Shown here: positions 1-64,000 of the stretch, piece by piece | How positions within the stretch are numbered: position 1 is the stretch's first letter | Layout of the letters: every line of letters starts with the position of its first letter | Assembly (NCBI RefSeq): GCF_949628265.1 | Contig: NC_088790.1 | Span: 8,746,545-8,810,544 of the forward strand | DNA: 64,000 bases | Direction: 5' to 3' | From: Cloeon dipterum | Taxonomy: Eukaryota; Arthropoda; Insecta; Ephemeroptera; Baetidae | Position numbers and translations under genes: made by a program | The notes under the pieces: generated by a model | The model's input: only the letters and a program-made list of their open reading frames with translations | What the model was told of the DNA's origin: nothing | Database searches by the model: none

Positions 1-129
1 TGTGTCGGAGTTTTTTGTAGGCGTAACAGGCAACAAACTCCAAGTCGCCATCTGATTGGCTGAAAAAGCTATCGACCTGCCACCTGCCAGTGGATGCTGA
101 ACTTCTTAGCTGGCTCATTTACGCGCCAT
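1..129. other. Left flank of the hAT insertion, no gene seen
   Basis: This short stretch lies outside the transposon. I see no coding exon in it. Before the insertion it would have been continuous with position 5884 onward, so it is probably part of the intergenic or promoter DNA upstream of IARS2. Confidence 0.5.
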
Positions 130-137
130 ATGAGTGA
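130..137. repeat. Left 8-bp target-site duplication of the hAT element
   Basis: The octamer ATGAGTGA directly precedes the element's terminal TAGGGCTGCCA, and the same octamer directly follows the other end at 5876-5883. An 8-bp duplication is the hallmark of hAT-superfamily integration. The two copies are identical, which argues for a fairly recent insertion. Confidence 0.93.
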
Positions 138-148
138 TAGGGCTGCCA
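138..148 (+). repeat. Left terminal inverted repeat of the hAT element
   Basis: TAGGGCTGCCA at this end is the exact reverse complement of the last 11 bp of the element. The next three bases (GAC here, ACC at the other end read inward) no longer match. Confidence 0.9.
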
Positions 149-789
149 GACACTTACTGCAAGCGACCCGGAGCTTAAACGAAAAAAGGGGTGTGGCTTA
201 AAAGGGGGCGTGGTCAGAGGGGGTGTTTCGGTGTTTGTTCAAACTTCAGACGCGAAAGACCGACTCCAACGTCGCCAAACAGATGGTAAACACACGCATC
301 GTCGCATCGTGGCCACAGCGGCATGAAAAGTGATCCAAGATCTCGTGGTTTTCTCATCTTATTATGGACGGAAAATGGAAAAACGGCGAGAGGGAAGAGG
401 GAATGCGAAATCAAAAGCTTCCGTGTGACTGGAGAAGCTACGAAGTGGTTTCTGTGCCTGTCACTCCCGCAAAACAGGTGAGATAATTAAAATAGAAAAT
501 GTATGTACAGAAAATTCAATGCGGGCTATGTGCAATTCCGCCTTCTGTACAAGACTAGCTTTTATTTTATGAAATATAATTGAATTCTTCCTGCTCTTGG
601 AAAATTGCGCTCCTTTCAACAAATATTCAGTGTCAAATTATTTGTCGCCCTTTTCTTGCGACAAAGAAATTCGCGTTTGGTTGTTGAAAGTTCCACGATT
701 ATTGCACTACCAGGACAGTAATAATTATTATCGTTGTTTCATGATTGAAGAATTTATTTATTTATTTATCTCTGCAGATGATGACAAGC
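149..789. other. hAT subterminal region without a convincing gene
   Basis: Between the left TIR and the minisatellite there are G-rich runs (GGGGTGTGGC and GGGGGCGTGG near 190-215) and a CCCGGAG like those at the right end. Small ORFs at 214-414 and 597-830 have no recognisable content. This is probably the 3' untranslated or subterminal part of the element, since the transposase reads leftward. Confidence 0.5.
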
Positions 790-1782
790 TGATGCCCATT
801 GAGTTGCTGCTGCCCTCTGAAAAATGCTGACGACTGACCCTCGTCTGACGACATAGACCTGGCCACTGCTGGGCAAGGCCATGCAGCTGCCCAAGAAGTC
901 CCTGCTGCTGCCCCAGAAGTCCTGCTGCTGCCCATTGAGTCCCTGCTGTTGCCCATTGAGTTGCTGCTGCTGCCCATTGAGTTGCTGCTGCTGCTCCACA
1001 CTGAAAAATGCTGACGACTGACCCTCGTCTGGCGACATAGACCTGGCCACTGCTGGGCAAGGCCATGCAGCTGCCCAAGAAGACCCTGCTGCTGCCCCAG
1101 AAGTCCTGCTGCTGCCCATTGAGTCCCTGCTGTTGCCCATTGAGTTGCTGCTGCTGCTCCACACTGAAAAATGCTGACGACTGACCCTCGTCTGACGACA
1201 TAGACCTGGCCACTGCTGGGCAAGGCCGTGCTGCTGACCAAGAAGTCCCTGCTGCTGCCCCAGAAGTCCTGCTGCTGCCCATTGAGTCCCTGCTGTTGCC
1301 CATTGAGTTGCTGCTGCTGCCCATTGAGTTGCTGCTGCTGCTCCACACTGAAAAATGCTGACGACTGACCCTCGTCTGGCGACATAGACCTGGCCACTGC
1401 TGGGCAAGGCCATGCAGCTGCCCAAGAAGACCCTGCTGCTGCCCCAGAAGTCCTGCTGCTGCCCATTGAGTCCCTGCTGTTGCCCATTGAGTTGCTGCTG
1501 CTGCTCCACACTGAAAAATGCTGACGACTGACCCTCGTCTGACGACATAGACCTGGCCACTGCTGGGCAAGGCCGTGCTGCTGACCAAGAAGTCCCTGCT
1601 GCTGCCCCAGAAGTCCTGCTGCTGCCCATTGAGTCCCTGCTGTTGCCCATTGAGTTGCTGCTGCTGCCCATTGAGTTGCTGCTGCTGCTCCACACTGAAA
1701 AATGCTGACGACTGTCCCTCGTCTGACGACATAGACCTGGCCACTGCTGCCCAAGAAGTCCCTGCTGCTGCCCAAGAAGTCC
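790..1782. repeat. CTG-rich minisatellite with alternating 184/163-bp units
   Basis: The landmark TGAAAAATGCTGACGACTG begins at 818, 1002, 1165, 1349, 1512 and 1696, so spacings run 184, 163, 184, 163, 184. The longer unit contains one extra 21-bp TGCCCATTGAGTTGCTGCTGC segment. The true period is therefore a 347-bp dimer, a higher-order repeat. The units are nearly identical, with diagnostic differences such as GTCTGACG versus GTCTGGCG that also alternate. It ends beside a poly-C run at about 1781-1792. It lies wholly within the hAT element, downstream of the transposase stop. The long minus-strand ORFs across it are a by-product of repeat composition and I do not call them genes. Confidence 0.92.
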
Positions 1783-1792
1783 CCCCCCCCCC

Positions 1793-2160
1793 AAAAGCAA
1801 AGTTGACATCTGCACTGCGCAGTGTAAACTTGGAATAATATTTTCAAAAAATAAAAAAATTTATTTCAAAACAAAAATTTTTATTTTAATTATAAATTTG
1901 ACATCATTTTACGCATAATAGACGTAAACTTTCACATTTCTTATTTACATAATATCAATTGACTTAGACAGTCATTTCAATTTTATTTCAGTCCCAAATG
2001 ATCAGTCTTCACGTATGGTAAATGCTTGTTTAACGCATATTTCATTAAGGAACTGTACTATAGGAATTGAGCTTAGCAAGTGAACACAGCATTGGTTACT
2101 GAAATCACATCATTTCATCTTTTTCAGTTGATTTATAAACTTTCAGACTCTATATTAAGC
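1793..2160. other. AT-rich 3' untranslated region of the transposase gene
   Basis: No ORF is supported here. Read on the minus strand it follows the transposase stop. TTTATT on the plus strand (an AATAAA signal on the minus strand) occurs at 1982-1987 and 1860-1865, either of which could end the transcript before the minisatellite. Confidence 0.5.
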
Positions 2161-5076
2161 CTAAGACATCAAATATTTTCTTGCACTCACAACCATTTCG
2201 ATTAGCTTCTTTTGATTCGGATGACGCAGGAACGCAGGGAAGGCTGAACAGAGCATATCGAAATTAAAGTAGACCATCATCTCAGATTCAACAGATGATA
2301 CAAGCAATGAGTTCCTTTCAGGGGTCCATGCAGCCTTAAGAACCGAGAAAATTCTTTCAACAAATGCATTTGATGATGGGATAGACATCACAAATGATAC
2401 TAATTTAAATAGCGTACACATCGGGCGCTCGTTTTGTTGGTTGAACAACAAAGCCCAAATCTTGGGTAGAGTTTGAGACATTAGATCGGTCTGCTGCATA
2501 TTCCTCAAAAGTTTGTTAGCTACCACAACATCAGAAAAGAGGAGATCGCAGTCAACTGTAATTCTGAGTAACTGACAGAGATCCGCAATTTCCCTAAATA
2601 CGAGCTTGTCCGTCTTCTTGACGTTCAGGGCTTGGCATTGAGCGTACAAACCCCCTAGAGCATACCTCTTTTCAATGTAGTTGATGGCATCTTCCACCGA
2701 GCGCCGACACTGATCCAGAAAGCACTTCTTTTCATAGCTGGTAAGCGCTACTAGTCCTTTGTCAATTGTACTTCCAAAGTAGTTGCTCTCAACCCTATAT
2801 CAGAAGTCAGAACATGAATTTTTAAAATTAAACAAAAAGAATTTTTTACCTTTCCTTCAGATTGCTTACAAGCTCTGATACGCACTCCTCAACATCCATG
2901 ATAGTAGCTTCGGTTCTCTCTAGACACTTGATGGAAGTAGCAAACACCGAGCTCAAAGTTGACCAAAATTGAAGGTGCATTTCATTTAGGGTCGGATTGT
3001 TCTCGTCTGTGAGTTCATGCTAGCAAGAAATAAAATAAAATTTAGAAAATTTATTAACTTTTAAAATTTACCTCTTGATCATGTAGGAACTCCCAAATCA
3101 TTTGAGGGCATTTAGTTTCACCCAAACCCAAGAAGTACGCCTTCAATGGCTTCCAGAATTTTTGGATTTTATGCAAACCTTCGGCGAGAGACAGCCAGCG
3201 AACGTTGGTGTGCTTCGTGATCTAAGATCAATAAACATTAAATATGATTATAAATAAATTAAGCATTCCTACCTGCTGGTACTCCACATCACAGTATTCG
3301 AATACCTCCATCAGCGCCGCTTCTCTCTTCGACGATTGGTTTAGGTGCCCACATATTTTTAAAAGAATAGCTTCGCAGTCTGGCTTGTATCTGACCATAG
3401 CGTTTTTGGCAGCATTGTGCAACAGGTGTGCAGGGCACTTCAGAGGCAAAATCTTTGGATTTTCCATTTTAAGTTTGGCATACACGGAATTTTGTGTGCC
3501 AAAATTGACGCTGCAGCTATCCCCAGCAAACGCTGCTACATGCTCTACTTGTAACCCCATCTGAGCAAGGCTTTGCTTGAGGTCAGAATGTAGCTCTAAA
3601 ATTTTGAAGAATGAAAAATTTGTTAAATTAATTATTTTAAATTACTTTGAGCTGTTCCGTCTGAACTACAGACTACGGAGATCACTTTCTCTTTCAGGCC
3701 TTCTCCTTCTTTGAAGTACCTGACAACGTATGGGTAAATCGACTTATTGAATCTGGTTGACCCATCAGACATGATTGTAAAATAGCGGGGTTGCCGGTTG
3801 TAATTGGAGTCTTGGGACAACACCAGATCCATCTTGACCATGGATAGCGAATATGGGGCAAGTGCACCCCGCACGACTGCTGCTGCTTTAGTCCTTCCAC
3901 AGGTCGTCTTGGCTGCTGTTTTAGAATCTTTGAAAATTTTAGGCAGCAACTGAAACAATTAATTAGGATTCTAGAAAGGCCTATTATTTCAAATATTTTA
4001 TTTAAAGGATGATAGTGAAATATTAATGTAGAAAAATGTAATCGCGAATTTCTCTAAGAGTGTTTAAGTTGATATTTTCCATTATACTTTTATATTTTAC
4101 CTTGCTTTCGCAGTCAACTGATGCGTAGCTATGGTGGTGCTTGATGGCATGGAAGCAAAGAGTTGCTTCCGCGACAGCGATTTCAACGTCTGGTTTAGAG
4201 AGCTCCTTCACAGCGTAAGAATCAATTTTTGATTGCGTACTGGCTTTGGAAAGGTGAACTTGGTGTGCCTTAGACGCTTCGTGTTCTGTAAGGGCCTTAA
4301 GACCATCATGGCGCACACTCTTCCTTACACTACAGCAAACACATAAGAAGGTTTCATCATCAATTTTCTTAAGCCAGTGGGAAAAGCGAGGGTCACGCAG
4401 CCATTCCTCTTGAAAACTGGAGTAGTATCCCCCTGATGGTTTTCTTTTCTTTGATTTCCTCTGTCTCGGTTTCCTCCTTTTTGTGGATCCCTTGTGGTTA
4501 ATCATTTCTCCACCACTTTCGGACTCAACCTCATGGGCAGGGGGAGAGTTATCTCTTGTTTCTTTCTCAGTATCCGATTCAATTCCCGAATTATACACAT
4601 CTGACTCAAGTCGGCTGAAGTCGGCTTGACAATCTACATCATCCACTCTATCGCCCATTTGTCCGCTGATAGACGATTCTTCAGGGAGATCAAAGGTCTG
4701 TTCAGTGCTTTCTTCATAAGATAGAGCTACCGAGAATACATTTTAAATTTATACATTAAAACATTCTTCATTTAAGCTCATTACCATCACTTGCTTTGCC
4801 TCTATTTGCTGCATCATTGCGTACAATTTGTACAGGAATTTTTATTCCATTCACCTCCCAGATGAGGGTGTTGTCATCTTCACCTTCATTTGTATTTGTC
4901 GTCAATAAATGGTATGCACTATTCACATTTATATCCCTCTGGTTATTTGAGTGTGTGTCGACGTCGACGCTGGATTCGCCGTGTAGAATTTCTATTGTGT
5001 CGTCCTGGGAGTCTGCTGAAGGTTTTGAGGGGACAATCGTATTTCCCCTTTGTTTTCTAATTATATATTTATCCAT
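2161..5076 (-). CDS. hAT-family transposase, seven coding exons, intact
   Basis: Coding exons by splice signals are 5076-4785, 4726-4101, 3949-3646, 3595-3273, 3221-3072, 3019-2850 and 2794-2161. Their 2499 nt give 832 aa plus a stop with matching phase at every junction. Introns are mostly 48-60 bp, one about 150 bp. A 5' UTR exon probably ends at 5146. The protein begins MDKYIIRKQRG. Near residue 230 is a zinc-finger-like module (FQEEWLRDPRFSHWLKK, then CVCC and spaced His) resembling the BED/TTF fingers of hAT proteins. Candidate DDE acidic residues are D368 (TIMSDGSTRF), D433 (AFAGDSCSVNFG) and E768 in SSNAFVERIFS, which belongs to the hAT C-terminal dimerisation domain. A TNVRWLSL segment fits the hAT insertion domain. 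No frameshift or stop is seen. The family assignment is sure. The residue alignment is my inference. Confidence 0.9.
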
Positions 5077-5146
5077 GGTGTACTTGTATGCTATGAAAAA
5101 CAGTTTGCTATTGATTACACTAAATATTTGTATTGATATACTCACT

Positions 5147-5861
5147 TTTTTCCCATGCTAGTTTATTTGCCTTCCAGTGAAGTGAAATTGATGCTGACTA
5201 GATCACTAGATAGTAGATAGAGGATGAAATAGGGATTTTCAGTCTTCATTTCTTATGGTCTTTCAGTTCGCAGTGTTTTGTTCTGGTTCGCACTTTTCCT
5301 AAAATAGAAAGGTTCAATAAATATCGCAATCAAAAAATCAGGCACCACGGCACCAGCAACCAGCACCAAAGGGCAAGACGAATATTTTCAGCGTATGCAT
5401 ATGCATAATTCAAGATTATTTTTAGTCCGCCGAGGCGCCGACCCAATGACTAAGAACAATTATTATTTATTTCTCCTTACCTTACCCTTACACTTGCATC
5501 CTTACATTGCTCATGTCATAGCTTATATCCTACATTATTCATTATATGATTATATCATAATAATATCACTTTGCTGCATGCTGCTTGTCCTTAATTGAGG
5601 ATACAGATTCCAAAATCCTAATCCCTAATTCTTTCTTAAAACGTAAACAAAGTTGTCAGCCACAGCCACTGTCACCAACATAACTAATATTAACGAGATT
5701 TTCAACTTTGAAAGTATTTCGTCTTAAATGACGTTAATATGGGGAAGAAAGGGTTTTTTTAAAAATTGCTTACAAACCGGAGATTAACTAGTCAAAATTT
5801 AGACCCGGACACTCCGGGTCCAAGTAGTCCAAAACCCGGAGATCTCCGGTCGAAACCCGGA
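5147..5861. other. Right subterminal and promoter region of the hAT element
   Basis: No coding region is supported. Read on the minus strand, this is the transposase promoter side. A 5' UTR exon appears to end at 5146 with a GTGAGTAT donor. The stretch 5800-5865 carries repeated CCCGGA/CTCCGG motifs in both orientations that probably act in transposase binding. Small ORFs at 5395-5598 show only hydrophobic low-complexity content. Confidence 0.55.
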
Positions 5862-5864
5862 GGT

Positions 5865-5875
5865 TGGCAGCCCTA
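5865..5875 (-). repeat. Right terminal inverted repeat of the hAT element
   Basis: TGGCAGCCCTA closes the element and is the reverse complement of the left terminus. It is followed at once by the second ATGAGTGA. Confidence 0.9.
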
Positions 5876-5883
5876 ATGAGTGA
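5876..5883. repeat. Right 8-bp target-site duplication of the hAT element
   Basis: This is the second ATGAGTGA, identical to 130-137. It places the insertion about 190 bp before the IARS2 start codon. Confidence 0.93.
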
Positions 5884-6067
5884 GCAGGGGCTGTTAGCGA
5901 CTAGCGACAATCAAAACATTGCTGTGTGCGAGAAAGAGAAGAGAAGTGCCTGGTTGAACCTGTGGTGGAGTCGACTGAGTCGTCGGAGAGCTTGTAACAT
6001 AAACCATTTTTATTTTTCTTCTCTGATATTTAATTCGAAATTTCAGCATTGCTGAACAAACGCCAAA
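5884..6067 (+). promoter_or_regulatory. IARS2 promoter-proximal region with a possible 5' UTR intron
   Basis: No TATA box is seen. A possible 53-bp 5' UTR intron runs from GTAACA at 5994 to a pyrimidine-rich TTTCAG ending at 6046. The acceptor is good and the donor weak. The start codon context is CCAAAATGT. The hAT element now separates this short segment from whatever regulatory DNA lay upstream. Confidence 0.35.
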
Positions 6068-10662
<4,595 letters not shown>

Positions 10663-11748
10663 ATTAGGTCTGCTCCACAGAAATAGATACGGTTGGTGAC
10701 AATTAGTTTTGAGGAAATTCTAAGCGACCGTAATTAATTTCAAGTACAAAAATTGAGTGATTTAGCCATCATTTCTGTTTTCCAGCAACAATTAGCTAAT
10801 GATGAAATATAATTCAAACTGATAGACAAAACCCAATCAATTTATTTGAGGTACTACCTTTCTGGCTTTAAATTTTTTTGAAATATTCTAGTGTTTTAAA
10901 TTATTTAACTGTTAATTATGCGGCAGCATTATTTAATTTGATCGTTGATCAATTGATGAATATGATTTTCAACTCGGCCATAAAAATTGTGAGTACTTCT
11001 TTTTTGTTAGAATAAAAATAAACGCTTAACTGTAATTCTTAAGTACGCTAAATGTATATATATGATTGTCATTTCCCAATTCAATTAGCTAGGTCTTTCA
11101 AAGTGCAACTTATTCACATATTTTCCAGTTAAGTACTGGAAAATTTTAGAATTATTATAATTATTGTTCTAACAGCATATTTTTTTATAATTATTTTCAA
11201 ACTGTTCAAACTATCTTTGAAAACATTTATCATTCCTCCTTGAGGATTATTTTCTTATCATGTACATCTGTAACTTCCCAACATCGATTAATAATAACAA
11301 TAACTGCTACACGAACATTAAAAAATTTACTAAATACCCCATTTAAAATTAAGTAAGCCATTGGCATCCGTCTTGTTAAGTGACAGGCGAAGAAAGGTGT
11401 GCGCCCACCTCTATTATCTTGACTCTGCCATCTAATACACGACGAGAATTACTTCTCGGGTGATTCTCGTAGTATGGTGCATGGTGTCACAACTTTCCCT
11501 CTCTCATAGCAACAGGCCTTTTTATCTCTCCTCCCAGACTGGCGCGGGGGAACCTCTGAAGCGGAGCGAGTGCGTTCTCGTGGCCTTGTCGCGCTCACTC
11601 CTCACACACTGGCGGCCGAGAGCAGTGGCCGCAGCGGGCGCGACTCAACTCCTCACGTTAGTAGTTTAGCAACGACTTGAAGCGGCTGTGCTTTTTAAAA
11701 ATAGCAGATTCGGATTGTCGGGGCCGACCACCACGTACGAATGAGAAA
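10663..11748 (+). other. IARS2 3' region and MFSD8 promoter
   Basis: An AATAAA signal for IARS2 lies at 11011-11016. The rest is AT-rich until about 11480, where GC content rises (CGCGGGGG, GGCGGCCGAGAGCAGTGGCCGCAGCGGGCGC in pieces around 11540-11640), consistent with a TATA-less promoter and 5' UTR for MFSD8. The small ORF at 11460-11669 looks incidental. Confidence 0.5.
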
Positions 11749-14700
11749 ATGGAGTGGCTCCGTAATAAGAGAAGGTAAGACAGACTCGGAAACTGGTTGT
11801 CGTCACTGAATATTAAAATTTTTAAAATATTTTACAAATCTCATGGCTCTGAGAGGATTGCAAAATATGCCTTAGTTTCTGTTGCATCAATAGCAATACA
11901 ACAGCGGCTCGCTCTTACACCTCCGCAAGTCTAGGACTTTTAGCACTTTTGATAAATCGGCCTGCTCTTATCTTTATTTTAATGTGAAAATAATTTTTTG
12001 TCTGATTGAAAAAAATAAGAGTCAAGCATTAACTCGGTTTTACTATTTTTAATTGACGTTGATGGGTGAGCGTTGTTAAAGCAGGCAACCGGTTGCTCAG
12101 CTGTGAGTTTCAAGGTTCAGTGAGTTATTGTCGCGCCTTCTCATAGTCAGATAATATTCGCGTGAATTGCTAATTCAAAGAATATATAATTGAGTGTGGC
12201 TCTGCGCTTGCTCTGTTAATAATTTACATCACGTTATATATTCACGTTGTAATTTCGTTGCTGACCTTTTGCAGAATCGAGTTCAGTGGGTGAGAGACTT
12301 CCGGATCCTCTCACGAACGATTTAAAAAAGGAATTGAATAATTCCAATGTTGTATGATGATTAGATCAGTTTTTTGTTCTTCATCTCCTCACATAAATTG
12401 TTGCCTCCCCTAACATCAAAAGCCTCAGTTATCTTCCTTTATTTTATAGCAAATTTTATATTAATTGGGATTTCTTCAAAAAATCAGTAAAAATATTATA
12501 ATATTGGATTTGCGTCCAATAAACTCATAAGACCCATGCAACGTTTTATTGGTTAGGAGATAAGACAAGTAAGGACTCTAATTTATCTAAAAAAAAGCCT
12601 TCAGTATCTGTTTTAGTCTGCTAGAAAATGTTATTTTAAGGTATACACTTTTTTTGAAAGATAAAAACAGGCAAAGACCAACTAAATATTTAATGGGCTA
12701 TTTTACAAATAAGTGTGTCAATCTTAATTTTTTACAAGTTTTTATGATGCGCCTGCCGTATCCAATTAAAAAAAAGCAATTTTCGAGCAAGTCAAGGATA
12801 AAAGTATAATATTGTGTAAATGCAATGAGGTACACAAAGTTTCCTTTTGATGCTTTGTGGAAGAGGCAACCACAAAAATTAATAAAGCAACACTCTATTG
12901 AGAAACCCACATCTCACTGCTTTGATGTGTTTCATCGCGTTTGTTTCGAAACTCTTATGTGTTTGAGTCATGATTTTCGCAGACAGAGGAGAGCGGGCGT
13001 CTACAAAACAGCAGATTTAGAGAGTATATCGGAAAGACGGACGCGATGGAGATCTGTTCGAGTAACTTACTTCACTATGTTCCTGATGACCCTGGGCTTT
13101 AGCATCGTGCTCACTGGGATCTGGCCATATTTAGACACAGTATGTTCAGCTAAATTTTTAATTTTTAGAATTTGGCATATTAAAAACTAATATTATTTAT
13201 GTATCGTGTGATTTTGTTCAATCTCGGTTGGGATACTTTTTCAGTTTTCAGCAGGGTTTGTTTAAACCCGCATTAATGTTTAAAATGCACTGTGTGATAC
13301 AAGTTTCTTGCGTATTTTTCCACAAGTATTTTTCAGAGTGTTTAAAGAGTAAATATCACTAAATTATTGCATTTTTGTGATAGCTACCAAATTTCGTTTG
13401 CAAAAAAACATTATATTTTGGCTAAACTCTGCGCGAAAATTAATTCAATATGGTTATAGCTATTAGTAAAATTTTTGTAAGGTGAAAAATTAACATACTT
13501 TTGAACTGTACATGCAGCTGTTTGGGCACCTCAAGCCTCGATTCAGCGGTACTATACCTTAAAAACCAAATTAATACCGCAGTATTAGCTGCTTTACTCA
13601 TTGCTGTACAGAATAAAAAAAGAGGAGACGATCGATTTTGCTCAGCAAAATGAGTAATGTTGGAAATTTTTCAACTATTGCTGATTTAGATGCATCTAAT
13701 CCTCTACCAGTCTGTTTACTCGCATTCTCAGGCATTCTCAGGAGTGTCAAAGCATATTTGAGCATTTCGGGGCTCTAATACTGGCTGCCCATTGTCAGAG
13801 AAGGAAAAGGTGGTTAATTTAGTGACTCGAAATGCTCAAGTAGCTCAACGGGCTGGGAGAGGCGCACCGGCGCCGACTCAGCATGCACTTGCTGGTTTTC
13901 ACACTCTCCCGGCGGCTTTACGGACAAATGTCTGGCGTTTCAATAAAAGACCTCGGTGCGGGGAGCCGAAAAGATGACCAAGATTGGGTCCAAGCTCCTT
14001 TGCGGCCACTCGGACCCCATGTTATTCGCTCGGTGAGCCCACGGAAAGTGCTGAGCAGAGGTTAAAATAAAAATACTGTAGATATGAACTTTGTTCTGGA
14101 GGTCAACTTCCTCTGATCTGAGGTCTAAAAGAGCTAAATCAGCCGACAGTTACAATACAAGATCTTTGTTGTTTAATATTTTCCTCCCAAAATTTATTTG
14201 TTAGCCAACCATCCTGAATTAATTTCCGAGCAGAATTTATTAGCCATTCATTAAAATTTTAAATTTCATAAACTAGCACAGCTTGTTAGAACTAAAAGTT
14301 GATGCTTTTTATTAAATTATGCTCAGCACTCGATCATGACTGTCCTAACAATTGAATTATCAAGCAAGTGTCAAGAAGCTGAAATTTGTTATGTTCAATG
14401 AATTTGATCTGCACTAAATAGAAAAAACCAACCATGGCTGCATTTTTGTGATTTTATCACTGCAAGATTGCGTTTGAATGACTGTGCACACCCTGTGTTT
14501 TCACATTTTAAAGTACTCTGACACCTTTTCTTTAAATATAATCAGTGTGGCTCATTTATTAAAAAAAATGTAGATTATAATTATGATCTCATGTTTTTTT
14601 CCAGTTAGACCCTGATGCAGGTAAAAGCTTCCTCGGCTTTGTCGTGGCGGCGAACCCGCTGGCACAGATGATTGTTTCGCCCCTGTTCGGCTACTGGGCG

Positions 14701-16670
14701 AATAAAATTGGCTCTGTGCGGGCTCCGCTGATCACTTCTGTGGCTCTGTTTACCATATCGAGCGTAACGTATTCGCTACTCGAGCTCTTCCCTAGCAGCA
14801 CAGTCAAGTACTGGATGCTAGCAACCAGGTTTTTTGTTGGCGCCAGTTCTGGTTCGTTAAATCTTGCCTGTAGAGACTTAACCCTTATTCATATTTTTGC
14901 AGCTAACATTGCCGTAATTCGATCCTACTTATCTTCGGCCACAACGGTCAGAGAGCGAACTGGGGCGGTCAGCATGATGTCGCTGGCCCAAGTTTTGGGA
15001 TTTATTTGCGGTCCAGGTATTTTTTTCCTCTGCTCTGCTCAAGTTTGAAAATAACAACTTGATGCTTTTCGCAGCCATACAGACTGCTGTTGCTCCTTTA
15101 GGAGACGAGGGCATTGGCCTCTTTGGTGGCAAAATCCACCTCAACATGTACACTGCCACTGGCTGGGTCAACGTCTTGCTGGGCGCCATCAATTGCCTTT
15201 GCTTCATGCCCTTCTGCTTCACAGAGATGCCGATATCTGCCAAGGAGGCGCAGAGAAGGCAGGGAGCTGCGACAGGTTGCTAAAGAAATTCCTGAAGAGA
15301 TGAGGCTTAAATTATTTTTGTAAATTTTTGCAGCGGAGGAAACGTGGCTTGGCACAAAACCAGACTACATGGCGACATGGAGCTTGATTCTCGCATTTTT
15401 CATCCTCTCTTTCAACTTTGTCCTTCTTGAAACGTAATTAATAAGTTGGTTGAAAAAAGTGTGAGAATCTTAAAATTGTCTCTTTAGACTCGGGCAGCCT
15501 TTAGTCATGGATCAGTTTGCGTGGACCAAGGAGCAGGCCGTTATGAACATGGGTCTGCTCATGACTGCCGGAGCCGTGATCGCTCTAGTCACTTTTGCAG
15601 CGATCAAGCCGTTGACCAAAAAGTATTTCCGCTACTAAACTCTCAAGGTCGGTAGTAAAATAATTGTTTCTTCATCAGATTCGACGAGAGATGTCTGCTA
15701 CTGTGGGGCGGCTTCATGTTGATGGTGGTGGGTCGAATCAGCCACATTCCTTGGGGCGATGCGCCTCCAGTCATTAAAACAAAAGGTGCGGTCCAAACGT
15801 GGGCTTCCTTGTTTGCACACCATTTTAACTTAAATTTGTGTTTTACAGAAATGGTTATGAACCAGTTGAATTCGAACTTAACAGAGGTTGTCGGCTGTCC
15901 CGTCGACGAACAGCCGTGGTGTGCATTCACCCCAGCGATGACGATGACCCAACTACTTTTGGGTTACTTCCTCACCTCAATAGGCTATCCTATTGGAATT
16001 ACTGTGATACAAACGCTCTTTTCAAAAATCCTCGGACCGAGGCCCCAGGTAAAATATAATTTTTATTTACGAAACGCTATTTATTTATATTCATTCAGTA
16101 TAAAGAAAAACATCAAGTACCGCACAGTTAAAATTTTGATTAGGACGTAAAATAAAATTAATCACAAAGTTAGGCGTTACAGTTCCAAATTAGAAAATAG
16201 GAAAAATTCTTTGCAAGAAAAATCTGTTTTTTTCATGTTGCCATTCTGTTTTCTACAACTGGATCCAGTTAAAAAAGGAAAAATGTGAATTCTATTACCC
16301 TTAAATTGAAAAACAATTAACCCTAATCTGATCAAACCCCATTATTTGTCCTCAGGGTGTTTGGCAGGGATTGTTGACAGGTTCCGGGTGCTTGTCGCGG
16401 GTCTTGGGCCCAATTTTCTTGAGTTACGTGTACGTCAACCTAGGTGTTGTGTGGACGTTTTCGCTCACGACGGTCATGATGGCGGTGTGTTGCGTCTGGA
16501 TGGGACTTGTCTACAAAAGACTGACTCCCCCGCAGCTGACGAGCACCCCTGTTCCTCTAACGAGCGACGTTTCAAAGCTGCCAAGGACGATCGTCATTGG
16601 CAAGGCAAGCGGTGCCAGCCGGGCGAACACCAAAGACGGAAGTAATGAAGAGCGGCAGACGCTCCAGTGA
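11749..16670 (+). CDS. MFSD8: Major facilitator superfamily domain protein 8 (CLN7-like)
   Basis: This is a predicted 12-helix endolysosomal membrane protein. The human orthologue is mutated in neuronal ceroid lipofuscinosis 7. Exons: 11749-11774, 12983-13139, 14605-14851, 14903-15016, 15075-15275, 15334-15433, 15488-15622, 15679-15785, 15849-16048, 16356-16670. They total 1602 nt, 533 aa. Family landmarks are RTRWRSVR before TM1 (about 37-57), [41 protein letters not shown] and MGLVYKRL at the end of the last helix. A luminal NLT glycosylation sequon is at 372-374, as in the mammalian large luminal loop. YKRL at 482-485 fits a YxxPhi sorting signal. The short first exon has only nine residues and no acidic dileucine. 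An out-of-frame ATG lies at 11741. The start is less certain than the rest. The first two introns exceed 1.2 kb. Confidence 0.93.
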
Positions 16671-16873
16671 GAATAGAGACTCATATTATTTGTCGTGTGT
16701 CAATAGTCGGTGCCATGCAAATAACCATTTGTAACTGAAAGATTTTCTTTTGAAAATATTTTTAACAGCAAAATAAAACAAAAATCCTTTGCATATCAGA
16801 TCTATAATTCAAATTAGGAGCCAGAAAAAAATAAGCAAGTTGGCGCAATACGAATTTATTCATTGCGTTAACA
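16671..16873. terminator. Convergent 3' ends of MFSD8 and the secreted-protein gene
   Basis: MFSD8 has AATAAA at 16772-16777. The opposing gene has TTTATT at 16855-16860, an AATAAA on the minus strand 14 nt past its stop. Only about 200 bp separate the two stop codons, so the two transcripts may overlap at their ends. Confidence 0.6.
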
Positions 16874-17663
16874 TCAATAATTTCTCATAGGGTGGAGATG
16901 TTGCATTGGCTGGTGATAGGGGTGATAGGCCACGTTCACCGGATTCGGCGCTGGGGCTGGAAAGAGCTTTCATTTAGTTTAATTTAGTTTGCAGTCAAAG
17001 GATAACTTTACCGTAGGGATGAGGGTGGGATTGGCGCCCAAACGGTTGGATAAACGCGCTGGGGTAGGGCACCACGTCATAAACTGGCACTAGCTTGTAT
17101 CTGCACGAGAATTTAATATTTACGTGAGAGCCTTTTCAATAATCAAAGACAGTATTACTGATTGGTGCTGCTCATTTTGCCAAGCTCCGCAAGTTTGGCG
17201 CTTTCAACCATTCTTCTCAAGAGTTGTATTGATTCCGGAGCGGATTTTTCCTCACTTGATTCGCTGCTACTGGATTCGGATGACTTACCGTCGCATCCTT
17301 TGCAGCATATAATGCACTTATCGCATGGAGCTGCTCCCTGCTGCTCCTAAAAATGTTTCTCTTAAGTAATTTGCTTAATATTGAAAATTTTAATCCTGAT
17401 ATATATGAAGGCAAATTCAGCATAATGTAATACATACACATTTAAATTGATTGAAGCAAAAATATCAAAACTATACCGTGTCTTTCGGTGAAACTACCTT
17501 TCCAACAATAGTGGGTGGCTTGGAGGTTGTAGACTAAAGAAACAAAATTAATAGTAAACCAAAAATTGTAAGATAAAAAAAATACCATCTCAGCACACAT
17601 ACTCGATTTTACGAGAAACACAACGAGGAGCAATAGTGCGGCTCTCATTGTTAGCGCAGACAT
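16874..17663 (-). CDS. Small secreted acidic protein with a five-Cys cluster
   Basis: I do not recognise this family. Five exons (17663-17586, 17533-17477, 17346-17159, 17100-17012, 16956-16874) join in frame into 495 nt, 164 aa. Residues 1-24 are a clear signal peptide (MRAALLLLVVFLV core, cleavage near MCA). A compact cluster CDKCIICCKGC spans 53-63. A Ser/Glu tract (KSSESSSESSEE, about 65-76) follows and could be phosphorylated or bind metal. A short basic/helical part is followed by a His/Pro/Tyr-rich end (SHPHPYAPAPNP, VAYHPYHQP). The introns are about 50-130 bp. It is headed by a TATA box and lies head-to-tail behind a second secreted Cys-cluster gene. A cuticular, glandular or metal-binding role is possible but not shown. 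The phase match at all four junctions is the main support. Confidence 0.72.
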
Positions 17664-17715
17664 GACAGCAGCGTCGAAAGTCGAAACTATTAAGCAAATA
17701 AAACTCCGCATGCTG

Positions 17716-17723
17716 CTTTTATA
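17716..17723 (-). promoter_or_regulatory. TATA box of the 164-aa secreted-protein gene
   Basis: TATAAAAG is read on the minus strand 53 nt upstream of the start codon. That predicts transcription starting near 17690 and a 5' UTR of about 25 nt. Confidence 0.65.
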
Positions 17724-17912
17724 CGGTCGAATATCTGCACGTATTATCAATCAAACAAAGCAATAGGAAGTACTTTGTTTTGTCTTTAAGAAGGTCAGAA
17801 AAACATCGCATTTACATGCTTTTAAAATCAATTAACGTTTTATTTTTAATAAATATTGTGGAGCAGACATAAATTAATTGAGACTCCTTAATGTGGGCTA
17901 TAATCGAGACGG

Positions 17913-19460
17913 TCACACGCACCTGATAAACATAGAAATTCAGTGTTGTCCACATTGAAAAAGGGAGGAATACTCACCCGGCAGGAACCGCTGTGTTTCT
18001 TTTTGGTGTAGTGCATATGGATCCAATCGTGACTGGACCTTCGGATTCGTCCGGGCAGTCCACCTTGACCTTTCGGTAGCAGTTGCATTCCTTGTACACA
18101 TTATTGTCTGATTTGGTGTCGCACTTATCACGGCATTTGTCCTTTTTCCCCGGAATGACGACGATGGTCGTGTCGCCGCAATCCTCGGAGCTGCTACTGC
18201 TTTTGGGGGTGCACGGGCAGCAGTCGTTACCTAGAAGAGAAAATCAAAATTGTTATTTTTTTTCTACGATATCCTTGAGCTTATCGTGCTAGATCAAAAA
18301 CAGAGGAACCTTTGTTGCCGCAATTGCAATCCTCGCAGCAATCGCAACAATCACAACAATCGCAGCAGTCGCATTCGCATCTTCTGGACCGGACTCCGCG
18401 GCTGACGCGCGCGTAGGGGATGTCACTGGATGCAATCCGCGCCGCGACCTTGTCCTCAACCATCACCTTGTCCGATTTCATTTTGATGAACGAGTCAATG
18501 ATGCCATGGGCCACCTGCTTGGCGATCCGATCGTTCTGGCGCTCCTCCTCTGACGTTGAGACGCACATTTTCGTCACGATGCCCAGCATTTTGTCCCGAA
18601 TCATGTCCTGTAAATATTTCAAAAAAATTATTTGTCACATTCAAAGCAGTATGAATTTACTCTCGTGGCCTGGCAGTCGGGGTAGACCTCCTTGATGATG
18701 CCCTGCACGTCCGATGCGATCGGCTGCAATTCGCACTGGGTTAATATTTTTTAATTTAAGAACTGAATTTCAGTGCAGCGTACCTCAAGCGCTTTTTCCA
18801 GCTTGCAGACTGTAAGATGGCAATTACCCCCGTCTTCTGTTTTATTGTTGCTGTTGAGCTGCAATCATTACTTTTTTAATTTTGAAAAATGTGTTTGAAG
18901 CACCAATTAATTACGAAATGACTTCATTTTCGGTTTAACCAAGACAGAGTCTTGTCGGTCTTTCCCCTTTAATGAAACCTAGTATTTTGTAAAATAAATT
19001 ATTTTCGTGGCTTTTTTAAATAATTCTTAATAAATATGGAAGTTGCGCGAAATGGACTGAGCTTGAGGGTGGATCACTTTGAGTGAATTTTGACTGAAGA
19101 GCCATTTTGAAATAGCTTAGTTTTCTTAAAAATTCCCTGCGTATATATGTCATTTGATTTTATTAGATACAAATTTTTAAATAGGAACAATTGCTGGATA
19201 GTTTACAAAAAAAATGCAACAAATAAATGCCTTTTACAATAAAAATTTCTCTACTCCTTTCAGTGTCGATTCTTCTGTACAATAATTACCTTTAAATCGC
19301 TGTCTTCGACTTCTCTCGGGAGCAGCTGTTGGGATCAGACAGATAGTTGAATAAAAATGTAAATTTCTCAATTCCTCACCGGCAAGGCATCTCCTGAAGA
19401 CAACGGTGCCGCCGATGTGAGAGCAGCGGTGACGAGAGCACAGAACAGAATACGGGACAT
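17913..19460 (-). CDS. Secreted protein with a dense CCD cysteine array
   Basis: I do not recognise this family. Exons 19460-19380, 19325-19290, 18858-18784, 18723-18661, 18607-18310, 18230-17978 and 17922-17913 total 816 nt, 271 aa, with consistent phases. If the last donor (GTGAGTAT at 17977) is not used, translation stops at 17974 with 269 aa. Residues 1-18 form a signal peptide (MSRILFCALVTAALTSAA). A charged helical part has C52, C57, C81 and C100. Residues 162-181 then hold 12 cysteines in 20 residues, built on CDCCDCCDCC, as in metal-binding proteins. The last exon encodes more cysteines in pairs (DCCPC, KCRDKC, ECNC), a serine run and Lys-rich segments. The Cys array lies upstream of an 80-bp intron. 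A minus-strand AATAAA lies at 17839-17844. With the downstream neighbour it forms a two-gene cluster of secreted Cys-cluster proteins. Confidence 0.72.
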
Positions 19461-19499
19461 TGTTGGTCTCGACTGTGGCCATCATGGCGGTAGCTCATC

Positions 19500-19505
19500 C
19501 TTATA
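19500..19505 (-). promoter_or_regulatory. TATA box of the CCD-array secreted-protein gene
   Basis: TATAAG (within CATATAAGG) is read on the minus strand about 40 nt upstream of the ATG. Transcription would begin near 19472 at CACAGTCG, leaving a very short 5' UTR and placing the out-of-frame ATGs at about 19485 upstream of the start site. Confidence 0.6.
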
Positions 19506-21318
19506 TGTCACGCAGGATTTGTCTAAAAAGCAGTTTCCTAAACAGATATGATAAAATCTTGCTGCAATGTATAGTACAAGGACGCTTCCTTGTTATTGCT
19601 GTGTATGCATTCGGCGCATCTTCCCCGCCCAGCAGGTTGCATAATTTTGCTAATATGCGCTGAAATTCCTTTTTAAAAAATTGCGAGATTGATGATAAAA
19701 GCACACGATGGATCGACTAACCTTGGTATTTGCTCTTTTGAGTTTATTTGCGAATCATGCAATAATTGAGAACGCTTGAAAATGTTTCTAACTTTGTTAT
19801 GTTTGACAAACAAAAAAAACCTAACTCAACAGCCTTCGTGATAATTAAATTTAATCCGAGTCAGCAACTCTTGTTGCAGAGGATTAGCAAGAAATGAAAA
19901 GCAGTTAGTTTTGAGTATATTTTTAGTTGATATATTGTGGAACGTTAGGCGATTTTGTTGTTTAATATTAAAATACAATATAGTGTCCGCATCATTGCAA
20001 TGTTTTTCATCATCATCATCATCATCATCTTGTGTTGTATATGGTGATTTATCATGTTTCCACGAGAGTAATAACCATTGCAAGTTTGATTCCTTTCATT
20101 TTTATTCGTTCATTTTCTTACAAAAGCACTTCCCCTAAAACGCGCTATAATTTCTGCCGATTCCGAATAATGCGCACGTCTCGCCAAGGAGAGTAAAAAC
20201 AGCATACAATTTATTGCACCTTGTAAACTTTGGCGTAATGAGCATTTTTTTAATATTTTTATTTCCTTTATATGGTAGCAAAATCAGCACAACGATTCAT
20301 CTTTTCGACGACAGAGGAAGAGATAGATAGCGAATGGGATCGATACACAGAGTAATGATGGCGCGGTAATATAATGTATTCCTTTTTCATCTCCTGGGTT
20401 TTTCTCATCGTATAAATTACGCGGGGAACTTATCGTACACAAACATTCGGGCCTCTTTCGATCCACAAGCAACAGCACTCCCTAGTGTGTGTATTTCTTT
20501 ATTAATTTAATGAATTAATCGTATAATATGACACAAGTTTGGCATGAATAAATTAATCAAGTTACCAACTAAGAATCACAATAATCGGGAATGACATTTT
20601 ACACACATATAATAGAAATTTTCGCGCACTCCGACCTACGGGCCGGCTCTTATCAAACATTTATACATTCAACTGTGTTTTAATTTAATATGTATAATGC
20701 CTCTCGTTATTCTCTTTTATGTACAAAGTTTACCATAGAGTCTTTCGAGCACAAAACAACAACAATGCGGGCCCTCTTTGCGCACACACAGCGATTCGTT
20801 GTAGTGGCAAATCATTCTCTGCGAACGGAAACTGCAGGGGCAAGGGCAGGAGGTGCGTCCGTGTCCTTTGGTGGAAAAAAGACGAGTACAGAGGGGAGGG
20901 GAAGCAGGTCGAAGCGAATGACTGGCTGAGATCATTGAACAGATTCAACGGGCCTTGCTCTCGGGCGTCCGCACGGAGCACACGAGTCGATCTCAGGTGC
21001 AAGCAATCCGAGATTCGATTGCATAACTGAGAGTTTAAGATTATATACTGGTACAAATCTTAACGTGACACGACGAGAGGAAAATCCGTATCAAAGTTAG
21101 GCGTTGGAACGAGGAACAACGCGTCATCAGTGAGGGTCCAAGGTACTAACCAGGGCATCATATGAAGGATCAAAAGTTACGGCTCTTTTGGCGGAAATCC
21201 AAAGCAAATTCAATTTATCTGATGACGAAGCCTTTCCGATTTTCCCCTTCCAACTGGTGGACACGAAAATGTCAGTTTTCCAAATAGTTTTCAGTACTTT
21301 CGCAGTTTGTGTGTGTTT
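19506..21318. other. Intergenic DNA and Shank 3' UTR
   Basis: Read on the minus strand, the part next to 21319 is the Shank 3' UTR. A TTTATT (minus-strand AATAAA) is present at about 20496. I searched this stretch for a SAM-domain exon and saw none. Apart from a CAT microsatellite, no other feature is supported. Confidence 0.5.
20008..20028. repeat. CAT trinucleotide microsatellite, seven units
   Basis: Seven perfect CAT units in AT-rich DNA. It produces a poly-Asp run in a minus-strand ORF that I do not treat as coding. Confidence 0.9.
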
Positions 21319-24300
21319 CTAGGGGGCCTTCTTGGGCAGGGTGCCGACGATGCGGACAGTCTTTTGCTGCTGCTGCTGTTGCTGCTGGATGCGGAGGGCT
21401 TCCTGCCGCTGCCGGTTGAGGTCCTCGAGGTGCCTGTGGCGCGCCATCTCCTCGAGCTGTCGCTGCCGGAGGTACTGCGCCTGCTGCTCGGGCGTCATGC
21501 GCTGCAGGGTCTGTCTGGTGGCGCCGCTCACCCGGATGGTCATCTTGTGCTGCTCGCCGAGGTCACTGAACTCGGGTGGAGGCGCTACTAGCACCGGCTC
21601 CTCAGGCGCCGGGTGCAAGTGGTAGAGGTGCGAGTGGTGCGGCCGGCCCCCGCCCGCCCCCGCACCGGTCCCCGGCTGGTGCGGCGATGGGTACGACGCG
21701 TGCATCACGCCCTGGTGCTGATGCTGGTGCGGTGGGTGCGTCCCCTGGTGAGGGTGGTAGTGGTGTGCGTGCGCTGCGGCCGCCGCAGCCGCTGCGCGGG
21801 CCCCATCAAACTCAGGCGGAGGAGGAACCACCTGCAACCAAAACAATAAAAATGATAGAATATACCACCAACTGATACACAAAAAGGAACTTGATATCGG
21901 TCTTTGCCTAGTCTCTAACTCGATTTTTCTTGATAGGATCTTAGGTTGTATGTGATACTGAATATTGTTTTTTTTTAATAAGTGGCCAATAAGCTTAAAC
22001 CTAGCTATAAATAAGTTAAATGTTGACGTTATTTATTTGAGTGTGACTTATATATGGTTAACAGAGTAGTAGGAGAGCCACCATTTGAAGTTGACATTCA
22101 AAATAGTCCTTAAATTCAATGTACAAGATATGAATAGGAATTTACTTACGCTGACCATGTTGAGCTGTTCAACGTGTCTCTGGATAAGCTGGAGACTCTC
22201 CTCAATGCTCCTCTCCATCTCAATGGGTCTGCCCATGGCGTCCACCTCGCGGCTTCGGCCGTGCCCGCGCATTGACGAAACTGGCTGTCTGTGGTTTGGC
22301 ATGATCAGCTTGGACGCCATGATCGGCACGTCACGCAACTGCATCTGCTGTAAATCATGATAAAACAGAGTCAATTAATTAATGGTGGTAAGATGTCTAT
22401 GGGGAACAATACTGATGAAATTTTATAGCTCATAACTTATAAAATGGCTCATATTCTCTGCGCTGATTTAAATGAAGGATAGCTATATCAGCGAAATTTT
22501 AAATAATAAAAAAATTCCACTATTCTTTAAAGAAATTCCAATAATAGCTCTCATCCAAATTAGTATCACTGAAGATAATAACATACAATTCATAAATTGT
22601 CCTTAATGTACATCTATTCACTTTTGTTTTTAACGAATTTTATTTTATAATTACTCTTTTTCAAAGATTTGAACTCACCCTGAGCTCCCTTTCTCGATCG
22701 ATCTCACGCTGGCGCTCGCGGTCGCGCTCCTCCTGAATCTTGTGGTCGAGGAAGGTGACAGTCTTGGTGGTCTTATGCGGCAGCGTGGCCGAGTTGATGC
22801 TGGTGTGGCGGATGGCTGGTGGTAGGCTGTGCTCGCTCTCGGCCTCACTCTCTTGAGGCGGAGGAAGTTGCACTAGTGACACGGCGTGCCGCGTCAGGGT
22901 GCCCGTGCCCGCCCGACGAGCGGTCCCGGCACCGTCCTCACTCTTCCTTCGCGGCTTGGACGACGTTGTCGTCGCTGCTGTAGTTGTCGCAGCGTCTGCA
23001 AAATTCATGGACATTAGAAAAAATATGCAATTTATAAATTCACCTCCCTACAAATGGTTCATAAAATAAATAAAAAATATATGCTTTGGTTTATTTTTCA
23101 ATATTTTATAAATTTTCAACTTGCCTGGCTCGTCTGTGTTCTCGCTGCCGTCAGGCTGCCAGGTGCGTTCTTCGAGGATGAGCTTTATGTCCTCCTTAGG
23201 CTGTTGGGGCTGCTGCTGTGGTGGCGGCAGCGGCATGGCTTTCTTCTCAGGCGGTGCCGGCATCTTTCCGTTGACGTTGAGCGCGAGGGCGGCCGGGCCC
23301 TTCTGCCCCGGCGCCCGCCCGCTGTTGATCACGCTCGAACTGCGTGTGAAGGCGGGTGCCCCCACCTGGATCCGCGTTGTGTGGATTGCCCTGAGGAATC
23401 GCACTCAGCGTTAGGGCATTGCACATGCTTATAATAAGGGTTAGTTGGTTCGTATGTCTTATACTGATGCGTGGCCGTCCTCGAGCAAAAAATCGGGCGA
23501 GAGAGAAAATGAGAGGTTAAAGCTGCTCTAAGTGCTACTTGTACACAAAAATTTAACTTCTAGTTTTTAGAGACTCAGGCCAATATTTCTTTTATATTTT
23601 TGTTTTAATTTTAGGGTCCTCTTAATTTCATTTTAAGCACAACGATATTTTCTAATTCAAGGCAGTTTATTTAGTTTTAGAAGAAAATACACGTAAAATC
23701 ATGCATCTCAGAGAAAAGAAAAATAGTTTGCCATGTAGCTCCGATTGACAAATTTCACTCTAGAAGGAGGCTGAAAAAAGCCAATCAGAGCGCTAAAAGA
23801 CTTCTATGTAGTTTAATAATCACTACTTAACTGCGTTAATTTGACGGATATAACCGAAGTGCTTAAATTGAAAGTTGTCTGGGCCCATTTTTCGATGAAA
23901 AGTATTAGAAGACAGAGGTTGCGGTTGGTTCCGCTCTTACCTGGCCTGCTGACTCTTGGAGGGGAGTGTGGAGGATTTGGAGTGAGTGAGCAGCTCGCCA
24001 GCCGCTAATATCTTGGGCTCGGGCTGCGTGTCCTGGTCGGAACTCACCCCTGATGATGAATTATCACCATCCTCCTGGGAGAAGTCATTGGGATAGGATT
24101 TCGAGCTCTTTAACTGAGTTTTTACCTGCAAAATGTGAACGCAACGAATGTTAGTTTAATATCGATACTTGCTCGACACGACACGCAAACACATCCAATT
24201 TTAGACAATGTTGCTCGGGGGGTACGACAGCTAGAGAAGAGAGAGCAGTGAAGTGTGCAAGCAAAGACGAAATGAATCGCAAGCCGTTATCAGCTCCTGC

Positions 24301-27300
24301 AAGTCATGCTGTAAGCAGCTTGAAGAAGGAAATAATAGAAAGATTCTTATGGAGACCAAGAAAAACGTCTGGGAAAAATCTGATCTAAACAATTCTGGGC
24401 CTATATTTCAAATTTAACTTTTAAATTATCCCAGCCCCAACAATTAAGCCTCTATTAAATTAACACGTTTTTACGATCTCTATTTCTCTATACATCTTAT
24501 ATATTCTATTCTATTTTTTTGCGCTATTTTAGACGTTTTGATACAAACCAAGCTGATCAAGTGCATTATCGAACTGAATCCATGCGAAGAAAAGAGGCGA
24601 GGCCTACCTTTTGGATCTCCTCCACACTAAAACTATGAGGTAGATTGCCGTTGGTGGCTGCAGCTGCTCCGGGGGCGGCCGTGGGGGCCGGCTTAGGCGC
24701 GGCGGCGGCCGACGGCTGCGCCTCGGGGCCTGGTGGCGCGTGTGGCGGTGGTGGAGGCGGCGTCTCGTCGGCGGGGGTGGCGGCACCGTTGACCCTGGTC
24801 TGCCGCTCGGCCACCTTCTGCGCCAGCAGGTCCTTGAACACGGGCGACATGCACTGCGAGCGCGCCGACGGCGACAGCGGCCCATTCGGGCTCACTGACT
24901 CGGCTGTGTTTGACTCCTTCGAGCTCTGCCGCGAAGCCCGCCGCTCTTTCTTGCTGCCCCTTGTAGACTCGCTGCCACCCTCGTCGCTCTCGCCCTGAAA
25001 TGCACACTGTGTCAGCAGGCACCCTCGAAATTAAAATAAATAAATTGGCTAGTGCAAAACGAGTGACTTTATTTTTTATTTTGAGGGTTTTAAATATAGT
25101 TGAATAATTAATGATTTCAACTCTAAGAAACTTAAAACGATGGAATTTAATTTTTTCCGATGTGTATTTTGGTTTTATGTGTGCTGAAAATTTGATAACA
25201 GGTTATTATTTTTACTAACTACTTTACACAGAGTTTCCTAAAGAAAAACTGCAACAAATAAAAATATATCAAATAAAGAAAAATTAATTATTTTTTGTAT
25301 CCATCATTATTTTTAGTCAAATTTTAACTTTTATCATATCGAAAATAAATAAAGATGCAAATAAAGAATGATAGAAAAGAAAGGTTTATTTTCGTGCAAC
25401 ACAGTATGAGGGAGATTGGTCATAAAAAGCCGAGAGATTGGTAATTTTCCCGGGGATTCGAGGGGTTAAGTCTCACCTCGCTCATGCTGTAATCAGGTTC
25501 TGGAATGGGAGGGGCGGCGGCAGCAGCCGGAGGGGCGACCGGAGTGGCCGTAGCCGTGGCCGGCACGTTGTTGTGCTGGAAGGGTTGTGCGTAGGGGCTA
25601 GCGGCGCCGCCCCCACCTTTCTCTGGGGAGGCGGGCGCCCCGTCGGCCGGGGGCTTGAAAGTGGTGCTGCCCTCACCTTGGCTGCTGTGCTTTCGGACCT
25701 GCACACGCGCACGCAAGGTTAAAGCCTTTCAATTTTAGCTTTTTTCTTTTATCTTAAACATGCTCGCTAGAGAGTTTCGGGTGCGACACACACATAGAGA
25801 TGTAAAAAGGGTGCAGGGGTCACTTACCAGGGGCCTGGCGCCGCTGGGCGGAAGACTGTGCGAGCGCGATTTGTTGGCACCTTCTTTGGGCGTGCGGCCA
25901 AGCGTGCTCGAGCCCTGCCGCAGGGCCACCACCTTCACCTCCTCAGGACTGGCGTAAAGCTTGGCCGGACCAGGGCGGAAACTCGACATGATTGGCTCAG
26001 GACTCGTCGGGGTGGCCGTTCTACTGTCTGCTGCTCAAAGATTAAAACACACGTTTGAAATATTTTTGTAACAAAATTCGTCAAATAATTAAGATAGAGA
26101 ACTAAGTAAATTTAGTATTAATTGGATGTTGAATTGTACTCCTGATAAAAACCTACGCAATTTTAAAAAATATTATCTTAAAAAAAGTTATGAGTTTCTC
26201 AAAAAGATAATTTTTTTAAAACGTATCAAATTCAACGAATTTTAATCAATGAAGAGTTAAGAGATCTACCCTTGAATCAGTTTTAAAATAGTTTACACCC
26301 CACGAAAGAAGCGAAAAAACTCACCCTGCTGTCCGACAGGTGAGTCGCGGACGGTGGCATACTCGCCACTGCCTTTTGCCCTGGGCGTTACCTCGACCCT
26401 AACCACCTGCCCGACGGGGATGGGCGGCGGTGGGTGGGTAGGCGGGGGTGGTGCGGCGCCGACGCCACCGCTACCGAGGGATCTGTTCCTCGGCAGCGAT
26501 CTGGTGCGCTGCGACAGCGAGCGCGTCACCGCCTCGTGCTCCATCTGCAGGCGCTCCATGCTGCGCCACGCGTGTCCGTACTCGCGGCCGCCGTTCGTCA
26601 TTGCCGTCGTGCCGATGTGACCTGTCGATTCAACCCCCAACGATCAGCACCCTTCGATTGGGCCACGCGGAAAAAACGCATGCAAAACGAGTGTCGGGGA
26701 ATAACTTGGCAACTTTGGTCGATAATGAATATTTGGGTGTTAATTCCCCAAAACGGCCAAGTTCAAACTGATTTCAAGTTGGCAGAAAAATATCAAACAA
26801 AATTAGTTCAATTTTTGTTATTATTATTTAAGGCTGATAAAACGCATTTTATTATTTTTGTGATTCAATTTTGAGACCAATTTTGCCAAGCGTAGCGGTG
26901 GAGGTGGCAGAGGTCTGCTCCAACCAATCAATAAATTACACGGCGCTCTATGTGTACGTATGCAACGCAAATCGAGAAATGAACACACTGCTATTAAAAC
27001 AACAGCTGCTTGAAACAAGAGTTGGTGGTTTCAGCAAAATAATCAGAATTCTCACCAACTGATACACACTCAATAAACTGCATAGAAGAAGGGCAAATGA
27101 AGCCGATTGTTACGCTCTACGAGAGACAGAGATAGAGGATTTGGTGTGGAAAGTTTGAGAGTTTGCCCGTCTCCACACGAACAAGAAAATATAGAATACT
27201 GGGGGTTTGAAAATCCAAAGAAAATGAACAATCAAGGTGGTGTGTACAGAGTGGTGCAAAATTTATGCATAGGAGACCTTTCTTGTTAACTCTGTTCCTT

Positions 27301-30300
27301 CTGTGTTTGGCTGCGGTTTCGGAAAGTATTTTCGTTTTATTTACACAGTGACGGCGACTATGAGAAGGGTACTGACCGGTAGTGTGCGTCGGCTGCACCC
27401 ACCACGAGATGTCCTCTTGGCTGCGGGCGCCACGCGACGACCACATTCGGGCGCCGGCGTGCGTCGGACTCACGTGCGCCAGGTCTGGCGTGCTACTGAA
27501 CGACTTGTGTAGCGTGTCAGACGCCCCACGCCGACCCAGCTGCCCAAAAACACACAGCAAATCAAGGGTTAAATATTTTTTCATAAAACAGAATCAGAGC
27601 CAAAATTAAACAATGAAAATTGAAATCTAAATTTCTCTTTGGAAAATATTTATTCAATTGTTACACAACATGCTTAGATTTTATGTAAATTTGCTGCTCA
27701 TTTCGCGTAGATACTCTATGAAACTAGCATCATGATTCTCTCTGGATGTATAATTGTGCCTGTAATTAAAAAAGCGTTGGCACATTGATGTATTTTTAAC
27801 ATTAGCCATTTTCTGCAAAGAAAAAAATAGAACTACGAAAAATATTTTAAGCAAAATAGAAATATTTCAAGTTTATATCAATGTTCAGAATACAATTGGA
27901 AATACTGCCACTCATTTATTTTAATTTTTCAGTGAAAATATTTATCGATGAATTGTTGTAAAAAATAGTAACCTTTCCTCTGGATCGTTTCATTTCAGCG
28001 ACGCTAGCGTAAACCTTGGGCGTCCTGGCGCTGCCTGCAGGTGATGGCGGCGCTGGGCCCTGCCGCGCGAATAGCTCCTCCAGCTCGGCGGCCGTGATCC
28101 TGGACGAGGTAGGCCGCGCCCTGATCGAGGCTGTGCGCGGTGGCGTGCTCCGCGCCTGCACGCTTTCCGTCGAACTGCTCTTGGTCGTGTTGGCTGACAG
28201 CGTCGTTGACTCCTCGCCCTCCGCCTCCTCCAGATGGCCCCCGGAACCATGCTGCTGGCTGCCATCTAAGCACGCAAAAAATTTACTCGCACTTGAATTT
28301 AGGGTTGTATTAAACTGCGAAGATAAACAATTAATGCGAGTGTCTTTCAGGTCGATATTAAAAATCAGATTAATAAATTACTTTGTCGACACGTCAGTTA
28401 TAGACTTAATTCGTCTAATGTGTGCAGGAAGAATGAATGAATTTCAGTTTGTGATTTGCAATTAGTTGTTACCTAGATCTGCCACCAACGACCTGGCGCG
28501 AGCTCTGCCCACACTGAGCGTGGTCTTGGGGTCCCTGCGAGGCGGAAGTGGCGCCGGGTTACGATCTGCAAAAGCGGTGAAAGCATTTGCGTTAGCCTGG
28601 CCGTGCCCCAGCGCGTTTAGTCGTTTTAGACGTTGCTTTTTGGTTAAGAAATTGTCATCAAATGTCCACACTTACTCTGCGAGTTCATTTTCCTGGGCAG
28701 GGTGGCGCATTGGCGGCTGGGCAGCGTGGTGGCCGCCTTCATGCCCGTCGCGACGCCCGGCTCGCCCAAGGAGACCACCTTCATGGCCACCAGGTCTCCC
28801 GAGCGCCTGATAAGCTCGACCACGTGCTCGTGCGACGCTTGGGTCACGTCCTCGCCGTTTATCTGAAAAGATTGCGAGCGAAACGTGTCATGGCTGCGGG
28901 AAATATTGTAACTCAACCGTGCACAACATACTTTTGTGCCAAAGGAAAATCAGAAAATTTAAAACGCACTTATCGCACTAAGACTTTAGAAGTCACCATT
29001 TATTTTATTTTACTCGATCCCATCGAGTAAAAAAATCCCTCATTTTTTCCCCGGAAAAACATACGCTTTTAAAAAACAGTTTTGCGGTATTTTCCGAAAA
29101 TTTGCGTTGTTTTCAAAACACGTACACTCAAAAAGTCAATCATGAATATTGTTTTGTTAAACGACCAAAAGGTCAATTTAATAAATTTATCGATTTTATG
29201 AAATAAAAATCTCGCATCATCTGATTTAGTTGAATTCAGTTGGAATTAGAAAAACGCGGAAACCCCACAAAGTTTTGGTTTTGTCTGCCTGTTATTTCCG
29301 CCAAAAACCCGTGGGGAAACTTTGTGCGTTGAAAAATAGGTGAATCTTGCTTTTCATAATATCGTCAAAAGTTGTTCCTGGCAAAATAAAATAAAAATTG
29401 CACTGACCTCAAGCAGATAGTCTCCCTTCTTGAGTCCAGCGACGTCGGCGACGCCACCTGCGTCAACGTCGTCGAGGTACTGGAGGGCGGGACAGCGCTC
29501 GGAGGGGGTGAGTTCCATGAGGGGTGAGGTGGCCTTAGCACCGCGCAGCACAAATCCGAAGCCCTTGCGCGAGCGGTGCAGCACGACGGTGCGCGGCTCG
29601 GCCGGTAGCCGGATGGTGATGGGCTTCTTGGAGCGCGGCGCCGTCGCGAAATGATTTGTTTTGTTGCCGAGGGCGCCGCCGCTGCGCCCAGCCACCCGCA
29701 GCGTCGCCGAGTTGGTGTTCTGCCGCATTCGCACCTCCTGCACGCAGTGCGCAGCGAACAGCCCGCTCCGTCCACGGCATGTGCCCTCCAGAAGGCCACA
29801 GTCCGTCGCCCCCGTGACTGAAAATTTTTGTCTTTGAGCAGCAGAACGAAGCCAGCGATTCTTCCAGATATAATTCTGAACGCGGCTGAGCAATCTGGTC
29901 CTCTTAGAAAGTCAGGGTTGGGCACAAGGATAGAAAATTGTCAAATAGATTTTTCCAGAAATTACCGCGGATTACCTCTTTTTCTACAGTTGTTTTTAAG
30001 AATAAGAAAACATTATATTTTTTTTTAAATTTTCACCAACCCGGGAAACTTGATCCTTCCAATTTTAATTATCATCCTTTGTCAAATTCCAAAATTATAA
30101 AAAAATTAAAATAATTTAATTTGTTTAGGTTCTATTTTTTAAATATATCAACGTAAAGACACAAATTTTTTTCTCATGTGTTTTTTTTAAATAATTTTAA
30201 TACTGTTGCACATTTTAAATAACTTGACAGGAAATTTAAGATTTTTTCAGGTCCAGATAATGCAATAAAATTGATTAAAATCAACTTAGATACGTTTTGT

Positions 30301-33300
30301 TCATCTCTGTGCTTTTGGCCTGCATTTTTCAGTAATTTGTCATGGACTTCCGAAAATATCGTTTAGTAACAACAGATTTTTCTTGCTTAAAATTCTTACG
30401 AAAAAAACGGGCCGTTCAGTAAACCGAACAAACTATTTTATAAACCCTGTAGAAAATTATTTCTCACCTTCGACGATATCTCCCTGGGTGAGGCAGAGGT
30501 GTCCCGGCGTATTCGAGCTGTAATTCTCGACGCAGACGGCCGTGACGCCGGCCAGAAGCAGGCCGGCGCCGGTATCGTAGCCGCCACCGCTCCCTCCGCT
30601 GTTGGAGGTGCCAACGCCCGAGCTGTCGCTGATAATGTCGCACTGGTCGAGGAGGCTTTTGTCTGCGGAAGACGCACCAGAGGAGCAGCGTCAGAATTGA
30701 AATATCTCGCGGGGATATTGAAAGAAAGAGAGAGAGAGAGGGAAAGAGGAAACCCCAAAAGTCACCACAAGTCGTGCCAATATACGATAAGTCGCAACAA
30801 CAACAACAAATAACGACGGCGACAACAAGACACCGCGGAGCTGGGCGCAGGACGTCAGCGGCTGTTGTTGGTACCTGTGACGATGCTGTTGGGGTCCTCG
30901 CTGGAGCCCTCGCTGCCGCGGTTGGAGCTGGCCTCGCTGAGGCTGGAGCAGCCGGAGCTGAAGCACGGTGGGTTGGAGCGGTCCGAGGGCGAGGGGGACG
31001 GCGGCGGGGGCGGCGTCCCTGCGCACAGCAGCGCGTGGCTCGACACCGAGCTGGGCGGCCCCCGCTGCAGCGTGCCCCCGCCGCCGCCGGTCAGCGCCAG
31101 GCACGACGTCGACGACGGCAGCACCGCCGCCGCCGACGCAAAGTCCAGCACCGAGCCGCTGCGATGCAGGTAGATGGCGCTCGTCGGACGCCGTTTGGGG
31201 TTGTACCGCGGAGGCTCTCGGAAGGGGACTGAAACAACAACGGCGAACGAAACAATTCACTACTATTGCCTATTTCGTTCTTTTCCTTAGGCCGTCTTTC
31301 CCGCAAAAAGTCAAATGAGGATGCGATTTTATTTAAAAAGGAATCTGTCGTGCTAATCAGAAATAGATGAAAAACAAATGATATCCCGTTTTTTCATTTA
31401 AGCAATGAAAATAGTTGTTATAAGTTGATTCTACCTAGAAACTCGTTTTATCAGCAAGTGTTATAAAAAACAGGTTCTAGATTAAGAAAGGTTGAATGAA
31501 AGAATTCGGCAAAATTTTGATAAGAATTGTAAATTTGAGTCGATTGTGATAAGTGATAAAAAAATAGTTTCCTTTATACAGCCATGAACTAAAACTATGT
31601 TTTTCGTTTCGTCATAAGCTCTTTGAGTGTTAGCCGTCAGTTAAAGTCACAAAGTCGAAAGTCGATGCTTGGCCTACGTGGTAGTTAAAAATGTACACGA
31701 AAGCACACAATGCAGGGATCCACTACGGAGAGAATGTACACAGGGGCAGGACGAGAAAATGGCAGGAGCAAGGGAAACGTTTCGGGAGGGGCAGGTCCAC
31801 AGAAAAATGAGACAGCGAAAAGTTTGAATGCAATTTCAAGCAATGTGTCCTGCTTTTGAGCGAGCGAGACCACTAGAATCTCAACTGATCGACTGTCACA
31901 GCTCACACACCAGCACAAAGCACAGCAGAGCACCCTTGAAAACAAAAACACCAGCCAGAGATGGTTGCTGTTGTTCGTTAATAATGGTCGAGCTCCTCCA
32001 CCAGTTTTGTTAAGAGATCAACAAGATGAGCGGCATGCATTCATGAATTTGAATCCATGAGATATCGAGTTGGAGTCACGATTTCATATATTGGCACAAC
32101 TTGTGTTAGATCCACCACCTGCACCATCACCACGCTGAATATTCTTTGCACAGAATATCCGTCAAAAGCAGAAAAGAACGAACCAAAAGCACCCGTTAGA
32201 CAAAAGATGAAAACAAACCACACAAAATCTGCACAATCTGTTAGACCTTCTTTGTTAATTTATTTGATTTCGTCCCGGTGCCCGCTGTTAACTTATATAC
32301 GCATTTTCCTGCCCTAGCCACCAAAAGCAATCTATTTCCATGCGTGTAAACATTCTTGGAACAATTGCTTAATTTGCTGTAGCCAACCTCTGGTGTTCAG
32401 AGCCCACACCAGACGGGGGTTTCAATCCAAAAATTAAAAAATGCGATCAGCTGTATTTGTTCCAAGAGTATTTTCACCATGGTTTTTAATATTCAGCTCT
32501 CGGGTGTGAGTGAACTAGCGTACAAAAACCGAGTCTGACGGACAATCAATGCATTTCTAGTGGGGGTAAGTGAGTGAGAGGCTATCGATTGCGTAAAATG
32601 TACAGATCACAAGGGGGGCAACTATAGACACGGGAGGAAAACAAATGCGTGAGAGTATGTAGTACTGTGTCTGCTACGCACTCGTCCTTTGAAAATTATG
32701 TCTTATGTGCATGAGTGGCCCGCGAGACAACCCCTTGGCGTCGGCGGGCAGGCAACCAGGTCGGCGGTTGCATACCTCGCGAAGTATACTCACCAGCTTC
32801 TTCAGGACGGTGCTTCTGGATTGTCTCAGCGAGCTCCAGGTTTCCAGCAATCACAGCCACCTGGACACACACGAAATCGCTTGGATTTAAGACGAGATCA
32901 CCATTTAAAAAAATATGCCATGCTGGAATGATGCAAACTAGGAAATGTAATACAAATTCCGATGATAGTACCTGGTAGGGGGTTTGATTGGCGAAGTTGA
33001 GGGCCTCTCGGTCGGCGCCGCGGAAAAGGAGCAGTCTGCTGCAACTATCCTGGCCGTTCACGGCGCACACGTGCAGCGGCGTGTTGCCAGACGCATTCCG
33101 CGCGTTCATATCGGCACCATAAAAGAGTAGATGCTCCAAGTGCTGCACCAGGCCGTGCCGACACGCCTGCAAATCGAAACGATTATTTCTCGGCGACTTA
33201 CTCGCAAATGACTGTAGTACCTGGTGGACCTCCTGCCAGCCCTGGGCGTCCTGGGCGCCGATGATGGCGTGGTCGTGCAGAAGCGCCTCGCACAGCATCG

Positions 33301-36300
33301 GGTCGACATTAGGGTTCATGGAGAGGTAGAGCGGCGTGAGGCCCTTGGAGTCCTTGTAGTTGGGGCTGGCACCCAGGTCCAGCAGCGTCTTTATCGCCTC
33401 GAAGTTGTTCTTCTCGACGGCACGGTGCATCGACGTCGTGCCATCGCGCGTCCGGTAGTCCAGCAGCGCCCCGCCGTTCACCAGCGCAATCAGCACGCGT
33501 GACGAACGCGGTGTCGCCGCTGCCACCGTCAGTGGCGTCTCTGCACCGACACAGAAACAGTGTTAAATAAAAAAAGAATGGACAAAACTGTTCAACTTAT
33601 ATCAGGAAAATAAAATTCACAATGTTTGATTTATTTTTCATTCAATTTTTCTCCTTATCAATGTAGTCTGGTGTTATCTTCCAGAGTATAGTAGTGTGTA
33701 TTGTGTCAAGTTACGTGGCAATCAATACCCAATTGTCAGTATTGGCGCCGCTAATTCGAGATAATAATCCAAAAAGGAATGCGTGTACCTCCAGTCTCAG
33801 CGCAGTGGAAGTTGGGGTCGAGCCCTTTGGAGCACATCTTGGAGATTTTTTCCACCTGTCTGTTAGAGACATAGTCGAGTAGTCGGCGTAGATTGGTCCT
33901 CGTGTGCAGAGCCTTGAGCTGCTTCTCGTCCAGGTGCAGCATTTTGTAGACGCGCCGCTTGTATTTGAGCTGCAGCAAGCACACCGGTTTTTTCTTTTAG
34001 ATTCAATTAGTTCATGAGAGAGGGAAACAAAATTAATCAATTAAATCATTTGGGTCAGCGAAACCGACCAGATTCCATTCCGTGTAAGGAACAACCGAAT
34101 CTCCGCATTGTGTGTTCGGCGCAAAACTCGTTTTTGTGATAATTAAAAAGCTGCCGAGAGTGAATAAAACCCGTGGCGTAGGTCGGGACAATTTGCTAAT
34201 TAATCGACGAGCGCAAACTATATATGTATGATCGCAGTCAAGGCTGTCCCACCCGATAAAACAGCGGGATTGTTGAATATTCGACGCATTGTCAGAAAAA
34301 TGGAGACGAGTGGGTGACAAGGCCGCCCTGATAAACACAATTGCATGCTTTTTCAGACAACTGGACGTATTTCCTTGACATGAATTTGGAAAATTTAGTG
34401 CCTGCTTTTTAGGGTTGAATAAGAGTCTTAAGTATATCGAGTATACTAAATATAAATAAACAAATTGAGACAATTGACCAACGTCTGCCAATCTATCTCA
34501 AGTCTCGGCCTTGTTATCTTGACCAAACACAACTGTTTTTGACATTCTAATCAAGCTGTCGCGATTTCCCTATTTGTACCCGCAGTTTATCTAGAGCTTG
34601 TTAAATTCACTTTTTGATTTTATCAGCCCAAATTAGCCCGAGTAAACAAATAAACAATCGATCTTGCTTCAGATATGATAACCAACAAAAGGTCGTGTCT
34701 TTCTTTTGTCCCGCGGATAAAAAGGTTGAACAGACCATGGCGGCTCGTAGGGCGTCCTTCTCTCCGTCGTCGGACATGTTTGCCTTTCTGTCTATGAGTC
34801 TGCTGGAGTCGGCTACATTCGGAAGAAGCGCGTGTGCCTGCTCGAATTAAACTGCTCGAAAAAACTGCGGTCGAGGGTTGAAAAACTAAATGTGGCGCTT
34901 TTTACACACTGCCAAGAGCGAGCCGCGAGTGGGGCTCCTCCGCTCTTCTCACAGACACACACCGAATCTATTTTTAAGGGTCGCGCCGCGCGGATGTGTC
35001 ACACGCCTTTTTACATTTCAGAATATACATACATACACGCCCGTCGAAAGCCCTGCGCTGCAATTATTTACGTCTCTTTAAGTGCTCAAGCCAATTTTCG
35101 TTCAAAATTTAATGCTTTCCAAGAAAAAGAGCTTTATTAAATTGCTTGATTTTGGAGGAATAAATAAACAATATAATTTTATTCATAACAGTTAGATAAA
35201 TTTAATGAGATAATCTTTAAGTGTTTTTATAAAGATTTTGCCTTGCTATAATTTAGTATTTTTAAGCTCTTCTAATAGTGAATGCTGGCATGAAATTTTT
35301 AAATTGAAGAGCATCTGGCACGAAAAATTAGCTTACTGGTAAAAAATTATTTCTTTGAGCCAAACGCTTGCATTAGGAGAAGGCGAGAGCGTGGCGAGCG
35401 GAAAGAGACCGAAAATAGCGGCGGCACGACACTACAGGAGACGATTCCTTTTTTCTTTCTCTCGCTGCACGACTCACTTGGCAGAGATAATGAGCGGAAA
35501 AGTGGATGCGCCCAATTGGCGGGTGCATTTTACAATGGATACGGAGACAAAACAAACCTCAAGATAGCCGACGGGCCCGCTGAAAGGGTAGTCGGTGAGG
35601 TGGCGCTCCTCGTCCAGGAATTTCCCGGCCTTGCCGTTGGCCGGCGGAACGAATAGGCCATAGTTGAAGCTCTCCTTCAGTTCCTGAAAAAACAAAAAAT
35701 TGCGTCAAATTAAGATGATTTTAACTTAACAGTAATAAGAATAAACTAACTAAAGAAGTATTTTTTTCTGATGCGAAAACGACCTTTTCTTTCCTGTCTG
35801 TGAATTATTTCCCTGTTTATTTGTTGTCCCCAATTAAGAGGTGTTTTCCTGCTCAGTCACAATCAATTTAATCCCTTTCATCCGTCGGTTTGTTTTTATT
35901 TTTAAGGGGAAGGAAAGCTAATTCCTCAGCTCTGTTCCTACTTTTTGAACAGTTTCGAGGAAGCCAAAAGATTATAGTGTTTGGTCGGCGCGCATTAGAG
36001 AAAATAAGTAACGGCATGACGCAGATCAAATTTGTACAGCTTGACAGTTACTTGTCTAATAAGTTGAGTTATCCGAGTCACACGTCAGTAAAAAGTAAAA
36101 AAAAACTCCTTGTCATTTGTATCTAATACTGTTGCTGCTGCTGTGTGTGTGACCCAGCGGAAACATAACTGAACATCTTTATTACTTATTTATTTGGCCG
36201 CAAAAGCAGTTTCTTTCGCGTGAGCTCAATTTATTTTCAATTCCTCTCAGCAAATTGCAGCTCATGTTGCGTAATTTTCGCATCGCAAAAAATGAATCGG

Positions 36301-36964
36301 TGCGAATTCTTTTCATAAATCATTCACTTTCAGGGCTCACGCAACCTCTCGAATTTTCTGATCACGCGACATCAATTATTTTCAATTGAGCCATAAAGTA
36401 GCGAAATGCGCGCTGTGGGAAATTTACAGCTCCACCGCGAGCGGAGAATAAATTATTTTTCAACTCGTACTTTCGGCAGAGGTCAGCAAAAGCAACATTG
36501 AAATCGAAAGTTTCATTGTTTTCTCTCAACAGCTTTAGCTTGATCGAATATTCACCATGAATGAATTTTAACGTATTTAAATTTTGATCCAAGAGCTTTA
36601 GAAAAAGGTAAATTTTGATGTTTCGTGCAGATGACAAGTATACAAATTTAAAACACACCCACTCGCTTAATGTTCACTGATAAAATATACTAACAAAAAA
36701 TTAGATGCGAATTATGATGTTTACGCTTACCTTTGGTAGGGCGGCGAGGCACTGTTGTTTGACGTTCCAGATGAGCTCATCGCGGGCGAACTGCAGGCAC
36801 TTGTTGATGTTGAGCTCTGGCACGTGGACGCGGATGAGGACGGAGCCACCGCCGACGCCGCCCTCTTCGGACGGGTCCTGCGGCGCCGGCTGCTCCTCAG
36901 CACCGCGTGGCCCCGTCGTCACCGCCTCGCTCGTCGCCTCGCTCACTGGCATGCTGCTCGCCAT
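21319..36964 (-). CDS. Shank: Shank/ProSAP postsynaptic scaffold
   Basis: Exons: 36964-36731, 35683-35558, 33969-33789, 33540-33221, 33166-32972, 32860-32794, 31228-30875, 30662-30468, 29817-29408, 28862-28676, 28565-28473, 28265-27973, 27539-27377, 26621-26325, 26030-25828, 25698-25477, 24994-24608, 24125-23941, 23390-23125, 22995-22679, 22347-22150, 21831-21319. All phases agree: 5406 nt, 1801 aa. SPN domain about 40-150 (FNYGLFVPP, AGKFLDEER). Ankyrin repeats about 150-372 (LLDLGASPNYKDSKGLTPLY, HLEHLLFYGADMNARNASG). A split SH3 about 533-590. PDZ about 633-730 with the GFGF loop (643-646) and H705, as in class I PDZs that bind GKAP-type C termini. A Pro/Ser/Ala-rich tail follows. PPxxF Homer-type motifs end at F1639 and F1719. 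Exon 19 uses a GC donor. The model ends in a Q8 tract and KTVRIVGTLPKKAP with no SAM domain. The start is MASSMPVSE. An in-frame Met four residues on is an alternative. Confidence 0.95.
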
Positions 36965-37004
36965 GCGGATGCACACACTAGCGCCTTCATCTCACCCACA
37001 TCCT
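36943..37004 (-). promoter_or_regulatory. Shank 5' UTR exon segment with two overlapping uORFs
   Basis: A TTTGCAG acceptor ends at 37005, so the coding exon 1 carries 40 nt of UTR. uORF1 (37001-36987) encodes M-W-V-R-stop. Its stop overlaps the ATG of uORF2 as ATGA. uORF2 (36990-36943) has 15 codons and runs past the main ATG at 36964 in another frame. Such an arrangement would be expected to lower initiation at the main start unless ribosomes leak through or the transcript starts elsewhere. Confidence 0.55.
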
Positions 37005-37177
37005 CTGCAAAGAGAGAAAGCAACGAATGAACGATTAAAACGTGACATTCATTGATTGCACAATGAAGGTGTTGGGGGAAAATGATTTCAGTGGAACGTA
37101 AAGAGTAATTGCAAGTCGAGGAGAGTTTTAGAAGTAAAATTGTGGAAATTAATGTACATTTTATTTATACTGGGTAT

Positions 37178-37575
37178 ATTCAATTCAATTCAATTCAAAT
37201 TTTTCTTTATTCAATAAGTCGGAATATTTACAATGACTTTTGAATAGTTGTCAAGATCAAATTAAAAAAAAAAATACATCATCACATATACGATATACAC
37301 ATTTACAAACACAAGTCTTTCCAGTCACACGTCAAATACTCATTAAAGTCATAAAAATTGTAGTTACACAGTATTTTTTTCACCACTTTCACGAATAGTT
37401 TATAATCTGTGACATCTTTCACTTCTTGCGGGAGATGATTGTATATTCTTGGAATGCTAACTGTTGGGCTTTGCGTCGTCAGCTTTAAACTCACTATTGG
37501 CACATATAGGTCATTTTGGTTCATTATAAAGTTGAAACCCTTGATCCTAAATGTGACATCAGAGTATCCCATGTA
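37178..37575 (-). mobile_element. Truncated non-LTR retrotransposon 3' end
   Basis: A minus-strand ORF (37572-37303, 89 codons) ends with a pattern typical of the C-terminal tail of LINE reverse transcriptases: PRIYNHLPQEVK, spaced basic residues, then a NFYDFNEYL close. About 100 bp of AT-rich 3' UTR follow, ending in GAATAAAG and a (TTGAA)n tail (plus strand CAATTCAATTC at 37178-37198). Pentanucleotide tails of this kind are common for such elements. An in-frame stop just upstream of the ORF shows that the 5' part is missing or decayed, as expected of 5'-truncated copies. Confidence 0.75.
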
Positions 37576-37831
37576 AAAATGTCAAATTTTAAGTGCTATT
37601 TTAGTTTTCAAAATGGATATTGCCTATTACAAAAGTAGGCACGCTCTTACGCGGCACCCTTGTCACGGGGGTTCCATTACTTAATAAGTAAAAAAAATCA
37701 TAGTGAATCAGAAACTGACTATGTAAGTGGAAAAAAGATTAACTTCTACAACTTTCTCATCTGCGTGATTAAATGAAGACGGTTTCTCGAAAGCTTCTAA
37801 CTATTAGTCTTCAGTACCAAAATAGGGACCA
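37576..37831. other. Spacer between two retroelement tails
   Basis: No gene is seen. It may include decayed sequence of a second element of the same family, whose tail follows. Confidence 0.4.
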
Positions 37832-37870
37832 CAATTCAATTCAAAATATTTTTATTCAATGAATCCAAAA
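37832..37870 (-). repeat. Second retroelement-like 3' tail
   Basis: The plus strand reads CAATTCAATTC then TTTTTATTCAATGAATCC, paralleling the CAATTC repeats and TTTCTTTATTCAATAAG of the copy at 37178. On the minus strand this is an AATAAA followed by a short TTGAA tail, suggesting another truncated insertion in the same orientation. Confidence 0.45.
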
Positions 37871-40800
37871 TATTTTTACATGTTGTATTTTTTAAACATT
37901 TAAAATTATATTTTATCATTATTATAATGAATGAGTTAAATTATATTGCTTTTTTGTGGGAAATAAATTGACAGCTCAGAAATTTCATAGCTATAGTAAA
38001 ATTATCTCCTGTGCCTAGATGACTCATTTGATGTGCACCGACACCGGATATTCAGGTTTCGGTGCTCGTAAAAACACTCTAGTCATCGCATAGCGCCGCG
38101 TCTCGCCATAGTTTTAACATAAAACGGTGTTTGTTAGCCGTGATTTTTCACTACCAAAGCAGTTTCGGGCGTGGGTAATCGGATCTGGCACAGGCAACGA
38201 GATCAATTTATCATAAAACGTCCGTGAACTGTCAAATTATGTATGTGACACGCTGCTTAACGAATTATACGCTCGGCTGCAGTTTGCTCGCTCCGGGCGC
38301 CGCAATCTCAATTTTTCCTCCAAACGGCATAATGCTGCGTGCTCACTCTCCCTGAGTGAGTGAAGAGGACGAAAAATCCACGCAAAGGGGCACTTTTCAT
38401 TCCCTCTCTCACAATCAGTCCAATGTCTGCCGCCCCGAAACTTTTGATCCCGCGAGGGTGGAAAAATCAGACCGACCCGCTCAGTCTGCTAGAATGTATG
38501 CGTATGGTTGAAGCAGAAGAAGCTGATTTGATGGCATCAAATCTGGCGCTGCCCCAAAAAACGGGCGGAGCAATAAAGTCGGACATTTTCCAAATGACAT
38601 TAATTGCAATATTGTTGAAATGACAAATTGCAACTGTCCAAAATCACGCATTTCGTCTTGTGTATCGAACGTTTGGCAGCAGACCCACGAGCAAAGAAAG
38701 AAATGTGCCTGTGAGCAGAGAAAAGTCGGCACCAAGGGTGGATGGCAGCAATCAGAAGTATCGAAGCGCGTAATATAAAATTCCATCACTTGCTTGGCAA
38801 CAATCACCCACTGCTCGCCGTGGGGGTTGCGTCGGTCAGGGGTGGGGGTGGGCACGGGCTTAATATCGCGCGAGCGGCACGCGAAAGTGGCCAATTTGGG
38901 ATTTTTCCTCCTCCGTACCTTGTCGTCTGCGTCTCGTCTCATTATATATCTTCGAAGGGGATGCAAAGGGGGTGCAACCCTCGCGACGCCCCGACACACA
39001 AACACGCTCTTTCCATATCGGAATGCTCGAATGCAAACAAACACCTTTGAAATATTCACGCTGCCTCCTTTAGAAAAAAGCACGCTTTTCACCGAATTGA
39101 AAGAGCAGGAGGTGCGGCTCTGGAATTTCGCACACGACCAACTTTTTCCTCACTCTCTTTTTCGCTGCGTGTAATTTTAATTGCAATTTTTCCGACGACT
39201 TCACCAAGCTCGAAATTTTCCAAGCTGTTAAAAGCGGGATGCGGAAGTTCTACGTTTAAAAGCAAAAAAGAAATATTATGCAATTGTTTTAAAGTAAGAA
39301 GACTCAAGGGAAGACAATGCAGTTCACTTTGCAAGCGGGGGAAATATTGCAGAGAGCTATGAACAAGCATGCACTCGCTTTAATTAATTTCCACCTGCGT
39401 CTTTTGATGTTGCCAGAGAAAGAGCTAGAGTTGCAACTCGAGACAATGGTAAAAAACGTCTTGAGAGGACTGGAGACGAGGGAGGCAACCCTATTTTTCT
39501 GCACTCCACACACATCTCAACCCTTAGAAATGTTCTGTCGCCGCGTATTGAATTACGACTCTTCGCTATTGACACAGTGAGAGGCAATTAATTTTTCAGC
39601 ACTCGATGGCATTTTTGGCCAAGGAACGGTCGTTGCTAGGCTACCAGGGGCGAGAAAGGTGGCAAGCGGGAGGAGCATTTCGGCACTTAATCTTGTCCAT
39701 ATTCACTCTCGCTTTCAATTTCCGTCGACTTTTCAAGGTTCGCCTGCTCCGAAAATGGAAATGTGGCGACGACGGGGCTAGGGGAGCCCTTTCAAAAATG
39801 ATGATTGGGGCGGGAATATGCGTATGCCAGACCCCCCGAGGACTCAAATAATATGAATGCTATATCAAATTAAATGTGAATGATGTGAATACAATTCATG
39901 AATACATCGAGTTACATAGACAAAATTATGTAATTTTAATCTCACAGCCACGTTTGATTAAAATAACGCAATTTGGAAAATATGCTTCCCACGTGAAATA
40001 GGTGTTCGAGAGTAATAATTAATATAAAATAGCCATTTCTCAGAAAATTGAAATTATTCAAATAATGACAGGCTTTGGCGTCGAGTTAATCTCTTCTCAC
40101 TTTCGCACCGAACCGTAATTAAGGCATTAATTGCCGCCGAGTGCAGTTGTAGCGATGCCCGTATTTGGCTTCGTCAGGTCTGGTGTTCGGAAAGGTGCTG
40201 TGGATGCATGGGAAAGTGCGCGCGTGGCGAAATCACGCGATGAATAATCGACGTGGAAAATTAATTGGAGCACACGCAGCGAATTATGCCAGCAAGAGAA
40301 AAGCTGACGCAACGAGCGAGTTAATACGCGTTGACACCACGCCACAACTTTTTATTATTTTTGATCGATCTCCCCGAGATTGAAACTTTGTCCAACAGTT
40401 CTAACGAGTTTTCTGTTCAGAAAAATTGTCGATTGAAGTTTGGAGAGTTGAACATTTTGCTGTAATCTCAAAATGAGCTTTCTTTGAAGGGGTCTGGATG
40501 TTTTTACACAAAATTCGGTATTTCCCAACTTAAACAGTTGATGAAAGAACATACACGTGAAACATGGTGGCCGCAGATGTAGTGTAAACGGTGCAAAACC
40601 TTGTGCAAATTTATCCCGAGCAAACAGCTCGTCGAAGGTCGATTCCGGCGTGAAGAATTGGAGCAAAAGGCGCTTTTTATTGTTCTGCTCTTTACGATGA
40701 TCCGACGCGGCACAAACAATATTTGACCGAGACGGAAAAGGACATTAAATAAATAGAGGCAGAAAACGGTAGCACGTGGCGCACGCTGCTAATTGTGCGC

Positions 40801-41815
40801 ACACGTGTCGCAGACAGACGAAAAAAAGTTATTGTATTTCGGCAGGCACTGTGTTCTTCCCCCTCGCTCTGGACCCCCGAATAAAAAATAGGTGGCAGCG
40901 TGCGTTGCCACGTTATTTTTTGGACAGCAAAATAAAAATAAACATTAGGTAATTTTGATGTGAAAAATGCTTGGATTTAAAAAAGTTATTCAATATTAAG
41001 ATTTATAAGTAGAAGTGCATTGGGAACACACCGCAATTATATTCTAGCACAAATAAGGTCCTTTTGAACTTTTGAACGGACAAAGGCCTCTCACGTGTCA
41101 TGCAGCGTTCTGGAGCTAATCATCTCGTCAGATTGGTTAATTAATCCTATGCCACGCGTGAGAAACGTCAGCGTAATTGAGATTTGTCGGCTGCTACATT
41201 TGCATTGTTCCACGCATCTAGCTATAAAGACCGGTTTCCCTGAAAAAGCGTGAGTTTAGCGATTGTCTCTGCTGATAAGAATCTTCTCAAGATTGCAATT
41301 TCACTTTCTTACGAAATAACTAACGCCGGATAATCTCTTCTTCTTTCGGCTTTGTCCGAGACAGAAACGCACGATTCGATTTGACAACGCAACCTTAACA
41401 TTGAGGGGGAAATTTACGAGATAGTCATGACTGAAATTACCGGCCAAGGCTGATCCGAAAAGAGCGCCTTTTAGTCAAATTTATGACGCCAATCTCGTCG
41501 TGATACTCCAACAACTATTTGATTTGCTTGCGGTTTCTCTCTCGCTGGCGAGAGTAGCCTTCGATCACAGAATAAAACACCATTATGCATGAAAATAACT
41601 TTCTACGCCGAGACGAACAACAATGCGTATTTTCCTCGATAATCGCCGCAATTAAGTTGAGCAAAATGAGGTCCGGTGCTGCTTAATTGTTGCGACCGCG
41701 ATCGATACGCGAGGCGAACACTCTCGGTGGTTATTTTTGCTACTCGGGGCGCCCATCAATCAATCCTTTCGACTTAGTTTGCAAATAAATGAGTTAGAGA
41801 GCAAAAAATTCTCAC
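37871..41815. other. Non-coding stretch, probably intron of Shank 5' UTR
   Basis: The longest ORF is 203 codons (39092-38481, minus), without recognisable content and with other frames also open, so I do not call it. The part near 38250-39100 is richer in GC and CpG than its surroundings and could be regulatory. Nothing else is supported. Confidence 0.4.
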
Positions 41816-41873
41816 CTTATTAAAAGTCGGTTAACAACGAAACGTGCGGCTCAGTGTAAGCCCGGTCCGCATT
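41816..41873 (-). other. Candidate non-coding 5' exon of Shank
   Basis: On the minus strand a good acceptor (TATGTTTCAG) and a good donor (ATAAG/GTGAGAAT) enclose 58 nt. It contains a 13-codon uORF (41872-41831). Splicing to the acceptor at 37005 would place it in the Shank 5' UTR. This rests on splice-signal quality and position only. Confidence 0.33.
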
Positions 41874-44800
41874 CTGAAACATACGAAATAAAAATCATAT
41901 TATAATGAATCCATAAATTGAGGTTACTGTGTGTTTGAAACAAATTTTTCAACATATTTGAGAAATCATGAACTCTCCCATGGACATGTTGTTCCGATGA
42001 CCCGGAAAATCCTTTTGACAAGTCATTCTGTGTATAATTAGCAAAAACGGCGATAAACACTGTGATTTGGCGCCGAATGCTGAGCTCCGTTAGATTAATT
42101 ATCGCTTTGGTGTGTTCACTGGAGTGCAAAATGTCAAAAAGAACGCGATGCGTGACTCCTTGTAGAAGGAAAAACAAATTTCGTGCTGAATTACAGTTGC
42201 GGTTGATTCCAAGCGAGGAATGTTATCTCCGCGCATTCCCCGACGCATTTCCCAGATTTTCGGCTCCGCAGTCATTGAGTGGGTGTCGCAATTCGGGACG
42301 AGAGTGAAAAATGCCGCGCCGCTCGTTAAATAAGCATTAAAAACGCGTCTCCGCTATTTTTCGTCACCGCCACGCGCACAAAAGGAATAAACAAAATTGG
42401 AGAGAGGCGTTCATTGTTTCCGAAACAGATTAAAAGCACTTTCACCACGAAAACCTCGAGAATTTCGACGAGTTCACGCCGATGAATCGATCAAGAGAGC
42501 AAATTTGCATTTTCCGGCCGTTGCTTGCCAATGTTTTCGCCGGAAATTGCGCTCAAATTGAGAGCCACGCGCCGTTTTCCGCCTCCGTTGCAATTTTTCC
42601 CTTGACGCCTCAATCAGCCAAATGTCAGGCGATCAAGATTTGTGGACATGCCGACGTCAAAAGGCTTTCCAAAATATTGATGGATGGTTAAGAAAATCAC
42701 CATTTAGAATTGCAGGTGCGGCCAAAACTTTACAACATTAAAAAAGTCAATTTTTGGGGAACCAAGGACAGAAAATACAAATCTGAATTTTAACCTTAGT
42801 AAATTAATTGAATGTCACTTTCGTCCAACTTTGAAAATTCCCCTCATATCTCCATAAAAAATATTATTGCGAGGCATTGCAATTTCGCAAAAATGTAGAG
42901 CAGTAGCTTGACTTTATCTCGGACCTATTCACGTCACAACACGCTGGAAAATGTCGGTCTGCCTCGCGTTTTTATGTATGTTTATCCCACTTCTCGTTGC
43001 TGCTGCTTTTGCAAAACACGGCATTTTTTTCTTTGTTCGTCGTCGACGGTTCTTAATGTGATGACGAGTGAGCGAGCGCTGCAAAAGCCAGCCGGCGACA
43101 TTTTTGCGAGAAATGTCATACGCTTCTTGTTTGTTACCTTTTTTATTCTAATTAAAATTCCGCATTAAAATTCACGTCCAATTAACACACGGCAAACAGC
43201 AACACGGCATCGTCAGCACGTGCTATTCAAATTTTCGGCGGTGCATTTGGAAACAGCGTCTGTCGTCTGCGGTTTTTGTGCAGGCGGAACGTGCCGGAGA
43301 GTGAGAAGCAAAAATCGATACTCCCCGCCCGACCCAACACACGACGGCGACTTTTGTGTGCATTTTCGCATTTCTCCTTCTCTCATACGTGTGCAGCAGC
43401 GGCAAATCATATATAACGCCCTCATTATTCCGAGTTTAATTCGATTAATTTTCAACCTTGTGGGAAATTGTTTTTTAAATTTAACAGGCTTTGAGTTGAA
43501 GGATAATTGACAGGCTTATACACTTAAATTGAACACATAATGCATATTATAGCATGTATGAAGACAAACCATAGCTTTGTGTGTTAACTAATTAAAAATG
43601 TTGTATAGCACATCTCTGCCTTTCGGCTCGACAAAAACAGCGGAATACACTTATTAAAAATTTATGACATCATCTCAAAATATTATCGTACCAGAAACTT
43701 TTCTAATCTGGTTTTCTTGAGCTTTAAACGTCAGGAGAAAACTGACAACTCAATATGCACAGTTTTAGAATAAAAACCACGAGAACAATTTAATTATGCG
43801 TCCAACAAAATCTATCTGGAGGATATAGATCCAAACAATACTCTAATAACACACGTAATTGAATCATTTAAAAGGAAAGTTTGTAAAATTTAAAAAAAAT
43901 GTTGGTACGTAAGTAACAGGTTGATTTTTGCTCTTAAAGAGGCTGAGTTGGTCTAGAAAAACAACTGGAATTCAAAAGCACCGTCCATGATTTATGAACA
44001 ATAGACTAGGTAACAAAATAATAAACTTCAGTGCATTTGTAAAGTAGCTTAAATCACCTTTGGCCTAAATTAGAAGTTCGTTTGACCGCTAATACCTTAT
44101 CTGCTCATCAAATATTCTTTAACAGACTCACCACTCGGCTCCAAACTTCCTAAACATTCAACCTCAACAAGCAAACCCTTCTCCCGGCGTTAGTTCGTTT
44201 ACATATTTGGCCAATCAACCCTTCCATTTTCGCAGGTGAACTAACAAGGAGCTTATCTTGACTGAAATTTAAATTTAGGCGGCGTGCTGGCCGGCCGGCC
44301 CCTTTGGAACAATGAATAATAAAGGCGCGCATTATGTCACCAAAAGAAATACCGAAGCAAAGATAACGAGCAGCGCATGCAGAGTGCAGATGAGCCAGCT
44401 GAGCTCATTTTTCATTCGGTGCGGCGCAAGCTTTATTGTATTGAATTCACGATTTGCAGGGAGATGCAGCCCGAATGGCTAATCATTCAGCCTCGAAACT
44501 GGAACAAACACCTATCTCTACTCTTTCCTGCTATTTGCATTCCTTGAAATAAAGTAAAAGAACAAGACAAACCGATCGTGCGTTTGTAATTGAAAATAAT
44601 TGGACCGGCGTTGCAACTAGCTGCTCGTTGTTTGTTTTGCAACTTGACTGCTGCGGGCCGTGCTCCAATTGAAACTCATGGCTCTAGGATTTATGGCTGC
44701 AAAATTTGACTGATATTATAGCAATTGCGTAACAGCAGGTTCGCATTCCTCACAATTACAGTTTTGAGACCTCAGCCATTATTTTAGGGAAGTTATATGT

Positions 44801-45333
44801 GCGCAAATTTTTAGCCTTTTTAATCGATGTGTGGACTGGTTAAAAATTTGGTTTCTTAAATTTTAAAGAGTAGTCCTTTCTGAAGTGGACGGTTTTCCCG
44901 TTCTTAAAATATGACAGAACCATTTTAAATTGCGTAGAATGGAAAAATCTAGGTTATCATGTAATTTTTACTGTCGTAATCGTCAGTGAGAAAATCACCT
45001 GACGGAAAATTCTGCAGCGTGACCGGTGGATAATTTTAAAATGTAAGGTTTGTCCTGATTTCATTCTGTTTCGTTTGTAAAAATAAAGAACGACCTAAAA
45101 TTTTGAAACGAACAAAATTATTTACAAATTTTAATGGCCGGCATTTTTATTTAACATGCACATCCACAAATGCGTTCCCTTAGTATTCAACGAATTCAAT
45201 ATAGTCAGCTATAAATCGGAACCCGCATGAGGCGCACGGATTCACACGTCCTAGACGGCTATAACGGTGCCGCGACGACAAATAAATTGTGCTTAAAACG
45301 CCATTTACCCACTTATTAGAGAGAAATACTCAC
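41874..45333. other. Non-coding stretch, no gene seen
   Basis: Only short unrelated ORFs are present. If the flanking candidate exons are real, this is a Shank intron. Confidence 0.4.
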
Positions 45334-45404
45334 GGTTTGAGAGAAGAAGCAGAAGATTAGAATATTGAAATCGGTGTCACTCGAGCGATAGCGACTCGCC
45401 GACT
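45334..45404 (-). other. Candidate first exon and start site of Shank
   Basis: On the minus strand TCAGTC (plus GACTGA, 45401-45406) matches the arthropod initiator consensus TCAKTY. About 70 nt downstream is a strong GTGAGTAT donor (exon end 45334). The sequence 28-32 nt after the presumed start (ACACC) matches four of five positions of the downstream promoter element. No TATA box is seen, as expected for such promoters. The link to Shank is an inference from strand and position. Confidence 0.33.
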
Positions 45405-46617
45405 GACTCTACGCACACACACGAGCATAATCCCTGCGCTTTTCGGAATGAAAGAGGCCGCGGCGTCGCCAAGGTTCGTCCCTCTTATCAATCGTCGTCG
45501 CCGTTTTGTTTATCTCGGTGTGCTGCCGGTGACGGTGCTAGCGCGGTGAATAATAAACTCGCAATGCCGCCGACGTCGTGCCACTGCCATAATCCACCGG
45601 CTTTTCCTACAAAACGCACTGCTGATAATGCTGCTATTATTTCCCTGAGCCGGCCAAGGTCGCCCCCTTATTAATTAATTGCACGCCGGCGAAATGATTT
45701 TACGCGCTCCTTTGTCCTCCCCCAACAATGGTGTCTAGAACGGCTTCAAAACCAAAGCTTTAAGTTCGATTCGTCATGATATTTTCACGCATGAAGGAAA
45801 AATGTTTTTCTGTATCATTGAAGAGGAATTTAAGAAATTGTCTCGTCTATCTCAGCATTTGCAAGCATTGTCCTCGTTCAAACTTATTTATTGATAATTA
45901 GCATTTTGGCAAGCATACGCATATGGCTTGCGAGCGTGTGTCCGTCAGCAAAAATGGCTCTCTACTGATTTTAGAGTGCAGAAATACTCTGTTCATTGTT
46001 AACCTGAAGTTTTAAATATTTAAAAATTATAAAATGCAATTTTAGCAGCAGAGCAACAAAATTAATGTCGTTAAAATTAGGACACATTAAATTAATTAGG
46101 AAAACTGATTACACTTTAAATGGAAACCCGAAATATTTTGCACTTGAGAATCTTGACTTGATTGAAAAACGATGCAAACATTTTGATTATTCAAATAGAA
46201 GCAGTTGAAAAAGCAGGTTGACGTACGCTTTCATCAACATGGTAGGTAAATTAAAGAGGGGAAATATTTCAGTGGACCTAAACGCGTAGGACAAGTGTCT
46301 CTAATTTAATTCCCTGATGAGCTAATTAATTTAGATCTCGTCAAACATTCCGCGAGCAAACACAGCCATCAATAAAATTCTCGTCTCCAATTAACAGGGG
46401 AATGCAGCAGCTGCTGCTGCTGAAGCTGCTATTGTTTAAATCGAAATTTCGCGAAAAAAAATGTTGTTGTCAAATGCGACGTAAGAAAAGGAAGCACAAA
46501 CACTGCACACACCAAGTTTGGGTTTGTTGTTGCAAGAAAATCAATACGCGCGGGCGTCCTGCACAGATTTTGCCCGTCCCGGCCGTGCTTTCCATCTCAA
46601 ACTCTGGATGAAAAAAG
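45405..46617. other. Non-coding stretch, no gene seen
   Basis: The part next to 45405 is GC-rich with CGCCGTCGTC-like repeats, in keeping with a promoter region. Later parts are AT-rich. A CAGCTGCTGCTGCTG run at about 46407 is a short triplet repeat. Confidence 0.4.
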
Positions 46618-47060
46618 AACTCAGGGCGACTGGTCCTGAGGGAATGTGTAGAAAATTCGGGCGGCTTTTAATTCGGACGAGGAGCGGCGCCTAGTAGGCC
46701 CCGGAACGGTGGCGAGAGGGGCGGTTTCGGGTTCGTTAGCTGCACTGACCTGGCGTGGCTGGTGAGGGTGCAGGGCGTGCGAGAAAGGGTGCGACCTGGC
46801 GAGTGGCAATCGACCCTGGGACTCGGTGCAGGAGACGCGGCAAGATGTCTGAGCAGCAGAGAGAGCTACACGACTGGATGCTGTATTGATCGCGCCGCCG
46901 ACCCACCCTTGCTCGGCGCCTGCTCGCACCCCTCGGCCGCCCCTCCGCCGCCGCCGCCCCCAGTTGCAAACTGCAAGCACGCCGCCCGCCCGACGTGCAC
47001 ATTCGAAAGACAGTCAGCCGGCCGGCCGTCTGCAATTCTGTGCGCCCCGCTGCATCTGAT
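46618..47060. promoter_or_regulatory. GC-rich, CpG-rich patch, possible alternative promoter
   Basis: This is the most GC-rich patch of the upstream region, with CCGCCGCCGCCCCC near 46945. On the minus strand CGCCAG/GTCAGTGC near 46750 would make a good splice donor, so an alternative first exon of Shank is possible. Overlapping ORFs in several frames are what GC-rich DNA gives by chance. Confidence 0.3.
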
Positions 47061-50000
47061 ACGACGCTGCACGGCGATTTTATTTTGCACTACAACAGAC
47101 CGACTGACATCGATTTTACTTGAGGAACACTCTGGTTTTTATTCAGTGCATCTCATAATTTATCTCACTGTTTGAGTAGTTCAATAGCAGTCAAAACAGC
47201 GTTTTTCTTTTCATAAACACAAACAATTGAAATACCAGCAGATCATTCAATTCTTACGGGAAAATCCAATTTAACATTTTAACACAACAACACGTGGCTT
47301 ATTTTGGCTCATTTTGTCTGCAGATATTTTTCTTTAATAAATATATCTTTTTAGACATTGCGCATTATTCTGTCATTAATTTTTCTCAATCAAATTGGAC
47401 AGTAAAACAAACACTCAATAATTAGCATAACAAAACCACCAATCTATTTCTTTATCTTTCAATTATATTTTTGTAATCTTGATGAAATAACTAACCACTT
47501 TCACTCAGAATTGGTGACTGAACGGAATAGAATTCCCACCTTATCCTGCATAGTTAAAAGAGAGTGCTAAGGGTCGGCGACAAAGGGATGCTGCCAATTC
47601 GATATTCCGCTTGGCGTAGTTTTGCGCCGAAAAACGGCTCACACCCTCATTATGCTGGCTCCAAAATTAATAAAGCCCGCTCTTATCCACCTCAGCGGAT
47701 CGCTTCCGCACGGAGGAGCATATTAAGTTAGCGGAGTTTTGCATTCAAATGAGCAAGGTAAATAAATAAATAAATCAGCCACGCGGGGGAGAGTGGAAAA
47801 ATCGACGAGGGTGCAGTGCAATGCACCCCTTTGCGGTCTCCAACCCCTATCAAATGGTAGCCGTGCAACTTTAATGCGGCCGTGTCAGCAATAAAAAGAA
47901 GGGTTGCCTGCACTTTCGCACTTTGGCACATCGCAGACAGACACACGCAGGGGGCGCAAAGAGCCACTTCTTCCCATCGATTTGTCCTCTGGCTTCTGCA
48001 CGCCGCATTATCATTAGCTGAAATTTCATATTCGTGGCAGCAAAATAAAAAAATAAAATAAGCAAATTGATTTAGGAAAATAATAAGCCAATAGATCAGT
48101 GCAAAATAATTTTTTTGCGGCCTCAGACAAAGTCAGTTAAAAGCCGTTAAAAAGGCTGTGTGTTTTTCAAAACAATTTAAACTTAATTGCACAGTACGTT
48201 TTAACCATTGCAATCAAAATCAATGAAATGTTATCAACAATTTCGATTTTTTACAACAATATCAGCCGCCATATTACCACCCCCTATGCGCAGCCTGAAC
48301 GAAATGTAGATGGAACTGACTGGCCATGAATATGAATTTATTTCTCTTGCCTGCGCCTCGTTGTAATACCAGCAGATCGTTCAATTCTAGTGCGAGAAAA
48401 TCCAATTTCGCCACGCTGAAGGCACGCGCATATTCATACAATAGCAAGTAGTCGTCGCCGCGGGAAAAGAAAGGATGGAAAAAAAGAGTCACTTGATTTG
48501 TGCGCGAGTGAAAAGTCGTTTGATTACACAACGCAAACATGCATGCACTTGATACTTGAGCTTATAAGGACAACGCAGGCGAGAGTCGACGCCCCGCAGC
48601 ACACGAGCCTCGTCGGAGACAAAAGGTCACTCGCATCTCCTGCCTTCGCCGCGCGCGATAACAGCAACGTTTATATACGTTTGCCTCAAGACCGCGGGAG
48701 GAGTAAACATACAATTCGCGTGCGATTCCAATTATTCGTGCAGATTCTAATTTATTGATAATTTCGCTACGCGTGTTTTGCGCTTTATTGAGTCGTGCCG
48801 CCCCGATCGACCTGATCGATCATTGTGCTGACGCTGCACACCACAAACGAGAAATCTGTTGGTTTTGAGAAGCGCAACAAGATCAACAATTTTCTTTGTC
48901 TGGAAAAAGAGAAATTGGCGTTTCTAGTGATTGCTTCGCAGTAAAAGGCATTCCATTGTTATGTTCATTAGATCTGGGAGGTGTGAAACAAAATAAATTT
49001 TAATCAACGAGTTTTTTGATTTAGGGTTTGTACATCATAACAAGCTTTTCAAAAAATCAAAACTGAATGCAAAATCAGGCAATTACTGGAGGGAAACTCC
49101 ATTCTTTCATTTTCCTAAGCACAGCAAGCTAAAAATTGAAATTTGCGTACTTAAAAGTAATGGTTTGTTGATTGTGGCCATTAGTAATACGCAAAATTAT
49201 CTTCTATCAAAAATATATTTCCTTTAAAAACCTTATATTTTAGGCTATTATGAGAAACGTGACGAACTAAAATTCATAAAATCTAAGTTAACCGTAATCT
49301 AGAGTTTATTGCTCTGCGCCGATAATCTTGAGCGATTGCGGCAAAAGCGTCGAATTTGACGATTCGCCGCCAATAAAACGATCGCTGGGCAATAAGGAAA
49401 AATTGCTCCCCTTTGTGCACACACGCATTCCTGCGCCTATTAAATCACGTACGGCGCGCGCGAGAGGAAACAATGGCGATTATTGGCGCAAAACGGTACA
49501 AACGGCCGGGGCAATAAAGCAAGCAGAGAAAGAAAGAAAATCGCCCGGAGCCGCGGACTGAAATCAAGAGTGCTCCCGAGCCTAGAGAGCGAACAGAAAA
49601 CACTTTTATAATGGCTAGGACTCTCGCGGCGCGCGGCGGTCACCGACCCGCTTTTCGATTCGGCTTTTCTTTCGTCTCCTTTCAATAATCAGGCATCGAT
49701 TTTGAATAATCTAATTAACTGATAAACTCATCCGATTTCGCTAAGAGTCACGCCAACTTGCATTTCCTCCTAGCTCATTTATTATGAAGGATGAGCAAAC
49801 TCAATGAGAAAAAGTTAAGAATGTTAAATACTGCATAACTCGCTCTATCTGCATCAACAAATTTACAGGCCCACAACAATCCATTTTTAAAGCTGATTGA
49901 ATACATTTTTCAAACACCCAATATGTAGTTTTTTTTTACTATATTGTTTATTAAAAAAATCAAGCTCATATCTTATTTCATTTAAAAAAAATTATAAGCA

Positions 50001-50493
50001 TTTGAAAGAAATTATAAATTTGCACGTTGATGGAAATGCCAGAGTGCTTGCTGCCCTCATGCATTATTCATGTGGACGTTGGCTGTGCAAATATGATGTG
50101 GTTTGCTCCAGCAACACAGATCTCGAATGAGATGAGAAGTGCATTTTGGGGTCTTTCTCCGAGGGAAGGTCAAAAGGAGCACTCAACTTAAACATTTTTA
50201 TTTTTCAAAACAGTAATGTTCTCTGCAACTAACATGATGTAAAACAAATATGCACGTTATTATATTTTTTAAGGAAGATTTTGACCTGACCAAATACTTT
50301 TTGGCAGGTACCCTCTAAACTGCAAAAGGGTGCGGACCAAAAAGCCATCATCTTCTTACAATTAGTCCCGACCCAAAAAGATGAAAATTGAAAATCCAAA
50401 ATCTATTCGGGAAAAAATACGCAAAATACTGTTCTGTTTTGAAAAAGCACCTTGGAATCCGTAGAAATCGACTGGAATTGTTCTTGCGGTTGC
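47061..50493. other. Non-coding stretch, no gene seen
   Basis: AT-rich with short unrelated ORFs. An (AATA)n run lies at about 47759-47776. No RNA gene or repeat family is recognised. Confidence 0.4.
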
Positions 50494-50546
50494 GACAGTG
50501 GCGCCTCTAGCGGAGCGCTTTACTGGTCAACAGAGGCGCCACTGTC
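50494..50546. repeat. Perfect 15-bp inverted repeat around GGCGCC
   Basis: GACAGTGGCGCCTCT (50494-50508) is followed after 23 nt by its exact reverse complement AGAGGCGCCACTGTC (50532-50546). The arms carry GGCGCC and the neighbouring CTAGCGG, which together resemble, with one base missing, the CTCF core (CCGCTAGAGGGCGCC type). It may be a pair of inverted protein-binding sites, or the end of a small inverted-repeat element. Confidence 0.8.
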
Positions 50547-53500
50547 ACACTAGCACAGTCACTTTGCTTGTTAAAAATTTGAAATTTTGAAAAATTGGTA
50601 AAAAAAAATCTTCCAAAATTTTGGTGTAAATATTTTCATCCTGTCGAGAGCCAGAGGCAAACAATGCAAATCGAGTGAGGCAAGGCCGAGAGTTGAGACC
50701 AAAAGGGCGGTTGAAAAAGTGCTTCTTTGTTGGCCAGCGCGAGTCGTGAGGAATGCAAGTTGGCTGGGCTCTAGGTGCTAGGACAACAATGCAATGTCAA
50801 AGACCTGTCTGGGGGCCTTCACCTCGCCGCTGGACCACAAAGCAGCGGCGGCGGCGGGCGGCGAAGCCAACTCCCTCTACACAGCATCCAGAGATGCGCT
50901 GAGAGTATAGCGGTAAACGCCTCGAGTCATTACTTGGTTCTGCCTGCACTCCTGCGCCGCTAAATACGCTGCAAATCCTGATTCGAATCAATTTCTTCTT
51001 CCGTCAAACGCCGCCCAGATGAGTGCTCGATTAATTAGCGAACATGCGGGCACTCAGTTTCTGTTTTTCTTCACTATGCCTGTCACTGATTGGTCGAAAG
51101 ATTTGTTTAACTACGTAGTATATCATAAATGAAGTTAATATTATCGAGCGTCTCTGCTTCTCAGACTAATTGTCAGCACCTCTGTAAATTATTTCGTTCA
51201 AATTGTATTACTATGCATTTACAATAATTTTCTTCGCTAACCATTATTTCTATTATCTCTCAATATATATTTGTGCATGCCTTACATTCAATTTACTACA
51301 ATCTCACTGGAGAGCAAACAATAAAGTGTGTAATTATTTGTACCGTGTGTCCTTCGATGTACGCGCGTTTATGCTTTGAACACGAAATAATTTCCTTCCC
51401 TCTCTCTTCTTCTGCGTGTGCGTTTCCTTATTAGAAAACGAAACACTCACGCGCTCGCATAAATTGCTGCATGCTGCGACAGTAATTACGATCAAGAGCA
51501 AACATAGTCAGCCTTGCACCGAAAAACGGACACGTGACTTTTCTCTCTCGCTAAGTTTTGGTTGCGTCGGGTCACCGCCTCCTTGCCAGTCACGATTCCC
51601 TTGCTTACATGAAATAATTTATTATTCGGCGGTTGTAAATTTAACGATTTGGACCGCACACGAGATTTAGTTTTCAAAATACAACATTTGAGCAGTAGAT
51701 GAGAGCAGTAAAATTTCACATCCAAAAAACTGTACACTATAAAAATTCAGTTTTGTATATGCGTTGAATAATGAGAGTGGTTTTTACGAGCGTAAAATTA
51801 CGCAACCATTTGTGCGCTCACACAAACTGATTAAAACTCGCTATCATAAATTTCTCTGCTTAGTGCAGATCCCAGAGTCAGTGTTTGTACTCACTTAAAC
51901 TGCGTTAATCCTTATCTGCTGCAGAAGCACGCGCTCCGAATTCTGCCTGCCTGCCTGAAACACGGATGCGATTAATTAAGCTGATTTACGGACAGTCAAA
52001 AATTAATGTGTGCGGTCTCTTCTACATTCTAAAAGCATGATAGTTCGTTCATCAAACCCAAATTTCCTTAATTACGTCCATACATTAGGGTATTTAAAAT
52101 TAATAATAACAATTTATCAAAGAGTTTAAAATGTCTTTCCGCTCTGTTTTGCTAGATTTTGAGTAAAGCTTTACTGAAATGGTGACTTTTTTAATTCTAT
52201 AGTACCTCCACTTCGCGATCAAATTTATTTGTTTTTAGTGACAGTAAATTCAGTCTGCGAGGCGTGCAGCCTTTTTGGGGCAATAATTGTCATTCAATGT
52301 CACTTCAGTCGTGGGTTGGAGATGCAAATAGCGATCGAGATTGAAATCTCAAGGTCGTGGCGGAAACAATGGGCCAGCAGCAGCTGCTGAATTTTGCGCC
52401 GATGCATAGCCACTTCCTCGTCTCAATTTTAAAATGGACTGACTTTTCTGATCCGGTAATCCGTAACAAAAACGAGCAACACCGACCAGTTATTCTCGCA
52501 GCAAAAGAGCGAAAAAAGCTGTTAATTCGACGAAATTGTGCCGTTTTATTTGCGGCCATTCGATCCTAGATGTGCTGAGAGATGAATTTCACACGTTCAC
52601 GCGCACAGCCGAGATGAAAGGAAATGCACGACTTGCGATAAATTAAATAAATAAAATCTTTTCTACACGGCGATCGAGAGAGTGGTGGAAGAAAAACCGC
52701 TGCCAGGAAAATTGAAAAAGGTCATCAACTGCCGAAATTAAATCGATGGCTCGCTGGTGCAGGCACAGGCAGCTCCCGACCGAGTTAATGATCACCGCGC
52801 GCAGTAAAAAATTCGGAAAATGGATTTCGTTGACCGCGCCGTCAGCGTCAATGTACTACGTGCCGCAGACCGAAATAGAAATAACCAAGCTTGGTTTCGT
52901 TCTAATGACTACATTGAGGCACCTCGATAACTTGGCCATCGACTATATTTGGCTATCAATAATTATGAAGTAAAAAAGGCTAAAATGTTAAGGCTATACA
53001 CAAGTTATTTGAAAACCATTGTTCTCAAATGTTTAAAGAAATTTTAAATGCCAGATTTGAGTTCATTTCGACATTTCTATTTTTTAAGAGGCTGTTAAGA
53101 GGCATACTTTTACAGCCTGCAAAATTTATAAATGCTCTCAAAATTTTAAAATCTGATCTCATAAGATAACATATCAAATTTAAAGTAATATAAATAATTC
53201 AAAGTATCATTTGTGGAAATATTTGAAATTATGAATTTACTAAACAAATTAACCCTTTTCAGCGGCGTCCTTTAAGTTAATGTAAATGACAATTTGGTCA
53301 GATATTTTTCCTCTATGATGTATATTATTTATTCTAACAATCAGTCAAAATATCACACATCATATAATATAATAAAAAATCAAAAGCATGTGATAAAGGG
53401 CGCCTCCTTCTGGTAAATAGAAATGACCTGGCAAAAGAAAAGATCTGTTAACACTGTCGTTTGACAGGGAGGCGTTTATCGGATCGAATCGCGATTTCAA

Positions 53501-56500
53501 TCTGATTTGGCGAGCGTGAGAGTGAAAAATGAAGAGCGCGCCTTTCTCGCCAACACACAGCGCGGACATCTTTATTTCTTCTGTTTAATATCATTGTGCC
53601 TGCTGATTTTCAGATGAAAATCGCGCTCGCTCGCATAAATTATTTTTATTAAGTCGTTTTGACGAAACAAACAAACACGTCGGTCGGGAATAACGAGGGA
53701 GAGAGTGCGCGAGTGAGAGAAACGTCACGAACTCCATCTTTTGCGTTCGCTAATTGCTTCTGTTACCCTCGATTAGGACCCTTTTCGACACGCTCCAAAT
53801 CATGGAAGAATTTTATTAGAAAATAGTTAGATGTAAATGTAGAAAAAAATGTTTATACCCTACAAAATAGGAAACACAGTATGTTTCTAAATTGAAAGAG
53901 GTGAAAATTCAACAGAGCAAAAGAAAATGAAAAATTAAAAGATAAATCTTTGCGATTCGTGAATTAACCTCATTTGCGATCAGAATAGATTAAAATTATG
54001 CTAGAAGTGCAAAATTTTAATTTCCGGGTTATTTCCAGCTGGAAAGTGGCAATCCGATATAGTTTCTCGTACTATTTTACTTGGGATTTCATTATAAATT
54101 TGGTCTCATTCTGACATTTTTGGCCAGCGAATTTAAGTTCCCTTGGCGGTGGTCCAATTTTTCGTAATTTTTACTCCTGCTCATTATTCAGCCAAAAACT
54201 CGTCTGTTCCGGCGAGATTTGTACTTAATTTGATGCATAACTATTCTAGAAATCTATTTCTATGATCAGCTCGATGAGTAAATTCCACAAGGGTCCAGAA
54301 TAAGTATTTTTGAAAGAATTTTTCAATTGACCAGCTTCCTATGAACAAATTTTGAAGGCTTTTAAAGCCATACTGAAACACATCCGCCTAGCTTGCCATT
54401 GATAATTATTTTATAACATCAACCTCACTGAAAACACGGAGATACTAACTGTCAGCTTGGCCTTATTCATAATCCGCTCTAGACTTAAAATGCTTATTTG
54501 CCCATTTTGGCGGAATTTGGTCACGTTCAATAGAAAATTCTTCTTGTTCTGATCCTTCCAATTGGTTTTCTAAACAGAAATTTCAGTCATCCAGTTGAAT
54601 TTGCCACCGGTGCTGTGCCATTGGAAATAATTAGCTTTGGAACGAATTGATTCAAACTCAATTGGATGCCTGTTTTTCGACTCGCATTATTCGCAAGGAA
54701 AGTACCGATTGACCGGTAAGAATCGTCTTTAGCGCCGCTTCCTGGTTTCGGAATGCGAGCGATTCGCCCCGCGGAGCTGACGGCGAACAAAGCGCACTAA
54801 AGTATGAAATGCAGCAGCAGCCAACTTTCGAGCGAGCATAGAGGAGTTTCAATTAACAATCGAGTGCTGACCCCGGCGGTATAGGTTTGCACATTCGGCC
54901 TCTCACTTTCGTCCGAAATCGCCGCCGGCCAGCGCATGTCGAGTTAAATTTCGTGTCTTTGAATTTTGTGCCGAGAGTAACGGCCAAACGAGATTTGCAG
55001 GATGCGCTCGGTGAACGCGGCGGCGGCGGAATTACGAGTTTGGAACAGTTATGGCCAGCTGTTAACTCAAATTATGCTGCACTTCCAGTTTTCAGCCGGT
55101 CCGTTGCGTCATCCACGCGCATTCCGTGATCGATTGCAAATTAACGGAGCTCATGCAGTCACCGTGAGCTTTGGAATATTCACATCCAGGGTTGAGAAAT
55201 CGAAACAAAAATTCCATTCCACAGTGAACTCTGCCAGGAATGTTAATTGGAATGTTTAAAAATTTTATTTTGTTTTCTCACTTTTCGTTGCGTTCTTCAA
55301 AGTCACAGTAAATTTTTACTAATTCTGATATAAAATCAAGTTTATTTGGTAAAATCAAAATGCTTTTAAACATTAAAAAACTTAACTTATAGCGGTTTCA
55401 AATTATGAATTTGAAAAGTGGCTATTGGAAAGTTAATAAACACATGAGGCCTCCCGCTAGCATGTTTAATTCGGAATTGCAAGGTGCTGCAAAAATTTCC
55501 ATAAAAAAATCAGGTGGATTGAGTCTGTCGACTCGTGCAAATAAAATCTGTGCTGCTCTGACTTATGAGTTGCGTTTTTTTATGTGAAGCAGCTTTGAAA
55601 AATTCACCTTTGCCTTTGAATTTGGTCCGTCGTCACGCTCGGCTGCTTTTCTACATCCAATTTGACGCCGCAGCTCCAGTTTTTATTGGCTGTAAATATT
55701 TGCGCGCGGAAAAAAGGTTGCAAATTAATAGTGCGGCATCGTGACTGCCGCTTTTACCGCGCTTTGCGCCCAATTAACCGAAATTAGACATTTTCTCTTG
55801 GCGAAAAAGTGGAAAACAAAGCGACGTCTCCAAGCAGCACAGACACACGTGCACACGTCTCGTCGAAAATCGCTAATCGTTTTTCCGCCGAGCGATAAAA
55901 AGCAATTTTCATTCTTTCTCTCTCCGCGAGCAGCGTAATGAGCAAGCAACTCTCTTTCAAAGACGGCATTCCGCCCGCGGACCTACCGAACACACAAATT
56001 TATGCACAGGGCATTTTTCAATTTTGTATTCGCCTCTGCTTCGGGTGCAACAAACTCCTGCACTCGCACAAACTGACGCGCGATAAATGCCCACACAACA
56101 CGCGTGTCTAACTGTAAAATAAAAAATATTCATCGCAAAAAAAGTAGATCAGTCGTAAAAATTATGAAACATATTTTTATTTAAATTTAAAATTCAACGC
56201 AATCTTGAATTCAACTATCTGTTTTTCACATTAAAAATATATCAAAATTTCGAATTGTTTCCTATAAAATTGAAGTGATTGAAATTTTCTAATTTTTACA
56301 AGTTAAACACACGAGTCTCCTTTGAGTGACACGTTTTCTACCTGTCATATCTGGTTTTACGACACAAGCATGTTAATCAATAAACATTTTTTTTTCAGAT
56401 TCGGTGTAAACAACTTGTGCGTCTAAATGCTTTACTAATCGTAAACACTATATATGTGGGTTTCAAAACGAGCTCTTCAACCTAAACAAACCCGTCGTTT

Positions 56501-59500
56501 GGAGAACAATATTTCGTTAACTGGAAGACGCGACAAAATGGATATTTCTTAAGTAAACTCGACCAGCTAATTTTCGTTCCGAGAAAATACATATATTTTG
56601 TTTGATTCAAATTGCAACTCTCGACTCATTGTCAATTGTTTACCCTCAATCCACGACCATTCGCTGATAAGGTTGTTTTAAATATTTCAAGAACACAGTG
56701 CGTCGGCGGTTGTTGCCTAACTTTTCACTGTTTTATCTTTTCCTTCCTTGACATATTTGAACGTTGCCTAATTATGCTAAACGTCGCAGTAGCGACGTCA
56801 CCGAAAGGCCGCAATAAATTTCAACAACGCGCAGAAAATCACATGATTTACGAGCAGTGGCAAAAACGAACTGAATAAAAAGAGAAGATGGAAATCGCGC
56901 GGTTTTGTTGGTCAGGCGCCAGCACAGACTGCAGCTCCGATGCAAAGGTCATTTTCCCCTGCAACGCACTCGATTCGAAATAAATCACGTGTCGGGTGGA
57001 ACGAGTCCAGCCAATCGTGATGCCACCGGGGAAAGACGCAATTTGCATGAAAAATAAAGCAGTGAAAAATAATACGCCCACGCAAGGTGTGGGACGCGAC
57101 GCGGAATTTTCCGTGTTTGTGCTTTCCGTGCTAATTGCGTGACTTTGATTAAGCGGAGCATGTTTGTATACACTGCGCGGCTAATTAGAGTTAGGCATCA
57201 GTTTTAACCGTTTGTAAGAATTGCTTATCAGAACAGCGAGATCACTTATTTTAATAAAATCAAAAAAGCACATATTGTTTCATAGTTATAGGTATTTTTC
57301 TCATGCACAACGTTTTCGAATACTGCAAGAAACACAAACATTACATATTCAAAGATTATACGCTAATTTTTATGCTTCGATCCATTTAAAACTAAGTATA
57401 GTAAAATTGTCACTGGCGAGGAAAAGGAAGTTCTTTTTCTTGCGGATAATATCTGCGTGAGACGTCTAGCTGTTAGCTTTGGGTGCCGAATTAAGTGATG
57501 AAAAAGAAGGATAGGCGTCGAATAATTAATCACTCTCTGGGCGCACGATGGAAATAGCCGTGTAATTACGATTCGATTGATCTGAACTTTGGCATTGACG
57601 TGTGGCAAAGTTGTTTGGACAACGTGGCACGTTGTGGTCAGCAAACAATCAATTAAGAGAGAATTAGTGTGTACGAAATTGAAAAAAATATTTGCTTGTG
57701 TAATTAACTGATCTGCGAATGATAAATTACAGAAATGTCTTGGCCGAGCTCAAATTGCGTTCCGTTAGCAATTAGTTCTGCTCTTATTAGGAAATTCATA
57801 TTAAAGCAGATTATGACGTCACTCGTTTTATCATCATGACTGATTCCCACATATTTATTTCATAGCAAAAATCCCAATTTATGAATTCAAACTATTTCGT
57901 CTGAAATTATGTCTAATGATGACATTAAGCCCATCCATAGGAGTATTGGTTTTTGTCCTTTCATGATTGTTTGCCTTGCTGTCGGAGCAAGAAGCCGTGA
58001 TTGAATTTACAGACCACGAGCCAGCTGCTTTTTGCACCGATTATTGGCAGTGAAAATCAATCGCGTCTGCTCTAGAGCGGAACACACCGCGTCAAAGGGA
58101 GATAAAATAATTAAAGCAAAAGCTTTCGTAACCGCATCACAGTGGACCATCGGTTCTTTTTTATCTTTGCCGTATAGTGTGTAGTTGAAAAAACCTGAAT
58201 TAAGCAAGAAATTTACTGCCTCTCGATTTGGGTCAAAACGCAATTTATTGTCAAGAGCACGTTTTGCAATTTTATTGTCCCCTAACTTTGGTTGGTAAAA
58301 ACCGGACAATGATTTGAATCTGCTTTTTTTCGGTGATTACATTTGTTTATTCTGCCGCATGAATGGAAACTCATTGGCCCGTGGAGAAAGCTGCTGATAC
58401 TCCCGGCGGCGGAGGCAGAAGCAAATTCAATCGGCAATAATGCAAAACACACTCGTCGGATCGCGATATCAAAACATTTTATACCTTTCACCTTCTCTTC
58501 TCGCCGCACAACATCTGCGGCTTGGCTGCTCCGCCTGCGTAATTTTCCTCATTATCAAACGAGGAACAGCTTGGTGCAATTTCACATCCTTTTCTCATCG
58601 GGGTTAAATTCCCGGTCTGTTATCAGTGTGAAGAAAAGTGACGATGAATCATAAGAAAAGTCATCATTTATCACTTTATCGGTTTGTGAGTCATGCAACG
58701 ATTAATCTTTTCAAAATAGACCTATCACCAATGATTAGCAGTAACTTGACATTTTTTCATAATCTCTTTGCGCCACATAACAGATTATCACGAGAAAAAT
58801 GTGTTTTCATCCTCATTTTATACATTAAGTAAACCGAGAAGATCTGGTGCGATGTTGCTCAGAATATATTCATCGCAAATTGTCGTCTGGTTCGATTATT
58901 TGCGATGGCGGCGAAGGCGATCCGGCGCCAAGTTGGGCGCACGTGAGTTCAATCAGACCCCTGACCCTTTTGTGAGTGTGCATATAGCGCTGCAGCACGG
59001 GTCAGCGTGCAGGGCGTGGGCACAAAGCAAGGCTTCCCAGACAAGTGCCGTGCACAGCACATAAACCACTACAGATAAAAAATATGTGAATTGCACACTC
59101 TGCGTGCCTGCTAGTATGGAAAATACGGTTGGCACTGTGCTCATGTGGCTTCGTAGACTGTATGTACATGAGTCAGACAGAAGAAACTTTTACTTAAATT
59201 TTCTCTAAATCAGTACAGAAAATTTACACACTTTTAGCAACGCGAGTTTTATAAAATTTTTAGACAGTTAATTCTATTTAATACGGCTATTTATTTTTAA
59301 AATGTCTGCAAATAAACCAAATCCTCTCATTATTTCTAGCTCAAAATTTTAAATTTTAAAACTTACAAAAAAAAACTGCGGAAAATGTGCGTTAAAGGTT
59401 GTTTTTCTGTTTCAAATGCTGGAGGCGTGTGCTGTACTCATCACTTTTTCATCAGAAAGACGAGATTGGCGAGCGTAAACCCTTCCCTTGGTGGCGTATT

Positions 59501-62500
59501 TCAGTTTTTTGCCTCGGTCGTCGCTTTCAGAGGTCGTTTTGCCCTCAACACGGGAGAACGTGTCTCGGTGACACTGCCGCCGGCGACAACGAGCAAAAAG
59601 GAAAAAGATGAAAGTCATATCAGTCTGCACACTGGAATTAATTACGGAAAAGCTTTTCGAGCGAAATGCATTCCTCGTGAGGAGGGCGTGTGCTGCAGCT
59701 TTTGTCATCCAAGACTTTTTTGGCTTTTTTTTTGTGCGACTGTGTGCCCGATCCCTCTGCAATTGGAAGGATCAGGTTTCGCGCGCGGGATTCGTGCTCC
59801 CGCTGCGGTTTCATATACGTGCAGCTCTCGTATCTTTGACACCTCTCTCGTTTTTTACAGTCCGCGCTTCACTCTCATGCGCGGTTTTGCTGATTTTGCC
59901 GCTAGATTTGCCGCTGGTCCGCTAATCTGAAACGAAATGCGCCAACCTTGGCAATTCTGGCCGGGTTTCAGGCTCGCTTTTTCAAATAATAGACACCCAC
60001 CTCGCAGGTGAAATAAAAATATGCTACTCTGATGCTTTCAAATCGGTGCCTAGGTTACTCGAACGCCGATCGATTTCTTTGTAGGAAAAACACAACTCGT
60101 TTTCTGCGGTTTATGGGAGTTAAATATAACAAAATATAGCGTGGTCTGAAAAAGGTTAAACCAAATAAAAATCTATTAATACACCCACATTTTAAATGCG
60201 CTGTTTTTTTCAATTTTACAATTCCAACCATCTGAGGGAGTCAGTCATGCGGCTGCAATCATTCGTAATTAGTTAATTCCAGTGCTTTCATTGAATTAAA
60301 ACGCTTGTGGAAGGTCACGTGACCAGCTGGAATCTCACTCAAACACAATGAGTCGAGATGCAGCTCGGTTTATTGGGCTGTCAAGTGAGCGAGAAGAATG
60401 CCACGCCAGCCAGCCGAGTTGCCCAAGCAGCAGAGTGTGGATTAGAGCCGGGGGTAATTATGTAAATCGTTGTCGTCGGCAGCTTATAGTTCGGCCATCT
60501 GGTCATTTAAACGCGCTCTGTGTCCCTTTAAACAGAATGTGACGTCTGGAATTAATGGCTCAGCATTCTCGCTGCTTGCACTCACAATCATAATACTCTA
60601 TTCCAGCCACGACCGCCTCACAATCCCAAAGCGATTTTCCTCGAAGAACGAAAATTAATATTTTTTTATAATTCAGCTGTTCATAAAAGAAAAACCAAAA
60701 GTTTTCATCTCTTTGAATTTATTTTCCGTGCGGAAGGCAGCACTTGTCAAGTGATTTGCGACCGTCTAATTTTGCAGATTGCTCACTTAGGCTAATTCCC
60801 AGGGGCCACACCCGAAAACAGTAAACAAAAGGGTCACGCGCGCGAGCGGCCAAACCAAAACACACGGTGCAACAGTCGGCAGGTCAACCGTATCGCTGCT
60901 TTATCAACATCGAGAGCATAATAATAACAATATCGCCGCGCGCATATAAAGCGTGCGTCGGCGTGCACATTCAGCTGATTTATGTAGTGCAGTAAATTAT
61001 AACGATTCCTCTGCCTTTATCAATTCTTCTACTCTCTGAATCATTTAATACGCCATTCATCAAGCTGCATGCAATTACAGATTAAACACTCTCAAGGGCG
61101 ATTCATGAACACATTATTTCAGATAAAAAGTTATTGCTTCCATTTTAATCCCTTGATGCTTTGATATTTCAAGGGAAATTACTCGACTCGCCATTTGTTT
61201 CTTGGCACAGCAAACAATTTCAATTTTGTTAAGAAATCTGATGTGGCTGCTAATCGACATCGTCTTTTCTTCTGACCAACAGGATGAAGCTAACACAATA
61301 TACTCACTTTGGATCCTCAATGAAGCTTATAATTTGTTCTTGTCAAACATGAATACATCATTTTTATCCGCGAAGAATTGAAATTTCTCGTAGGAAACGG
61401 AACTCGCAAAGCAATAAAGATGACGTTTGATCTTTGATAATCGCTTTAAGAGAAATGCCGAAGATTTTCAATTATTCCTCCGTTAAAGTTAGGTCCAAAT
61501 TTAAATTACATAAGTGATATTCCTTTGTTTTGACAGATATCAGCACACGTATGCCTGATTAGTGGAAATTTCAGCGTCCTAACGATTGAACAAATGCGTT
61601 TCGAAGTATCGAGTTTAAAAACCACTGTTGTTTTGCGACCTTTGAGCTCTCACACGTTTGTTGAGGGGGAAAACAACAATAATAATTATTGCAACATTCA
61701 CACGCACGGTGGTCGAATGCAGGTCGGCGGAGATAGAGTTACACTCTCTTGACAGATTACTGTGATTGATGCAAGATTGTTTAGAGGCTGGAATATGCGT
61801 CTTTGCGACACAAATAATGTTTGTTTGATTGAGATAAAAGTATGGAACAAGTGCCTGCCGACTAATAGCTGCGTTGGACGGACCCGCACGCATTGTCTTA
61901 TTTTCTACGGCTTTTCACGCCCTTTGCAGCTCGGGTTCAAACAAATTGTATGTGCGTCGTGATTTGCAACTCTCCGGGTTTCCTAATCCACTTTTCCTCC
62001 TTCAAGGACTCTCGAAGTATGTATTTTCCCAAGGGTGACGGGAGATGCAAATGAAGAAATCGTCCGAAACCCGATTTTGCCTTTTGCGTCGACGCGACGA
62101 TAATAGCCACTTTATTTACATTCAATTAACTGCCCATTAAACCCGGCATATAAACTACACATAACTAATGAGCGTGTTTGTTTAATATATGAAAACGAGC
62201 AGCCGCAGTTTGCCTATAGCTCTCGATGGCCAATTAATGGCCATCAATTTCAGAGCGCGGAATACTAGAAAAGCCAGCAAATCGTAAATTGCGCGCTTGT
62301 TGATTGCCGACCGTGTGAGCCCACGCACTTGGCACAAACCGCGAGTCAAGAGCTTTGTGCACATTATTCAGCAGCTGAAGACCGAGAAAGACCGAGACTT
62401 CCTGCACTCATTCATCCGCCGCGCACGAGAAAAGCAGCTTTTTGTTCCGCGCGCGCCGAAAAGTTATTTGTTTGCATTAGCGATGGTCGCGCTTCAATGG

Positions 62501-64000
62501 CTTGTTATGCAAGAAGGACCTTCTTAAATGGCTCGGATGCCGTTGCTTTTTACTCAAACAGGCCAACGTCAAGGAAGCAAATTTAAAAAGTGCACAGACT
62601 TTCTTTAAATCGCATGTTCATTGAGTGAAAAACTATCGTTTTTCTTTGATACCATTTTTAAATGAAAATTTTTGAATTTAATCACATCCTCATATCCTGA
62701 ATTTAAACTTAACCGTGCCTGGCAGAATTGGAAGTATTTGACTCTAGAACTGATCTTATATTGAAGGTAAAAGTTAATATTCATTTTGCCATGCAATCAA
62801 GTCAAGAAGTACTTTAACCATTGCCACCGCATATTTAAATTTAGTTGTGTCCTTGTTAATTTTAAACGAGCAGGTATGACTCGCGACTTTGATTCGCGGA
62901 CAGTCGAAATTGAAGCGTTTTGTGCGGAAGAGTGCAGCGCATGCACTATGGGAACCAAGGCCGCCTGGCCGCCTTAGATGGCCAGCGGCCCCCTGGGCGC
63001 TTTGGCCGCGCGACCCACGTGCTCGTTAGGCGAGAAAAATGCTGCCGATGATTGATATCCAGCAGCAACATTTTCATCCTCTTTTTCACTGTCTCGATTA
63101 GAAGTTTTTAATAATTAACTAGCATTAAGAAGTATTTAAATTTATCAACAAGATAGGATGTTTGGTCTATTTTTGTTCAAAATGAAACAGCATTTTTGAA
63201 ACACTACCTTAAAAATCTTCTTAGAACGATGAATTTCGGAGAAAATGAGTTTGTTGGCCGATTTAATCGGTCTTAAATTATACGAAACGGTTCGACGCAG
63301 AAGAAAAAATTCCCATCGTTAAATTTTCCACTATATTATTTCTCCGAAGCATGATGTGTCTATTTGTACCCAAGCCATAAATTTCCAAACATGATAGCTC
63401 GTCATTATTGACGTCATTATGAATGAGTTCCAGCATGTCAATTGAATTGGTTCGACGGCGGAAAGCCAAGTTTTCGGCCGATTAATTAAACCGGTCTCGA
63501 ATCGAGGCGACCGCAATGATGAAAAGCTGCGTGATTGTTATTATTGTTTCCTCGTCGCGCACACAGGATGCGGAGGACAAAGGGTCCAGAGCGAACGGAT
63601 GAGTGGTGCTTTAGCTGCAGCTCAGTGGGAGCGGCCCCGATAATCTGTCAAAACGTAAGCGAGGGGCCCCTGCTCTCTGGTCTGCGGCTAAATCCGTTCG
63701 TTATCTGTGTCTAAGCTGTTTCGAAGAGTTTTGTCCCTGCCCATTATCTCATTCACAAACAATAGAAAATGACCAGATATTTCAAAAGTTGGTTTTGTTT
63801 TTAAGCCTTTTCGAGATACCCATGTACAAGTTACGAAACGCTCGACCATAGTGCACTCTTCGATGTTTAAAACAGACTGTGGATTTTTAGAACAATATCA
63901 TGAAAAGCTCTAAACAAGAAATAAATAGATAGATTACTACTGTAATATATTCAAACAAGGACCAATTCTTCGGATGCCAGATTGAAATAAAAAGAATGAT
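50547..64000. other. Distal non-coding region, no supported gene
   Basis: No exon with recognisable protein similarity, tRNA or rRNA was found on either strand. The longest ORF is 181 codons at 59385-59930 (+), without domain content. A GC-rich block at about 62940-63020 contains CCCCCTGGGCGC. The region is probably intergenic or far-upstream regulatory DNA of Shank or of a neighbouring gene outside the window. Confidence 0.4.

Follow-up and report, generated by a model that had tools for sequence, protein, structure and literature searches.

Terminal inverted repeats of 10–25 bp are described for the hAT superfamily of transposons (PMC3942097). Hermes, as described in PMC10368747, encodes a transposase of 612 aa and inserts with the target preference nTnnnnAn; its BED domains bind a quasi-palindromic pair of subterminal repeats near the left tip, and these repeats are asymmetric between the two ends. 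The account of BuT2 in D. willistoni reports two copies with large transposase segments together with 24 MITEs that keep both ends; the duplications were identical within copies and different between them, and recent mobilization was inferred (PMC3942097). CGG-containing motifs are given as typical of CGGBP1-related proteins and of the hAT-19 subclass in PMC8097297, where the zinc finger of CGGBP1 is also reported to escape Pfam.

Our analysis covered a 64-kb window (the whole stretch of DNA under study, C5:8746545–8810544) within an assembly of 190.1 Mb in ten contigs. We put at roughly 0.8 the probability that the window harbours a full-length, probably autonomous hAT, that this was recently moved by cut-and-paste into a 303-bp palindromic MITE between the divergent Dus and IARS2 genes, and that its transposase moves the MITEs that share its right tip. 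This reading draws on features that were observed directly, namely the termini, the duplications, the nested site, an open spliced gene, a silent-site bias and shared right tips. As a kind of transposon the element is ordinary, and its insertion history is unusually clear to read. It represents a well-dated intact hAT with likely MITE dependants in one genome and with one candidate source gene found, a tractable case in which to study the upkeep of a MITE family by a single autonomous copy, and a candidate tool for gene transfer. For insertion and excision, the nested empty sites provide ready-made controls.

In the apparent order of a putative BED-like finger, putative D..D..E residues (both placed by eye) and a probable C-terminal dimerization region, the transposase resembles that of Hermes and other Ac-type elements. 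Further points in common are the 8-bp duplication with the nTnnnnAn preference (19/32 at T2/A7 in the related MITE insertions), the short inverted ends, and subterminal repeats that are distributed asymmetrically and include a palindromic pair near one tip, which is the right tip in the window element and the left tip in the description of Hermes. The element differs from Hermes, as given in PMC10368747, in size (832 codons in seven exons against 612 aa) and in its repeat (CCGGAG against AAGT), and its transposase has no sequence match to any solved hAT structure. With the hAT-19/CGGBP type it shares CGG-containing subterminal motifs and, putatively, a zinc finger missed by Pfam (there, the finger of CGGBP1), whereas in the main text of PMC8097297 neither 'palindrom' nor 'CCGG' occurs at the start of a word; this possible kinship is offered as a lead only. 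BuT2 of Drosophila is similar in having a spliced hAT transposase and few transposase copies alongside MITEs, but it is described in PMC3942097 as encoding 643 aa in five exons, and the full copy in our window can be dated through the unrelated MITE that it interrupts.

Termini and transposase gene of the element

The earlier note had described two identical 8-bp target duplications and matching 11-bp inverted ends, and both descriptions hold to the letter (Table 1): the two duplications do not differ at any base, and the inverted terminus is exact over 11 bp, where the match ends. When the whole 64-kb window was scanned for an 8-bp duplication and an 11-bp inverted pair, both exact, this was the sole combination, and when inverted ends of 7 bp were allowed instead there were 10 such pairs, the hAT pair among them. 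A chance inverted repeat was ruled out, as this is the sole exact pair of such length in the window and empty sites exist. Membership of the hAT superfamily is indicated by the short, exact inverted repeats and by 8-bp target duplications, which were found at the element itself, at 16 related MITE insertions and, in single copy, at three unoccupied sites.

Table 1. Positions in the window of the hAT element, its transposase exons, the interrupted MITE and the adjacent IARS2 exon
Feature	Positions	Strand	Basis or remark
Full-length hAT-type transposon	138..5875	-	5738 bp
Left 8-bp target duplication ATGAGTGA, copied from host MITE	130..137	.	Identical to 5876-5883
Right 8-bp target duplication ATGAGTGA	5876..5883	.	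Identical to 130-137
Left terminal inverted repeat TAGGGCTGCCA	138..148	+	Exact reverse complement of 5865-5875
Right terminal inverted repeat	5865..5875	-	Pairs with 138-148
Right subterminal region, five CTCCGG/CCGGAG motifs	5726..5875	.	Motif count
Right terminal 50 bp common to MITE family	5826..5875	.	37 listed short matches and 45 distinct tips
Minisatellite, CTGCTG-rich, 347-bp unit (apparently 184+163), 2.8 copies	805..1783	.	TRF
Transposase exon 1, weakly supported	4785..5076	-	Open frame with GT-AG intron; weak codon-usage signal
Transposase exon 2, C-x2-C...H-x5-H BED-like finger	4101..4726	-	Splice model; finger by eye
Transposase exon 3, TIMSDGS	3646..3949	-	Both flanking splice strings exact in C4 relative
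Transposase exon 4, AGDSCSVNFG and CPAHLLHNAAK	3273..3595	-	Both flanking splice strings exact in C4 relative
Transposase exon 5	3072..3221	-	Both flanking splice strings exact in C4 relative
Transposase exon 6	2850..3019	-	Intron 5 acceptor string exact in C4 relative
Transposase exon 7, VERIFS (by eye) and probable C-terminal hAT dimerization region	2161..2794	-	Pfam Dimer_Tnp_hAT
Host MITE, part left of hAT	1..137	.	MITE starts 156 bases before window start
Host MITE, last 10 bp	5884..5893	.	Comparison with empty copies
Host MITE, right 8-bp duplication TTAGCGAC	5894..5901	.	Left copy in upstream piece L034 1837-1844
First coding exon of IARS2	6068..6286	+	ORF, boundary by eye; identity from later exons

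The CTCCGG/CCGGAG motifs are concentrated at the right end of the element, with 5 in the right 150 bp, 1 in the left 150 bp and 0 in the 5438-bp middle, and the right-end count compares with a mean of 0.05 and a maximum of 2 across 5000 shuffles. Two copies of the motif make up the exact palindrome CCGGAGATCTCCGG, which lies 27–40 bp from the right tip.

Downstream of the transposase gene, the minisatellite fills roughly half of the transposon's left third. It is absent from the relative on contig C4 described below, and an assembly search that skips simple repeats gave no second match for it. All three of its minus-strand frames are open over about 1.1 kb (361, 364 and 367 codons); these were set aside as a coding feature and read as a likely by-product of repeat units that lack stops, since 347, the length of the unit, is not divisible by three. 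A run of twelve C (1781–1792) stands where the minisatellite meets sequence shared with the C4 relative. Neither the minisatellite nor the nesting in a MITE had featured in the earlier note. No tRNAs were found in the 64-kb window. Elsewhere in the assembly, a scan of the first 10 kb of the two smallest contigs and of the first 2 kb of three others revealed neither TTAGG nor TTAGGG runs.

The splice model on the minus strand reproduces the seven-exon transposase gene that had been proposed from the sequence, with 832 codons plus a stop, free of internal stops and frameshifts, and with six GT-AG introns of 58, 151, 50, 51, 52 and 55 bp. Exon 1 is its weak part: codon usage there is the best of the three forward frames (p 0.0095 against shuffles) but slightly below that of one reverse frame. 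The coding start could lie later, the next in-frame ATGs being codons 121 and 172. Exon 7 matched the Pfam profile Dimer_Tnp_hAT (PF05699) at E 2.7e-4 and 21.1 bits, 0.3 below the cut-off of 21.4, and this was the sole meaningful Pfam match of the transposase; Pfam gave no match for the exon 2 finger. A search of PDB sequences with the transposase returned nothing relevant, with no Hermes or other hAT structure and one meaningless match at E 0.34. Reading by eye, we take C-x2-C...H-x5-H, TIMSDGS, AGDSCSVNFG and VERIFS to be the BED finger and the D-D-E core, with VERIFS in exon 7 presumably supplying the third acidic residue, and we take the order of the finger and these motifs to be that expected for a hAT.

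A further line of evidence comes from the only relative found in the assembly, a fragment at C4:35487.5–35492.2 kb with two nucleotide matches of 90 and 94 % identity, about 90 % alike, in which neither tip is present and the minisatellite, exon 1 and part of exon 2 are missing. The comparison thus covers the gene from the 3′ part of exon 2 through exon 7, everything 5′ of this lying outside the relative, and over this range an excess of changes at third positions supports coding, with differences at 40/606, 25/605 and 70/606 of codon positions 1, 2 and 3. These comprise 69 silent and 66 amino-acid changes (dN 0.048, dS 0.203, dN/dS 0.236 over 604 codons), so that per site silent changes are about fourfold more frequent than amino-acid changes, and we infer that most of the divergence probably accrued while the two lineages encoded a selected protein. 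Several insertions or deletions interrupt the exons of the C4 fragment, but none of the aligned codons is an in-frame stop; where the protein search listed stops for this fragment, they fall in read-through stretches that include introns and shifted frames, and the window copy shows the same.

Splice sites of introns 2–6 are largely preserved in the C4 relative, where 8 of the 10 tested recur exactly as short strings (9/11 strings, since two were used for acceptor 6). Not recovered were donor 2, which adjoins a nested insertion, and donor 6, which meets a C4 deletion. The introns themselves differ at 12/325 aligned sites, fewer than the third positions (70/606; Fisher p 2.9e-5), a reversal of the usual order that speaks against a simple picture, and 34 gapped intron sites may conceal some change.

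The interrupted MITE and the age of the insertion

The element sits inside a 303-bp palindromic MITE that has an 8-bp duplication of its own. The 2 kb upstream of the window were taken into the analysis, where the left part of this MITE occupies L034 1845–2137. When the flanks are rejoined, the 303 bp are self-complementary at 88 %, and the outer 131 bp differ at 3 positions. Members of the family end in CAGCCCCTGCTCACTCATATGGCGC, are almost fully palindromic and have 8-bp duplications, and they occupy at least 40 places in the genome, the window copy counted (82 matches were listed, most places once per orientation, with 40 of 103 candidates scored). In all three other copies that were read (L085–L087) the target is unoccupied, ATGAGTGA standing just once at the corresponding position, and each copy has its own perfect duplication. 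The empty-allele sequence expected at the hAT site is GCGCCATATGAGTGAGCAGGGGCTG.

One unoccupied copy, at C1:8005939, equals the interrupted MITE at 303/303 positions, and the absence of differences sets a 95 % upper bound of 0.98 % on divergence; the other two empty copies have 8/303 differences each, with five positions in common. The C1 copy is bounded by another duplication, and its flanks do not resemble those of the interrupted MITE at E ≤1e-3; it is therefore an independent insertion. Full identity to an independent copy indicates that the MITE insertion is recent, and the hAT that interrupts it is therefore younger still; gene conversion among MITE copies could blur this estimate. Identical 8-bp duplications alone would not prove recency, and the description of the element as young in the earlier note is now borne out on firmer ground, by nesting in a MITE that is identical to an unoccupied copy on another chromosome.

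Copies in the assembly and the right-tip MITE family

A genome search for further copies and their divergence, which had been suggested as a check on the age of the element, yielded the one broken C4 relative and no second full-length copy. Positions 1840–5875 matched themselves, the C4 fragment and 37 listed short stretches, the latter confined to the right terminal ≤82 bp with 83–98 % identity over up to 82 bp; 40 of 49 candidates were scored in this nucleotide search, and the match count is a lower bound. The left 343 bp matched one other place in the genome, over 47 bp. The protein search (637 residues, E ≤0.001) gave 13 matches with 8/8 candidates scored, all of them in the window copy or the C4 fragment.

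Allowing ≤3 mismatches, we counted 69 occurrences of the right 20-base tip in the assembly, compared to 6 for the reversed control. The 57 cut-out loci examined gave 45 distinct tips including that of the window (one, L026, has a poor tip), and inward of the tip 39 of these have a MITE interior in common, one belongs to the window element, and in the remaining five (L029, L047, L051, L061 and L063) the MITE interior was not made out. Apart from the window, the examined sites thus include 44 distinct ones with the right tip, of which 39 are MITE-like; the tip was also the search key, so agreement at this tip arises by selection. The palindrome is exact in 18/45 tips and within two mismatches in 31/45, part of the tip loci having been selected on the palindrome stretch itself.

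Sixteen distinct MITE insertions of 81–183 bp carry perfect 8-bp duplications, a perfect duplication being the entry condition for this set. In their duplications T at position 2 and A at position 7 were seen in 19/32 cases (p 3.3e-4) compared to 21/96 at the other symmetric positions, in keeping with the nTnnnnAn preference of the Ac family of hATs; the hAT's own duplication agrees at position 2 and not at position 7. Outside the inverted repeat, the left ends of 11 of 14 MITEs agree with that of the element at p ≤0.05, which is weak support because the MITEs are not independent. For 4 of the 14, the nearest neighbour is 96.3–99.3 % identical (gaps left out), and the right-tip MITE family therefore looks young too. 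A second transposase with these ends was not found in the assembly, and the window hAT looks like the sole intact source copy for this family there.

In the mechanism that we propose, the BED-like finger at the N-terminus of the transposase would bind the CTCCGG/CCGGAG repeats near the tips, and the bound protein would pair the two ends and cut. The cut ends would then be joined to a staggered 8-bp target, with a preference for T at position 2 and A at position 7. The same protein, whether from the window locus or from identical copies now gone, could mobilize short MITEs that keep the right-end palindrome. Recognition of the ends through the CCGGAG site is suggested by the Hermes mode, in which BED domains engage a subterminal pair, and by the CGG motifs of CGGBP1 and hAT-19 proteins.

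MITEs with the tip CACTCTCC, which is the commoner MITE tip, differ consistently, in the bases adjoining the inverted repeat, from the CAACCTCC of the element, so that the true source of the MITEs could be a close relative outside the assembly. This difference, along with the finding of just one full-length copy and no sign of amplification, is what would be expected if the gene were intact by chance, in a recent insertion already silent, and the MITEs had been moved by another, lost transposase. We regard that explanation as possible but doubtful, since insertion into a MITE fully identical to another copy denotes a recent move, since no other transposase with these ends was found, and since all but five of the MITE-side tips could be followed into the shared interior. 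A probably autonomous element that serves its own MITEs is the reading we prefer.

Neighbouring genes and other histories of the locus

The element lies 184 bp upstream of the IARS2 ATG. Pfam identified the downstream gene as an isoleucyl-tRNA synthetase in 2/3 stretches tried, and against PDB sequences bacterial-type enzymes (E 3e-19) ranked ahead of cytoplasmic ones (E 4e-7), as expected for a mitochondrial enzyme, which fits IARS2. Upstream, a gene on the minus strand encodes a dihydrouridine synthase (Pfam Dus, 225 bits), which we take to be of the DUS4L type. The gap between the two genes, presumed to be the shared upstream region of both, measured 757 bp from ATG to ATG in its native state (583 + 8 + 166) and by the coordinates now measures 6814 bp, with native stretches of 166 bp and 583 bp left next to the ATGs of IARS2 and Dus, respectively. 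It had been claimed that the insertion cut the IARS2 5′ end off from its former upstream DNA; an intact hAT does stand upstream, but it landed in a MITE already present, and the native upstream DNA of IARS2 had therefore been split earlier.

The widening of this gap, and a transposase gene whose 5′ end faces IARS2, could point to a changed promoter for IARS2 and/or the divergent Dus gene. Since the transposase gene is oriented away from IARS2, only a divergent (bidirectional) effect is plausible, and with the native stretches kept the core promoters may be untouched; an altered promoter is, in our judgement, rather unlikely. Lower still stands a far-reaching extension, which we consider improbable as a whole: that the element is the sole current transposase source for a young MITE family, that its CGG-binding finger acts on the CCGGAG palindrome, that in its latest move its own promoter came to lie between two housekeeping genes that were once divergent and about 757 bp apart, and that presence or absence of the locus sets both MITE mobility and IARS2/Dus regulation in the population.

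Recent horizontal transfer would account for a single full-length copy whose closest relative in the genome is broken and only about 90 % alike, but MITEs with the same right tip are spread in the genome and that relative is resident, from which it follows that the family has been here for some time, and the one viral collection searched, by a method sensitive to close relatives only, contained no relative. We consider such a transfer improbable too. In this one collection of viral contigs, six stretches fitted the peptide pattern and none was related, and the right-tip pattern (18 fixed and 2 free bases) gave one match, which had neither a second end nor a duplication nor any coding similarity and was judged to be chance.

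That the gene is instead a domesticated transposase maintained by the host and no longer a mobile element, as its one intact copy, the low dN/dS against the only relative found and the want of other full-length copies might suggest, was rejected as hardly credible, because the gene lies between exact inverted ends and exact duplications within a recently inserted MITE, where there has hardly been long enough to evolve a host function, and because the selection signal stems from the lineage before the insertion.

The assembly also contains other hAT-type genes, as 13 places match the hAT dimerization domain profile at 30–53 bits, above the cut-off of 21.4, neither the window element nor the C4 fragment being included. 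The C4 relative carries a nested insertion of about 2.2 kb at its exon 2/intron 2 border (L033 about 3349–5526). By eye, this insertion starts with CCCTGCAAG and ends with CTTGCAGGG, and TGACGT/ATATCA repeats and internal inverted repeats are abundant within it.
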